IMG/VR virus record: IMGVR_UViG_3300005617_000625
Location: 1-42,500 of that record
Direction: 5' to 3' (one strand)
Length of the DNA stretch: 42,500 bases
DNA from: a virus
Shown here: piece after piece, positions 1 to 42,500 of the stretch
Layout of the letters: the number at the start of each line of letters is the position of its first letter
Position numbering within the stretch: the stretch's first letter is position 1
Made by a program: the position numbers and the translations under genes
The notes under the pieces: generated by a model
Database searches by the model: none
What the model saw: the letters and a program-made list of their open reading frames with translations, nothing else
Told to the model about the DNA's origin: nothing

Positions 1-10
1 AAACTTACCT
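1..10. repeat. Terminal overlap identical to 42491-42500 (circular junction)
   Basis: AAACTTACCT opens the window and also closes it. The overlap sits inside the integrase gene, and only one copy keeps its frame. This is best read as the wrap-around of a circular sequence, not a biological repeat. Confidence 0.85.
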
Positions 11-704
11 CCACCTCATCCAAATAGACCGGCTCCGGCGTGGCCGTTGTTTTCACCGAAAAATCAGACAAAGGGTTTACTTCAATGATTTCCTGATTTT
101 TGGCGTACTTCAGAATGCGTTTCACCAGCGCGATGAATTTGACGCTTGTATTATGCTTGAGACCGGTGCGGCTCTTGTGGTGCGTAGCCGTTTTTAGGTA
201 AGCAAGATAATTATGGGCGAACTTGACGCGGATTTCCTCGCAGAGACAATGGGTAAGATGATGCTTTTGTAAGTAAGACGTCAAATTGTTGAACTGCGTC
301 TTGTAACCCTGAAAAGTTCCGATAGTAATGCCGCCGTCGCTTCCGATTTGTGATTGAAGATGTGCGAGGTACTTTCGGGCTACGTCCATAAAGGTGATAG
401 GGGAATCTAACTTGGTTTTGAACGCCCGCTTAATCATCTGGGCCGTTAATGTGCTTTTGCTGGACTCCAGCGAATTCTTCAAGGTATTCAGCTCCAGTTC
501 AATTCTCAACAACTGATCGTTAAGAATTGCGTGTTTTCGACAAGATGACTTTACTCGTTTTTTAGCCTTGTCCCAATCTTTTTCTTCTACAAAAACGCCC
601 GTAGAAAATTCATCCAAGGTTGAATGGATTCGGATGCGGCAATAGATCGGGTGAGTTCCATAACTGTTAATTTTTGATCGGTAAAGAAAGAAATTCAATT
701 TCAT
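1..704 (-). CDS. int: Tyrosine integrase, N-terminal part (continues at 42490 across the circular junction)
   Basis: Site-specific tyrosine recombinase for phage integration and excision. This part encodes about 234 residues from an ATG at 704-702. Residues 1-55 (MKLNFFLYRSKINSYGTHPI onward) look like the Bacteroidota arm-type DNA-binding domain. Residues about 100-215 look like the SAM-like core-binding domain. The frame is open when it reaches base 1. If the 10-base overlap with the window end is collapsed, it continues in frame into the catalytic domain at 42490-41974, giving 1221 nt and 406 residues. Without collapsing, the frame breaks. The gene heads the long minus-strand operon. Family call is by eye but secure. 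Confidence 0.93.
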   Translation of the reverse strand, partial: MKLNFFLYRSKINSYGTHPIYCRIRIHSTLDEFSTGVFVEEKDWDKAKKRVKSSCRKHAILNDQLLRIELELNTLKNSLESSKSTLTAQMIKRAFKTKLDSPITFMDVARKYLAHLQSQIGSDGGITIGTFQGYKTQFNNLTSYLQKHHLTHCLCEEIRVKFAHNYLAYLKTATHHKSRTGLKHNTSVKFIALVKRILKYAKNQEIIEVNPLSDFSVKTTATPEPVYLDEVEVS

Positions 705-741
705 TACAAATATTCGGTGGTTGTGGAGTGGCTGCATAAAA

Positions 742-1008
742 GGATACTTGTTTACCCAAATGATGCAGGGGGGTGCTTTTTTCTATAAGTGATTTCGATT
801 AAATAAATGATTGCATCGATGAAGAAGTGAAAACTATTGATAATGCAAGGTGCTTGGCTGAAAATATCGGTTTACCATTCCGCTCCGGATTAATTCAAAT
901 CCGGTAACTCCTTTATTTTCAGCCTTCCCGAAACGTATTCGGAAGAGCAGCACGCAAAACGGATACTTTTTTGCAACAGATTGACCCTTAGGTATTAAGA
1001 GTTTACCC
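742..1008. repeat. Spaced direct repeats GGATACTT and GTTTACCC (possible integrase arm sites)
   Basis: GGATACTT occurs at 742-749 and 961-968. GTTTACCC occurs at 750-757 and 1001-1008. The two copies of each flank the nested inverted repeat at 856-924, upstream of int. Arm-type sites flanking a core is the known arrangement of tyrosine-integrase attP sites. The assignment is inference from position and repetition; the rest of the gene-free stretch 705-1064 shows nothing else clear. Confidence 0.4.
856..924. other. Candidate attP: nested inverted repeat between int and repressor
   Basis: GGCTGAAAATA (856-866) and TATTTTCAGCC (914-924) form a perfect 11-bp inverted repeat. Nested inside is a second one, CCGGAT (885-890) with ATCCGG (899-904) around an 8-base loop. 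The inner segment TTCAAATCCGGTAACTCC resembles the T-loop and 3' acceptor end of a tRNA gene, a frequent attB target, but no complete tRNA fold is present. Location next to int and the flanking repeats support attP. It could instead be an int operator. Confidence 0.45.
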
Positions 1009-1015
1009 GTAATGG

Positions 1016-1074
1016 ATCGGTCCGCCGATGCGGCCGCTATCAGGCGGCATGACTGGCTATTGCTTCATGCCGCC
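1016..1074. terminator. Hairpin pair at the 3' end of the repressor gene
   Basis: A perfect 10-bp inverted repeat, GGCGGCATGA (1043-1052) and TCATGCCGCC (1065-1074), covers the repressor stop codon. A smaller hairpin, ATCGG/CCGAT, lies at 1016-1029. On the plus strand the large hairpin is followed by GAAGTTTTTATT, so it looks like an intrinsic terminator for plus-strand transcription. On the minus strand no T-run follows. Confidence 0.45.
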
Positions 1075-1442
1075 GAAGTTTTTATTATTTCCTGCAAAAA
1101 GGACTTGTCAGCCCGCAGTTCGGCAATAGCGGCGTCCTTCACTTCGATGATTTTTTCATAGGCTGCTTTCAGCTCTTCGATTACCTCTCCGGTAAGGGGT
1201 TGGCGAGAAGCCGCATTCAGCAACATCTCTCCCTTTCCATCTTCCAACCAGGCGGGGCTCAGAAGGGGGAAGGTTTGGTAAATCTTCTTCAGCTTTGAAA
1301 GCGTTGGCTGTGACCCGCCACTTTCCCAGGAATGAATATTGGCGCCGGACAAACCGGCTTCGCGTCCCATTTCCCGGAGGCCCATTTTCAGGTGCTCCTC
1401 CCGGTAATACTTCAGCCTTTCGGCAAATGTTTTCATTTCCAT
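1065..1442 (-). CDS. XRE/CI-like prophage repressor
   Basis: A 125-residue protein with an N-terminal helix-turn-helix of the XRE family (about residues 18-62, including REMGREAGLSGANIHSWESG). The C-terminal part (about 85-120, AYEKIIEVKDAAIAELRADK) is predicted helical and probably mediates oligomerisation. No LexA-like Ser-Lys protease motif is visible. It lies divergent to the 1630 gene across a region with repeated operator-like sites, and next to int: the classical lysogeny position. It probably represses the early plus-strand promoter and itself. A start two codons later (1436) is equally possible. Confidence 0.85.
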   Translation of the reverse strand: MEMKTFAERLKYYREEHLKMGLREMGREAGLSGANIHSWESGGSQPTLSKLKKIYQTFPLLSPAWLEDGKGEMLLNAASRQPLTGEVIEELKAAYEKIIEVKDAAIAELRADKSFLQEIIKTSAA

Positions 1443-1513
1443 TTCATTTTATTAGGTTAACAAAAAAGGCACTATTCCGTACTAACGCTGAAAGGCGTAA
1501 AATTTTTTGTGAT

Positions 1514-1603
1514 TTGTCAAATAGATTGTTAAGTTTGGACTTACACAAAAACAGCACGCTCAAAGATGCAAATTAATTTGACAATTAGCAAATTTATTAT
1601 TTG
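1514..1603. promoter_or_regulatory. Repressor/early divergent control region with operator-like half sites
   Basis: TTGTCAAATAGATTGTTAAG (1514-1533) and ATTTGACAATT (1576-1586) match the two halves of the perfect palindrome at 1923-1946. The first lies where the repressor's own promoter is expected; on the minus strand it contains TCTATTTG, close to TAnnTTTG. The second lies upstream of the 1630 gene, followed by TATTATTTG at 1595-1603, a near -7 box. The likely role is divergent switch control, as in cI/cro regions. Confidence 0.55.
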
Positions 1604-1629
1604 TCTGGAATTCCCAACTCCCCTACAAA

Positions 1630-1866
1630 ATGTTAACACAAAAGCAAAAGAAAATACAATTCAAGCGCCGACTTGCGGTTGTAAAAACATTCTTACCCTA
1701 TAATTACGGTTTGATGTACAAGGTAATGTTTGGGGATGAAAATATCCAGCGCGTGTATGATGTTTTTAACAAAGATTACGTGGACAACCAGATTTTGTTT
1801 CGCCTGATCCAAGTGGCAAAACTTTTGCGCAAAACTCGTAAGCACAAACCCTTAGAGGTCGCTTAA
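1630..1866 (+). CDS. Small basic protein in Cro position
   Basis: A 78-residue basic protein (MLTQKQKKIQFKRRLAVVKT start), first gene of the rightward transcript and divergent to the repressor. The segment LPYNYGLMYKVMFGDENIQR followed by VYDVFNKD and a C-terminal helix resembles in layout small Bacteroidota regulators with an LPxxYxxxI...V..VLN pattern, suggesting a degenerate helix-turn-helix. Position suggests a Cro- or excisionase-like regulator. No family is recognised with certainty. The operator at 1923-1946 follows its stop, so downstream genes can be repressed separately. Confidence 0.65.
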   Translation: MLTQKQKKIQFKRRLAVVKTFLPYNYGLMYKVMFGDENIQRVYDVFNKDYVDNQILFRLIQVAKLLRKTRKHKPLEVA

Positions 1867-1922
1867 TAATTTTTTTGCCTTTCCTGTAAAAAAATTGTAA
1901 AAACATTTACCTTCCTGGTAGG

Positions 1923-1946
1923 AATTGTCAAATATATTTGACAATT
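1923..1946. promoter_or_regulatory. Perfect 24-bp palindromic operator overlapping a -7 box
   Basis: The 24 bases at 1923-1946 are a perfect palindrome with half-site AATTGTCAAATA. The centre contains TATATTTG (1933-1940), an exact TAnnTTTG -7 box readable on both strands. Related partial copies lie at 1514-1533 and 1576-1586 beside the repressor. The simplest reading is a high-affinity repressor operator blocking a promoter for the 1987 operon. Confidence 0.7.
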
Positions 1947-1986
1947 TTACACAGTTAATCACCTCCCCAATTAATCGTCTGACCCA

Positions 1987-2262
1987 ATGGACTCTCACAT
2001 CTTCCGCTTCTGCGATAACGAAATGCTCTCCCGTCCTGAGCAGTACACGCAAGGGGAGGTCGGTTCGCCGATGCGATTCAATCCAAAGCCCCTGGCTGAT
2101 GCTTATTGGGCGGAGTTTGGCGAAGAGGAATGGGACGATCTGGATGAGGAACTTGATGGGGAGGGGATTCGATATAGTGAGGTACTGCGCGAAGTCATCA
2201 ACTGGTATTGGAAAGCCCCAATTGCCTTTCAATACGAATTAGCGGATCTATCCGCCCTTTAA
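1987..2262 (+). CDS. Acidic early protein of unknown function
   Basis: A 91-residue, strongly acidic protein (central FGEEEWDDLDEELDGEGIRY) with a tryptophan/tyrosine-rich C-terminal helix (VLREVINWYWKAPIAFQY). I do not recognise a family. It is the first gene after the 24-bp palindromic operator, so it is likely expressed early and silenced in the lysogen. Small acidic early phage proteins are sometimes DNA mimics or host-takeover factors, but nothing here proves that. A hairpin follows its stop. Confidence 0.65.
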   Translation: MDSHIFRFCDNEMLSRPEQYTQGEVGSPMRFNPKPLADAYWAEFGEEEWDDLDEELDGEGIRYSEVLREVINWYWKAPIAFQYELADLSAL

Positions 2263-2270
2263 ATAAAAGC

Positions 2271-2299
2271 GCCCTGAACGCTTACCAGGCTTTCAGGGC
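2271..2299. terminator. Hairpin after the 1987 gene
   Basis: GCCCTGAA (2271-2278) pairs with TTCAGGGC (2292-2299) across a 13-base loop. A-rich sequence precedes it, but no T-run follows, so this is at best a weak terminator or a processing hairpin between 1987-2262 and 2333. Confidence 0.4.
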
Positions 2300-2332
2300 T
2301 ATTGCAATTAACCATTTAAACAAACTCCACGA

Positions 2333-2758
2333 ATGAAAAATGACCAATTACAGAGCGAAGATAGCCAAAGTGCTAACAATCGCAAAACAGAATTTACGTC
2401 CGGCCCTTGGCGGGTTGGATGGATGTACGACCGGCATCGCGATGAAAACGCTTTGGCAGTCTGGCCAGCCGGAATCCTGGACGGGATGGTAGGTAATCCT
2501 ATCTGTCTGCTGAGTCCGGAGAATAAAGTTGACTCTAGCGACGAAGCGAATGCCGCTTTAATTTCAGCGGCTCCGGAGTTGCTGGCGGTGCTGAAACGAT
2601 ACGAGGCCTGGGAAGCCCGCTTGATTGAAGCGGACGAAGCCTGGCAGGGAAGGAATTTTGCCATTACTGATGAATTGTACGAAGAGTTTATGGATCTCCA
2701 GACTCTTCGGAATGCAGCCATCGCGAAGGTAGAGAAGGGAGGGCAGTCCAATGTCTGA
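2333..2758 (+). CDS. Phage protein with GPW...AALISAAPELL motif, unknown function
   Basis: A 141-residue protein. The N-terminal third has TSGPWRVGWMYDR and the centre has DEANAALISAAPELLAVLKR. This pairing is widespread in small phage proteins annotated as hypothetical; no biochemical role is known to me. The C-terminus is helical. The stop overlaps the next start by 8 bases (ATGTCTGA), so it is translationally coupled to 2751. It sits at the head of the annealing/exonuclease operon, suggesting an early DNA-metabolism accessory role (inference). Confidence 0.75.
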   Translation: MKNDQLQSEDSQSANNRKTEFTSGPWRVGWMYDRHRDENALAVWPAGILDGMVGNPICLLSPENKVDSSDEANAALISAAPELLAVLKRYEAWEARLIEADEAWQGRNFAITDELYEEFMDLQTLRNAAIAKVEKGGQSNV

Positions 2759-3047
2759 TCTGAAAATTGATTTGCTCACCGATGAGGAAAAGCAATTTGT
2801 GCTGGATGCTAAAGTAGACGCAGCGACGGATTCAAGCCCTAGGCCAACAGTCCACTCCCTGAATGCGGAGCTGAAGCAGCTGGAGAGTACGATTACGCAT
2901 TTGATCAAGGCCAGAAGAAATGCCTTAGTCAATATGGAACCGCCAACCAGTCGGTATATTTTGGAACTGGAGAGGAAAATTGTCGCATCCGCCCGGAGAA
3001 GGGATGAAATAGAAGCCTTATTGGCAGAAAGGGACATAGCAGCATGA
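2751..3047 (+). CDS. Coiled-coil early protein, unknown function
   Basis: A 98-residue, mostly helical protein with heptad-like stretches (SLNAELKQLESTITHLIKAR, and ILELERKIVASARRRDEIEA). No catalytic motif is visible and no family is recognised. It overlaps both neighbours by a few bases (2751-2758 and 3044-3047), so it belongs to one translationally coupled operon with the annealing-like protein. It may be a small structural partner of that protein (inference). Confidence 0.7.
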   Translation: MSDLKIDLLTDEEKQFVLDAKVDAATDSSPRPTVHSLNAELKQLESTITHLIKARRNALVNMEPPTSRYILELERKIVASARRRDEIEALLAERDIAA

Positions 3048-4156
3048 GCAAGCCCAAAGAATTACCAGAAAACACAGCCGCTGCGGCGGACCGACCGGTG
3101 GATCAGTCTCCTGCTTTGGCCGAGGAGTACAGCCTCACCAATCACCGCTCGATGATGAAGCTGTCGGTTGTATTGGCTGAATTCATCAAGAAATCCAACC
3201 TGACGGTCCCTATTCAAGGCAAGGATTACGTGATGGTAGAGGCCTGGACGTATGCCGGAATGTGCATGGGACTTCTGCCCGTGGTAACCAGCCTTCAGCG
3301 GGTTGCCTGCGAGGGAACAGAAATCAAGTACGAAGCCGTGGTGGAGCTGAAAAACGTCCATTCCAATGAAATCGTCGGAAGGGCGGTTGCGCTGTGTTCC
3401 AATAAGGAAGGTCGCAAAAAGCATTTTGATGAGTACGCAGTTGCCAGCATGGCTCAAACTCGTGCCACCGGCAAAGCATACCGGTTGCCTTTAGGTTGGT
3501 TGATGAAAGCAGCGGGTTACGAAAGCACGCCAGCGGAAGAGATGAAAACCGATGAGGATGTTATCTTCGAGAAGTTGGCCGCTATGGTCACCATTACCAA
3601 AGCCACATCCCGGGAAGAGTTGATCAAAGCCCTCAAGGATGCTTCAGCTTTCCGTAAAGACGCGGATATTCTTCGGGTAAAGGATATAATGAACCAACTC
3701 TATCCTAACCCGGCCAAAGCAGCCGGCCAACCAGAACCGCCCGTTCCAGAGTCCCAGCCTGTTCAAGCGGTCCCTTCCCCGCCACCGGTCGTCGAAGAAA
3801 CCACTACCGCCGAAGACGACGCCCAACTTCGGATGTTGATGGATGCAGCCAGCAAGCTCGAAACAATGGACGCCTGGCTGAAATTTGCTGACGCCAACTT
3901 CCATTTTCAAGGCGTAGAAGGCTTCGACATCGCCATGACCCAGGCCAAAGAGCGTATCTATGCCGCCTCACTGGCAACCGCTGATCAGAAGACGCAAATC
4001 CTCCTCTTACTGAAAGATCCGGTCATCACCCGGGAGGAAAAAGACAAAATGGTCAATAAGCTCTCCACCTTCGATAAGGTCCGGGCTGAGCAGGCCATAG
4101 CTCGCCTAAAGAAAACGATCCAGGAACGTTCCACTCAAAAAGTTTCCGCCGTATGA
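3044..4156 (+). CDS. Putative single-strand annealing / recombination protein
   Basis: A 370-residue protein. The conserved region, about residues 30-167, contains VMVEAWTYAGMCMGLLP (63-79), a beta-rich EIKYEAVVELKN segment, GRAVALCSN (112-120), SMAQTRATGKAYRLPLGWLM (135-154) and AGYESTPAEEM (157-167). The AQTRATGKAYR...LGW...AGYE signature recurs in phage and archaeal proteins of early operons that I compare with Erf/Rad52-type annealers; that link is inference. A proline-rich linker (about 225-260) leads to a helical C-terminal domain of unknown role. The neighbouring DEDDh exonuclease (4444) fits a phage recombination pair. Confidence 0.6.
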   Translation: MSKPKELPENTAAAADRPVDQSPALAEEYSLTNHRSMMKLSVVLAEFIKKSNLTVPIQGKDYVMVEAWTYAGMCMGLLPVVTSLQRVACEGTEIKYEAVVELKNVHSNEIVGRAVALCSNKEGRKKHFDEYAVASMAQTRATGKAYRLPLGWLMKAAGYESTPAEEMKTDEDVIFEKLAAMVTITKATSREELIKALKDASAFRKDADILRVKDIMNQLYPNPAKAAGQPEPPVPESQPVQAVPSPPPVVEETTTAEDDAQLRMLMDAASKLETMDAWLKFADANFHFQGVEGFDIAMTQAKERIYAASLATADQKTQILLLLKDPVITREEKDKMVNKLSTFDKVRAEQAIARLKKTIQERSTQKVSAV

Positions 4157-4440
4157 GCAACTACTCCAAAGAATCTTTCGACTATCGAGTTACCCGAGCG
4201 CGGGTAACTCACCACGGGCCTGTAGCTGAACCCTCTACCCATCAGAAGATTGAAAACCTTTTGAATGAAATAGAAATCGCTCAGGATACGATTATGCGGA
4301 TGTCTACCGACCGGGATATAATGCTGATTACGGAAGGGGCAATTAAGCGAAACGCGACGGCCATCGCTGAAATAGAGGTTAGAATTAAGTTGCTGTATTC
4401 CCAAATAGATGCCTTTCTTCAAACCCAAACCGCCGCCTAG
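4153..4440 (+). CDS. Coiled-coil protein, unknown function
   Basis: A 95-residue protein whose C-terminal two thirds form a long predicted helix (KIENLLNEIEIAQDTIMRMS, then AIAEIEVRIKLLYSQIDAFL). No known family recognised. It starts inside the ATGA overlap with the annealing-like gene and ends three bases before the exonuclease, so it lies between two recombination-type proteins and may bridge them (inference). Confidence 0.7.
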   Translation: MSNYSKESFDYRVTRARVTHHGPVAEPSTHQKIENLLNEIEIAQDTIMRMSTDRDIMLITEGAIKRNATAIAEIEVRIKLLYSQIDAFLQTQTAA

Positions 4441-4443
4441 CCT

Positions 4444-5025
4444 ATGTACCTCTTCTTCGATTGCGAAAGCACTGGCTTACCCCGCAACTTTAAAGCGCCC
4501 CTTACTGACGGCTCCAACTGGCCAAGGCTGGTTAGCCTTAGCTGGGAAATGTATTCTGAAGATGGCATCCGTAAAGAGTGGACCGAGTATGTAATCAAGC
4601 CCTTTGGTTTTGTGATCCCTACCACCTCCACTGCCATTCACCACATCACGACCGAGGAAGCCCTACTAAAGGGTTTCGATCGGAGAGGGGTATTAGAACA
4701 CTTCTACCGGGACTTAACCCGGGCGAATGTGATTGTAGCTCACAACATCGAATTTGATTACAAGGTTATCGCTGCGGAGTACTACCGGTTGGGCATCAAT
4801 CCTGTCCTGCTCATCGAGCATCACCAAGCCTGCACAATGGAATTAGGTCGGGATGTCTGCCAACTACCGGGCAAATTCGGTTTTAAGTGGCCGAAACTAG
4901 CTGAATTATACTTCCATCTATTTGGGGAGGAAATCAAGGATCAGCATAATTCGGCGGCTGATGTAGCAGCTTGTGCCAGGTGTTATTTCGAAATGCTTCG
5001 TTTGGCTAAACTGGAAACGCTATGA
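4444..5025 (+). CDS. DnaQ-like DEDDh 3'-5' exonuclease
   Basis: A 193-residue single-domain exonuclease of the RNase T/DnaQ superfamily. Exo I is FFDCESTG (D6, E8), Exo II is AHNIEFDYK (D105), Exo III is QHNSAADVAA (H168, D173); all four metal-binding acids and the DEDDh histidine are present. It is expected to degrade DNA from 3' ends using two metal ions. No polymerase is fused or adjacent. Position beside the annealing-like gene suggests recombination or end processing rather than proofreading. The start is the first ATG after the upstream stop, and its end overlaps the 5022 gene. Confidence 0.88.
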   Translation: MYLFFDCESTGLPRNFKAPLTDGSNWPRLVSLSWEMYSEDGIRKEWTEYVIKPFGFVIPTTSTAIHHITTEEALLKGFDRRGVLEHFYRDLTRANVIVAHNIEFDYKVIAAEYYRLGINPVLLIEHHQACTMELGRDVCQLPGKFGFKWPKLAELYFHLFGEEIKDQHNSAADVAACARCYFEMLRLAKLETL

Positions 5026-5279
5026 AAGCCGTCGAATTCGACCCTGAAATCCGTAACCGCCTCTCCTACGCCTTCGATCTTAAGAGTGGCACCCGTTGGC
5101 AACTGCGAATGCTGTCTACTATTCACCTGGCCGTTCAGATGAGCGATGACTCCGAGCAGCTCCGGGAAAAGCTCACCCAAGCCTCTGATCAGTGTAGGGA
5201 GGCAATAGCGATCATGGATCGTGAACTTGGTATAGAAGGAAAGGCAACTATTATCACCGATAAACGCAAAGCCCGATGA
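5022..5279 (+). CDS. Small early protein, unknown function
   Basis: An 85-residue protein starting in an ATGA overlap with the exonuclease. Residues about 25-65 (WQLRMLSTIHLAVQMSDDSE and following) are predicted helical, and the tail is basic (TDKRKAR). No recognisable domain. It overlaps the next gene by four bases, so it is part of a co-translated run 4444-5700. Confidence 0.7.
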   Translation: MKAVEFDPEIRNRLSYAFDLKSGTRWQLRMLSTIHLAVQMSDDSEQLREKLTQASDQCREAIAIMDRELGIEGKATIITDKRKAR

Positions 5280-5488
5280 AAAACGAGGTAGAAAATTTAC
5301 TCGAGGAAATTAATTGCCATGATCCTGGAATGGACACCCGTCCTGAAATTACTTTCTATCAGGAGAACCAGGGACGTAAGCCAGAAGAAACCGCAGTTTC
5401 AGAGGCCTGGGTAACGGGACTCTGTATCGGATTAGCGCTGGTAGCGATGTCGGTATCAGTTTGGGCAATTATTAATATGCTGATATGA
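5276..5488 (+). CDS. Small membrane protein, C-tail anchored
   Basis: A 70-residue protein with an acidic soluble N-terminus (NEVENLLEEINCHDPGMDTR) and one C-terminal transmembrane helix (about 47-69, GLCIGLALVAMSVSVWAIIN). Tail-anchored early phage membrane proteins can act in superinfection exclusion or host interference; there is no specific evidence here. It is coupled to both neighbours by short overlaps. Confidence 0.7.
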   Translation: MKNEVENLLEEINCHDPGMDTRPEITFYQENQGRKPEETAVSEAWVTGLCIGLALVAMSVSVWAIINMLI

Positions 5489-5700
5489 CCACTCACGAAA
5501 GATGCGACCTCCGCGTAAGGCTGCTTACCAAGCTGAAAGAGTTGGGCTACTCTCCCCCGGGTGAGTTGGATATCATCGTCAGGGACTGCTGCGAGAATGC
5601 ACAGAGCAGCCGGCAGGTAATAGAGAACCTCAGCGCCAATATTAAGGCACTTAGGGAGATTAGAAATGAAGTGATTTTGACATACTCCCCAGCCCTATAG
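5485..5700 (+). CDS. Small protein, unknown function
   Basis: A 71-residue, mostly helical protein (CDLRVRLLTKLKELGYSPPG, later VIENLSANIKALREIRNEVI). No family recognised. It is the last gene of the early block 2333-5700. The structured element A begins at its stop codon. Confidence 0.68.
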   Translation: MTTHERCDLRVRLLTKLKELGYSPPGELDIIVRDCCENAQSSRQVIENLSANIKALREIRNEVILTYSPAL

Positions 5701-5977
5701 GGCAAGGGATTCTGGGATCAACGGCTCAAGCGAATTTAGATCCGTCTAACAGAGCCTACTCCAAGAGACAATATCCTGCCTCTATTTTGAAGATGAACAA
5801 ATATCTTCTTTACGTGGGGGTTTTACTACGCAGCACGATTTTGCTGCTAACCGCTTACCCAGACATCAAGGAACGAATCAGGTGCGTCTTATCGGCTACT
5901 CTGATAAGATAAAAATACAGACAATCAGTTACTTATGCAAACTATTCACCGTACAAAACAGGCGATTCGTCGAATAG
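5700..5977 (+). ncRNA. Structured intergenic element A (pairs with element B at 10708-10987)
   Basis: This 278-base stretch starts with GGGCAAGGG (5700-5708) and ends with GTCGAATAG (5969-5977). It shares two blocks with element B. Block 1 (5821-5877) is TTTTAC, a hairpin GCAGCA/TGCTGC with loop CGATTT, then 29 bases matching B at 23 positions. Block 2 (5943-5977) matches B at 29 of 35 positions, with 16 identical at the start. Other hairpins: GAAGAT/ATCTTC, and TCTTATC (5886-5892) with GATAAGA (5902-5908). The block-1 stem differs from that in B yet pairs in both, which suggests RNA structure. Function unknown; leader RNA of the replication operon, antiterminator site or origin are possibilities. 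Confidence 0.6.
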
Positions 5978-6066
5978 CAGGGTGCTTACCTCTGCTCCAC
6001 TTTCCCCCCCCCCTAAAGGGACGAGGCTTTCGCCCAAAGATTGTAAGTATGCACCTAACCCCTTAA
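5935..6066 (+). CDS. Doubtful 43-codon ORF at the end of element A
   Basis: MQTIHRTKQAIRRIAG and on, 43 codons. Its start lies in block 2 of element A and matches the 43-codon ORF at the end of element B (shared IHRTK....RI). The second half crosses a C10 run (6004-6013) and looks non-coding, so an indel or decay is possible. It is listed because two ORFs of identical length start at the same place in both elements. A leader peptide is one reading. Confidence 0.25.
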   Translation: MQTIHRTKQAIRRIAGCLPLLHFPPPLKGRGFRPKIVSMHLTP

Positions 6067-6077
6067 CCACTACCTAT

Positions 6078-6257
6078 ATGTCAAGAGACTATCTATCCAT
6101 TTTCGAAAGCGATCCTGACTTGAGCGATCGGGAGAAACAGGCCATCAGGGATTCCTTCGCTACCAGGCAGGGGAGACCGGCTCCAGTGGAGCAGCCCCAA
6201 CCAGGCTTTCCTTACGAGCTTTTAAATGATGATTTCAGCGATGAGGAAGATGACTGA
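6078..6257 (+). CDS. Small acidic protein, unknown function
   Basis: A 59-residue protein from the ATG at 6078 (MSRDYLSIFESDPDLSDREK), ending in an acidic tail (NDDFSDEEDD). The central DPDLSDREKQAIRDSFATRQ resembles a short helical segment. A GTG at 5982 could extend it upstream, but that extension runs over a C10 tract and looks non-coding. It overlaps the next gene by 8 bases (ATGACTGA). No family recognised. Confidence 0.6.
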   Translation: MSRDYLSIFESDPDLSDREKQAIRDSFATRQGRPAPVEQPQPGFPYELLNDDFSDEEDD

Positions 6258-6558
6258 GCAAACCGATGATAAACTGAAAGAATTTATGCTCTCTCACTTC
6301 GACTTCGATCCGCTCAAGAAAGCAGGGGTCTATGGTAAAGAGATTAAGCGCAAAGACTATCAGGCTCAAGCTGACCGGATTTGTAGTCGGTTGGGACTGA
6401 AAAGCATTTACGATTACCCTGAAATAACCATTACCACACACGGTAATTGGGGGAGTGTGGTGGTGGCTGACGTGGTTACTCAGGAAGGAGAATTCATACC
6501 CGGAATGGTTGGACACCTTTCCCTGGCCACCCCACGCAAGAGCAGAGAGCCACCCTAA
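6250..6558 (+). CDS. Hypothetical protein in the replication module
   Basis: A 102-residue protein with the start chosen at 6250, inside the ATGACTGA overlap with the preceding stop; in-frame ATGs at 6226 and 6241 are alternatives. The N-terminal half is helical and charged (LKEFMLSHFDFDPLKKAGVY). The C-terminal half looks beta-rich (EITITTHGNWGSVVVADVVT). No family recognised. It runs convergently into the 6791-6555 gene with a 4-base overlap. Confidence 0.65.
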   Translation: MTEQTDDKLKEFMLSHFDFDPLKKAGVYGKEIKRKDYQAQADRICSRLGLKSIYDYPEITITTHGNWGSVVVADVVTQEGEFIPGMVGHLSLATPRKSREPP

Positions 6559-6791
6559 TCCTTCTGCTTCTCTAGGGGCACGCGATCCACCGGGGGTGGA
6601 TGGGGGAGGTTATGAAAATTAGGCAAGCCAGACAGTTGTTGCCAGGTCAAGCCCTTTTCTTCAATGGCTTCCAGGACAATGCGTAAGTAGTCTACCAGTA
6701 GCCGTTTGTCCTCTTTAGCGAGGTCGGAATAGTAGTTGATCGTTGATTCCTGAAGCCTTAAGCCCAGCGGTTTAGAGAGTTTTCCAGCCAT
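6555..6791 (-). CDS. Small ribbon-helix-helix-like regulator
   Basis: A 78-residue protein. The N-terminal KPLGLRLQESTINYYSDLAK followed by EDKRLLVDYLRIVLEAIEEK has the strand-helix-helix layout of ribbon-helix-helix DNA-binding proteins. The proline-rich C-terminal tail (NLPHPPPVDRVP) is unassigned. It is alone on the minus strand among rightward genes, and its promoter region carries an inverted repeat (6830-6851), as expected for autoregulation. It may control the replication operon on the other side of 6792-7012. An antitoxin without a visible toxin is also possible. Confidence 0.6.
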   Translation of the reverse strand: MAGKLSKPLGLRLQESTINYYSDLAKEDKRLLVDYLRIVLEAIEEKGLTWQQLSGLPNFHNLPHPPPVDRVPLEKQKD

Positions 6792-6829
6792 CGCGATAAA
6801 GGTTGTATCGCAAGATTACAAAACTTACA

Positions 6830-6876
6830 AAAGTATGCGTAAGAATACTTTGATATTATTGTTATCTTTGTTATCT
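6830..6876. promoter_or_regulatory. Operator-like inverted repeat, direct repeats and -7 box
   Basis: AAAGTAT (6830-6836) and ATACTTT (6845-6851) form an inverted repeat with an 8-base spacer, upstream of the minus-strand regulator. Beside it TTGTTATCT is repeated in tandem (6859-6867 and 6868-6876), and TATCTTTG at 6863-6870 is an exact TAnnTTTG -7 box for rightward transcription. A matching -33 box is not clear. Confidence 0.5.
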
Positions 6877-6901
6877 TCATCGAACAATTCAAGCACGTTG
6901 T

Positions 6902-7006
6902 TACTACGGCCAGGTAGTAGGGATGCGCTCTTAAGACCTTACCAACCACCCTGATTAGTTACTGTCTCTCTGGCCGGAGCAGTAATTAACTCAGGGTTTT
7001 CTTTTT
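6902..7006 (+). terminator. Hairpin and strong intrinsic terminator (attenuator or sRNA end)
   Basis: TACTAC/GTAGTA (6902-6919) forms a small hairpin. Then CCCTGATTAGTTACTG (6949-6964) pairs with CAGTAATTAACTCAGGG (6980-6996) with one mismatch and one bulge, followed by TTTTCTTTTT (6997-7006). This is a textbook Rho-independent terminator, yet it stands directly before rightward genes at 7013 and 7241. With the -7 box at 6863-6870 it would yield an RNA of about 130 nt. It is either an attenuator of the replication operon or a small RNA. Confidence 0.65.
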
Positions 7007-7012
7007 ACAACG

Positions 7013-7183
7013 ATGGCCTTTAAGAAGACTAATCTTTACTTTCATCTGGGAGGTAACTCCCGCGATTCTTTCCGAGGCATGTGGAAATTGCCCAACGGTG
7101 GCCGGTTCTGGTGCGTGGTGGCTCCTTATCAGGACGGGGAAACTCTTCGAAGGGGTGAACGCATTTACCTGCACTGTAACTGA
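7013..7183 (+). CDS. Small protein (56 residues), unknown function
   Basis: MAFKKTNLYFHLGGNSRDSF begins a 56-residue basic ORF with aromatic- and Gly-rich composition (GMWKLPNGGRFWCVVAPYQD) and host-like codon use. It starts seven bases after the T-run of the terminator, so its expression would depend on read-through. No family recognised. Expression is uncertain, but composition argues for a real gene. Confidence 0.5.
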   Translation: MAFKKTNLYFHLGGNSRDSFRGMWKLPNGGRFWCVVAPYQDGETLRRGERIYLHCN

Positions 7184-7195
7184 TGCTTGCCTACA

Positions 7196-7222
7196 CCAAC
7201 CGGGTAAGAGTTGGCCCTTTTT
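7196..7222 (+). terminator. Weak hairpin with T-run before the replication initiator gene
   Basis: CCAAC (7196-7200) and GTTGG (7210-7214), followed by CCCTTTTT. The five-pair stem makes it weak, but it is the second terminator-like structure within 220 bases upstream of the initiator gene. Confidence 0.3.
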
Positions 7223-7240
7223 ACCGATAAGAATAAGAGT

Positions 7241-8077
7241 ATGAAGATTCCCGCTTTTCAATTTTATCCCGCTGATTGGCGGAAAGACCCGGGTGTACAA
7301 TCATTAACTTACCACGATAGAGGTGTCTGGTTTGAAATTTTATGCCTTATGCATGAGTCCAGCGACCGCGGCAAACTGCTTCTCAATGGGCAACCAATGC
7401 CTACGAAGGCACTTGCCCGGCTCCTGGGAGTAGACATAAGCGTACTGACCAACACCCTCGACACGCTCCTGAGTTTTGGTGTCTGTTCTAAAGAACCGGA
7501 CACAGGAGTGCTGTACAACCGTCGGATGGTAAAAGATGAAGCAATCCGGAAAATTCGCTCCCAAGTGGGTAAAATGGGAGGCAATCCAAAGTTGGTTAGC
7601 AATTTGGTTAAGCAAAATGACAACATCATTACAACCAAAGACCTAACCAAAATACATGTAGATGTAAATAAAGAAGAAGATGAAGAAGAAAAAGAAAAAA
7701 TTTCCCGCATGCGCGCGCATGAGATTCAGGAAGCGCACTTGCTGATCTGCTCCGTTTTTGGGATCACTGAACAGCACCATTACCAATCGTTCGCCGCTAC
7801 CGGGCATTTGGTTATCTGCTTGCAAACCCAAGGACAAATCCAGCATTTTAACAAACAGATTCGGGATTACATCGCCTACAAATCCCTTCTGAAAGAAAAA
7901 AAGCACAGCCTGGATTCCTTTATTGGCAAACCTGAACTGAGTTACCAGGATGGAAAATGGAATTCCGAGGACTGGTCATTAAAACTTTCTGAAGCTAAAA
8001 GAAATGGACAACCACTTGAAAATGAATCAACTACCAAAGTTTACCGATATAACGGAGCTCAAAAACAGCATTCTTAA
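7241..8077 (+). CDS. DnaD-like / DUF1376-like replication initiation protein
   Basis: A 278-residue protein; start taken at 7241 (MKIPAFQFYPADWRKDPGVQ), since the first ten residues from an upstream start at 7211 look non-conserved. The N-terminal 110 residues carry the FYPADW..D..V..L....RGVWFE.L pattern and a winged-helix-like body ending in NRRMVKDEAIRKIRSQVGK, as in phage replisome organisers of the DUF1376/DnaD type. A Glu-rich linker (EEDEEEKEK, near 145) leads to a helical C-terminal domain. It overlaps the DnaB gene by 74 bases. Role: origin recognition and helicase recruitment. Confidence 0.75.
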   Translation: MKIPAFQFYPADWRKDPGVQSLTYHDRGVWFEILCLMHESSDRGKLLLNGQPMPTKALARLLGVDISVLTNTLDTLLSFGVCSKEPDTGVLYNRRMVKDEAIRKIRSQVGKMGGNPKLVSNLVKQNDNIITTKDLTKIHVDVNKEEDEEEKEKISRMRAHEIQEAHLLICSVFGITEQHHYQSFAATGHLVICLQTQGQIQHFNKQIRDYIAYKSLLKEKKHSLDSFIGKPELSYQDGKWNSEDWSLKLSEAKRNGQPLENESTTKVYRYNGAQKQHS

Positions 8078-9479
8078 GATTCCGCCGCAAGCCCTCGACC
8101 TGGAAGAGGTCATATTGGGAGCCATCATGGTCGAAAAGCATGCGCTTAGTCAGGTGGTGGATATCCTGAAACCGGAAATGTTCTACCGGGAAGTCCACCA
8201 GCGCATTTACGCGGCCATCATTTCCCTCTACGAGGACTCCGAGCCCGTGGACCCGCCGCTGCTGATGAACCGTTTACGCCAGTTGGGGCAATTGGAAATG
8301 GTGGGTGGGCCTTTCTACCTGACGGAATTGATGGACAAGGTGGTTTCCTCGGCCAATATCGTTTACCACGCCCGGATTATCATCCAGAAATTCCTTTCCC
8401 GCTCGCTGATTGCTTTCGCTCAGGACATTATGCGAGAGGCTTACGAGGAAACTACGGACGTGTTGGAATTAATGGATTCCAGTAAACTAGCTCTGGACCG
8501 CATTGCTTCGCTGCTGTTGAAGCGGCCCGCACAAAGCGGTACTGAGGTGTTATCCGCTACTTTTCAAGCGGTTGAGCTTGCCATGAACAGCCCCGTTGGA
8601 CTTTCCGGGGTGAATACCGGACTGACGGACTTGAACGATTTGTACGGCGGTTTCCAGAAGCAGGACCTCATCATTTTAGCCGGAAGGCCCGGAATGGGTA
8701 AATCCGGACTAGCCCTCGGATACGCCCGGGCGGCCCTGATATCCGGAGTACCGGTGGGTATTTTCTCGATGGAAATGTCATCCATCCAACTCATGAACCG
8801 GATGCTTTCGATGCAGTGCTATCACAGCAAGGGTGCAATCATTCCCTACGAGGATATCAAAACCGGCAGGCTGACCAACCAACAACTCAAACTGCTGCAC
8901 GAAACCTCTCAGCCTTACGCCTCGGATTCCCTGCAAATTGATGACACGCCCGCCCTTTCCATTCAGGCGCTTCGAAGCCGGGCTATCGCGATGGTGACCC
9001 GGCATAAAGTCGGTTTGTTGATCGTGGATTATCTGCAACTGATGGAAGGCGACAAGCGAGGTAATCGGGAGCAGGAGATTGCTTCCATCTCCCGGGCGCT
9101 CAAGAATCTGGCTAAGGAATTGGATATCCCCATCATTGCCCTTTCGCAGATGAGCCGGGAAGTAGAAAAGCGAGCCGACAAGCGGCCTCAGTTGTCGGAT
9201 TTGAGAGAATCGGGCGAAATTGAGCAGGCATCCGATATCATTCAGTTTGTTTTCCGGCCTCACTACTACGGCATTACACAGGATGAATTCGGCAATAGCA
9301 CCGAATTTATTTGCGAGGTGCTGACCCGAAAGAACCGTAATGGTCAATCCCCGGTGGATACGCTGATTAAGTTTATACCATCTGTTTCAGCTATTTGTAA
9401 CTGGAATTCACCGATCGCGCACCGGGAAAAACCGTTTATTGATTTCACTGTTTCAAATCACGAAGAACCGCCTTTTTGA
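8004..9479 (+). CDS. dnaB: Replicative DNA helicase, DnaB-like
   Basis: A 491-residue hexameric 5'-3' helicase. The N-terminal domain (about 28-170, PPQALDLEEVILGAIMVEK) is typical of DnaB. The C-terminal RecA-fold ATPase has Walker A GRPGMGKS (227-234), Walker B LLIVDYLQLM (D342), and sensor region SQMSREVEKRADKRPQLSDL with RESGEIEQASD. It unwinds the phage replication fork and probably loads host primase. The start at 8004 lies inside the initiator gene; 8022 is an alternative. No primase is encoded nearby, so host DnaG is probably used. Confidence 0.95.
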   Translation: MDNHLKMNQLPKFTDITELKNSILKIPPQALDLEEVILGAIMVEKHALSQVVDILKPEMFYREVHQRIYAAIISLYEDSEPVDPPLLMNRLRQLGQLEMVGGPFYLTELMDKVVSSANIVYHARIIIQKFLSRSLIAFAQDIMREAYEETTDVLELMDSSKLALDRIASLLLKRPAQSGTEVLSATFQAVELAMNSPVGLSGVNTGLTDLNDLYGGFQKQDLIILAGRPGMGKSGLALGYARAALISGVPVGIFSMEMSSIQLMNRMLSMQCYHSKGAIIPYEDIKTGRLTNQQLKLLHETSQPYASDSLQIDDTPALSIQALRSRAIAMVTRHKVGLLIVDYLQLMEGDKRGNREQEIASISRALKNLAKELDIPIIALSQMSREVEKRADKRPQLSDLRESGEIEQASDIIQFVFRPHYYGITQDEFGNSTEFICEVLTRKNRNGQSPVDTLIKFIPSVSAICNWNSPIAHREKPFIDFTVSNHEEPPF

Positions 9480-9482
9480 CCG

Positions 9483-9704
9483 ATGAAAAATACTTTAACC
9501 CGCAAGCGCATTGATTGGTCACCCCTAAAAAGAGCCGGTGATGAAATGAAGCTATCCTATCAGGACCGTAAGGAGCTGCTTCGACTTCAGCTATTAGCCA
9601 GCAAATACGGCATTCGGCACCAGTTGAAGATAGCGACTAGATCCCACAATGGACAGTTGTTAACCTGGGTGGATGGAAGACGGGCGAATGAGCAAAAACG
9701 ATGA
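9483..9704 (+). CDS. Small basic protein in replication operon, unknown
   Basis: A 73-residue basic protein (ITRKRIDWSPLKRAGDEMKL-like start: MKNTLTRKRIDWSPLKRAGD). It starts three bases after the helicase stop and overlaps the next gene by four bases. Its basic charge and context fit nucleic-acid binding; no family recognised. Confidence 0.65.
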   Translation: MKNTLTRKRIDWSPLKRAGDEMKLSYQDRKELLRLQLLASKYGIRHQLKIATRSHNGQLLTWVDGRRANEQKR

Positions 9705-9943
9705 AGAGAAAGACATTTTTACTCGCCTTATTTGGAATAACACCGAGTATGCACTCCGCAGCCAAAAAAGACTTCAAACGGGGTTATTGTCCGGTTTGCG
9801 ATACCAAGGCAAGTGGGCCTAACAAGCCGTTAGCGGTTGCTGACGATTCCGATCCTTACTTTACCAATGTAGGCTGGATGCCCGATTTAAAAGTGAATGT
9901 CTGTAAAAAGTGCGGTAATGTCTTTGTCGTAGAAACGAAATAA
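9701..9943 (+). CDS. Zinc-ribbon protein
   Basis: An 80-residue protein with two Cys pairs, YCPVCDTK (near 30) and VCKKCGNVF (near 68), forming a probable zinc ribbon. The first 20 residues (MKRKTFLLALFGITPSMHSA) are hydrophobic after a basic start, resembling a signal or anchor, which is odd for a zinc ribbon; a later start is possible but no good one is seen. Overlaps of 4 and 1 bases with its neighbours indicate operon membership. Function unknown. Confidence 0.65.
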   Translation: MKRKTFLLALFGITPSMHSAAKKDFKRGYCPVCDTKASGPNKPLAVADDSDPYFTNVGWMPDLKVNVCKKCGNVFVVETK

Positions 9944-10149
9944 TGCCTAAGCCCAAACCCAAGCAAAAGGTTAAATCACCCTGGCTCGACAAAGTACAGG
10001 CGCATACCTTGGACGCTAAAAAGCAGCAATGCCAGCAGCTCCACCAGCAAGGGGTAGGCTATCGAGTAATTGCCCGGCAGTTATCGCTTACGACTGCAAC
10101 GGTTAAAAAATGGATTAATGCATTGGACACTGACAGCCCGAGGGGGTAA
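9943..10149 (+). CDS. Small helix-turn-helix protein
   Basis: A 68-residue protein with a basic N-terminus (MPKPKPKQKVKSPWLDKVQA) and a C-terminal helix-turn-helix of the resolvase/transposase-like type: QLHQQGVGYRVIARQLSLTT followed by ATVKKWINAL. No catalytic domain is attached. It is likely a DNA-binding regulator. Located near the end of the replication operon and before element B and the late promoter, it is one candidate late regulator (inference). Confidence 0.7.
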   Translation: MPKPKPKQKVKSPWLDKVQAHTLDAKKQQCQQLHQQGVGYRVIARQLSLTTATVKKWINALDTDSPRG

Positions 10150-10153
10150 GATA

Positions 10154-10318
10154 ATGAAATACAGATTCGACTTTCGCCGGGGCTGGCCTCTGTTACTCTT
10201 TACCTTACTGTGGGGTTTCTACGTGGTGTATACCCAACCTTGGTGGGGAATACTGACCGATTTGCTAATTTATAGTACGGCGTTTTGGATTGGTATGAAA
10301 CTTAAATCCATTTACTGA
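10154..10318 (+). CDS. Small membrane protein, two predicted TM helices
   Basis: A 54-residue protein from ATG 10154 (MKYRFDFRRGWPLLLFTLLW). Two hydrophobic segments, about 11-27 and 34-49 (ILTDLLIYSTAFWIGMKL), suggest an inner-membrane hairpin. An upstream in-frame start at 10070 lies inside the helix-turn-helix gene and is less likely. Stop and next start overlap as TGATG. Function unknown. Confidence 0.6.
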   Translation: MKYRFDFRRGWPLLLFTLLWGFYVVYTQPWWGILTDLLIYSTAFWIGMKLKSIY

Positions 10319-10518
10319 TGAGCAAACCCATTACAGTCGACCAAAAAGTAGCTGAGTTGAAGCGTGAGTTAGGCTTTCGGCATTCCGTCTATACTGGCCA
10401 GGTTGCCTCCGGAAGGATGACCCGAGAGGAGAAAGATTATCGCATTGCGGTGATTGAGGCTATAATTCAAGATTATGAGCAGAACAAGCCCGTGGTGAAG
10501 CAGCAAACTTTATTCTGA
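10318..10518 (+). CDS. Small phage protein, unknown function
   Basis: A 66-residue protein, MSKPITVDQKVAELKRELGF with a helical core (TREEKDYRIAVIEAIIQDYE) and a C-terminal KQQTLF. The ..ELKREL..R..VY..RV..G.M...E...RI..ME.I..D pattern is common in small phage proteins of unknown role. TGATG overlaps on both sides tie it to its neighbours. Confidence 0.7.
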   Translation: MSKPITVDQKVAELKRELGFRHSVYTGQVASGRMTREEKDYRIAVIEAIIQDYEQNKPVVKQQTLF

Positions 10519-10727
10519 TGAGAAAGAAAATCACTCAAGAGCAATTCGACGCACTTTGCGCAACCATCGATACGCTCACCCAAACAATGGTCGCAATTGG
10601 AGTGGTGGAATTTCGTTTCAGTAAAGCCAAACGGGAAATATTTTGGGATACTGAAAACGGCGGACAGGTAGATGGGAAGTTGCTTAGTCAATCACCCCGA
10701 CCCAAAAGGGCAAGGGCTTGCGCCTAA
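10518..10727 (+). CDS. Small protein closing the replication operon, unknown
   Basis: A 69-residue protein, MRKKITQEQFDALCATIDTL at the start and a basic C-terminus (SPRPKRARACA). The last 20 bases overlap the beginning of element B, and the basic tail is encoded by the GC-rich GGGCAAGGG segment, so the true protein end may once have been different. No family recognised. Confidence 0.6.
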   Translation: MRKKITQEQFDALCATIDTLTQTMVAIGVVEFRFSKAKREIFWDTENGGQVDGKLLSQSPRPKRARACA

Positions 10728-10987
10728 CTCCGAAGAGTTGACACCATAGGGACATTGACATAGCCCTTAATAGGTTCAAATAGTTTGAACGTGCTTGATA
10801 GTCTTAATAACTGTTTACCCAGTGGGTGCCTGTAACCATCGTACAACACGAGTATGATTTTACGAATCAGACGCATTTTCTGATTCAACCGTATATCAAG
10901 ACAGCAAAGAACGAAAGACTAAATGTACACAAATGACAGATTCAGAGCTAATTATTCACCGTACAAAAAAGCACGTTAGTCGAATAG
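10708..10987 (+). ncRNA. Structured intergenic element B (pairs with element A at 5700-5977)
   Basis: A 280-base stretch with the same ends as element A: GGGCAAGGG (10708-10716) and GTCGAATAG (10979-10987). Block 1 (10858-10915) is TTTTAC, hairpin GAATCAGA (10864-10871)/TCTGATTC (10879-10886) with loop CGCATTT, then the shared 29-base tract (23 of 29 identical). Block 2 (10953-10987) is 29 of 35 identical to A. Extra hairpins: AACTC/GAGTT, GTTCAAA/TTTGAAC, ACCC/GGGT, and ATCGTAC/GTATGAT with a wobble pair. Reading frames differ between A and B by a one-base length change, arguing against a protein. It precedes the late operon. Function unknown. Confidence 0.6.
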
Positions 10988-11064
10988 TTGAAAATAAGTT
11001 GATGGAAAACTTTTTCATCGAACAAACCGCAGCGGCTGACCCGAAGAAGCCATCCAAAAGGTGA
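10933..11064 (+). CDS. 43-codon ORF at the end of element B
   Basis: MTDSELIIHRTKKHVSRIVE continues to a basic end (ADPKKPSKR). The beginning shares IHRTK....RI with the ORF at the end of element A, also 43 codons. Its composition looks more protein-like than that of the A copy. Its stop lies in the first operator arm before terS. It could be a leader peptide or small regulator, or the start similarity may simply reflect DNA/RNA-level conservation. Confidence 0.4.
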   Translation: MTDSELIIHRTKKHVSRIVENKLMENFFIEQTAAADPKKPSKR

Positions 11065-11133
11065 ACTAAAGTGAACCTTTTGCGGGGAAAGAGAGGTATA
11101 TTTGGGTAAAAGGTTCACTTTAGTTCACTTTTT
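11056..11133 (+). promoter_or_regulatory. Late promoter between mirrored 26-bp operators
   Basis: The arm at 11056-11081 has core GTGAACTAAAGTGAACC. The arm at 11108-11133 is its inverted copy (core GGTTCACTTTAGTTCAC) with only one or two differences. Each arm contains GTGAAC twice, 10 bp apart. The 26-base spacer holds TATATTTG (11097-11104), an exact Bacteroidota -7 box, with TTTG at 11079-11082 as a possible, slightly close -33 box. terS starts at 11143. The likely role is a regulated late promoter; a TerS packaging site is an alternative. Confidence 0.6.
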
Positions 11134-11142
11134 CAAGAGCGC

Positions 11143-11685
11143 ATGACCACCAAGCAGAAGCGATTTGTTGATCAATTTTGCACCCATTTTAACGGAGCAC
11201 TTGCCGCAAGGGAGGCGGGTTACAGTGCCGCCACCGCTAAAGAAGAAGCCTACAAGCTCTCCAAAAACGAGGAGGTGAAACTAGCCATTAAGCAACGGTT
11301 GGATAGTTTGGCGATGTCGGCTGATGAAGCCATTAAACGCCTCTCCGATTGGGGAAGGGGAAGTTTCTCCCCCTTTGTCACCCAAAGTAAGGAATTCGGG
11401 CTGGAAGTAGACTTAAGTCAACCGGATGCGCTATTGAATATCCACCTGCTTAAAAAGATAAAGCAGACCAAAAAAATCTTTCACAATAGCCTCACTGATA
11501 GCACAACAACGGAATATACTACCGAAATCGAACTGCACGATGCAAAGGATGCCGTTGATAAAATTGCTAAGATTCACGCTCTGTACATTGACCGCACTGA
11601 ACTAACCGGTAAAGATGGTAAAGAATTATTTCCTGTTTCTGGCCTTACTGATGAACAGCTTTCAGCTATCGCATCAGGTAAGTAA
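11143..11685 (+). CDS. terS: Terminase small subunit
   Basis: A 180-residue protein. The N-terminal TTKQKRFVDQFCTHFNGALA-AREAGYSAATAKEEAYKLSK segment is the helix-turn-helix DNA-recognition domain of Terminase_2-type small subunits. A central segment and C-terminal helix (DAKDAVDKIAKIHALYIDR) serve oligomerisation and large-subunit contact. It recognises phage DNA for packaging. It lies directly before terL with a 35-base overlap and right after the mirrored-operator promoter, so it starts the late operon. Confidence 0.88.
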   Translation: MTTKQKRFVDQFCTHFNGALAAREAGYSAATAKEEAYKLSKNEEVKLAIKQRLDSLAMSADEAIKRLSDWGRGSFSPFVTQSKEFGLEVDLSQPDALLNIHLLKKIKQTKKIFHNSLTDSTTTEYTTEIELHDAKDAVDKIAKIHALYIDRTELTGKDGKELFPVSGLTDEQLSAIASGK

Positions 11686-13096
11686 GCAGGCTGCCGCTAT
11701 CGAGCTGTTGGCACGCCGTCAGGCCCGCACGCACCTGCTGGACTTTGTACGCTATACGATGCCCGCCTACCAGGTCAACTGGCACCATGCTTACTTAGCC
11801 TCCCAACTGGATTTATTCGAGCAAGGGCACATCAAAAAGCTAATGGTGTTTATGCCGCCGCAAACTGGAAAAAGTCAACTCGTTTCCCGCCACTTACCCG
11901 CCTTCCTGCTGGGTCGTAATCCTGATCGAAAAATCGTTGGTGCTTCCTACTCCAGTGACCTATCCAGTAGTTTCAACCGCGATATTCAACGCATCGTCGA
12001 TGATAACCCGTATTTACGGCTATTCCCGGACACCTACCTCAATCAGTCTAACGTGCGAACTATCGCTCACGGCGGCTACCTGCGTAACTCCGATATCTTC
12101 GAGGTAGTGGGTCATACAGGCTTTTACAAATCCGTTGGCGTGGGTGGCTCCCTAACCGGTACACCGGCTGACATCGCTATCATTGATGACCCGATCAAAG
12201 ATGCCGTGGAGGCGTACAGCACCCGCACGCGGGAAACCGTCTGGCAGTGGTATGATACCGTCCTCAAGACCCGCCTGCACAACGACAGTCAGCAGCTGGT
12301 GACATTGACCCGATGGCATGAAGAGGACCTTGCAGGGAAGATACTGGCCAGCGAAGGGCAGGATTGGACTGTTATCAGCTTCCCAGCCCTCAAGGAAAGC
12401 AACAACGACCCCAACGATCCCCGGCAGATTGATGAGGCCCTTTGGCCGGAAAAGCATTCTCAGGAGCGCATGCAGGCTATCCGCAAGAGCAGCCCTACTA
12501 CCTTTGCCTCCCTCTACCAGCAACGACCTTCCCCTGCGGAGGGTAACCTCATCAAGCGAGCCTGGTTTGATATTGTCGATATGCCGGTATTGACAGCCCC
12601 GCCAACCATTGATTTTGTCTGTGATACCGCCTACACCGAAGATGAGCGCAATGACGAAACCGCCCTCATTCCGTACTTTTTCCATAACAACGACCTATAC
12701 CTAACCGATGCCATCGAGCTCTGGGAGGAGTTTCCCGAACTGGTGAAAAGCATTCCTCCCTACTGTTACTCGAAAGGCTACACCCAGCGGTCAAAATTAT
12801 TCGTAGAACCTAAAGCATCCGGCAAGTCGGTAGTGCAACAGTTGCGCAGGCACAGCACGCTGAACATCATCGAAGACACCCCGCCAAAGGAGGACAAGGT
12901 TACCCGCGTGATGGTCGCTTCTCCTGCGATGGAAGCTCACCGGGTAAAGCTCGTTAAGGGGAGTTGGAATAAGAACTTCCTGGATCGGGTAGGTTTGTTT
13001 CCAAATGCCAAAAACAAAGGCATCGTCGATTGTTTGGTGATGGCCGTAAATAAATTAGAGAAGCCTAAATTTTCAGTTAAGAGCCACAATACCTGA
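11651..13096 (+). CDS. terL: Terminase large subunit
   Basis: A 481-residue packaging motor. The ATPase domain has Walker A PPQTGKS (69-75) and Walker B IAIIDD (175-180), and TLTRWHEEDLAG is the coupling region. The C-terminal RNase H-like nuclease has DFVCDTAYTEDERNDET (D325), LFVEPKASGKS (E386) and a final GIVDCLVMA acid. It cuts concatemers and pumps DNA into proheads. The start at 11651 is chosen to limit overlap with terS; 11615 is also in frame. Confidence 0.95.
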   Translation: MNSFQLSHQVSKQAAAIELLARRQARTHLLDFVRYTMPAYQVNWHHAYLASQLDLFEQGHIKKLMVFMPPQTGKSQLVSRHLPAFLLGRNPDRKIVGASYSSDLSSSFNRDIQRIVDDNPYLRLFPDTYLNQSNVRTIAHGGYLRNSDIFEVVGHTGFYKSVGVGGSLTGTPADIAIIDDPIKDAVEAYSTRTRETVWQWYDTVLKTRLHNDSQQLVTLTRWHEEDLAGKILASEGQDWTVISFPALKESNNDPNDPRQIDEALWPEKHSQERMQAIRKSSPTTFASLYQQRPSPAEGNLIKRAWFDIVDMPVLTAPPTIDFVCDTAYTEDERNDETALIPYFFHNNDLYLTDAIELWEEFPELVKSIPPYCYSKGYTQRSKLFVEPKASGKSVVQQLRRHSTLNIIEDTPPKEDKVTRVMVASPAMEAHRVKLVKGSWNKNFLDRVGLFPNAKNKGIVDCLVMAVNKLEKPKFSVKSHNT

Positions 13097-13101
13097 TCAG
13101 A

Positions 13102-13665
13102 ATGAATTTTAAAATAGCTAATAGCCGCGTTACCATCCCCAACTCCTGGCATTCCGTCAGCCTGGGGCAACTCCTGGCCATCAGGGAAGGAGTAAGCTTG
13201 TCCAACCTGGAGGTACTGGCTATCTTCTCCAATCAACCAGTTTCTTTCTGGCATACGGTCAAAGCGGAAGATGTTGCTACCAAGGTGCTGCCATGCCTGG
13301 ACTGGAGTGAGGAGGATTTTGACTGGAATGCCTTAGAAGTACCAGAGTGGCTGCTGATAAAAAATGACTTCAAACATCTCTGGTTCAGCAAATCCCTTTC
13401 CGTTCCAATGAACCTTGACTTGGAGAGTTACGGTCAGAAAGTGTATATTTCCTCATTGATTGGAAACAAGATGGCTGATAGTGAGCGGGTGCCACTGGTT
13501 TTAGCCGCTTACTTTGAGCCGATTTATTCCGGCTTGCCCTTCAATACGGGAAGGCTGGAAGAGTTTTTGCCGGTTATATTGGCAACGAGTTGTACAGAGG
13601 CTTTACCGATATACAACTTTTTTTTTCGGAAGTTCAGCGCATTGATAATTTCTATGGCCGGATGA
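13102..13665 (+). CDS. Tail assembly chaperone-like protein, upstream frame
   Basis: A 187-residue product in frame 0. The body (VPLVLAAYFEPIYSGLPFNT, then EALPIYNFFF) resembles Bacteroidota phage tail assembly chaperones, the G-type proteins that wrap the tape measure during tail assembly. At 13618-13626 lies a run of nine T, read TTT TTT TTT. After it frame 0 gives only 12 more residues, an unlikely ending, while the -1 frame stays open for 86 codons. Either a programmed -1 frameshift makes a longer G-T-like fusion or a homopolymer error breaks one gene. Confidence 0.7.
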   Translation: MNFKIANSRVTIPNSWHSVSLGQLLAIREGVSLSNLEVLAIFSNQPVSFWHTVKAEDVATKVLPCLDWSEEDFDWNALEVPEWLLIKNDFKHLWFSKSLSVPMNLDLESYGQKVYISSLIGNKMADSERVPLVLAAYFEPIYSGLPFNTGRLEEFLPVILATSCTEALPIYNFFFRKFSALIISMAG

Positions 13666-13886
13666 TCGTCAGTGAATACGATCAGGATGCGGTGCTGGCC
13701 CGGCCGGAAAAGCTGCAACAGTTCGGCAGTATGGCTTTGATTGACGAACTCACGGATGGGGATGTGACGCGGTACGATGAGTTTTACCTACTCCCCCACC
13801 AGCTGGTGATGAGCAAGGTATGGCTGAATACCGAAAGGAATAATTATCGGAGCAGATTGCAGCGGATTAAAAGCGAAAAGAAATGA
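13626..13886 (+). CDS. Tail chaperone extension reached by -1 frameshift
   Basis: Continuation of the 13102 gene in the -1 frame: SEVQRIDNFYGRMIVSEYDQ onward, ending RSRLQRIKSEKK, about 86 residues. The reading is open from 13590, but the only upstream starts are a TTG at 13590 inside the previous gene and an ATG at 13662. Fusion through the T9 run gives a protein of about 261 residues. Its stop overlaps the ATG of the next gene. Both a frameshift product and a sequencing artefact fit. Confidence 0.6.
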   Translation, partial: SEVQRIDNFYGRMIVSEYDQDAVLARPEKLQQFGSMALIDELTDGDVTRYDEFYLLPHQLVMSKVWLNTERNNYRSRLQRIKSEKK

Positions 13887-14053
13887 AAAAGTACTATATT
13901 AATTACCAGCATTCCACTGGAACCGGGCACGTCTACTGGTCTGTGGCCTCCAAGCTTACCGAGGAAGAAAAGCAGAAAGCCATCAGCTTCGTAGAGAAAG
14001 AAGCCGGGTTGAAAGAAGTACGAATCCTGGACTATGTAGCGCATGATCACTGA
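13883..14053 (+). CDS. Small protein (56 residues), unknown function
   Basis: MKKYYINYQHSTGTGHVYWS begins a 56-residue ORF with ATGA coupling to the frameshifted gene and an 11-base overlap with the next. The pattern (aromatic strand, then VASKLTEEEKQKAISFVEKE helix, then a short strand) suggests a compact alpha/beta fold. Codon use matches its neighbours. Function unknown, within the tail/neck gene cluster. Confidence 0.6.
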   Translation: MKKYYINYQHSTGTGHVYWSVASKLTEEEKQKAISFVEKEAGLKEVRILDYVAHDH

Positions 14054-14528
14054 CATCATCACCGACGCACTGCTTACTGTTGGCTTCCAGCCGAATTACA
14101 TTCTATTTGGCTCATTCCGGGAGGTGAATCAGTTAATCGAAACCTTGCCCTTAAAAGCCGTCGACGTCGACAACCCTGATGGAGTAAACATCATCGCCGC
14201 TACTGACCTGTTGTTCTCGGGTAATTCGATGCTGACCCAGTACGGCAATGCCATCGATACGACCCAATTCCGAATCCTGTTTGCCCGAAAGAATCCCGGC
14301 TCCATCGATGTACCGCAACTAGAACGCTTCAACCGCGCCCTGGGAATGCTTACCTATGCCAAACGGTTTGCCCTGGCCCTGAACAATGATCAGCGCACCC
14401 GCGTAGCAAAAGGGTATCTTGATTCGATTCAGTGGGAAGCGGTATATAATTTATTCGATGTGGACATGGATGGGGTGCTGCTGACAGTACCCATTACGGA
14501 AAATATTCCGGTCGTACCGGTGTGCTGA
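14043..14528 (+). CDS. Tail/neck protein, unknown function
   Basis: A 161-residue protein (MITDIITDALLTVGFQPNYI) in the tail module, with a central NIIAATDLLFSGNSMLTQYG and the sequence LNNDQRTRVAKGYLDSIQWE. No family recognised. Position between the tail chaperone and a gp10-like protein suggests a tail terminator or neck role (inference). A TGATG junction with the next gene supports co-translation. Confidence 0.6.
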   Translation: MITDIITDALLTVGFQPNYILFGSFREVNQLIETLPLKAVDVDNPDGVNIIAATDLLFSGNSMLTQYGNAIDTTQFRILFARKNPGSIDVPQLERFNRALGMLTYAKRFALALNNDQRTRVAKGYLDSIQWEAVYNLFDVDMDGVLLTVPITENIPVVPVC

Positions 14529-14983
14529 TGACTGACCAGGAAGCGATCACCGAACTTTTGCAGGCCGTTAAAGCTAATATTATCCGGCTGCAATCGGAGA
14601 AGGGCCTCAAAGCCTCCGGGCAATCAGCTCTTTCCTTACGCATACAGACAGCGATAGAGGAAGGGGATTTGTTAGGTGACAGTTATTTCATCCAGCAGGA
14701 AGAAGGCATTAAGCCGGGTCAGTTGGGTAATGTGAAAGGGCTCTACGACTGGTTGCAGTACAAGAAATATGGCATCAGTTATGCCTCCGATAAAGCGCGC
14801 TGGAGCATCGCCTGGGCTATCGCACGGAAGCAGGCGAGGGAAGGCAGTTATACGCACCGCCACGGGCCTACGGGCGTGCTCAGTGAGGCACTTACCGAGC
14901 AGTTGGTAGAGGCGTTTTCGGCTAATGTCGGACTTAGTAAGATTGATGGATTGATACAGGAAATTAAACAGGCTTTTGTATGA
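14528..14983 (+). CDS. Head-tail neck protein, HK97 gp10-like (tentative)
   Basis: A 151-residue protein from ATG 14528. The layout (N-terminal helix, GLKASGQSALSLRIQTA, then YDWLQYKKYGISY, IAWAIARKQAREGSYTHRHG, and a long C-terminal helix) resembles the tail-completion proteins of HK97 gp10 type found in Bacteroidota phages: a small protein with a GT-rich loop and terminal helix. It would join the tail to the head connector. Assignment is by pattern only. Confidence 0.5.
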   Translation: MTDQEAITELLQAVKANIIRLQSEKGLKASGQSALSLRIQTAIEEGDLLGDSYFIQQEEGIKPGQLGNVKGLYDWLQYKKYGISYASDKARWSIAWAIARKQAREGSYTHRHGPTGVLSEALTEQLVEAFSANVGLSKIDGLIQEIKQAFV

Positions 14984-15171
14984 GCAAAGAATCCGGATTT
15001 CTGACAAAAGAATATGTGGAATCAATGGGCGGTGTTTGGTTTGAACTAACCGAAGAGGAAGAGAAGCAGGTTTTTCAAGAGGAAACTCAAGAAGGACAAA
15101 TGACTGTGTTAAATCAGATAGTAGAAAACTATCGCAGAAAAATGTTCCCTCAGCTTTATGCTAGTTATTGA
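14980..15171 (+). CDS. Small acidic protein, unknown
   Basis: A 63-residue protein, MSKESGFLTKEYVESMGGVW with a glutamate-rich middle (ELTEEEEKQVFQEETQEG) and a helical end. It overlaps both neighbours by 4 and 14 bases. No family recognised; possibly a small tail assembly factor, judging only by position. Confidence 0.6.
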   Translation: MSKESGFLTKEYVESMGGVWFELTEEEEKQVFQEETQEGQMTVLNQIVENYRRKMFPQLYASY

Positions 15172-16204
15172 GACGCGACCTTCCAGAACGGTAGAGGGAA
15201 CCAATGTTAGCCGTTGGTGTGCTGTGGCTAATCCGATAGTATTCGGCTTCTTCAACGATGCTTACATTGCAGACCCAGCCTACCAAATCAATGTCAAGGT
15301 CTACGAAAGCGGTACCAACAAGCTGCTGGGCAAACTCGCCGTCAAGCCCTTCACCAATGGCAAAGTACGGGTGGATGTAGCCGGCATACTTCGCGGCTAC
15401 CTCAGCAATGAAAACCCCTTCGCTTACGATGTAATCAACCTCACCTCCGCCAAAACTTCCATCAAATTCTATCTCATTTACGAGGAAGTCGTAGTTGATC
15501 CATCCCAGGTTTCTTTCTCCGGATTTGCTAACCAGTCCGGCAACACCCGGCTCATTGGCACGGCGCCTAAGTACAGCGATTATATTACCGGGGCGGATGC
15601 CTACCTGTATTTCAACGATGGCACCTCCAGCGGTCCCTGGCCAGTGGTTGGGCACGATAGTCTAAGCAATGATGTTGTCATTAACGCGGCTTATGTGGAT
15701 GCCGGTAAACCGGGCAAGTTATCGCTGCTCACCCCGGCAGAGAAGTTTGTAACCACCTCCGACATCGCCAATAAGTATTGGGCTACCCTATCAGCTAAAC
15801 AGCCCGGCGATTTGTACGGGCAGAATATGGGGGAATACGTACCCTTCCAGGATGAGGCATTACCGGACAATAAAAGGGCCAAATGGCTTACTGAATTCAC
15901 TACGCCGGTCTACTGGCAGACCTGGCCATTTGCAGTGGATTTTATTTATGGGGAGGGATTGAGCGGGATTACCATCAATAAGGTGGAGCAAAAGGGCGAT
16001 TTGAACGGGGCGGCTATTGGCTTCCCTAGTTCATTTGCTCTGGACCCGACCCAGATTGAAACGGTGAACCGGTTGACGCTGGAAGGCGGGTATACCGATG
16101 AAGTGGCAGGCGTTGCCCTGAGTCTGAAAACCGGACCGCCTTACATTCCAGAGCTGTATGTGGCACCCGGGTATGTTGATGTAGGTTATGTAGAAGTGGT
16201 ATAG
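15158..16204 (+). CDS. Phage tail structural protein
   Basis: A 348-residue, beta-rich protein (MLVIETRPSRTVEGTNVSRW; later VNVKVYESGTNKLLGKLAVK-like segment at about 45-65). No catalytic motif. Size, beta richness and position between neck genes and tape measure indicate a virion tail component such as tail tube or distal tail protein. Bacteroidota phages often carry such a protein before a Lys-rich small gene and an adhesin-like tail gene, as here. Confidence 0.6.
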   Translation: MLVIETRPSRTVEGTNVSRWCAVANPIVFGFFNDAYIADPAYQINVKVYESGTNKLLGKLAVKPFTNGKVRVDVAGILRGYLSNENPFAYDVINLTSAKTSIKFYLIYEEVVVDPSQVSFSGFANQSGNTRLIGTAPKYSDYITGADAYLYFNDGTSSGPWPVVGHDSLSNDVVINAAYVDAGKPGKLSLLTPAEKFVTTSDIANKYWATLSAKQPGDLYGQNMGEYVPFQDEALPDNKRAKWLTEFTTPVYWQTWPFAVDFIYGEGLSGITINKVEQKGDLNGAAIGFPSSFALDPTQIETVNRLTLEGGYTDEVAGVALSLKTGPPYIPELYVAPGYVDVGYVEVV

Positions 16205-16206
16205 CG

Positions 16207-16389
16207 ATGAATAACGATACGAAAATATCCGATTTGACAGTAGGGGAGTTTAAAAAGCTGCTTGCTGAATCATCTCCCAGGTTGGTAGTCCATCAACTCA
16301 AGCCATTGGTTTCAAAGCCGGTGAAAAGGAAAACGGCTGCCAAGAAAGAAGTAAAAAAAACTGTCCGTAAAGCGGCGGCTAAAAAATAA
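16207..16389 (+). CDS. Small Lys/Ala-rich protein
   Basis: A 60-residue protein: an ordered N-terminal half (SDLTVGEFKKLLAESSPRLV) and a histone H1-like tail of Lys, Ala and Arg (KRKTAAKKEVKKTVRKAAAK). Such tails bind nucleic acid or acidic surfaces. Encoded between two tail genes with a 1-base overlap downstream. Role unknown; a minor virion protein or DNA-condensing factor are possibilities. Confidence 0.6.
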   Translation: MNNDTKISDLTVGEFKKLLAESSPRLVVHQLKPLVSKPVKRKTAAKKEVKKTVRKAAAKK

Positions 16390-17507
16390 TGGCACAAAAG
16401 GCACAAATCGTTCTGGAGTACTCCGGTGGCGGCACCGACGGTGACAGCTTCACCCTGGATATGTTCGGTAATAGTCGCACGTTTACCAAGGTCGCCACCC
16501 TGGGGCCCTTCTCAGCCAATGCCCGCGAGTACAATTCCAACGCCTCCCTGCTGGATACGCTTTCCTACTATGCCTACGGGCGCTATACCATCAGCCAAAG
16601 CGGTAGCCAGTTCACATTAACGGCCATTGATTACGGCTCGGTGAACGATTTCGGTACCGTCACTTTTTCCGGTAGTCCGGGCGTAAGTGTCATCAGCCAG
16701 CAGGATAATATTTCACCCGCCTGTGACCTGGTGATTTCTTCCGTCTACGTCATTAATGAATCTGCTCCGGGCGGTAATGGAATTGCCCAGGTGTTCGCCT
16801 CAACCTCCAACGGTCCAATCCAATACAGCCTCGACAATGCCACCTGGCAGGCCAGTAGTAGTTTCAACTACCTGGTAGGAGGCTCTTACACCGCCTATGT
16901 GAAGGATAACCGGGAAGGGGGAGCCTGCACCGATTCGATGGATTTCACCGTTGGGGCCTATGTGCCACCGGCACCGGTCCTGGGCTGCACCAATCCGGCA
17001 GCCACCAACTACGATCCGGCAGCCACGGAAGACGATGGAACGTGCGAATTCCCGGAGCCTCCGGTATACGATGTAATGCAACCCATTACCATCGAAGTGC
17101 GGCACTGCATCGAAGAACATCCGGTTATGCTCTCCTGGAAGAACCGTTTGGGAGGCTTTGATCACTGGCTGTTCTCTTACCGGCAGAGCATCAGTAAGGA
17201 TACCCAGGAGTTGGGCTTGTACGAATTGTATTCCGATGAACTGGAAACCCAGCAATCCCAGCAACGGACGTTGGGCCGCTTGTCTCAGCCCTCGATGGTG
17301 ATCGGAGCGGACAACCTGAGCCTAAATCAACGCCTGGCCCTGGAATCAATCGTTGACAGTCCTTTGGTATACCGGATGTTTCAGGACGGAACGCGCTATG
17401 AAGTGACGGTAAGGACAGGTAGTTTACCGGCTTATGATACCCGCGATTCGACGCACTCCATTGAATTGACAGTAGACTTGATGAGGCTAAACAACCTTAG
17501 TAACTAG
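16389..17507 (+). CDS. Tail protein with SprB-like repeat and GCTNPAA calcium-type motif
   Basis: A 372-residue protein. Residues about 110-190 (NGPIQYSLDNATWQASSSFN, YLVGGSYTAYVKD) look like a SprB-type Ig-like repeat known from Bacteroidota gliding adhesins. Residues about 199-221 hold GCTNPAATNYDPAATEDDGT, a motif common in secreted Bacteroidota proteins. The remaining C-terminal domain (WKNRLGGFDHWLFSYRQSIS) resembles Bacteroidota phage tail proteins. It is likely a tail-surface protein whose added domains contact the host or matrix (inference). Confidence 0.6.
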   Translation: MAQKAQIVLEYSGGGTDGDSFTLDMFGNSRTFTKVATLGPFSANAREYNSNASLLDTLSYYAYGRYTISQSGSQFTLTAIDYGSVNDFGTVTFSGSPGVSVISQQDNISPACDLVISSVYVINESAPGGNGIAQVFASTSNGPIQYSLDNATWQASSSFNYLVGGSYTAYVKDNREGGACTDSMDFTVGAYVPPAPVLGCTNPAATNYDPAATEDDGTCEFPEPPVYDVMQPITIEVRHCIEEHPVMLSWKNRLGGFDHWLFSYRQSISKDTQELGLYELYSDELETQQSQQRTLGRLSQPSMVIGADNLSLNQRLALESIVDSPLVYRMFQDGTRYEVTVRTGSLPAYDTRDSTHSIELTVDLMRLNNLSN

Positions 17508-17648
17508 ATGGAAAAGCCAAAACCACCACCGGCCAGAGAGGTAGGCAACGATTCTATATGGCCAGCATTCTTTATTGGTCTGAGTCTAACGTTGTTTTTC
17601 TTTGGACTTGTCTTGATCATTGCACAGAGTTTATGCATATGTAAGTGA
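17508..17648 (+). CDS. Small membrane protein, single TM helix
   Basis: A 46-residue ORF, MEKPKPPPAREVGNDSIWPA, followed by one transmembrane helix (FFIGLSLTLFFFGLVLIIAQ). It begins right after the preceding stop and overlaps the start of the next gene by 29 bases. Codon composition is coding-like. A membrane protein among tail genes is odd; it may act in infection or exclusion. Function unknown. Confidence 0.5.
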   Translation: MEKPKPPPAREVGNDSIWPAFFIGLSLTLFFFGLVLIIAQSLCICK

Positions 17649-19875
17649 ATCCGTAGTGGAACGAAACCAGCTCTACATCAACGAAATCCTTATCCCACTG
17701 CTTCCCGACAGTGTGATAGCCCTGTCCTTTCAAATCAACAACATTGCCTCCACCAAAGATATTCGCGGCAACAACTCCAACACTTTCACCATCAAAGCCA
17801 ATGCCCAAACCAACCACGCCCTGGGGTTTGCGAATCTTGCGACCTCTTCCACCAAAATTCCGTACCGCCAATTACCTGCCCGTTACCTTCAAAATGGCAT
17901 CGACCTGCTCAAAGGTGGAGGGTATGCCGTGGTGCAGGAATACCGGGACTACGAAAAAGAGTTCGACGTAGAGTTGTATTCGGGCAACCTGGACTTCTTC
18001 GCCCTCATTGATGGTAAAACCATCAGCCAGCTCAACCTTTCAGCTTACAATCATCTTTGGAATGCCGACGTCATGGTGGCTTCCTTTGCCAATACAGCTG
18101 GTTACATTTACTCGCTGATCGATTACGGCACCTTGCTGGAGACCGGTAACGAACTGCGGGCGGACCGGCTGTTTCCTTCCGTCTACCAGCACACCCTTAT
18201 CAACCAGATTTTCTTTGAAGCGGGCTTTGAGGTGGAGGGGAAAATACTTTCTAACATCCGCCACCGCTCCATTATCCTGCCTTTCGTCAACGGAAAGCCC
18301 GCTATTGCGGACAACTTTAGTAAGGACCGTTCTTTCCGGGTAGGACCGGCTTCCAATGATATTGTCTTCTACTCAGGCAATGAGGAAGGTGACAAGGATA
18401 TTCCCCTGGGCGATGATTCCACCGTCCGGTTAAATTTCTTTCAGGGCATCCAAGGTAACTACAACAAATCCACCGGGCATTATACCGTGGATCAGGATTG
18501 TTTGGCGGATGCGAGCGCCTCGGTAGCCTACCGGGGTGACATCACCCTGGGCGACGTGAAGCTGGGATTGAAGCTACTGATCAATGATATAACGATTGTT
18601 AACATTCAGCATACGGAATCCTTCAGCCTGACCAGTCCTCCAGGCCGCACGGGCACGCTCACCCTGAGTGCTGAAAACCTGACCTTACACACCGGCGACG
18701 TTGTGCGCCTGGTTACCAACATTGACGCGGGGGGTACAACGAGTTACCAGTTCGACTTCTTCCTGCAACGGGAGGCCGGCGTTGGCGGACCCTTCACCGC
18801 TGCCTTCTGGAGCATGACTGTTAAGGACGAGCTGCCTTTCGGTGCCCTGTGGAAAGTAGCCATCAACCTGCCCGATATGAGCCAGACGGATTTACTGAAG
18901 AATTGGGCGCAAACTTTCGGATTGATTTTTCAGACCAATAGCAATAGCCGCACGGTAAGCGTTCGGCAGTTTGAAGAGATTGCCGGGAATGCTTCTCTAA
19001 CCAAAGACTTTTCCAGCAAGCTCGTTACTTCCCGGACTGCCCGACAAACCTGGCGCCTGGACTATGCCCAAAAGAACCTGCTGGCCTATAAGGATGATAA
19101 TGATGTGGTCGTCACTAATGCGAATGGTTCGATATTGATCGATGACCGCAACCTGGAAGTAAGCAAAGAGTTGTTTACGATGGATTTTGCGGCTACCAAG
19201 ATGATGAGTCGGCTCAACCATTTACAATTTGCCTGGATTCCTTTGTTTGAGAATTTCACCAACTCCGGCACTGCTGAACCCCGGATACTTGTCATGGACC
19301 GGCAGGATGTGTCCACGGGGCTGAGGCTGGCTCCGGATGCAGTCAGTGTGGTAAAGTTCGAGACCGGGACCGGGCCGGATGAATACTTGATCACCACTGA
19401 CAGGCCGCACGGCTTTGTTACTGATGATTTGATTTCCATTCGCGGGGCCAAAGTCGTTGCCTATAACCGCTCGGATGTGGCGGTATTCGTGGAGAATGTC
19501 TACCAGTTCCGCATGGGTATTCCAGGCGGAGCCGTCTGGACGCTCAATAGCGATGAGTTGGGCAGCGTGTATGCCTACTCTAACCCCTTGGTTATTAATA
19601 CCGCTTTGCCTATTCCGTACTTTATCCTTTCCGGCAAATCCTTTAACCTGGGCTTTGCAGATAATTTGATTGAGAAAAACTACGGACGTTTGGTCACCAT
19701 GCTCAATCCCTTGCTGGTGGAGGAGGCTTATTTTAAGTTGAATGAAGTGGACATCCAGGAGCTGGATCAGTTTATTCCGGTGTGGGTGCAGGCGTATGGG
19801 GCTTATTTTTTCCTTCAACAGATCAAAGATTTTGTTTCTAATTCATTAACACGCTGTATACTCATTAGACTCTAG
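17620..19875 (+). CDS. Large tail protein (distal tail/baseplate-like)
   Basis: About 751 residues, from a TTG at 17620 (GTG at 17656 is an alternative). The beginning QLYINEILIPLLPDSVIALS followed by FQINNIASTKDIRGNNSNTF matches the opening pattern of large Bacteroidota phage tail proteins (LYINxxxxDL...I..tYQIND..D...R..N.S..F..P.T..N). Central Ig-like and beta regions and a C-terminal VWVQAYGAYFFLQQIKDFV are seen. It is probably a tail-tip or baseplate component preceding the tape measure gene. Confidence 0.7.
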   Translation: MHRVYAYVSESVVERNQLYINEILIPLLPDSVIALSFQINNIASTKDIRGNNSNTFTIKANAQTNHALGFANLATSSTKIPYRQLPARYLQNGIDLLKGGGYAVVQEYRDYEKEFDVELYSGNLDFFALIDGKTISQLNLSAYNHLWNADVMVASFANTAGYIYSLIDYGTLLETGNELRADRLFPSVYQHTLINQIFFEAGFEVEGKILSNIRHRSIILPFVNGKPAIADNFSKDRSFRVGPASNDIVFYSGNEEGDKDIPLGDDSTVRLNFFQGIQGNYNKSTGHYTVDQDCLADASASVAYRGDITLGDVKLGLKLLINDITIVNIQHTESFSLTSPPGRTGTLTLSAENLTLHTGDVVRLVTNIDAGGTTSYQFDFFLQREAGVGGPFTAAFWSMTVKDELPFGALWKVAINLPDMSQTDLLKNWAQTFGLIFQTNSNSRTVSVRQFEEIAGNASLTKDFSSKLVTSRTARQTWRLDYAQKNLLAYKDDNDVVVTNANGSILIDDRNLEVSKELFTMDFAATKMMSRLNHLQFAWIPLFENFTNSGTAEPRILVMDRQDVSTGLRLAPDAVSVVKFETGTGPDEYLITTDRPHGFVTDDLISIRGAKVVAYNRSDVAVFVENVYQFRMGIPGGAVWTLNSDELGSVYAYSNPLVINTALPIPYFILSGKSFNLGFADNLIEKNYGRLVTMLNPLLVEEAYFKLNEVDIQELDQFIPVWVQAYGAYFFLQQIKDFVSNSLTRCILIRL

Positions 19876-19877
19876 CT

Positions 19878-21992
19878 ATGGCAGATCGGGTAGAAAGTTT
19901 ACTCCTCAGTGTAAAAGTTGATCAGGCCGCCGCCAAAAAGCAGGCAGAAGAGTTGACGGTGGCCATCCGTAAGGAGCGCAACGAACTGGCAGGGCTGGAA
20001 AAGCAGTTTGAGGCGGGTGAGGTTGCCGAAAAGGAATATGGCCAGGAGAAAGTACGGCTAACCAAATCCATTACAGAAAATTCCCGACAACTCACGCTTA
20101 ATACCAATACAGCCAACGCGGCGGGGAAATCCATTGCTGCCCAACGGGCCGAGCTGGCTAGGTTGACGGATGCCTACGTAAAGGCGGTCAATCCAACCAA
20201 GGCCGAAGCCAAGGCGATCCGGGAACTTTCCGACAATCTGAAAGCCCAGGAGAAAGAGCTTGGCAATAATACCCGCAACGTGGGTAATTATGGGGATCAA
20301 CTCAAAAGCGTTATTTCCGATATTCCGGTATTGGGAGGGGCTCTACGGCAAGCCGAACAGGCACTTACCATTGTCACCAAGGGCTTTAATGTGGGGTCCG
20401 CCGCTGTTTTCGGATACGTTGGTCTGATTGGGACCGCTGCCGTGGCTGCGCTGTCGGCTTTCTTTAAGGCAACCGACGAAGGGGCGGACTTCCTGGAGCG
20501 GGTCACCGCTGGCGTGGGTTCGGCTTTTCAGTTCGTTACCGACAGAGCAGCGGATGCGGGCAAAGCGATTTACGATGTCTTTTTCGGAGACACCAAGTTA
20601 ACCGCCGGTTCCAACAACAGCATTGCCGCCAAGATTGGAGCCCTCTTCGACCCGGCTGGTGCGGCTCAGGCATTCGCCAACGGGGCGCTGGTCAAGGCGC
20701 TCAACCAGCAGATTGAGGACAGTGTACGGGACTTGACCGTGGAAGAAGAAAAGCTGAACGGCGAAGTAGAAAAGGCATTACTGCTGGCCAAAGATCGATC
20801 CAAAACCGAACAAACCCGGTTTGCGGTATTGGAACAGGTAGGATTTAAGGAGGAAATTTTCAACGCCAAACGAAAGAAAGCGGCGGAAGATGCCTTGAAA
20901 GCTGCCCTGGTAGGCTTACAGTTGCGTGGCAAGGAGGAAGCAGAAATTACCGACGAGGAAAAGGACCACCTCAACCAATTGCGCGTCGAAGTGGTCAAAC
21001 TCGATAATGAATCGGCAGTGATTCAGCAGAAGATCCAAAACCGCAAAGCTGCTCTCCAGGAACAGATCGACGCCGACGCCAAAAAGGCAGCGGAAGAAGC
21101 TGAAAAGCAAAAGCAATTACTGCTCGACTTCAACGATTTCAAAAGGCGCATTGATGAAGCGGCCTTGATTGATACCGAAAAAGTGTGGGCGGAATCCTTT
21201 CAGCGGTTATTGATGCGGCTGGAAAAGGAAAGGGAAGCTATTCAGATCCACGCCAATAAGCGGCTGGCCAATGATCAGAAGGCGATTGACAAACAACAGG
21301 CAGGTTATGCCCAGGATGCGGAAAACAAAAAGAAGTACAACCGACTGCTGCTGGAAGACGAACAAAAGAAGTTCGATGGGTTGTCCTCGCTGGCCAGTAG
21401 TGCCCAGCAGCTCAACCGGGCACTGGCGGGAAATAATGCGGAGGCAACCGATTTTGGAAAATCCCTGACCGCTTTTCAGATTGGCCTGGCGGCGGTGGAA
21501 ACAATGTCGAAAGCTATTAGCTCAGCCAAGGGGGCAACCGCTTTCGATTACGCCGTTCAGTTAGGGATTGCTATTGCTGCTGCCGTAGGGGCTATTGCCC
21601 AAATTGACCAATTGTTTTCCAACGTAGGAGAGACCCCAAAGCCACAATTTGGCGGAGGCGGCAAATTCGTAACCAAAGGTCCGCAGATGATTATGGTAGG
21701 GGACAACCCCGGCGGCATGGAACTGGTAACGGTTGAGCCGCTTTCCGGCAAAGGGCAAACCAAAATAGGCAGAGGTGCCAACCTGTTGCAATTAGGTGGC
21801 GGCGGTGAAGTGGCTGCTTTCGGTAACGGTCAATTTGCCTCTCAGACGATCATTAACCAGGTGAATAACCAGGTCGAAGCTGGGAAGCAGATCGTCAATG
21901 GCATTGAAGGGCGTATCCCGGTATTAGTGGTAGAAAACTATGAGCGCGTAAAAGGCAATATGCAGCGGGTGATTACTCAATCTACAATTTGA
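19878..21992 (+). CDS. Tape measure protein
   Basis: A 704-residue protein with long coiled coils (AAKKQAEELTVAIRKERNEL at the start and LRGKEEAEITDEEKDHLNQL in the middle), a hydrophobic Gly/Ala stretch near 175-200 (AAVFGYVGLIGTAAVAALSA), a second hydrophobic patch near 560-580, and a Gly-rich C-terminus (PKPQFGGGGKFVTKGPQMIM). This is the usual build of tape measure proteins, which set tail length and line the DNA channel. Its 3' end overlaps the convergent 22323-21982 gene by 11 bases. Confidence 0.8.
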   Translation: MADRVESLLLSVKVDQAAAKKQAEELTVAIRKERNELAGLEKQFEAGEVAEKEYGQEKVRLTKSITENSRQLTLNTNTANAAGKSIAAQRAELARLTDAYVKAVNPTKAEAKAIRELSDNLKAQEKELGNNTRNVGNYGDQLKSVISDIPVLGGALRQAEQALTIVTKGFNVGSAAVFGYVGLIGTAAVAALSAFFKATDEGADFLERVTAGVGSAFQFVTDRAADAGKAIYDVFFGDTKLTAGSNNSIAAKIGALFDPAGAAQAFANGALVKALNQQIEDSVRDLTVEEEKLNGEVEKALLLAKDRSKTEQTRFAVLEQVGFKEEIFNAKRKKAAEDALKAALVGLQLRGKEEAEITDEEKDHLNQLRVEVVKLDNESAVIQQKIQNRKAALQEQIDADAKKAAEEAEKQKQLLLDFNDFKRRIDEAALIDTEKVWAESFQRLLMRLEKEREAIQIHANKRLANDQKAIDKQQAGYAQDAENKKKYNRLLLEDEQKKFDGLSSLASSAQQLNRALAGNNAEATDFGKSLTAFQIGLAAVETMSKAISSAKGATAFDYAVQLGIAIAAAVGAIAQIDQLFSNVGETPKPQFGGGGKFVTKGPQMIMVGDNPGGMELVTVEPLSGKGQTKIGRGANLLQLGGGGEVAAFGNGQFASQTIINQVNNQVEAGKQIVNGIEGRIPVLVVENYERVKGNMQRVITQSTI

Positions 21993-22323
21993 CAGCGCTG
22001 GTATAGCTTTCAAACAAGTATACTTTCCCCAGTATCCCAATACCAGCGATTTTCCCTTTGATTTCAGTAAACGAAAAAAGGAAGTCGTTTTTAGACCTTA
22101 CCGATTCAGTAATCTCCCTGTCCAGGAAAGCGCCGGTAAAGGCTTGCTGTATTTTATGCCCGGTGGCTAGGGAGTCCGCATTCCTGGAAGCCAGAAAAGG
22201 GGCATTCAGCCTGGCGACGTAATCAAGGGTAAACTCTCTTACTTTCGACTGATGCTGAATCTCGCTGGGATTGGTTGCCCAGAGCACTACGACTAACAAT
22301 ACGACTCCTATCAGGTATTTCAT
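21982..22323 (-). CDS. Moron: small secreted or membrane-anchored protein with TNPS motif
   Basis: A 113-residue protein. The first 18 residues (MKYLIGVVLLVVVLWATN) are a signal peptide or anchor, followed by TNPSEIQHQSKVREFTLDYV, similar in layout to DUF4359-like small envelope proteins, where TNP after a TM segment is typical. The rest predicts a compact periplasmic domain. It is on the minus strand inside the late rightward operon, ATGA-coupled to the 22526 gene: a moron arrangement. A role in superinfection exclusion or host fitness is inference. Confidence 0.65.
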   Translation of the reverse strand: MKYLIGVVLLVVVLWATNPSEIQHQSKVREFTLDYVARLNAPFLASRNADSLATGHKIQQAFTGAFLDREITESVRSKNDFLFSFTEIKGKIAGIGILGKVYLFESYTSAVKL

Positions 22324-22526
22324 TCCCTTTCCTCGTTTATCCGCTTAAACTCCGGTAAGTGACCAAACAGCCGTTCGGTATCTTCTACCAGGGCGTGAAT
22401 ATGAGGTCGTAATTGATCACCGAAATCATAGCCCGTCCGTTTTTTCCGGAGTTCCAATATCCTTTTATGCTTTGGTAACAGCGGAATAGAGAGGTATTCT
22501 TTACCGTTTCGCTGATAATGTGCCAT
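22320..22526 (-). CDS. Moron: small protein of unknown function
   Basis: A 68-residue protein from ATG 22526 (MAHYQRNGKEYLSIPLLPKH), a better start than the 20-residue upstream extension to 22586, which crosses the promoter repeats. Highly charged, with a helical end (LVEDTERLFGHLPEFKRINE). No family recognised. It is first in a two-gene minus-strand operon with its own promoter, so it can be expressed from the prophage while late genes are silent. Confidence 0.6.
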   Translation of the reverse strand: MAHYQRNGKEYLSIPLLPKHKRILELRKKRTGYDFGDQLRPHIHALVEDTERLFGHLPEFKRINEERE

Positions 22527-22542
22527 TATTTTCACTTTAAAC

Positions 22543-22587
22543 GCAACAATGCTGCAACAATGTAGCGATTTATTTTTATTCGGCAAA
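22543..22587 (-). promoter_or_regulatory. Moron promoter with 11-bp-period direct repeats
   Basis: On the minus strand TTTG (22587-22584) is followed by 19 bases and TACATTG (22564-22558), close to the Bacteroidota TTTG/TAnnTTTG pattern. GCAACAATG is repeated at 22543-22551 and 22554-22562, one helical turn apart, overlapping the -7 box, so a regulator can bind on one face and control it. Confidence 0.55.
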
Positions 22588-22609
22588 GCCAGCTCGCATT
22601 TTCGCTACC

Positions 22610-23836
22610 GTGAAAGAAGCACTGGTAAGCATAAGGGGTGTAATTGGTCCGGGCGGATTCGACTGGTGGACCCTCGATGTACTGCCCGATACCACCACCG
22701 ATGTCTTTAATCAGCTTCAATCTCAGAAGCCCTTCACCCGCATCCGGGTAGAAATTGATTCCGAAGGCGGCTACGTCAGTACCGGCAGAGCCGTTCGCAT
22801 GTTGCTGCAAAGTCAGCACGTTCCCATCACCACGGTTGCGTATGCCCAGTGCATGAGCATTGCTACGGAAATCTTCTCTATCGGTAATACCCGGCAGATG
22901 ATGAAGGGCTGCGACTTTATGATCCACAAGCCTTACGGGGGAGTGATGGGTAATGAAGACGACATTGCCGCTTACCTGGAATCGATTCAGAATGCTACCC
23001 AGGAAATGGTCGACATCTACGTGGCCATTACCGGGAAAAGTGAAAAAGAAGTCCGGGCCTGGTTAGTCCGGGATAAGTCCATGACCGCTGAGCAAGCCGT
23101 TCAAAATGGCTTTGCTACGGAAGTAATCTATGAATTCCCCTTTAATAAGCCCGCGCCACAAGATGCCCAGGCTCGTACCCACCGGGAGCCTATGATGGCT
23201 TTCAATCAAAAGAAAACGATGGAAAAGAACCCCCTTCAGGCCATTGGCGACAAGCTGACGGAAATGAAAAACGATATTCTGTCCGCATTAGGACAACTGA
23301 AAAGTACCACCAAGGCCCTTGCCCTTACCACCTCTGATGGTAAAGCGGTGAATGTGGAAACCTCGGAGAATAACCCGGCCACCGGTGATGTCATCACAGT
23401 AGATGGCAAAAAGCCGGAAGACGGGGATTTGGTGATGTCGGATAACCAGATTATCACGGTAGCCGACGGGAAGATTACTTCCATTAAGGCACCGGAAGAA
23501 GCTGTAGCAACAGAAACGGCTACGGTAGCAGATACCGTGGAAACAGTTTCCGCTGAGGTGGAGGCTGAGTTAGTAGCCCTTCGCACAGAAAATACCCGAC
23601 TTACTGCCTTACTGGCTACAGAAAGGGCCGCCTTTCAAGCACAAAAAACGACTTTGGAAACAAAATTCACCGCCTTATCTACCCAACTGGAAACGGTCGG
23701 CAAGAGCATTCATTCCACTTACAATCCCGAATCCAGAAAGTTCGAGAGCAAAGTGGAAGATGAAGAAACCGATCGGGTAGCCAAAAGCAATAAGTGGAAG
23801 GAAGAGCAGAAAGCTAAGCTCCCTCAGAAAAAGTAA
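22610..23836 (+). CDS. ClpP-type prohead protease with scaffold-like C-terminus
   Basis: A 408-residue protein starting at GTG 22610. Residues 1-175 are a ClpP-fold serine protease: IDSEGGYVS (oxyanion loop), AQCMSIATEIF with S83, DFMIHKPYGG with H106, and D155 at ClpP-like spacing. Residues about 200-408 are low-complexity and coiled coil (LRTENTRLTALLATERAAFQ), as expected for a fused scaffolding domain. It would assemble the prohead, then cleave scaffold. It lies right before the major capsid gene, and divergent to the moron pair. Confidence 0.85.
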   Translation: MKEALVSIRGVIGPGGFDWWTLDVLPDTTTDVFNQLQSQKPFTRIRVEIDSEGGYVSTGRAVRMLLQSQHVPITTVAYAQCMSIATEIFSIGNTRQMMKGCDFMIHKPYGGVMGNEDDIAAYLESIQNATQEMVDIYVAITGKSEKEVRAWLVRDKSMTAEQAVQNGFATEVIYEFPFNKPAPQDAQARTHREPMMAFNQKKTMEKNPLQAIGDKLTEMKNDILSALGQLKSTTKALALTTSDGKAVNVETSENNPATGDVITVDGKKPEDGDLVMSDNQIITVADGKITSIKAPEEAVATETATVADTVETVSAEVEAELVALRTENTRLTALLATERAAFQAQKTTLETKFTALSTQLETVGKSIHSTYNPESRKFESKVEDEETDRVAKSNKWKEEQKAKLPQKK

Positions 23837-23874
23837 TCATTCATAAGCTAAGGAAAGAAATAATTAATTAACCG

Positions 23875-24963
23875 ATGTCTACAGCAATCATTGTACCCGG
23901 TAACCTCACCTTCAACGGCACGGAGGTCCGCAACATTTCGGAAGTGGTGATGCAACGCATCTACACCAAGCCGACGCTCGCCCAGCAAATGACGCTCATC
24001 GGCGGCATTGAGGCCAAAATGCAAATCGCTATCCTGGGCCGCCTCTCCAAGCTCACCAAGCTGGATGCCGGTTGCGGCGTGGGTGCTTCGGCAGGACAGG
24101 TACCTACCTCGGAAAAGTTCTGGAACCCGGTTCGGGCTAAGTTCTGGCTGGAATTCTGCTGGAAGGATTTCGTAGCGACCTTCTTTGTCTATTTGCAACG
24201 CAAGGGCATCCAACGCCCGGATATGACGGGAACCGAAATCCAGGATTTCATTGCCGAACTCCTGCCGGATGCCTTGATTGAAGACTTTATGCGCATCACC
24301 TGGTTTGGCTCGACGACGGCAACGCTGGTCGGAGCCGGCTCGGGTGATGCCAACATTACCGCTACCTCTTCCATTACCGATTACAACCTGATCGATGGTT
24401 TCTGGAAGCAGCTCATTGCCATCGCCGCTACCGCCAAAATAGCGGTGAATGCTACGGGCGGTATCGGAGCCAGTAACGGGCAGGCTACTTTTGCGCTACA
24501 GGATTCCAACCTGACGGCGGCGGGGGTCGTTGCGGATCTGGACCTGATGAAATATTCTGCCGATTACCGGCTGAGGGATGTACCCAACGCCGTCTATCAG
24601 GTTACCCAATCAGTGGCCGATAAGGTGGAGCAATACCTCAGGGGCTTTGCCAACATCGAAGCTTCTTACATGACCCTGGAAAACGGGCTGAGGGTGGCTA
24701 AGTGGAACGGCATCCCGGTAGTTCCCAATTCCTTCTGGGACCGCACCATCCGGGCCGACTTTTCCAACGGCACCAAGTACGACAAGCCGCACAGAGCCGT
24801 ATTGACCACCCTGGACAATTTGCAGGCGGGTGTCGACGACACCACAGCCATCGGGGATTTCGAAGTGTGGTACGAGCGTCAAACGGAGAAAGTAAACTTC
24901 CGGGGCGGCTACATGGTCGACGCCAAAGAAATCGAAGATTATATGGTTAAAACCGCCTATTAA
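23875..24963 (+). CDS. Major capsid protein
   Basis: A 362-residue protein (MSTAIIVPGNLTFNGTEVRN). It follows the prohead protease directly and is the right size for an HK97-fold capsid protein. The segments PTLAQQMTLIGGIEAKMQIA, GLRVAKWNGIPVVPNSFWDR and the C-terminal WYERQTEKVNFRGGYMVDAK are typical of Bacteroidota phage capsids. It forms the icosahedral shell. The family match is by context and pattern. Confidence 0.82.
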   Translation: MSTAIIVPGNLTFNGTEVRNISEVVMQRIYTKPTLAQQMTLIGGIEAKMQIAILGRLSKLTKLDAGCGVGASAGQVPTSEKFWNPVRAKFWLEFCWKDFVATFFVYLQRKGIQRPDMTGTEIQDFIAELLPDALIEDFMRITWFGSTTATLVGAGSGDANITATSSITDYNLIDGFWKQLIAIAATAKIAVNATGGIGASNGQATFALQDSNLTAAGVVADLDLMKYSADYRLRDVPNAVYQVTQSVADKVEQYLRGFANIEASYMTLENGLRVAKWNGIPVVPNSFWDRTIRADFSNGTKYDKPHRAVLTTLDNLQAGVDDTTAIGDFEVWYERQTEKVNFRGGYMVDAKEIEDYMVKTAY

Positions 24964-25008
24964 TTCCTGAAAGGGGAGAAAACAATTCTAAACTGAAAGG
25001 AACCGGTT

Positions 25009-25827
25009 ATGCCAGAATATACGAATGTGTGCCTGGGGATTATGCAGAACGAGCGCTTTCTCTGCGATCAGCAGGTGATTGCGGGCGTAAATGATCGCCT
25101 GGTGTTAATGAACTACAACGACTTTTTGGCCGCTGCCCGCACCTACGATGCCTACGGACGGCTCACCAACATTGTGCCGGCTGCCGGCACCGTAGCCTAC
25201 GTCTTTGAGGGGAAGAACAATTCAGTCAACCCCAAGCAGTCCCTGGTCCGTCAGACGTATTCGGAAGGCTACGATCACAAGATTGATTTCCTGGTGTTCA
25301 ATACGGGTCAGTATACCAAAAACAACCTGGAGAACATGGCCCGCACCAAAATGGTGGGCTTCGTTCAGAATGCCAACGAATCCTTCGAGGTGTACGGACC
25401 AAAGCAAGGGCTGATCCTGTTGACTAACGAACGGGATTTGCAGAACGCAGAAACCGGAGCAGCCTTCCAGTTATCGCTTTCTACGCCGGAGAAAACCAAG
25501 GAGCCAAAGCTCCCCATCGATCTGCTGAGTACGAATTTCTCTACCACGCTGGCCCTGGTCAATACCCTGGTAGGCTTCCCCACTATCTCTAACGTAACCC
25601 CATTGGCGGCTTCTATTGCCGGTGGAACTTCGATAGTGATTACCGGTACCAACTTCGCGGGTGCTATCGCGGTACTGTTCGGCAACTATGCAGCCACTTC
25701 TTTTGTCATCAACTCTTCAACCCAGATTACGGCCATCAGCCCGGTTTTGGTAGCGGGTGGGTACAAAGTCTCGGTTGATGGTGCTGCTGGCAAGGTGACC
25801 GGCACGCAAACAGTGGTAGTGAGCTAG
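25009..25827 (+). CDS. Virion protein with C-terminal IPT/TIG Ig-like domain
   Basis: A 272-residue protein. The N-terminal 180 residues (MPEYTNVCLGIMQNERFLCD; FEVYGPKQGLILLTNERDLQ) form a beta-rich virion domain, possibly capsid decoration or tail tube. Residues about 185-272 (PTISNVTPLAASIAGGTSIV, ITGTNFAGAIAVLFG, GGYKVSVDG) are an IPT/TIG-type Ig domain. Ig domains on capsid or tail proteins are common in phages and mediate weak carbohydrate adhesion. Position after the capsid gene favours head decoration. Confidence 0.65.
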   Translation: MPEYTNVCLGIMQNERFLCDQQVIAGVNDRLVLMNYNDFLAAARTYDAYGRLTNIVPAAGTVAYVFEGKNNSVNPKQSLVRQTYSEGYDHKIDFLVFNTGQYTKNNLENMARTKMVGFVQNANESFEVYGPKQGLILLTNERDLQNAETGAAFQLSLSTPEKTKEPKLPIDLLSTNFSTTLALVNTLVGFPTISNVTPLAASIAGGTSIVITGTNFAGAIAVLFGNYAATSFVINSSTQITAISPVLVAGGYKVSVDGAAGKVTGTQTVVVS

Positions 25828-25849
25828 AGACCGGTGCGCCGGAGCGACT

Positions 25850-26284
25850 ATGCATAGCGTCTCTACCCTGGCAGAACGGATCGGCAAACTGTTGCTTTAC
25901 AAGGATGCAGCCGCTGCACACGATCCCAATGTCATTTCTGAATTGGTGGACATTTGGCGCATCCTGGGCAAAGACATTTGCCGCACTTGTCAGGATAAGT
26001 TATACAATGCGATGATTGAATTACGAAAACTAAATCTTGAAGCCATGTCAAAGAGAGTTTCACAAATAAAGGATGGGGAATACATTATGGTCCCCTTCAC
26101 CTCCGACAGCTACACGAATGCCAACCTCACGGATGCCATCGCCCGCAAATTGCTGAAGGAATACCCGCCGCTGGCCACTTCCTTTACGCGGTTACCCCCA
26201 GATGAGCCGGTAGAAGGGGATGAGGATTATGTAGCTAAACCCAAAGCGGCGGATAAAAAAGAACCCGTTAAAGATGCCAAATAA
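25850..26284 (+). CDS. Small head-module protein, unknown function
   Basis: A 144-residue protein, MHSVSTLAERIGKLLLYKDA, with a Cys pair (DICRTCQDKLYNAMIELRKL), a middle domain (IKDGEYIMVPFTSDSYTNAN) and a Lys-rich end. It lies between the Ig-domain virion gene and the portal, with a one-base overlap with the portal. It is likely a head-completion or assembly factor. No family recognised. Confidence 0.6.
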   Translation: MHSVSTLAERIGKLLLYKDAAAAHDPNVISELVDIWRILGKDICRTCQDKLYNAMIELRKLNLEAMSKRVSQIKDGEYIMVPFTSDSYTNANLTDAIARKLLKEYPPLATSFTRLPPDEPVEGDEDYVAKPKAADKKEPVKDAK

Positions 26285-27468
26285 TGCGATCTTGGAACCC
26301 CACGCGACAGGTAAAAAAGGTCGAAGTATGGGCGGATAATTCCGTCAAAATACTCCGTTACGACGTAGACAATGCCTACCCGCAACGGATGTACCAGCAT
26401 TACCTTCGTTCGGGATATACCAAGTTGTGCGTAGGGCTGTATGCCCGCTTTATTTTTGGCGGAGGGCTCTCAGATAAGGTGCTCTACAAAACCGTCATCA
26501 ATGATAAGAAGCAGAAGCTTGATCAGTTGCTTCGTCAAACCATCCGCGATTATTCCATTTTTAAGAGTTTCGCCCTGCATTTCAACTACAATGCCCTGGG
26601 CCGGATTCACTCCATCCAAAAAGTTACTTTCGAATATGCCCGCCTGGGCATCCCTGATGACATCGAATACATCGGCAAGGTAGCCCTGTGGAATAATTGG
26701 GACCGCTCTTTCCGCAAGTCGGCCAACAGCAGAAAAATCGAATACCTCGACGTATTTAATCCCGACCCGGAGGTAGTGTTGGCCCAGATGGAAAAGGCGG
26801 GTGGTATTGAGAAATACTTAGGCCAGGTGTTCTACTACAATGGGGAAACCGATGATTACCCCTACTGCTCTTTTGATTCCGTCATTGACCTTACGCGGGC
26901 GGACGCGGGTATTGACCTGTTCAAGCGCTCTAATATTGACAACGGGTTTTTGCAGTCTCATTCGGTAGAGTACCCGGGAAAATTCGAATCGGAAGAGGAG
27001 CGAGCGGAATTTGATCAGGGCTTGCGCAACCTGCAGGGACCACGGGAAGCGGGCAGCTTCGTCGTTTGGGAAAACCCACTGGCCAAAGAAAACCCGATCA
27101 AAATGAACCCGATTAAAACCCAGAACAACGATCGGCTTTACGAGTGGACGGAGCAAAGTACCCAAGATAAGATTAGAAAAAACTACCTCATTCCGCCTGA
27201 CATCGTGGGTGAATTTCGTGGGGGTGCTCTTTCCGCCCAACAGGTGAGTGAGTCCTACGACTATTATAATGCAGTTACGCAAGACGATCGGTTAATTTTC
27301 GAGGAACTGTTAACGATGATCTTTCAATATTGGCGCGATCCAATAGCTACTACGGACTTCTCCATTTTGCCACTTCAGTACATCGTTAAGAAAGCAGTTG
27401 ACCCAGCAGCGCCCATGCCGGGCGCCCCTGCAGCTGCTCCACCTGTAACTACGGCAGAGCCGGGATGA
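26284..27468 (+). CDS. Portal protein
   Basis: A 394-residue protein (MRSWNPTRQVKKVEVWADNS). The long N-terminal region with AYPQRMYQHYLRSGYTKLCV and ARFIFGGGL, the central IPDDIEYIGKVALWNNWD, and the late LIPPDIVGEFRGGALSAQQV with an extended helix are typical of Bacteroidota phage portal proteins. The dodecameric portal is the DNA gate at one capsid vertex. The Ala/Pro-rich C-terminus is unstructured. Its position after the capsid gene, not before it, is part of the odd module order. Confidence 0.75.
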   Translation: MRSWNPTRQVKKVEVWADNSVKILRYDVDNAYPQRMYQHYLRSGYTKLCVGLYARFIFGGGLSDKVLYKTVINDKKQKLDQLLRQTIRDYSIFKSFALHFNYNALGRIHSIQKVTFEYARLGIPDDIEYIGKVALWNNWDRSFRKSANSRKIEYLDVFNPDPEVVLAQMEKAGGIEKYLGQVFYYNGETDDYPYCSFDSVIDLTRADAGIDLFKRSNIDNGFLQSHSVEYPGKFESEEERAEFDQGLRNLQGPREAGSFVVWENPLAKENPIKMNPIKTQNNDRLYEWTEQSTQDKIRKNYLIPPDIVGEFRGGALSAQQVSESYDYYNAVTQDDRLIFEELLTMIFQYWRDPIATTDFSILPLQYIVKKAVDPAAPMPGAPAAAPPVTTAEPG

Positions 27469-27469
27469 T

Positions 27470-28126
27470 ATGGCGGAAATTCTCTTGCTCAAGGCTGATT
27501 TCAATCCCTTCAAATTCCTGTCAACCAACCTGGATTTTGAATCGATCAGCCCTTATATCCTGGAAGCGCAACGAGCGGACCTGGTAGACTTGCTTGGAAT
27601 GCCGATGTACTACGCCTTCTGGACCGGGATGAATCCGGTAAGCCCGGCACTACCCTTTCAGATCTGGACTGACCTGCTCAACGGGGTAGACTATCTTAAC
27701 GATCAAAGCCAGGGCATCCAGTTCTACGGGGTGAAGCCCTACCTGGTCTACCGGACCTTTGCCCGGTTCTTAAACAAAAGCCAGGTGCGCATGACGCGCG
27801 CGGGTGCTGTGAGCAAGCGAACCGATGAGAGTGAGTACATCGATAAGGATACCCTGGATAAACTTAGAGTTGAAACCGACTCTTTTGCTGAACTCTATAA
27901 ACAGAACATCATCACTTTTCTGAATGCCAAAAGAACGGATTACCCCCTCTGGCCTTATATGGAATGCCGAGCCCGCTATGGGCGCAAAGGCTTTCGGATT
28001 CGCTCGATTAGTTCTACTCAGGACTATTATTGGTCCGGGGGCTATAAGAGTGGGTGCTGTGGCTTGGAGGACTCAGCTATTATCATTAACAACATTTATT
28101 CCGGCGGGAGCGGTTATGTCGAATGA
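27470..28126 (+). CDS. Head-tail connector protein (DUF6712-like)
   Basis: A 218-residue protein, MAEILLLKADFNPFKFLSTN, with EAQRADLVDLLGMPMYYAFW and a C-terminal Tyr/Gly-rich tail (YYWSGGYKSGCCGLEDSAII). This pattern is the one I associate with the DUF6712 family of Bacteroidota phage and prophage connector-like proteins. It probably forms a ring below the portal. It begins two bases after the portal stop and ends in an ATGA overlap with the next gene. Confidence 0.65.
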   Translation: MAEILLLKADFNPFKFLSTNLDFESISPYILEAQRADLVDLLGMPMYYAFWTGMNPVSPALPFQIWTDLLNGVDYLNDQSQGIQFYGVKPYLVYRTFARFLNKSQVRMTRAGAVSKRTDESEYIDKDTLDKLRVETDSFAELYKQNIITFLNAKRTDYPLWPYMECRARYGRKGFRIRSISSTQDYYWSGGYKSGCCGLEDSAIIINNIYSGGSGYVE

Positions 28127-28824
28127 TTGACTTCAGAAGTTTGATGCTGCTTAGGATCCTGACGGACGCTTTCATTGCGGCTAAGGGTGCTCAATTGACC
28201 TGGGAGGAACTGGATGAAAACCAAAAGGCGCTGGCCGATACGCTGGCCAGGCTGGAATACAATGCCGTGTACGGAGCCATCGCTTACAATCCGGCTACGG
28301 CTTATACGGGTGGACAGACGTACTATGTCAGCTATTCCGGCAATATCTGGAAGTTCATCAGTGGGTCAACCCAGACGGGCATTACGCCTGGCAGTAATGC
28401 CTTGGTTTGGGAATTGTCTTCAATTGGGGCTTATGCGCACGCCCACGATACGGATTTTCAGTTGGTTTCTTCAGGAGGTATTCCCGTAACTGCGGATCAG
28501 ATATTGGCTTGGATTAGTGGTGGTGGGGGTGGAGGGGGTGCTTACGGTATCGAACCGCAAACCGTGATTTTGTCAGCTACGGCTATTACCGCTCCTGCAG
28601 CGGGCTTTGAAAAGCTGGTGCTGCTCAATGTCGCTTCCCTGGCTCCATACACGGGCTTACCGGCTCCAACGACCTCGGGTAAAGTATACACCCTGAAAGC
28701 CAATGATACCTATGACGCCTCCTTTTCCGTGGTTGTGGACGGCATACCGGCCGGCCAGGTGGTTGTGGCATCCGGGTCAACCATGCGCATCGTGGACCTG
28801 GGCACTTATATAAAAATCGGATGA
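28123..28824 (+). CDS. Tail fibre-like protein with carbohydrate-binding-like segment
   Basis: A 233-residue protein. The AYNPATAYTGGQTYYVSYSG NIWKF stretch (about 46-70) resembles the short aromatic segments of chitin-binding or fibre-adaptor modules. A run of seven Gly (about 132-139) separates it from a C-terminal beta-domain ending in STMRIVDLGTYIKIG. It is ATGA-coupled to the connector and the fibre gene. Likely a fibre attachment protein at the tail tip (inference). Confidence 0.55.
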   Translation: MIDFRSLMLLRILTDAFIAAKGAQLTWEELDENQKALADTLARLEYNAVYGAIAYNPATAYTGGQTYYVSYSGNIWKFISGSTQTGITPGSNALVWELSSIGAYAHAHDTDFQLVSSGGIPVTADQILAWISGGGGGGGAYGIEPQTVILSATAITAPAAGFEKLVLLNVASLAPYTGLPAPTTSGKVYTLKANDTYDASFSVVVDGIPAGQVVVASGSTMRIVDLGTYIKIG

Positions 28825-31304
28825 AAAAGTTACTTGCAATTTTCTGTTTTCTGTCTGCGGTTTTCAGTTGGGTGGAAGGACTGGCTCAGTCCCATGCGGA
28901 TACGCTGATCGATCAACAGATCCCGGCCTCTACAACGGGGAGTGTGCCCTACAAGAAACTCAATCCGGTCCTCCACCAGATGATTCTAAGGGCGGATAAT
29001 CCCCAATACGCCAGCCCCTTCAACCACGTCGACAGCTACGGCTCGGCTGAAATCGTCGGCGGCTCTATCGAATACGACAGCATCCGGGCCACTTTCGGAG
29101 TCAATAGCTACGGTCCCCTCTCCGGTAGTATCGCTCTCTCACCCGCTGATCCAGACAGCACGAAGTTCAGAGTAGATCTCCTGGTCATTAATTCCACCGG
29201 CACCATTGCCGTCCTGACCGGTACCGCAGGGCAATCACCCATCGAATCAGCTTTCTCGGCAAGCACGCAACTACCGCTGTACCGCATTTTTGTAACGACG
29301 GATGGTTTCTCCCTGGAGCCTTATTCGGGTGCCATTGTGCAGGCAGCTACCTTAACGGAAGTAGTAGCGGGGCTATTGACGAATAAGTATGTCAGCCCTT
29401 TGACCTTGCACCAATATATGATTCCCTACGTGTATGAGGTGCTATCGGGCATTACGGGCGGGAATAACCTGGTGAACGGCACCGGAACGAATTCGTTACG
29501 TCAGCTTGGCTCGACTTCCTCCACGGGCATCAGTGCCGTCTCCCTGGGTTCGATTAATGTCGTTACCGGTGATTATGGCACCGCTACCGGTAGGGGTAAT
29601 ACCGTGAGCGGATTCGCTGCAACGGCCCAAGGGGCATTTAATACGGCCAGTGGTACGGACGCTCACGCGGAAGGTAGTAACACTTTTGCCAGTGCTCAGT
29701 ATGCCCACACGGAAGGGGCTTCTACCCAAGCCTCCGGTTCAGCAGCCCACGCTGGCGGACAAGGACAAAGCACGCGACTGATTATAGCCAGTGGCGACCA
29801 TAGTTTTAATCATTCTTACAATTCCACCTCTCAGGTTTCCGGGCATGGGGTGCTAGCCGACAACGCGGCAATTCTGGGGGGGGTGGATCATCATATTCCC
29901 TCCACTTCGCCCCGTTCGGTTATTTTAGGAGGAACCACGATTTCTATTCCCGCTTCCCGTCCGGACGAGGTTTGGGTGCCGTCGCTGGCTATCAACACCG
30001 CGCCAACCACCGATACTGGAACCCTGAACGCTTTGGTATACGATCCTACTACTAAGCTGGTTATGCAGCGGGCGATTAGCGGCGGCGGCGGCACCACTTC
30101 CCCCCTCACTACCAAAGGTGACCTCTGGGGCTATAGCACTACCAACGCTCGTCTCCCGGTTGGAACAGATGGCTACGCTCTATTAGCTAATTCCTCCACT
30201 TCCACTGGCCTGTTGTGGACGGACCTCAGTAGTCTCTACCTGACACCGACCCAATTACAAAATACTGGCTGGACATTTACGGATTATCAATACCACAACA
30301 ACACTTTTTCGATGTGGACTGATGGAGCCAGCAATAGTCTCCAAATTGATGTGAATGGATTTGTGAACACTTACGGGGCTACTGCTGGACACACGGTAAG
30401 TTTTGGCACTCCAACCGCTTTCCGAAATATTACTTTTCCCGATGCTGACGGGACTCTTGCATTACTAAGCGATATAACCGGTGGGGGAGCCTTGCCCTCC
30501 CAAACCGGCAACTCCGGCAAGTACCTGACCACGAACGGCACGGCGGCCAGTTGGGGCACGGTATCCAGCGGCACCACTTCCCCCCTAACCACGAAGGGTG
30601 ACCTCTATACGTATTCAACCACGCAAGCAAGGCTCCCAGTTGGTACGAATGGCTATGCGCTGCTGGCAAATTCTTCTCAAACAACCGGCTTAATCTGGTC
30701 TGACTTATCCACGGTTTATTTCCCCCTCTCCGGCGGCTCCATCACCGGCACGGGAGGTGCTGGTTACATCGGACTGATTCCGCAATCATCGGCACCCAGC
30801 ACGCCGGGTAGTGGCTTTCGGCTCTATGCTACCAGTGCGGGAAAACTAGCCTGGAAGGGCACCAACGGCTTCGTTCGGACTTTCGACGGCACGGCAAATA
30901 CGGCAGACAGGAGCTACAAGCTACAGAATGCGGATATGACATTGGCGGATTCGGCAGCAGTGGCGGCTAATACCAATGCCATCACCCTTACCCAGCAATC
31001 CCACACCACGGGTACAACCGTCACGATAACGAGCGCTTCAGGGCCGCTGTGGCTGATTATCAATCCAGCCTCGGTATTGGCATCGGTTACCGTCACCCTA
31101 CCGCTTACCCCGGTAGACGGACAGCGGGTGGAAATTAGCTTCGGCGGCACGATGACCACCGGCACCGTAGTAACTGCGCTTACTATTTCGCCCAACACGT
31201 CACAAGCGATCCTTCAGGCTACTACGCCGTCGACAGCGGAAGCCGGGGAAGTGATTGCTTACCGCTGGAAAAGTTCAGTATCCAAATGGTATCGACTTAA
31301 CTAA
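28821..31304 (+). CDS. Tail fibre with signal peptide, YadA-like head repeats and internal duplication
   Basis: An 827-residue protein. Residues 1-23 (MKKLLAIFCFLSAVFSWVEG, then LAQ) are a classical Sec signal peptide, unusual for a virion protein. Residues about 240-320 hold YadA/Hep_Hag-type repeats (NTASGTDAHAEGSNTFASAQ). Residues about 425-475 and 585-635 are a duplicated module beginning SPLTTKGDL and ending near LLWTDLSS or LIWSDLST. It may be a host-binding fibre or a host-derived surface protein picked up by the phage. Confidence 0.7.
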   Translation: MKKLLAIFCFLSAVFSWVEGLAQSHADTLIDQQIPASTTGSVPYKKLNPVLHQMILRADNPQYASPFNHVDSYGSAEIVGGSIEYDSIRATFGVNSYGPLSGSIALSPADPDSTKFRVDLLVINSTGTIAVLTGTAGQSPIESAFSASTQLPLYRIFVTTDGFSLEPYSGAIVQAATLTEVVAGLLTNKYVSPLTLHQYMIPYVYEVLSGITGGNNLVNGTGTNSLRQLGSTSSTGISAVSLGSINVVTGDYGTATGRGNTVSGFAATAQGAFNTASGTDAHAEGSNTFASAQYAHTEGASTQASGSAAHAGGQGQSTRLIIASGDHSFNHSYNSTSQVSGHGVLADNAAILGGVDHHIPSTSPRSVILGGTTISIPASRPDEVWVPSLAINTAPTTDTGTLNALVYDPTTKLVMQRAISGGGGTTSPLTTKGDLWGYSTTNARLPVGTDGYALLANSSTSTGLLWTDLSSLYLTPTQLQNTGWTFTDYQYHNNTFSMWTDGASNSLQIDVNGFVNTYGATAGHTVSFGTPTAFRNITFPDADGTLALLSDITGGGALPSQTGNSGKYLTTNGTAASWGTVSSGTTSPLTTKGDLYTYSTTQARLPVGTNGYALLANSSQTTGLIWSDLSTVYFPLSGGSITGTGGAGYIGLIPQSSAPSTPGSGFRLYATSAGKLAWKGTNGFVRTFDGTANTADRSYKLQNADMTLADSAAVAANTNAITLTQQSHTTGTTVTITSASGPLWLIINPASVLASVTVTLPLTPVDGQRVEISFGGTMTTGTVVTALTISPNTSQAILQATTPSTAEAGEVIAYRWKSSVSKWYRLN
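30088..30720 (+). repeat. Direct in-frame duplication inside the fibre gene
   Basis: Segments starting at 30088 and 30568 (480 bp apart), each about 150 bp, both begin CGGCACCACTTCCCCCCT and encode SPLTTKGDLxxYSTTxARLP VGTxGYALLANSS. The third-position divergence shows that the duplication is old and kept at protein level. Confidence 0.7.
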
Positions 31305-31305
31305 A

Positions 31306-33222
31306 ATGACAAAACAGGAAATCCTTACCCTGATAAACGGGGCGGTAATCAACATCGCACCTGGTGTGAATCCCCAAACCATCTTCGATGCTGCCGCCGC
31401 TGGTAGTTACATTCGCTTCCTTCCCGGCACCCACACCTGGGGAATAAACTCCAATCGGGCGATCTTGAATGTCACCAAGTCGATGGCTATCGAGCTAATG
31501 GCTGGAGCAGTCCTGAAACTAGCAGACAATACGACAGCCTTGGAAGTAGCAGGGGAAATTACCACCAACCAGGGACCTTACAAGACGCTGGATGATATGA
31601 CCATCGGGGCAACCAGCAATTACGACCTGGGCCTGGGAGCTATCTCCTACTTTGTTCAGATTGACGGAGTTTCCAGCCCGAATACCTATACCTGGGGAAC
31701 CTATACGGAGGCTGGTGTACAAACAACAATTGGCTCGGGGGTATCAATAACCGGCTCCGAACAAACCCTGGCTCACGGGGTGAAAATCAAGTTCAACGCC
31801 ACTACCGGGCATTCCCTGAACAGCGTATGGTACATTGCCTATGATGGGCCGGAATCTTATGGCATCAGAGTAGGAACCGGAACCCATACCACCTACATCG
31901 AGAATGTACACATTTTTGGCCAGGGTTTGATTGACCTTAATCTTCAGAACAACATTCAGCCGTCCAACCTGGTTGCCACCACTTCGGCCTGCGTACTGTT
32001 TCACGGGCGAGTACGGTATTGCAGCGTGACTGATATTTCGATGCAGAATGGTATGCGCTCAGTGATGATGTACGGAGAAAACAACGGTACTTACCTGCAA
32101 GGCGGGTTAACCCAAGGCGGAACCGACTTCGCGGCGGAATACATCGATGTATTACGAACGAAAACCTACTCGACTTCCATTCTAGGCAGTGGAATCCTAA
32201 TGGGCCACCCCTCCCACCGGGGAAGCCTGCGCTTTATTCGGGTGAATAACAACTTCATCCAGACCACTGCGACCCCCATCGAACCCAACTACCAGTGTCA
32301 GGATTACCAGGTAATTGGCAACCTCTGCGACGGTACAGTGGCAGTGAGAGGGATACATTGCTGGCGAAAATCCATCAATGGCACTATCACCGGCAACCGG
32401 ATTGTCAACGCGCCTAACGCGGTCGCTGCCGTAGAAATATCCGCACCAGGTATCTGGGAAACTGGCCAAAATATCTATACGGATGCCAGCAATATTCTTT
32501 CGGGGCCAGTTCAGGGTTATCTCTATGCGAGTGATGTGTTGGGCCTACTGGGGCCTACCAGTTATTTCATCGCAACCTCCGGGGCTTATGCTGCCTCCTA
32601 TCCGCTTACCCAAGCCACTAACTTACAACCCGTAACGCTTTGGGCTGACCAGAGTGGTGCCCGGCACTCGGCTGTACCACCTCTGTTAACCGATGCGCCA
32701 ACCTACAAGTCTTCCACGAGTGCACTGACTTTCGCCGCCAATCGGTACATGCCTCATAATTTCGGCACCTCAGACCCAGTTGCTATGACGATTGTGGCAA
32801 AGATTCAAGTGCCCAACATCGCCACTGCCAGCAACACCTTTTGGCACCACCGTTCTGAAACCACCCGGTTAATCCAATTAGGGGTCAGTTCTAGCAATGT
32901 AACGCTTCAACTCCGGAGTTCGGGTAACGTGCTTCAGACCGTTATGAAAGCGGCAACCGCCAATAACACGTACATGAAAATTATTGCCGAGTTCGATAAG
33001 GTAGGCAACCTGCATCGGCTGTACGTAGATAATCTTACTTCTCCTGGCACGAATACCACCAATTTCGGGGCAGAAACCTTCACCTCGTCGATTCAGAGTA
33101 TCGGGGCTTATAATATTGCCGGTAGCATTACCCGAACCTTTACAGGTGATATTCAAATACTTGCCGTTTACGACAAGTTGTTTAACGATACCCAAAAACA
33201 AGCCATTCTGGACGCGTTGTAA
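31306..33222 (+). CDS. Tailspike-like protein: right-handed beta-helix plus LamG-like domain
   Basis: A 638-residue protein from ATG 31306 (MTKQEILTLINGAVINIAPG). The start ATG follows the fibre stop by one base. Residues about 30-400 show parallel beta-helix/pectate-lyase-like pattern (GTHTTYIENVHIFGQGLIDL; INGTITGNRIVNAPNAVAAV). Residues about 430-638 resemble a LamG/concanavalin-type domain (SSTSALTFAANRYMPHNFGT to TGDIQILAVYDKLFND). It likely binds and cleaves a host surface polysaccharide. No signal peptide is present. Confidence 0.7.
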   Translation: MTKQEILTLINGAVINIAPGVNPQTIFDAAAAGSYIRFLPGTHTWGINSNRAILNVTKSMAIELMAGAVLKLADNTTALEVAGEITTNQGPYKTLDDMTIGATSNYDLGLGAISYFVQIDGVSSPNTYTWGTYTEAGVQTTIGSGVSITGSEQTLAHGVKIKFNATTGHSLNSVWYIAYDGPESYGIRVGTGTHTTYIENVHIFGQGLIDLNLQNNIQPSNLVATTSACVLFHGRVRYCSVTDISMQNGMRSVMMYGENNGTYLQGGLTQGGTDFAAEYIDVLRTKTYSTSILGSGILMGHPSHRGSLRFIRVNNNFIQTTATPIEPNYQCQDYQVIGNLCDGTVAVRGIHCWRKSINGTITGNRIVNAPNAVAAVEISAPGIWETGQNIYTDASNILSGPVQGYLYASDVLGLLGPTSYFIATSGAYAASYPLTQATNLQPVTLWADQSGARHSAVPPLLTDAPTYKSSTSALTFAANRYMPHNFGTSDPVAMTIVAKIQVPNIATASNTFWHHRSETTRLIQLGVSSSNVTLQLRSSGNVLQTVMKAATANNTYMKIIAEFDKVGNLHRLYVDNLTSPGTNTTNFGAETFTSSIQSIGAYNIAGSITRTFTGDIQILAVYDKLFNDTQKQAILDAL

Positions 33223-33229
33223 AAAAACA

Positions 33230-35182
33230 ATGAAAAAACTCCTTCTCTTTATTCAGCTTGCAAGCGCGTCGTGCATACAGCTCTGGCTCGCCTGGCCAGC
33301 TATGGGGCAACAGTACCTCTATACCCCAGCGGAACTAACCGTATGGCAAAGCAGAGCCACTAGCGGGCCTTACAAAAACAAAAGCGACGCTCAGGCTAAT
33401 AGCCCGGCGGATTGGAATCGGATCGTCAGTAATGCCGCATCTTTCTACAACAATCAATCGGCGGAAATCTGGTCAGGTTACACGGAGGTTGGCTGCATTC
33501 CTCAGAACACCACCACGAAAACCTACGAGCCGGAAGCCTACGCCTACAAATTGCAGGATGCGGCCTTGTACGGACTGGTAACCGCTAATTCCTCCTATCG
33601 AAACGCCGTCAAGGCTGCCGTGCTGGCACAGATTGCAAAGCCGGGCGTAAACTTTGCTGATGGTTCGAGATGGTGTATTGGTGCCGGAGGGGTCAATGAT
33701 GTGAATCCCGGATTCATTATCGCCGAGTGGGTCACCCGTTTACTACACGCCTACCTCTATACCTACGACCTATACAGTGCTGGCCAGCATACCACGATCG
33801 CGAATTTCTTTGGCCCGGCCGGAACCTACTTTGCCGGACAAGTGGATTACGCCCTCAACCCGCTTTTTGTTAACCGCCCAGGGGGGAATTATACCTTAGC
33901 TGGCGTAGGAGCCAGTGCCACCCCGCGCGGGCTGATTGATTATTTCGGCCCTTCATATGTGACGGTCAATGGTTATTTCAACAACCGTCGCTACTCGATG
34001 ATCTATACCGTAGCCGAAATTGGCTGGCTGGTGAACTCCACTGCGTTGAAGAATTCAGCAGCCCTCTACTTCAAGCAATACCTTCAGTACGCTATTTATC
34101 CCGATGGTAGAAATGTCGAAACAGAACGCAGTGTAGGCGCAACAGGAAAACCGGAAAAGGGTACGCAGTATATGGCTGGGGCAACCGCTTTGGCTATTGC
34201 CGTAGCGGATGTATTTGCCCGACACGGTGATTACAGTCTCTATGATTATGTCACCACGGTAGGGGCTTTCGGCAGCCAGGGTGCGCCAACGGGTGCGGGT
34301 AATGAACAGTTTGCAACAGGAAAGAGTCTGAAATTTATGATGTACTCGCTGGCCAGGTATTGGGATGGTACTCACCTGCGCTGGGGTACTGATCAGGCGA
34401 GCTTGAGCACGGATCAAGGCTACATTATGGACGGGGTATTCATTCCCAACCTGATCTACTACGAAATGGATACCTGGTTAGCTCTGGGTAATTTGTACTA
34501 CCAGGACTCTTACATTCGTAAGGCGTATCTGAGGCAATATGCGGGTGCGCGGCCTTACAATCAGAATCCGACCACAGCAGGGCCCTATGCGGTTTGGATG
34601 GGGCCAGGCGCCCCCTTTTCGGGAATATTGTTTCAGCACGGGCAAAGAGAGTATGACGCGAGCAACCCGTTTTTGGCCGTAACACCGGATCCCCCCATTG
34701 ATACGCTCTCGGTTGATAGCCTTCCAACTCCTTCGCCTCGTAGGAATGTTGCACTCAATAAGCCGGTTTCGGGTACGGTGCAATGGTTGGATAATTATGC
34801 TTACTATTTGACGGACGGAGTGAAGGACAACTTTGCGCAGCGGTATGTGAGTGCAGAGAATAATGCATTCGACACCCTTGACATCGATCTGAAAAGTAAT
34901 TGTTCGATAGACACAATTAAGATTTATACCGGTAAACAGGTAAGCCTTCCGGTGAATGTGAGTAATCCGGTAGAGTCATTTCGGGTACTGTATTATAATA
35001 GTGGGGTATGGACTCAGGCTTATGCTACTACCAGTAATGCCAGCAATATTGTATTGATACCGGTAAGCATTGCTTCGGCTTCGAAGCTGCGCATTATCGG
35101 AAGGGATATTGATGCAGGAGGGGAATTAAGGAAGAAGTTTACACGGCTCGTGGAACTGGAGGCTTATGGCACTACCCTGTAA
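33230..35182 (+). CDS. Secreted alginate-lyase-like enzyme with F5/8 type C domain
   Basis: A 650-residue protein from ATG 33230. A signal peptide ending in LAWPAMGQ spans residues 1-27. Residues about 28-490 begin YTPAELTVWQSRATSGPYKN and resemble the alpha/alpha-toroid alginate lyase group. Residues about 505-650 (RRNVALNKPVSGTVQWLDNY to FTRLVELEAYG) are an F5/8 type C/discoidin domain (CBM32-like). It would degrade exopolysaccharide outside the cell. Virion-bound depolymerase or a secreted biofilm-loosening enzyme are both possible; the signal peptide favours secretion. Confidence 0.7.
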   Translation: MKKLLLFIQLASASCIQLWLAWPAMGQQYLYTPAELTVWQSRATSGPYKNKSDAQANSPADWNRIVSNAASFYNNQSAEIWSGYTEVGCIPQNTTTKTYEPEAYAYKLQDAALYGLVTANSSYRNAVKAAVLAQIAKPGVNFADGSRWCIGAGGVNDVNPGFIIAEWVTRLLHAYLYTYDLYSAGQHTTIANFFGPAGTYFAGQVDYALNPLFVNRPGGNYTLAGVGASATPRGLIDYFGPSYVTVNGYFNNRRYSMIYTVAEIGWLVNSTALKNSAALYFKQYLQYAIYPDGRNVETERSVGATGKPEKGTQYMAGATALAIAVADVFARHGDYSLYDYVTTVGAFGSQGAPTGAGNEQFATGKSLKFMMYSLARYWDGTHLRWGTDQASLSTDQGYIMDGVFIPNLIYYEMDTWLALGNLYYQDSYIRKAYLRQYAGARPYNQNPTTAGPYAVWMGPGAPFSGILFQHGQREYDASNPFLAVTPDPPIDTLSVDSLPTPSPRRNVALNKPVSGTVQWLDNYAYYLTDGVKDNFAQRYVSAENNAFDTLDIDLKSNCSIDTIKIYTGKQVSLPVNVSNPVESFRVLYYNSGVWTQAYATTSNASNIVLIPVSIASASKLRIIGRDIDAGGELRKKFTRLVELEAYGTTL

Positions 35183-35375
35183 CGAAGCCAAACTTTTCAG
35201 CCAGCAGGGCGGAAAGTGGATTGACATACTTAGCAGGAAGGTTACGCTTGCCTGCCATAAACTGGTAAAGCGTTGTTGCTGGCATTTGACACTTCTTCTC
35301 TAGTTCGGTAAGGGAAAGAATAGCCTTCCGGTCTGGATCAGAGAGGAAGGCTCGAAGGGACTCAATATTACTCAT
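35172..35375 (-). CDS. Small XRE-like regulator
   Basis: A 67-residue protein with a helix-turn-helix (LTELEKKCQMPATTLYQFMA, then GKRNLPAKYVNPLSALLAEK), like short Bacteroidota XRE regulators. It is the second gene of a minus-strand pair inserted between the lyase and endolysin genes, and overlaps the lyase 3' end by 11 bases. It probably regulates its own pair, whose promoter is at 35589-35619, or a lysogeny function. Confidence 0.7.
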   Translation of the reverse strand: MSNIESLRAFLSDPDRKAILSLTELEKKCQMPATTLYQFMAGKRNLPAKYVNPLSALLAEKFGFVTG

Positions 35376-35563
35376 CAGTTAGCAACGCGAACGTCATAAT
35401 AGTGGTTGCCGCGTTCCTGAACACGGACATAATAAGCGAGTTTGCCGGATTCGTGTAATTCAATGGCTTTGGCCCGTGCGTTTTCAGCATAGTTATAGCG
35501 AGAATTGAACGCATACACTTTAGAGCTGTCAGCCTTGTTTACAAATTTGGTTGCAGTAGTCAT
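35375..35563 (-). CDS. Small protein paired with the XRE regulator
   Basis: A 62-residue protein (MTTATKFVNKADSSKVYAFN). Residues 24-60 (YAENARAKAIELHESGKLAY YVRVQER) look alpha/beta. It shares one base with the regulator downstream, so the two form an operon. A toxin-antitoxin pair was considered, but no toxin motif is visible. Function unknown. Confidence 0.65.
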   Translation of the reverse strand: MTTATKFVNKADSSKVYAFNSRYNYAENARAKAIELHESGKLAYYVRVQERGNHYYDVRVAN

Positions 35564-35588
35564 TTTATTTCGTTGTTTAAGTATGAAT

Positions 35589-35619
35589 CAAAGGTAAATA
35601 GAATAATTGATATTGTCAA
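35589..35619 (-). promoter_or_regulatory. Consensus Bacteroidota promoter for the 35563-35172 pair
   Basis: On the minus strand TTG (35619-35617), a 20-base spacer, then TACCTTTG (35596-35589), an exact TAnnTTTG -7 box. It lies 26 bases upstream of the ATG. AT-rich flanks support it. It would allow the pair to be expressed from the prophage independently of the late operon. Confidence 0.65.
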
Positions 35620-35650
35620 GAACACTGACAAAAATAGTTAATTTATTTTA

Positions 35651-36214
35651 ATGATCAAGCGGAAATTCTTTTTCGACACGGTAAACAAGCTGCTCTTTAA
35701 AGGCAAATTGTCCCCTAGCGCCTGGGTAGGAATGGAATTAATGCTGACGTATTGGGAAGCGAATCCCCGACCGGTGGGTGGACCTCAAGACATTCGCTGG
35801 CTAGCCTATATCCTGGCCACTACGATGCATGAGACGCAGCGCACCTTCCAGCCTATTGAAGAATTCGGCAAAGGGCATGGCAAAAAGTACGGAAAGCCGG
35901 ATCCCCAGAACGGACGTATTTACTACGGAAGGGGTTATTGCCAGATCACCTATCGAGTGAATTACGAGAAGTTCGGCAAGCTATTAGGAATTGACCTGGT
36001 GAACCATCCTGAACTGGCATTAGTAGAAGAATACGCCTTGAAGATTATTTTCATCGGGATGGAAAAGGGGCAGTTTACGGGCCGGAAATTAGCCGACTAT
36101 TTCAATGCCAAAAGCGAGAACTGGTACAAAGCGAGAAGAATAATAAACGGTGATGACTGCGCATCTGCCATTGCCGAGTACGGAAAGGTGTTTTACCAGG
36201 CTTTGCAGGGATGA
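35651..36214 (+). CDS. Endolysin, GH19 chitinase/lysozyme-like
   Basis: A 187-residue muralytic enzyme. TTMHETQRTFQPIEEFG has the HET catalytic Glu (E61) and a second acidic pair (E70, E71). YYGRGYCQITYRVNYEKFGK and LLGIDLVNHPELA are the GH19 substrate-groove signatures; FTGRKLADYFN follows. It hydrolyses peptidoglycan glycan strands to release progeny. No signal peptide is present, so it needs the holin at 37144. It starts the lysis cassette 35651-37677. Confidence 0.9.
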   Translation: MIKRKFFFDTVNKLLFKGKLSPSAWVGMELMLTYWEANPRPVGGPQDIRWLAYILATTMHETQRTFQPIEEFGKGHGKKYGKPDPQNGRIYYGRGYCQITYRVNYEKFGKLLGIDLVNHPELALVEEYALKIIFIGMEKGQFTGRKLADYFNAKSENWYKARRIINGDDCASAIAEYGKVFYQALQG

Positions 36215-36215
36215 A

Positions 36216-36458
36216 ATGGAAAAAGTTAGCCTTGCCGATGAGTATGATCAGTTCATCACCGCCTACGTTCAGCAGTTGGAAGGGCTGGTTTTTATTTTAA
36301 AGTATGAGCTACAGAACCCGACACCTGGTGGACCGGGAGACAACTTCTTCCAGTTGTTGTGGTTGCTCGACGATCTGATGACCAGTGGGGAAAAGATGCG
36401 AATGGATTTCGGGAAGCGGCTGAGAGAACAAATGAAAGGCGACGGGCAACCGGAATGA
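36216..36458 (+). CDS. Small lysis-region protein, unknown
   Basis: An 80-residue, mostly helical protein from ATG 36216 (MEKVSLADEYDQFITAYVQQ). No transmembrane segment or catalytic motif. It begins two bases after the endolysin stop and is part of the lysis cassette. It could regulate lysis timing; no family recognised. Confidence 0.6.
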   Translation: MEKVSLADEYDQFITAYVQQLEGLVFILKYELQNPTPGGPGDNFFQLLWLLDDLMTSGEKMRMDFGKRLREQMKGDGQPE

Positions 36459-36494
36459 AACCTAGTTCTAAGCAGATTAATGAAATGAAAGATT

Positions 36495-36815
36495 GTGGAT
36501 GGCCTTCTGGATGACCGCGAACAATTGCCGCACCGGCTCCAGCACGATACGCTTGGCCCTATGGCCACTTACATCGGATTGGTGAAAGTTATTTTTCGGT
36601 TCGAAGATAAAATGAGTGACGAAGAAATGGTGCTTTTCTTTCGTCACCTGGAAGAAACGGAGAACAAAATCAAGGACCGCAACGCCCGTTTTACCGGCCT
36701 CATCAATCGAGTGCAGGAGATATTGAATCTGATGGTCACCGATCCGGCAGCGGCACTGGAAAAAAGGCTTGAATTGAACAAGATAATGAAGAAGATAAAT
36801 GAGCGAACCCGGTGA
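36495..36815 (+). CDS. Coiled-coil lysis-region protein, unknown
   Basis: A 106-residue protein from GTG 36495; ATG 36561 (MATYIGLVKVIFRFEDKMSD) is a shorter alternative. Mainly helical (EETENKIKDRNARFTGLINR) and without a membrane segment. It is four-base-coupled to the next gene. Function unknown. Confidence 0.55.
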   Translation: MDGLLDDREQLPHRLQHDTLGPMATYIGLVKVIFRFEDKMSDEEMVLFFRHLEETENKIKDRNARFTGLINRVQEILNLMVTDPAAALEKRLELNKIMKKINERTR

Positions 36816-37147
36816 AAGCGTCGCCAGAGAAACCCGAAAAGGAGTGGAGCGAAAGGTGGTGGGGGAAGCTGCTGTTAGGGGGAGGTTCGGTACTGGTAGC
36901 CCTGTTCGTTTATAAAATGGTGAGTGTAGCCAACGATGTAGCGGAAATCCCGGCGATGAAAACCAGAATCAAGGTACTGGAATTGCAAGCAGCTCGGATG
37001 AAGCAGCGCACTGATTACGACTCCATCCGGGTAGTGCTGCTCAGGGAACAGAAGGAAGAAAGCCGGCAACGGAGTGAAAGGTTTGATTCTTCCCTGATAG
37101 AAGGAGATCGCCGGTTTGACAAAGCTTTAATTCGTAAACTTAAATGA
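36812..37147 (+). CDS. Inner-membrane spanin-like protein
   Basis: A 111-residue protein from GTG 36812. One transmembrane helix (about 17-35, GKLLLGGGSVLVALFVYKMV) is followed by a long charged coiled coil (MKTRIKVLELQAARMKQRTD and on). N-in anchored with a periplasmic coiled coil is the architecture of inner-membrane spanin Rz-type proteins. No embedded lipoprotein Rz1 was found. It is ATGA-coupled to the holin-like gene. Confidence 0.55.
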   Translation: MKASPEKPEKEWSERWWGKLLLGGGSVLVALFVYKMVSVANDVAEIPAMKTRIKVLELQAARMKQRTDYDSIRVVLLREQKEESRQRSERFDSSLIEGDRRFDKALIRKLK

Positions 37148-37677
37148 TTATGACCCTTACTAACAAAAGACAAATTATTTTCATTGCCGCGTTGCTCATT
37201 AGTATCCTGATACTGACCACTCGGCTATTTGCTCAGGAACCGGACAGTACTGGCACCGGTGGCCCTACGCCTATTCCAATTTTCACCAGCGTATGGAGTA
37301 TGCTGCTGTTTCTGTTCAACGTGGCGCTGATCCCTTTTTTGGTAGATAAGTTGGCACCGGTGACCTGGAAAAGCGGCACTAAAATACTGGTACTGGTTGG
37401 GCTGTCGGTTGCCGCATCGGTGCTGCAATTGATGAGTGAAGGACGGCTGGAGTTCCGTAATTTAGCTCAGTCAGCCCTTTCCTTGCTAGGCACAATTCAA
37501 ATATATTATAATCTGTTCGTAAAGAAATTTAAACTCGAAGGCCCCAAGGAACAGATTATGGATCAAGCTAAAGCCCAGATCGCACACCAGGTAGATGCAC
37601 TATCCCATTCAGAGGCGAAGGCCATCTTAGACCCGTTAACCCCCGCTGTGATTCAACTTGCGGCTGAGGTGAAATAA
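37144..37677 (+). CDS. Holin-like membrane protein
   Basis: A 177-residue protein with a first hydrophobic helix (IIFIAALLISILILTTRLFA) that may be a signal anchor, then two or three more (VWSMLLFLFNVALIPFLVDK; ILVLVGLSVAASVLQLM), and a cytosolic charged tail (GPKEQIMDQAKAQIAHQVDA). Multi-span small proteins next to an endolysin are usually holins, which release the endolysin at a set time. It is the last gene of the lysis cassette. Confidence 0.6.
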   Translation: MIMTLTNKRQIIFIAALLISILILTTRLFAQEPDSTGTGGPTPIPIFTSVWSMLLFLFNVALIPFLVDKLAPVTWKSGTKILVLVGLSVAASVLQLMSEGRLEFRNLAQSALSLLGTIQIYYNLFVKKFKLEGPKEQIMDQAKAQIAHQVDALSHSEAKAILDPLTPAVIQLAAEVK

Positions 37678-37702
37678 ATACTTAATCGTTAGCAAGTTAT
37701 CG

Positions 37703-37733
37703 TTGCACGCCGCGTATAAATTTTGTATATTTA
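37703..37733 (+). promoter_or_regulatory. Promoter for the HNH-AP2 gene
   Basis: TTG (37703-37705), a 20-base spacer, then TATATTTA (37726-37733), one base from the TAnnTTTG -7 box. It would start a transcript about 115 bases before the ATG at 37853, including the structured leader. An inverted repeat, CGTATAAATTT (37713-37723) with AAATTTATACG (37759-37769), overlaps it and may be an operator. Confidence 0.5.
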
Positions 37734-37739
37734 AACAAG

Positions 37740-37852
37740 GATTTCGCAGTCCCAAAGCAAATTTATACGACATTTACAAAGCCGTTTGGCGTGACTAGTT
37801 GGGTGGTTTGCTACCCTTGCGAAGCTAGAAGCGTTGAACGGTTTTTGTTGTT
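37740..37852 (+). ncRNA. Structured leader of the HNH-AP2 gene
   Basis: AAAGCCGTT (37778-37786) pairs with AACGGTTTT (37837-37845), nine pairs with one G-U. Within it CTAG (37795-37798) pairs with CTAG (37825-37828), and GGGT (37801-37804) pairs with ACCC (37813-37816). This is a nested, tRNA- or group-I-like compact fold ending seven bases before the start codon, so it can occlude translation. No known riboswitch class was recognised. Confidence 0.45.
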
Positions 37853-38542
37853 ATGAAAACAATACAATTAACGAAAGGTCAGGTGGCCTTAGTGGATGAT
37901 GAAGACTTTGAACGGGTGAATCAATTCTATTGGCAAGCTGGATATGAGAAGACAACGCATAAATATTATGCAAAGGGACATGTTAATGGTAAGCCGGTTT
38001 TGATGCACCGGTATATTCTAAGTATGACAGACCCTAAAGTTTTAGTAGACCATCGCTTTCATGACACGCTGGACAACAGAAAAGAGAATTTGCGGGTTTG
38101 CACCAATTCACAAAATAGTGCTAATTCAAAAAAGCAGCAATCTGACCGTTCCAGCAAATTTAAAGGGGTTAGTTGGCACAAAGTAAGGAAGAAATGGTGC
38201 TCTGTAATAGGCCATGGTAAAGCAAGCTTTCATTTAGGGCTTTTTGAAACGCAGGAGGCGGCCGCGTTAGCTTATAATTTAAAGGCTAAAGCGCTATTCG
38301 GCGAATTCGCTTTACTGAATGAACTTACCGAAGAAGAAATGACGATTGCTCTTTCACACCCTCCTAAAATAGAGTCCTCTAAATTTAAGGGGGTGTCTTG
38401 GCATCGGAAGGCACGCAAATGGATGGCACAAATCTCTATAAAGGGACAGCACCATCATTTAGGACTTTTTAGCGATGAAATGCAGGCCGCTAAAGTATAT
38501 AGTGAAGCAAAGGCTGCAACAAAGAGAGCGGAAATCAAATGA
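37853..38542 (+). CDS. Homing-type HNH endonuclease with two AP2 domains
   Basis: A 229-residue protein. Residues about 1-98 carry the HNH fold: LMHRYILSMTDPKVLVDHRF, then DNRKENLRVCTNSQNSANSK. Two AP2-type DNA-binding domains follow, at about 100-158 (SSKFKGVSWHKVRKKWCSVI) and 175-225 (SSKFKGVSWHRKARKWMAQI), nearly repeats of one another. Free-standing HNH-AP2 nucleases are selfish elements in phages that nick target genes of rivals. It has its own promoter and terminator, making it a self-contained insertion after the lysis cassette. Confidence 0.85.
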   Translation: MKTIQLTKGQVALVDDEDFERVNQFYWQAGYEKTTHKYYAKGHVNGKPVLMHRYILSMTDPKVLVDHRFHDTLDNRKENLRVCTNSQNSANSKKQQSDRSSKFKGVSWHKVRKKWCSVIGHGKASFHLGLFETQEAAALAYNLKAKALFGEFALLNELTEEEMTIALSHPPKIESSKFKGVSWHRKARKWMAQISIKGQHHHLGLFSDEMQAAKVYSEAKAATKRAEIK

Positions 38543-38570
38543 TGAGGTGAAAGCGGTTCCCCGCCGGGAT

Positions 38571-38641
38571 AGGTCGGTCCGCCGCAGCGGTTGAGGAAAC
38601 GGAGGCGCTGTGGGCGGTGCGCCGCTGCGACCTCTTTTTTT
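38571..38641 (+). terminator. GC-rich intrinsic terminator after HNH-AP2
   Basis: AGGTCG (38571-38576) and GCAGCGG (38584-38590) pair with CCGCTGC (38622-38628) and the following CGACCT, with a bulge between, and then comes TTTTTTT (38635-38641). It ends the HNH-AP2 transcript. Confidence 0.65.
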
Positions 38642-38731
38642 GTTGCAGTTGGCCGATTAATTCCTGAAATTAGCACCCGCACCCTAATAGAGAAGAGAAT
38701 AGAACGGGGCGGGGTAACAAATCTCATTAGG

Positions 38732-38766
38732 CACCCGGTGAGCGGACGGCTTGCCGGGTGTTTTTT
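38732..38766 (+). terminator. Second intrinsic terminator at the end of the rightward genes
   Basis: CACCCGG (38732-38738) pairs with CCGGGTG (38754-38760), followed by TTTTTT (38761-38766). It stands between the rightward operon and the stop codon of the first convergent minus-strand gene. The stretch 38543-38731 between the two terminators shows no gene. Confidence 0.75.
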
Positions 38767-38989
38767 ATGGCAGTCGCTTCCCCAGCAGCAGCAGATCGAT
38801 AGGATGACAGTGGAGCCAGAAGTAGAAATCTCCTCCAGCTTCTTCTGTCTCCCACTCAATGGGATCCCCATGGCGGGGCGTCCCCATTTGTTTGTTGTAG
38901 GCCCTAATAGCTTGCTCAAACTTCGCCTTGTTGAAACCAGAAACCAAATAAGGAAGGGTTACTTTTTCAGTGGTTTGTTTCTTTATCAT
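38765..38989 (-). CDS. Small protein ending the minus-strand operon, unknown
   Basis: A 74-residue protein (MIKKQTTEKVTLPYLVSGFN), with AKFEQAIRAYNKQMGTPRHG and a C-terminal WLHCHPIDLLLLGKRLP. Its composition is protein-like, unlike a competing plus-strand reading at 38591-39034. It is the last gene of the leftward operon; its stop lies in the T-run of the terminator. No family recognised. Confidence 0.6.
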   Translation of the reverse strand: MIKKQTTEKVTLPYLVSGFNKAKFEQAIRAYNKQMGTPRHGDPIEWETEEAGGDFYFWLHCHPIDLLLLGKRLP

Positions 38990-38999
38990 TGGAGTTGCT

Positions 39000-39362
39000 C
39001 TATTTTAGTCCTAACATTTTTCTCACCGCTTTAGCACTTAGTCCCGTCTTTTTGGCAATGTCTCCGACGGCCATTCCTTGCTCACGTAGCTGCTCAACGG
39101 TTGTGTCCGGTGGCTTTCCTACTGCGTCATCCTGAGGATGCTCAATAGGTCCACGGCTGGGCGGTTTTTCCATCTCCGTGATCGCCTTCATTAGTGTTTC
39201 CCTCGCCCAACTCATCCTCTCCAGCCCGTTAACCTCCATCATCCTGAGGATGCGATTAAAATCACCCGGTGTAAACTTCAGCGTAAAGCGTTCGCTCTTG
39301 ACTTCCTCGGCAGGAAGTGCGCGGTTAATTCCCCGGTTGTTGGCTAAATTTTTTCGTGGCAT
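39000..39362 (-). CDS. DNA-binding protein: RHH-like plus helix-turn-helix
   Basis: A 120-residue protein. Residues about 24-65 (SERFTLKFTPGDFNRILRMM, then EVNGLERMSWARETL) resemble a ribbon-helix-helix as in MobC-type or plasmid regulators. Residues 88-120 (TVEQLREQGMAVGDIAKKTG, LSAKAVRKMLG) are a helix-turn-helix. Its coding region contains two copies of the palindrome TCATCCTGAGGATG and its upstream end a third, suggesting that it binds them. Role: autoregulator or DNA-organising factor of the leftward operon (inference). Confidence 0.65.
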   Translation of the reverse strand: MPRKNLANNRGINRALPAEEVKSERFTLKFTPGDFNRILRMMEVNGLERMSWARETLMKAITEMEKPPSRGPIEHPQDDAVGKPPDTTVEQLREQGMAVGDIAKKTGLSAKAVRKMLGLK

Positions 39363-39382
39363 CCTGCGTCATCCTGAGGATG
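39127..39382. repeat. Three copies of palindromic 14-mer TCATCCTGAGGATG
   Basis: Copies lie at 39127-39140, 39239-39252 and 39369-39382; the first and third extend to GCGTCATCCTGAGGATG. The core CATCCT-G-AGGATG is a perfect inverted repeat around one base. The third copy is just upstream of the DNA-binding protein gene at 39362-39000; the other two are inside it. No other copy was noticed in the window. Confidence 0.75.
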
Positions 39383-39569
39383 TTTTTTGGTTTAACAGTC
39401 GCCTTTTCTCCTTTTCGTCATCGTGAAATATATCGCAGATGACACAATAGCGATGCTCAATGTCGGCAGAGTACCAGGAAGTCTTGCCACAGTTGAGGCA
39501 CTGAATGCCCTGGCATCCGGAGGTAGGACTAGTGACAATACAATAGCCTTTGTCGAGTATCTTTTCCAT
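39369..39569 (-). CDS. Small zinc-ribbon protein
   Basis: A 66-residue protein with two Cys pairs, IQCLNCGKTSWYSA and HRYCVICDIFHDD, a probable zinc ribbon, and a charged C-terminus. Its stop overlaps the third palindromic 14-mer. Coupled by one base to the gene upstream (39799-39569). Function unknown; zinc ribbons of this size often bind nucleic acid. Confidence 0.65.
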   Translation of the reverse strand: MEKILDKGYCIVTSPTSGCQGIQCLNCGKTSWYSADIEHRYCVICDIFHDDEKEKRRLLNQKTSSG

Positions 39570-39799
39570 TAAATCCAGGTTTCCAATATCACCGTATCAT
39601 CTTCGGGCATTCTGGCCAGTTGACTTAAGCCCATCTGAAGCATTGCTTCCCGGATGACCTCCAGATCTGGGCATAGCATTAGAAAACGGTCATCCCGCAC
39701 CACCTCTCCATCGATGATAGCATCGCGCTTGACAATGTAGCTGTCGGGGTAATCTTTCGGGTGATCGTATACTACGTAGATGCGCAGGGGTTTTTCCAT
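39569..39799 (-). CDS. Small alpha/beta protein, unknown
   Basis: A 76-residue acidic protein (MEKPLRIYVVYDHPKDYPDS). The pattern YVVYDHP..YPDSYIVKRDAI, then DRFLMLCPDLEVIREAMLQM, suggests a small alpha/beta fold common in phage accessory genes. It shares one base with each neighbour (39569 and 39799). No family recognised. Confidence 0.65.
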   Translation of the reverse strand: MEKPLRIYVVYDHPKDYPDSYIVKRDAIIDGEVVRDDRFLMLCPDLEVIREAMLQMGLSQLARMPEDDTVILETWI

Positions 39800-40239
39800 T
39801 ATTCTCTTCGATGATGCTTGCCCGGCTTACCGGGAATGATATTCTTTTTGATGTTATCGCTCAAATTAATGAACATCATGGCGAATTGGCCCAGCAGATC
39901 CGTAAAGGTCTCTACCAGGTTATAGGTCGGAGCCATCCGGATCTGGCGCTGTATCGGGTTGGGATGGTCACCACCCACATCCCGAAAGCGAAAGCCTCCC
40001 TTTTGTGGCTCTGGTAGAAGCATCGAATAGGAGGGGGTTAGATGCACCAGATACTCCGTCATTCCTTCCACGTAATAGCCTTCGCCTTCAAAATCTCCCT
40101 GGAGCTTTCCCGTTTTTGGATCCCGGCCTACTACGTCATGCAAGAGGATAATTCCGGCTATATCTTCCCGGATGAGAATGGCTTTGATCTCATCAGCAGC
40201 GGCCCGGAGTTTGGGGGAGTAGTTTAGTTTGTCAGCCAT
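39799..40239 (-). CDS. Unknown accessory protein in the leftward operon
   Basis: A 146-residue protein (MADKLNYSPKLRAAADEIKA). N-terminal region EIKAILIREDIAGIILLHDV reads as an alpha/beta core; middle HLTPSYSMLLPEPQKGGFRF; C-terminal helix ETFTDLLGQFAMMFINLSDN. No domain recognised. One-base overlaps on both sides place it in the operon. Possibly a phage-encoded DNA-metabolism accessory; unproven. Confidence 0.6.
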   Translation of the reverse strand: MADKLNYSPKLRAAADEIKAILIREDIAGIILLHDVVGRDPKTGKLQGDFEGEGYYVEGMTEYLVHLTPSYSMLLPEPQKGGFRFRDVGGDHPNPIQRQIRMAPTYNLVETFTDLLGQFAMMFINLSDNIKKNIIPGKPGKHHRRE

Positions 40240-40538
40240 CAGTTCAGTTTGCTATCCGGGTGAAACCGCTTCATCGCTCCTTTATAGATGTCGTAGATCT
40301 GCTGGAACTGACCACCGGAACATTCAGCCACGTAATGCTGGCGCGCACCACCGGTGGGGCTCTCTTCCGTCAGAATGAACATCACCGACATTTTGCCGGT
40401 CTGCATTCCTCCTTCCAGCATCGCTACCGTCAGTTTGGGAATTTCCTTGGTGTTGGATAAATCTTTCATGTCCTCCAGGATGGGAACGCCTCGGCTGACA
40501 TCAGCCAGGCTTTGAATTTTTACGTCGACGACGATCAT
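40239..40538 (-). CDS. Unknown accessory protein
   Basis: A 99-residue protein (MIVVDVKIQSLADVSRGVPI) with KLTVAMLEGGMQTGKMSVMF and a C-terminal AECSGGQFQQIYDIYKGAMK. The GGMQTGKMS stretch superficially recalls a P-loop but lacks the GxxxxGK spacing. One-base overlap with 40239-39799. No family recognised. Confidence 0.6.
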   Translation of the reverse strand: MIVVDVKIQSLADVSRGVPILEDMKDLSNTKEIPKLTVAMLEGGMQTGKMSVMFILTEESPTGGARQHYVAECSGGQFQQIYDIYKGAMKRFHPDSKLN

Positions 40539-40539
40539 A

Positions 40540-40794
40540 TCAGAATAGGTTTAGTTGTTTACTTTTCTTCGCCCGGTTGAGTATAATGGAATGCAGGCGC
40601 CACCGGGCATCGAATTTGGCATGGCAGCTGCGGCACCTTGGTTTTACCGGCTTTTCCGGCTGGTAATGATCGTGCGTAGCATCAAGCATCTTCGGCTCTG
40701 GCTTCTCTCCACAATCACAGCAGTAGCCATCCGAGTCAATGAAACGGACTTTAGCCGAGTGTTTCTTCCAGGCGGCGGTTGCGTAGTTGGTCAT
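40540..40794 (-). CDS. Small HNH-like zinc protein
   Basis: An 84-residue protein. DGYCCDCGEKPEP, the central LDATHDHYQPEKPV, and CRSCHAKFDARWRL place two CxxC pairs around a D-x-x-H-D-H segment, the layout of compact HNH nucleases. A DNA-nicking or zinc structural role is likely. Small HNH proteins often assist phage packaging, but this one is in the leftward operon, far from terS-terL. Confidence 0.65.
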   Translation of the reverse strand: MTNYATAAWKKHSAKVRFIDSDGYCCDCGEKPEPKMLDATHDHYQPEKPVKPRCRSCHAKFDARWRLHSIILNRAKKSKQLNLF

Positions 40795-40796
40795 AT

Positions 40797-41015
40797 TTAG
40801 TTGAATCCGGTAATAAAATTCCGCATTTGTTGCTGAGTTTGTAAATGCCCACCGGTCAGTAACATTGCCCCTAATCGCATACCGGAATGATTGGCTGTTT
40901 CATCGTGCTTGTTTAAATCCGAGAGCATCGACATAAAGGCATTCGTCAGATCGCCTCGTTCTACGTATTCCAAGGCGCGTTGCTTACACCAGGCTAAATG
41001 TTCTTCTCTAGTCAT
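40797..41015 (-). CDS. Widespread small phage protein (MTREEHLxWCK type)
   Basis: A 72-residue protein, MTREEHLAWCKQRALEYVER, with DLTNAFMSMLSDLNKHDETA and a C-terminal MLLTGGHLQTQQQMRNFITG. This pattern is frequent in phages and prophages of many phyla and is annotated as hypothetical there; I know of no established function. It has a four-base overlap with the gene upstream. Confidence 0.75.
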   Translation of the reverse strand: MTREEHLAWCKQRALEYVERGDLTNAFMSMLSDLNKHDETANHSGMRLGAMLLTGGHLQTQQQMRNFITGFN

Positions 41016-41569
41016 GACGCGCTCCTTTCAGTCCGGCTTTCTCCCAAATGTAAATACCCGTTGGCCACTTCGGTTGCTTTGTCGCGAGCAACCACTATCT
41101 TTCTTACATTTTCCGTTTCTACGTCGGAATAAGTGATTTTATGATGACCGGCTACCAGCCAATCCAATACCGTCAGCAGTAGGATGGTTAATTCGTTAAT
41201 GGAAATGGATTTCTCTACCTCATCCATTTCTTTGTCGGCTTCTACCAATTCAAGCCGGTAGCGGATGGCTTTACGTAATGTCTGCATCTGATCCCGGTTG
41301 ATGGAGATGCCTAATGCCGGGCCTCCCTGTTGTTCATCTGGCCAGTGGGTGAGATAGGCTTCCATAACGAAACTGCCCAGGCTGAAAGCTTTTTGCACTT
41401 CAAAGAAGCTTAGTTTGTGCTGAGTATCTAAGGAGGCTATGTGCTGGTGATACCAGGCGTATACTTCCATAATAGTACGAGCACTGTCGGCGGTGAGAAC
41501 GATACTGCTGTGGTCGTTGAATTCGATCTCACAGGTTTGCTTTTTGGTGGTGTTGGAAAAAGTTTTCAT
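41012..41569 (-). CDS. Unknown protein in the leftward operon
   Basis: A 185-residue, largely helical protein (MKTFSNTTKKQTCEIEFNDH). It has a middle FFEVQKAFSLGSFVMEAYLT and a long C-terminal helix (ELTILLLTVLDWLVAGHHKI). No known domain. Its size makes it, with 40239-39799, the main candidate for an accessory activity of the lysogen. It ends coupled to 41015-40797. Confidence 0.6.
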   Translation of the reverse strand: MKTFSNTTKKQTCEIEFNDHSSIVLTADSARTIMEVYAWYHQHIASLDTQHKLSFFEVQKAFSLGSFVMEAYLTHWPDEQQGGPALGISINRDQMQTLRKAIRYRLELVEADKEMDEVEKSISINELTILLLTVLDWLVAGHHKITYSDVETENVRKIVVARDKATEVANGYLHLGESRTERSAS

Positions 41570-41608
41570 ATGGGGTCTGGGGGTTTTAGTTTATTTGTTG
41601 ATACTTTT

Positions 41609-41977
41609 TTACCAATCCACTTTGAAAGGCATTCGCTCAATGATTCTCTTAGCAATCGGAATGGATAGAATGCGTTCTTTCAGTTCTTCTTTAGTTAAGG
41701 CTTCCTTTACGAAGAAAACCGAGCGGGTTCCGTATCGGGTGTCTAGACAACTGCCCTCGATGGCCATTACCGAATAGCCGCCCTGTTGATAATAAGCAAC
41801 ATCCCCCTTTCGGATTGGATCTTTAGGACTTCGTTTCATGTCGTAGGCGTCAAATGGCAGCATATCCAACCGGAGGTCACGGCTGGATATGGGATAAAGG
41901 GAGTCTCCTTCGGGATTAAAGAGGTAATGCCCGTGTTCTCTTAAGTTAGTTCCAAAGTAATACATCATCGTTTTCAT
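41609..41977 (-). CDS. Unknown protein immediately downstream of integrase
   Basis: A 122-residue protein (MKTMMYYFGTNLREHGHYLF). Start overlaps the integrase stop (ATGA). Segments KGDVAYYQQGGYSVMAIEGS and TRYGTRSVFFVKEALTKEEL suggest a beta-rich domain followed by helices. No family recognised. Coupling to int suggests expression with it. Confidence 0.65.
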   Translation of the reverse strand: MKTMMYYFGTNLREHGHYLFNPEGDSLYPISSRDLRLDMLPFDAYDMKRSPKDPIRKGDVAYYQQGGYSVMAIEGSCLDTRYGTRSVFFVKEALTKEELKERILSIPIAKRIIERMPFKVDW

Positions 41978-42500
41978 CGATTAGCCTTATCAAAGTCTCT
42001 CAATTGGCGGAATGCTTCACTGATCCGTCTCAGTTTGTTGTTTTTGGAGAGGTAGTGCTTACGGAGCACATTCACGGTATTACCTAAGCAGTCTGCAATG
42101 TCCTCCTCGGAGATGTGGTTATCATACCAGTAATTGGCGGCTGTTTTTCTGGCTGTGTGCGTGTTACTGGCTTTACTGATACCGACCATCGCGAATATTT
42201 GCCGTAAGGCTTTATTCATCTCGTTATTATAAGGAACGGGTAAGCCCCCAGGGTATTTTTCGATGATGGCCGCCGCCCGGCTCAACAGGGGAATGTAACA
42301 CACCTGGTTGTAACGCCGGTTTTTCAGTCGCTCGATTCTAATCCAGGCGTTATTTATTGGGTCAACAAAAATGTGTTTCTGGTAGTCGAAATCATAACAT
42401 TCCCGATACCCTAAGCCGGTAGCGCAGCAGAATAGGTAACAGTCGGTTACTTCGCGTAAGTAGGGCGAAGCGAAGTTATACCCTTCCAGTAAACTTACCT
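41974..42500 (-). CDS. int: Tyrosine integrase, C-terminal catalytic part
   Basis: Catalytic domain of the integrase whose N-terminus lies at 704-1. Visible motifs are the box-II H-x-x-R (NTHTARKT), a downstream LGN where LGH is usual, and the nucleophile context RKHYL near the end. The box-I Arg region reads ATGLGYRE instead of ATGLRxSE, so the first Arg is shifted or replaced; CTnDOT-type integrases of this phylum are known to have altered box I. The stop overlaps the start of the 41977-41609 gene (ATGA), so they are co-transcribed. The last 10 bases duplicate bases 1-10. Confidence 0.93.
   Translation of the reverse strand, partial: VSLLEGYNFASPYLREVTDCYLFCCATGLGYRECYDFDYQKHIFVDPINNAWIRIERLKNRRYNQVCYIPLLSRAAAIIEKYPGGLPVPYNNEMNKALRQIFAMVGISKASNTHTARKTAANYWYDNHISEEDIADCLGNTVNVLRKHYLSKNNKLRRISEAFRQLRDFDKANR

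Follow-up and report, generated by a model that had tools for sequence, protein, structure and literature searches.

Sec signal peptides on a tail-fibre-like and a lyase-like protein in the virion module of a phage likely to infect Bacteroidota

The late module and its fibre, spike and lyase-like genes

The window, meaning the whole stretch of DNA that was analysed, is a 42.5-kb virus record from IMG/VR. Its late module runs from terminase and tail genes through a Clp-type head protease (22610), a major-capsid-like protein (23875) and a portal protein (26284) to a DUF6712 protein (27470), the 28123 gene, a tail-fibre-like protein (28821), a spike-like protein (31306), a lyase-like protein (33230) and a GH19-type endolysin (35651). 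The position of the portal gene places the fibre/lyase cassette in the virion module, and both this location and fibre-type repeats were found for the window genes. The relevant features are as follows.

23875..24963, + strand: major-capsid-like protein, 26% identity to a protein of Bacteroides phage BS-TP3
26284..27468, + strand: portal protein (phrog_11226)
28123..28824, + strand: late gene that overlaps the fibre start (ATGA)
28821..31304, + strand: tail-fibre-like protein, 827 aa, with Sec signal peptide (ORF, phrog_32934, phrog_25468)
28821..28886, + strand: fibre signal peptide, 22 aa, proposed cut GLA/QSH, mature start Gln23
31306..33222, + strand: spike-like protein, no signal peptide; ATG 31306 preferred over TTG 31255
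33230..35182, + strand: lyase-like protein, 650 aa, with Sec signal peptide and a C-terminal F5/8-type C (NedA-like) domain at aa 527-622
33230..33307, + strand: lyase signal peptide, 26 aa, proposed cut AMG/QQY, mature start Gln27
35651..36214, + strand: GH19-type endolysin after the cassette (Pfam PF00182, phrog_181)

The host is likely a member of the Bacteroidota, judging from the relatives of four late proteins. Portal relatives come nearly all from phages of Bacteroides, Phocaeicola and Parabacteroides and from flavobacterial phages. The capsid and protease show matches of 26-30% to Bacteroides phage BS-TP3, and together these relatives point to such a host; the nearest terminases include those of Flavobacterium phages. 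The Bacteroidetes promoter motif occurs once in the window against one expected match and is thus not enriched. No host locus was found in the genome contigs searched, and no close relatives of the lyase-like protein, portal or terminase were confirmed in the viral and genome contig collections searched. In the BS-TP3 record, a SusD fragment (5-1493) lies directly 5' of the phage Clp-protease gene, as do host-type SusC/SusD genes in one contig (L022, 4706-6491), with a gap of 229 bases in both; in another contig (L020) this position is held by a tape measure gene. The Sus genes may mark the edge of a prophage or a junction in the assembly.

The fibre ATG and the stop codon of the 28123 gene overlap. 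A spike ORF beginning at TTG 31255 would overlap the fibre gene, while ATG 31306 sits just 3' of the fibre stop and is probably the true start. With this start, the spike lacks a signal, as the sequence-only reading had stated; it matched no Pfam family and gave no confident PDB match. The lyase-like gene begins 8 bases past the spike stop at ATG 33230, which was taken over a TTG at 33116 that would give a longer ORF.

The naming of the 33230 product as a lyase, made from the sequence alone, is not established by any family model. The label derives from distant matches to phage proteins that carry the annotation pectate lyase or structural protein. The sole Pfam match is the C-terminal F5/8-type C domain, with no catalytic Pfam or NCBIfam match to a polysaccharide lyase family (alginate, pectate or chondroitin), and a PDB search with the single sequence and a five-sequence profile matched no solved lyase. 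An AlphaFold model of the protein alone reached a pLDDT of 33 and was not used. Matches by tblastn were obtained in Cellulophaga phages phi18:3, phi46:3 and Nekkels, and gp086 of phi18:3 shares 21% identity with the window lyase core (pairwise E 4e-9). An FNNR motif and a D-x4-E-x2-R motif, among others, are invariant across five lyase relatives and are candidates for the active site; a motif search for further relatives returned none beyond those known from Cellulophaga phages.

The fibre shares a repeat with signal-less fibres of non-Bacteroidota phages. In viral contigs, its relatives shared nothing beyond this repeat, and their source phages lack such signals. T7 gp17 and other signal-less fibres (L005-L009) resemble the window fibre in repeats and presumed role, but ordinary tail fibres and tailspike depolymerases are synthesized and assembled in the cytoplasm and have no signal peptide. 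Similar repeats are also found in a signal-bearing fibre, that of Tenacibaculum phage Larrie (BLASTP E 0.003).

Signal peptides and their proposed cut sites

The claim that both the fibre and the lyase-like protein begin with Sec signal peptides was confirmed, coordinates included. The N-termini read MKKLLAIFCFLSAVFSWVEGLA before QSHAD in the fibre and MKKLLLFIQLASASCIQLWLAWPAMG before QQYLY in the lyase-like protein. Detection was rule-based rather than by SignalP, and a Q-rule substrate of signal peptidase I was defined by a positively charged n-region, a hydrophobic core, small residues at -3 and -1, and Gln at +1. By these rules, both proteins qualify as such substrates, provided that one charge (Glu19) is tolerated in the c-region of the fibre, whose cut is missed by the strict detector; the relaxed detector was given its own null. 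A Sec-like N-terminus with Gln at +1 appeared in 0.09-0.14% of null N-termini (shuffled or internal-Met), a chance of about 0.1% per gene, and in 0.5% and 1.4% of shuffles of the first 40 residues of the fibre and lyase-like protein, respectively. The proposed ATG start codons of both genes are preceded by A-rich sequence (A = 0.47 and 0.41, against a mean of 0.34 for the genes), in contrast to their internal start candidates, which are A-poor upstream (0.06-0.18).

The Q-rule, meaning Gln at +1, is specific to Bacteroidetes and covers on average 71% of signal peptidase I substrates per species (PMC5837995). Since a merely hydrophobic N-terminus does not favour Gln at this position, the signals are argued to be cut. 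On these sequence features, they are very probably functional, and export of both proteins is well supported, the Q-rule cut sites being a sign that a Bacteroidota signal peptidase I does process them. Export through T9SS was dropped, as no C-terminal sorting domain matched among NCBIfam models at E 0.1.

Signal-bearing fibre cassettes in other phages

Records for Cellulophaga phage phi18:3 list gp085, gp086 and gp087 as structural on experimental MS/MS, and all three carry a Sec signal followed by Gln. The same pattern is seen in gp091-094 of phi10:1 and gp101-104 of phi19:1, also MS/MS-recorded virion proteins with Sec signals. In these three phages, signals occur in 11/11 MS/MS-recorded fibre-cassette proteins, with Gln at +1 in all but gp104 of phi19:1 (Lys; 10/11), and in 0/15 MS/MS-listed core virion proteins of the stretches examined. 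The corresponding one-sided Fisher value of 1.3e-7 overstates independence because modules are shared, the 11 cassette proteins representing about 7 distinct N-terminal modules. Virion status was taken from database notes rather than primary data, and with outer-membrane vesicles or secreted proteins liable to be present in virion preparations, detection by MS/MS is no proof of attachment. The neighbouring phi10:1 gp095, annotated as a pectate lyase (L012, 25389-26879), has a Sec-like N-terminus followed by Gln (CFS/QGK) and lies outside the MS/MS list.

These cassettes resemble that of the window in having adjoining fibre and lyase genes late in the virion module with Sec signals, and gp086 of phi18:3 shares a lyase-like core with the window protein. 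They differ in that all of their proteins bear signals, while the window has a signal-less spike; nor are its N-terminal modules homologous to the Cellulophaga ones. In the latter, the first 56-118 residues, signal included, form an N-terminal module common to Cellulophaga phages of three families and joined to differing C-terminal parts. The particle-attachment part of fibres is usually N-terminal.

Among genes encoding at least 250 aa, a signal followed by Gln was found in 33/112 from the window, eight Cellulophaga phages and Larrie, located in the fibre region. None was detected among 229 such genes of other Bacteroidota phages, a set comprising crAss001, phi14:2, phi4:1, phi18:2, Bacteroides phages BS-TP3 and ARB25, phages of Maribacter, Flavobacterium, Polaribacter and Nonlabens, and three IMG/VR contigs, or among 52 from T7, lambda and four non-Bacteroidota contigs. 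Gln occupied +1 in 33/37 large Sec-like genes of the signal-type phages, compared with 0/1 in other Bacteroidota phages and 0/0 in controls. Because phages were assigned to the signal-type or the other group post hoc, these counts describe a pattern rather than test it. The trait recurs in several flavophage lineages, but crAss-like and many other Bacteroidota phages lack it. It comes and goes with fibre modules, since the closest virion-module relatives of the window (L019, L020 and L026) have fibres without signals.

Signal peptides on phage lyases have been noted before. Bartlau and colleagues (2021) described them for the pectin and chondroitin/alginate lyase-type proteins of Ingeline and Nekkels (PMC8776804); in the passages on these lyases, they are not linked to virion proteomics and fibres are not treated. 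Matrishin and colleagues found Q-rule genes in Porphyromonas gingivalis phages (Nixviridae), which likewise code for proteins with Bacteroidetes Q-rule signals, although these uncharacterised proteins were interpreted as host-surface modifiers rather than fibres (PMC10367356). A survey of phage DGR proteins reported no signals (PMC6199706). In the open-access literature searched, a scope that leaves out the original Cellulophaga proteomics paper, no report of MS/MS-verified tailed-phage fibres as Sec substrates was found.

A possible export route and its alternatives

The sequence-only reading had offered two explanations, secreted enzymes or recent captures from host surface proteins. Its premise of export is well founded, but the dichotomy is incomplete, as three Cellulophaga phages have signal-bearing fibre and lyase-type proteins among their recorded virion components. 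A signal peptide therefore does not imply an enzyme secreted apart from the virion. The explanation preferred here, held at somewhat better than even confidence, is that the fibre and lyase-like proteins are receptor-binding and glycan-degrading virion proteins that are exported by Sec, cut by signal peptidase I and joined to the particle at or after lysis. A virion role, which is favoured by the proteomic notes on relatives and would oblige a virion protein to cross the inner membrane, is a better guess than a purely secreted one. Weighing against the preferred explanation are the distance of the lyase relative, the unrelated N-terminal modules, possible carry-over in virion preparations, and the missing signals both on fibres of the closest virion-module relatives and on the lyase-type protein of Maribacter phage Panino.

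According to this model, which offers the simplest route, both proteins would be synthesized late in infection and exported through the host Sec translocase. Cleavage by signal peptidase I would expose Gln, which host glutaminyl cyclase is expected to convert to pyroglutamate, the predicted N-terminus in virions. The proteins would then fold in the periplasm and dock, at lysis or later, onto the tails of particles set free from the cell. Assembly of the capsid, portal and tape measure would take place in the cytoplasm, where the signal-less spike may also attach. The signals, their Q-rule cut sites and the virion records of similar signal-bearing proteins in relatives are observed, whereas for the window phage we infer cleavage, a periplasmic stage and late attachment.

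Extended to several lineages of Bacteroidota tailed phages, the proposal becomes one of two-compartment assembly, in which heads and tails are built in the cytoplasm while receptor-binding fibres and depolymerases are exported by Sec; host signal peptidase and glutaminyl cyclase would process the latter, and docking would take place outside the cytoplasm at or after lysis; this broader form is tentative, with a chance somewhat short of even. The analysis suggests that some tailed phages export fibres from the cell interior ahead of particle attachment. Tailed-phage fibres are generally taken to be assembled in the cytoplasm, and virion fibres that also serve as Sec substrates would contradict that view. 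To our knowledge, no tailed phage that adds Sec-exported fibres after lysis has been described. If correct, the proposal predicts a docking step after export, folding in an oxidising compartment and blocked N-termini in virions. It also bears on annotation, as signal-bearing phage lyases, treated as auxiliary metabolic genes in PHROGs (phrog_27797), may be parts of the particle.

The foremost alternative is that both proteins are secreted or surface-bound accessories outside the virion, with a lyase that clears capsule or biofilm either ahead of lysis or following it, and a fibre-like protein that coats or alters the host surface. The signals on both proteins suit this view, as do the carbohydrate-binding type of the lyase C-terminal domain and the reading of P. 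gingivalis phage Q-rule proteins as exported modifiers (PMC10367356). A precedent is offered by lambda lom, flanked by J and the side tail fibre gene, whose product is likewise exported and encoded among tail genes; Lom, however, is an outer-membrane protein and not part of the virion, unlike the window proteins as interpreted here. This alternative is nevertheless rather unlikely, given the virion records of equivalent signal-bearing proteins in three phages and the placement of the window genes within the virion-lysis order, where the fibre start overlaps an upstream late gene. Moreover, no T9SS sorting model matched, so that crossing of the outer membrane would still depend on lysis.

It is improbable that exported molecules coexist with cytoplasmic forms that start internally (lyase ATG25, fibre GTG18 or ATG54) and enter virions. 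Lyase Met25 does lie just ahead of the mature end, and the lyase-type protein of Maribacter phage Panino has no signal and begins at the equivalent point. Yet the internal codons, with their A-poor upstream sequence, do not look like real starts, and the Cellulophaga lyase module has no further Met until far downstream. The Panino gene (L031, 11359-13041) overlaps the next gene (12975-14228) by 67 bases, possibly through a frameshift or misannotation.

Less probable still is recent capture of host surface proteins with the signals as leftovers, which the other half of the earlier either/or had proposed and which found no support. The signals are typical of Bacteroidota hosts, whose glycan enzymes commonly contain F5/8-type C domains. 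Against capture, a search of about 85,000 species genomes, which sees only shared short motifs, yielded no close lyase relative; GC content and codon usage match those of late neighbours, with codon distances of 0.25 and 0.265 inside the 0.18-0.31 range of other late genes; and the signals are kept across several phage lineages. That the N-termini are hydrophobic by chance and unused, a view to which the use of a rule-based detector instead of SignalP lends some weight, is very improbable in the face of the null rate and the prevalence of Gln at +1 in signal-type phages given above.

Two further genes lie downstream of the endolysin. The first (37144..37677, + strand) encodes a membrane protein of the lysis region, whose N-terminus is the third in the window to be Sec-like with Gln at +1 (LFA/QEPDS) and precedes further hydrophobic segments; it may be a holin, or a protein related to one, from which the signal is cleaved. 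The second (37853-38542) encodes a protein with two SKFKGVSWH repeats that by eye resembles an HNH/AP2-type homing endonuclease.

Follow-up and report, generated by a model that had tools for sequence, protein, structure and literature searches.

The ten-ORF block behind the integrase of a temperate phage is an unstudied accessory cassette, not a recognized defense system

What is the role of ten small open reading frames (ORFs) packed directly behind a phage integrase? The ORFs, op1 to op10, occupy positions 38765–41977 on the minus strand of a 42,500-nucleotide stretch of viral DNA (IMG/VR record IMGVR_UViG_3300005617_000625, positions 1 to 42,500), the whole of which is referred to here as the window. 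Each has an ATG start. The intergenic distances from op1 to op10 are 10, 6, −1, −1, −1, 1, 2, −4 and 39 bases, and the start of op10 shares 4 bases with the integrase stop. This spacing, −4 to +39 bases, bears out the compact operon in the integrase direction proposed in a preliminary description of this DNA; the product sizes given there, 76–185 residues, need correction as three products are smaller (66, 72 and 74 aa). The annotated frame had a higher codon score than both other same-strand frames in all ten ORFs, and the score lay above the 95% point of the null, drawn from 205 wrong-frame stretches, in only four (op4, op5, op6 and op9). Conservation of the sequences confirmed op3, op4 and op8 as genes, and packing with weak codon bias argues for op1, op2, op7 and op10 as probable genes.

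The phage record is a closed genome, with 10 bases common to both ends and an integrase ORF spanning the join. Once the 10-base terminal repeat is removed, the C-terminal part of the integrase (41974–42500, minus strand; phrog_1 integrase match, E = 1.9e-6) joins an N-terminal part (Arm-DNA-bind_5, Phage_int_SAM_5) at 1–737 on the same strand. The integrase is therefore not truncated at the record end, its ORF carrying on at 737–1 over the closed end. The order on the minus strand is repressor, integrase and the ten ORFs, with late genes pointing the opposite way. Since the genome is closed, these minus-strand genes form one lysogeny arm, of which a CI-like repressor (HTH_19, HTH_3; 1065–1442, minus strand) is the first gene. 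Its probable control region (1576–1946) contains TTGTCAAAT half-sites, some of which form an inverted repeat at about 1923–1946, together with two TAnnTTTG boxes on the minus strand, at 1589 and 1929. The minus strand of the integrase and cassette has a single such box, within op9. TAnnTTTG is the Bacteroidota −7 box, and it is not enriched in the window (19 seen against 27.4 expected). The boxes in the repressor control region make expression of the cassette in the lysogen plausible. At the other end of the cassette, a plus-strand hairpin followed by TTTTTT (38732–38770; −26.7 kcal/mol for 38725–38775) is a likely late-transcript terminator facing it. An endolysin gene (35651–36214) and an HNH gene outside the cassette (37853–38542) are also present. 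Repeats around the two intergenic regions gave no attP candidate.

Three of the ten proteins proved to be members of virus-borne families. The zinc ribbon anticipated in the operon is op3 (66 aa, 39369–39569, minus strand; its start overlaps the op4 stop by 1 base), and its motif, CxxCGxTSx4Dx4YCxxCxxFH, is conserved in an unnamed viral family found in 76 IMG/VR contigs; no match to op3 was found in plasmids. The neighboring op4 (76 aa, 39569–39799, minus strand) matches its own family over the full length, with invariant P14, D16, P18, R50, R63, D67, E73 and W75, and this family was found in at least 154 IMG/VR viral contigs and 11 plasmid records, the latter of mixed genomic context. Relatives of op3 matched phrog_3794 and an op4 relative phrog_26051, in both cases weakly (E = 0.001–0.02) and to PHROGs without an assigned function; op3 and op4 themselves gave no convincing match to these. 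The two proteins are fused in a single ORF in one virus locus (L198). By eye, op3 lies directly after op4 in locus L395, whereas in L274 and L277 the two are close to each other; in each of these loci op4/op3 stand behind a recombinase-like ORF.

The third protein, op8 (72 aa, 40797–41015, minus strand), is a four-helix protein of another unnamed virus-borne family, present in at least 132 IMG/VR contigs. The similarity is full-length (48 aligned sequences, identity up to 65%), with E5, H6, W9, C10, K11, R13, D33 and H37 invariant. Its own match to phrog_1312 (E = 0.13) is not convincing, and one relative matches the same PHROG weakly (E within 0.001–0.02). No match to op8 was found in cultured phages, and of two plasmid records matched one was convincing. 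The literature gave no match to an op8 peptide string and, for the terms tried, no paper on the op3, op4 or op8 families, which is not proof of absence. Structure prediction, proposed earlier for every product, was run for op4 and op8. The models reached pLDDT 94 and 97.5, respectively, but no convincing PDB fold match emerged: Foldseek gave nothing below E 0.5 among solved structures, and the best VIA-align Z scores, 4.7 for op4 and 6.8 for op8, are in the range of common arrangements. Among 20 large neighbors of op8 relatives, 11 belonged to DNA/RNA metabolism, two were integrases and none was a virion gene, a functional count that is biased as the 20 were selected by the analyst from 44 after reading them. 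Such a setting among replication and recombination genes would suit early infection as well as lysogeny. As replication blocks house the op8 relatives, and plasmids of mixed context those of op4, the position of the cassette in the lysogeny arm may be incidental.

The op3, op4 and op8 families tend to travel together. Members of the op4 family were present in 8 of 76 op3-centered loci (Fisher P = 7.8e-5) and in 5 of 80 op8-centered loci (P = 0.003), and members of the op3 family in 10 of 77 op4-centered loci (P = 7.3e-6) and 3 of 80 op8-centered loci (P = 0.03), as compared with 164 control loci centered on the terminase (TerL), in which none of the three families occurred. All 16 loci with at least two of the families had them on one strand, as did 11 of 12 pairs, and in one locus (L335) op3, op8 and op4 all fall inside 2.1 kb. 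The majority of carriers of op3, op4 or op8 lacked the other two families in the stretch examined. This separation, and the seven of ten proteins for which no relatives were found, would fit ordinary accumulation, in which unrelated accessory genes gathered behind the integrase but serve no common function. Nevertheless, start–stop overlaps run through much of the block and the co-occurrence of op3, op4 and op8 elsewhere exceeds the control, so that accumulation is a somewhat unlikely explanation. The conservation seen is that of three of the ten proteins, the other seven having no relative found, and does not extend to the cassette as a unit.

How the cassette might be controlled is suggested by op2 (120 aa, 39000–39362, minus strand), a probable DNA-binding protein with a C-terminal HTH. 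Many HTH families converge on about residues 88–117, all below threshold, the best being Pfam HTH_7 (E = 0.0059; 17.1 bits against a cut-off of 23.8). The DNA-binding protein claimed for the operon is therefore kept as probable, although the HTH matches behind it are weak. A 13-bp palindrome, CATCCTCAGGATG, occurs in three exact copies, in three reading phases and spaced 112 and 130 bases apart. The first (39122–39140, core 39128–39140) and second (39234–39252, core 39240–39252) lie within op2, and the third (39364–39382, core 39370–39382) just upstream of its ATG. No 12-mer of any kind appeared three times within 260 bp in any of 300 shuffles. The three palindromes are likely to represent op2 operators. 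They could instead mark a site at which phage-specific recombination, packaging or partition takes place, in which case op2 would be a partition-like (RHH) protein. Exact repeats at these distances, two of them in coding DNA, look more like a cluster of binding sites than a promoter, and the record forms a closed circle. But no gene in the window stood out as ParA-like, short of a dedicated search, and with an integrase and repressor present a plasmid lifestyle is unnecessary; we consider such a site improbable.

The combination of small unrelated proteins, inverted repeats and a DNA-binding gene also recalls counter-defense cassettes, in which early anti-CRISPR or anti-restriction proteins would be made under op2 as an Aca-like operon autorepressor. 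The precedent is Aca2, an HTH protein that acts as autorepressor at an anti-CRISPR locus (PMC8434428). Two AcrIF5 entries are found among the weak fold matches of op4 (Z = 2.6–2.7), but they rank 42 and 44 and Z scores of this size have little meaning. Moreover, the repeats of the cassette are located toward the operon 3′ end, two of them within op2, as opposed to the promoter repeats of Aca systems. A counter-defense role is thus quite unlikely.

Pfam, PHROG, NCBIfam and PADLOC profiles returned no confident match to any of the ten, and matches to NapC, CK_II_beta and T2SSF were discarded as Cys-pattern or low-score noise. No family match was found for op1 (74 aa, 38765–38989), the final gene, and no relatives for op5 (146 aa, 39799–40239), op6 (99 aa, 40239–40538), op9 (185 aa, 41012–41569) and op10 (122 aa, 41609–41977), all on the minus strand. 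The HNH-like protein of the preliminary description, op7 (84 aa, 40540–40794, minus strand), has a CxxC...CxxCH pattern and a weak PHROG match (best E = 0.013), but no confident HNH profile and none in Pfam. For op1, op7 and op10 the profile libraries and collected loci, the sole scope of the search, contained no relatives. Short peptide patterns of op5, op9, the integrase and the terminase found no close relatives in viral contigs; op2, op5 and op9 had no match in phages, op5 and op6 none in plasmids, and the DNA of 36000–42500 no similarity to phages. Within the order of Larkinella terrae, op5 was absent from 291 genomes and op2, op4 and op9 from 281 each, and op8 was absent from 395 genomes of the phylum; these whole-genome negatives show little because there was no positive control and the phage host is not known. 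Distant relatives of the seven orphans were sought among 373 clusters of recurrent op3/op8 neighbors, none of which scored better than E 0.08. Of the ten, op3, op4 and op8 are not orphans.

Small, fast-evolving orphan genes are typical of prophage defense and superinfection-exclusion loci. The cassette could be such an island, expressed in the lysogen, with some of the seven orphans sensing or blocking competing phages. It adjoins the integrase, in the same direction and opposed to the late genes, and has repeated operator-like sites along with a probable regulator. Nevertheless, the best PADLOC 2.0.0 core-gene matches, mad1 to op2 (E = 0.0088) and mREase_II to op7 (E = 0.017), were weak and partial, no profile match in PADLOC, Pfam, NCBIfam or PHROG passed its threshold, and no effector is recognizable except for the weak HNH likeness of op7. 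The large neighbors of op8 relatives are, in addition, mainly phage replication and recombination genes. The defense or anti-defense role first suggested for the locus is not borne out by these results, and a defense island is unlikely.

The locus is an unstudied phage accessory cassette and not a recognized defense system. Tentatively, and at a little short of an even chance, we favor a self-regulated early/lysogenic cassette of a temperate phage, placed on the lysogeny arm and adjusting host RNA/DNA metabolism without being dedicated to defense. Here, op1–op10 would form the end of the integrase/repressor transcript, which would give early synthesis and low amounts of their products in the lysogen. 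Dimers of op2 on the three palindromes would limit distal transcription and provide autoregulation. The zinc ribbon of op3 is predicted to bind nucleic acid, in line with its eL37-like profile, and to work as a pair with op4 as protein partner, while op8 would be a small helical adaptor acting with phage DNA replication or recombination, possibly binding metal via H6, C10, D33 and H37. The net role would be to tune RNA or DNA metabolism of the host to the needs of the phage. A bolder and rather doubtful proposal is that op3, op4 and op8 constitute an undescribed viral early module in phages of many hosts, in which the zinc-ribbon/partner pair, in some cases a single protein, would bind host RNA or the ribosome and, with the helical adaptor, redirect translation or replication; placed here behind the integrase under its own regulator, op2 with three operators of which two are within the gene, the module would also be active in the lysogen.

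What a prophage does to its host is decided in part by accessory genes at the lysis/integrase border, most of which are unnamed. The three families are each present in dozens to more than 100 environmental virus contigs and are rare or absent across the searches of cultured phages, plasmids and genomes. Neighborhood and a natural fusion tie them together, and a possible op3–op4 complex and its ligand are therefore directly testable. The three-phase palindromes make just as testable a possible way for a phage to restrain the distal part of an operon from within coding sequence.

The op3 family profile matches the ribosomal protein eL37 (4v4n_Ae) at E = 1e-4, and the C-x2-C-G ... C-x2-C layout of eL37 and Pfam L37e resembles that of op3, which differs in an extra invariant D and a C-terminal FH. 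The likeness depends on a short Cys pattern. Membership of op3 in L37e was rejected, PF01907 not being among its matches and three relatives scoring 16.3–20.1 against a cut-off of 27.6 bits.

The repeats of Aca systems precede the operon, in its promoter. Like Aca-type autorepressors, op2 is a small HTH-like protein whose phage accessory operon carries inverted repeats, but these are close to the operon 3′ end and inside the gene, no anti-CRISPR is recognized and the HTH is sub-threshold.

In temperate tailed phages, the lysogenic-conversion (moron) region sits between the lysis genes and the integrase. The cassette differs from it in that its first gene, op10, overlaps the end of the integrase, that it has no recognizable promoter of its own and that its content is mostly orphans plus three virus-borne families. 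Nevertheless, this is a temperate phage with integrase and repressor, its cassette stands at the lysis/integrase border, and it shares with moron regions the genome position, the direction opposite to the late genes, the late terminator-like hairpin and small genes with no recognized virion role.

The window is an entire IMG/VR record of 42,500 bases, and its two ends (1-10 and 42491-42500) are identical over 10 bases. With one terminal copy removed, the integrase becomes a single intact ORF across the join, so the record most likely represents a closed genome of some 42,490 bp. The integrase part at 3-737 on the minus strand matches Arm-DNA-bind_5 and a SAM-like domain. The same strand carries a CI-like repressor (1065-1442) and ten small ORFs, op1 to op10, the cassette at 38765-41977. 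Genes for a DnaB-like helicase, the terminase large subunit, a head protease and an endolysin are on the plus strand. A plus-strand hairpin with a T-run (38732-38770; -26.7 kcal/mol for 38725-38775) sits between the late genes and the cassette. Between the lysis genes and the cassette lies a free-standing HNH endonuclease (37853-38542; phrog_99, E 1.8e-54), which is probably a homing enzyme. Searches of viral and phage sequences found no close relative of this phage, and the best terminase matches showed 45-58% identity, counted over the best segment only.

The preliminary description of a compact ten-gene minus-strand operon linked to the integrase was borne out: all ten ORFs lie on that strand and start with ATG. 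Neighboring ORFs are spaced by -4 to +39 bases, with a 4-base overlap between op10 and the integrase stop. Ten large genes of this phage served as the training set for codon scores, with 205 wrong-frame stretches as the null. The named frame outscored both other same-strand frames in 10/10 ORFs; only op4, op5, op6 and op9 exceeded the 95% point of the null, leaving op1, op2, op3, op7, op8 and op10 as weaker gene calls on codon use alone. Despite this, op3 and op8 were accepted as genes because they are conserved in alignments. The block is convincing as an operon.

Alignments of the op3 (39369-39569), op4 (39569-39799) and op8 (40797-41015) families each contain invariant residues. The Cys pattern of op3, a zinc ribbon, was found in 76 viral contigs; the op4 profile gave at least 154 matches and op8 matched at least 132 stretches, both counts being limited by a pattern filter. 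Eleven plasmid records also matched op4 (best E 5e-6), and the nine inspected had mixed gene contexts. The op3 profile is similar to that of ribosomal eL37 (E 1e-4), but the Pfam L37e scores fall below the cut-off. The predicted model of op8 has four helices (pLDDT 97.5) and that of op4 a small beta-rich domain plus one helix (pLDDT 94). Fold searches of solved structures gave no convincing relative of either model, and no name or description was found for the three families.

Co-occurrence was counted with HMMs built in this analysis. Because the 164 TerL-centered control loci (2.43 Mb) differ in habitat and host, the following P values are indicative only: op4 in 8/76 op3-centered loci (P 7.8e-5), op3 in 10/77 op4-centered loci (P 7.3e-6), and op4 and op3 in 5/80 and 3/80 op8-centered loci (P 0.003 and 0.03). 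None of the three occurred in the controls. Co-occurring families were on the same strand in 16/16 loci, as were 11/12 pairs of a second scan; the locus sets share some records, 6 of these 12 pairs lying in such shared records. Among 50 of the 76 op3 records, picked partly for known matches, op4 was present in 14 and op8 in 2. In one viral locus, L198, a single ORF contains op3 and op4. In L335, op3, op8 and op4 all lie inside 2.1 kb, and the zinc ribbon is joined to a phrog_23845 domain (L335:7567-7998; E 6.8e-7). That domain is apparently a separate gene directly before op8 in L343 (7684-8001). In L274, L277 and L395, op4 precedes op3 behind an ORF resembling, by eye, a tyrosine recombinase, the same order as in the window. 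Proteins with a CxxxCxxCC motif (YkgJ-like by eye) and a small 'GPGKYD' family also recur near op3 relatives (L198, L204, L207, L208, L209, L213, L216, L221, L224 and others).

For 44 op8 loci the largest nearby ORF was listed, and 20, picked after reading them, were scanned. DNA/RNA metabolism families were matched by 11/20: RecT (two), an SMC-type ATPase, an SbcC-like ATPase, DnaB, PD-(D/E)XK, a polymerase, a primase, replication initiation (two) and RNA-binding. Of the other nine, two matched integrases, two had matches only to families whose role is unknown, and five were unmatched; no match was to a virion family. One unmatched neighbor, in L343, resembles a tail fiber by eye. The predominance of DNA/RNA metabolism thus favors phage early blocks as the setting of op8 relatives; a link to lysogeny is not clear.

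CATCCTCAGGATG has three exact copies, at 39128, 39240 and 39370, and no further copy in the window; the three are in phases 0, 2 and 1 relative to op2 (39000-39362), so that no common peptide is encoded. None of 300 dinucleotide shuffles had any 12-mer three times within 260 bases. Other loci, 3.58 Mb in total, contained the 11-base palindrome core three times, each time as a single copy. Of the predicted DNA-binding genes, op2 itself is the nearest, and we take the palindromes as candidate op2 operators.

In Bacteroides fragilis the -7 consensus was deduced to be TAnnTTTG, and work in Flavobacterium johnsoniae confirmed the -7 part (PMC7366714). Minus-strand boxes are present upstream of the repressor (at 1929 and 1589) and within op9 (41012-41569; box at 41045), and none directly precedes the integrase or op10. 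The window as a whole shows no enrichment of the motif (19 seen vs 27.4 expected), and sigma-70 promoter and terminator scans of it were near chance level. An inverted repeat, TTGTCAAATATATTTGACAA, lies at about 1923-1946. Together with the TTGTCAAAT half-sites between the repressor and early genes (1515-1946), it overlaps divergent TAnnTTTG boxes, and these sites are likely repressor operators. Box placement and these operator-like repeats favor a single long transcript that the repressor, integrase and cassette would share, as we infer. A small plus-strand ORF (1630-1866) between the repressor and early genes is, by eye, positioned like a Cro-like gene. Variants of GCTGCGGCGGACCGACC with 0-3 mismatches were seen at 1015, 2058, 3080, 38572 and 38612 (5 vs 0.11 expected); every one of them is close to the lysogeny arm or the sequence flanking it.

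The ten genes form a genuine, compact accessory cassette in a complete temperate phage, and op3, op4 and op8 are members of widespread virus-borne families which co-occur. For the role of the cassette, the preliminary description had raised defense or anti-defense; a defense role is possible, but host takeover or support of DNA/RNA metabolism is the better bet. In kind the cassette belongs with the moron regions of temperate phages, of which it is a variant.
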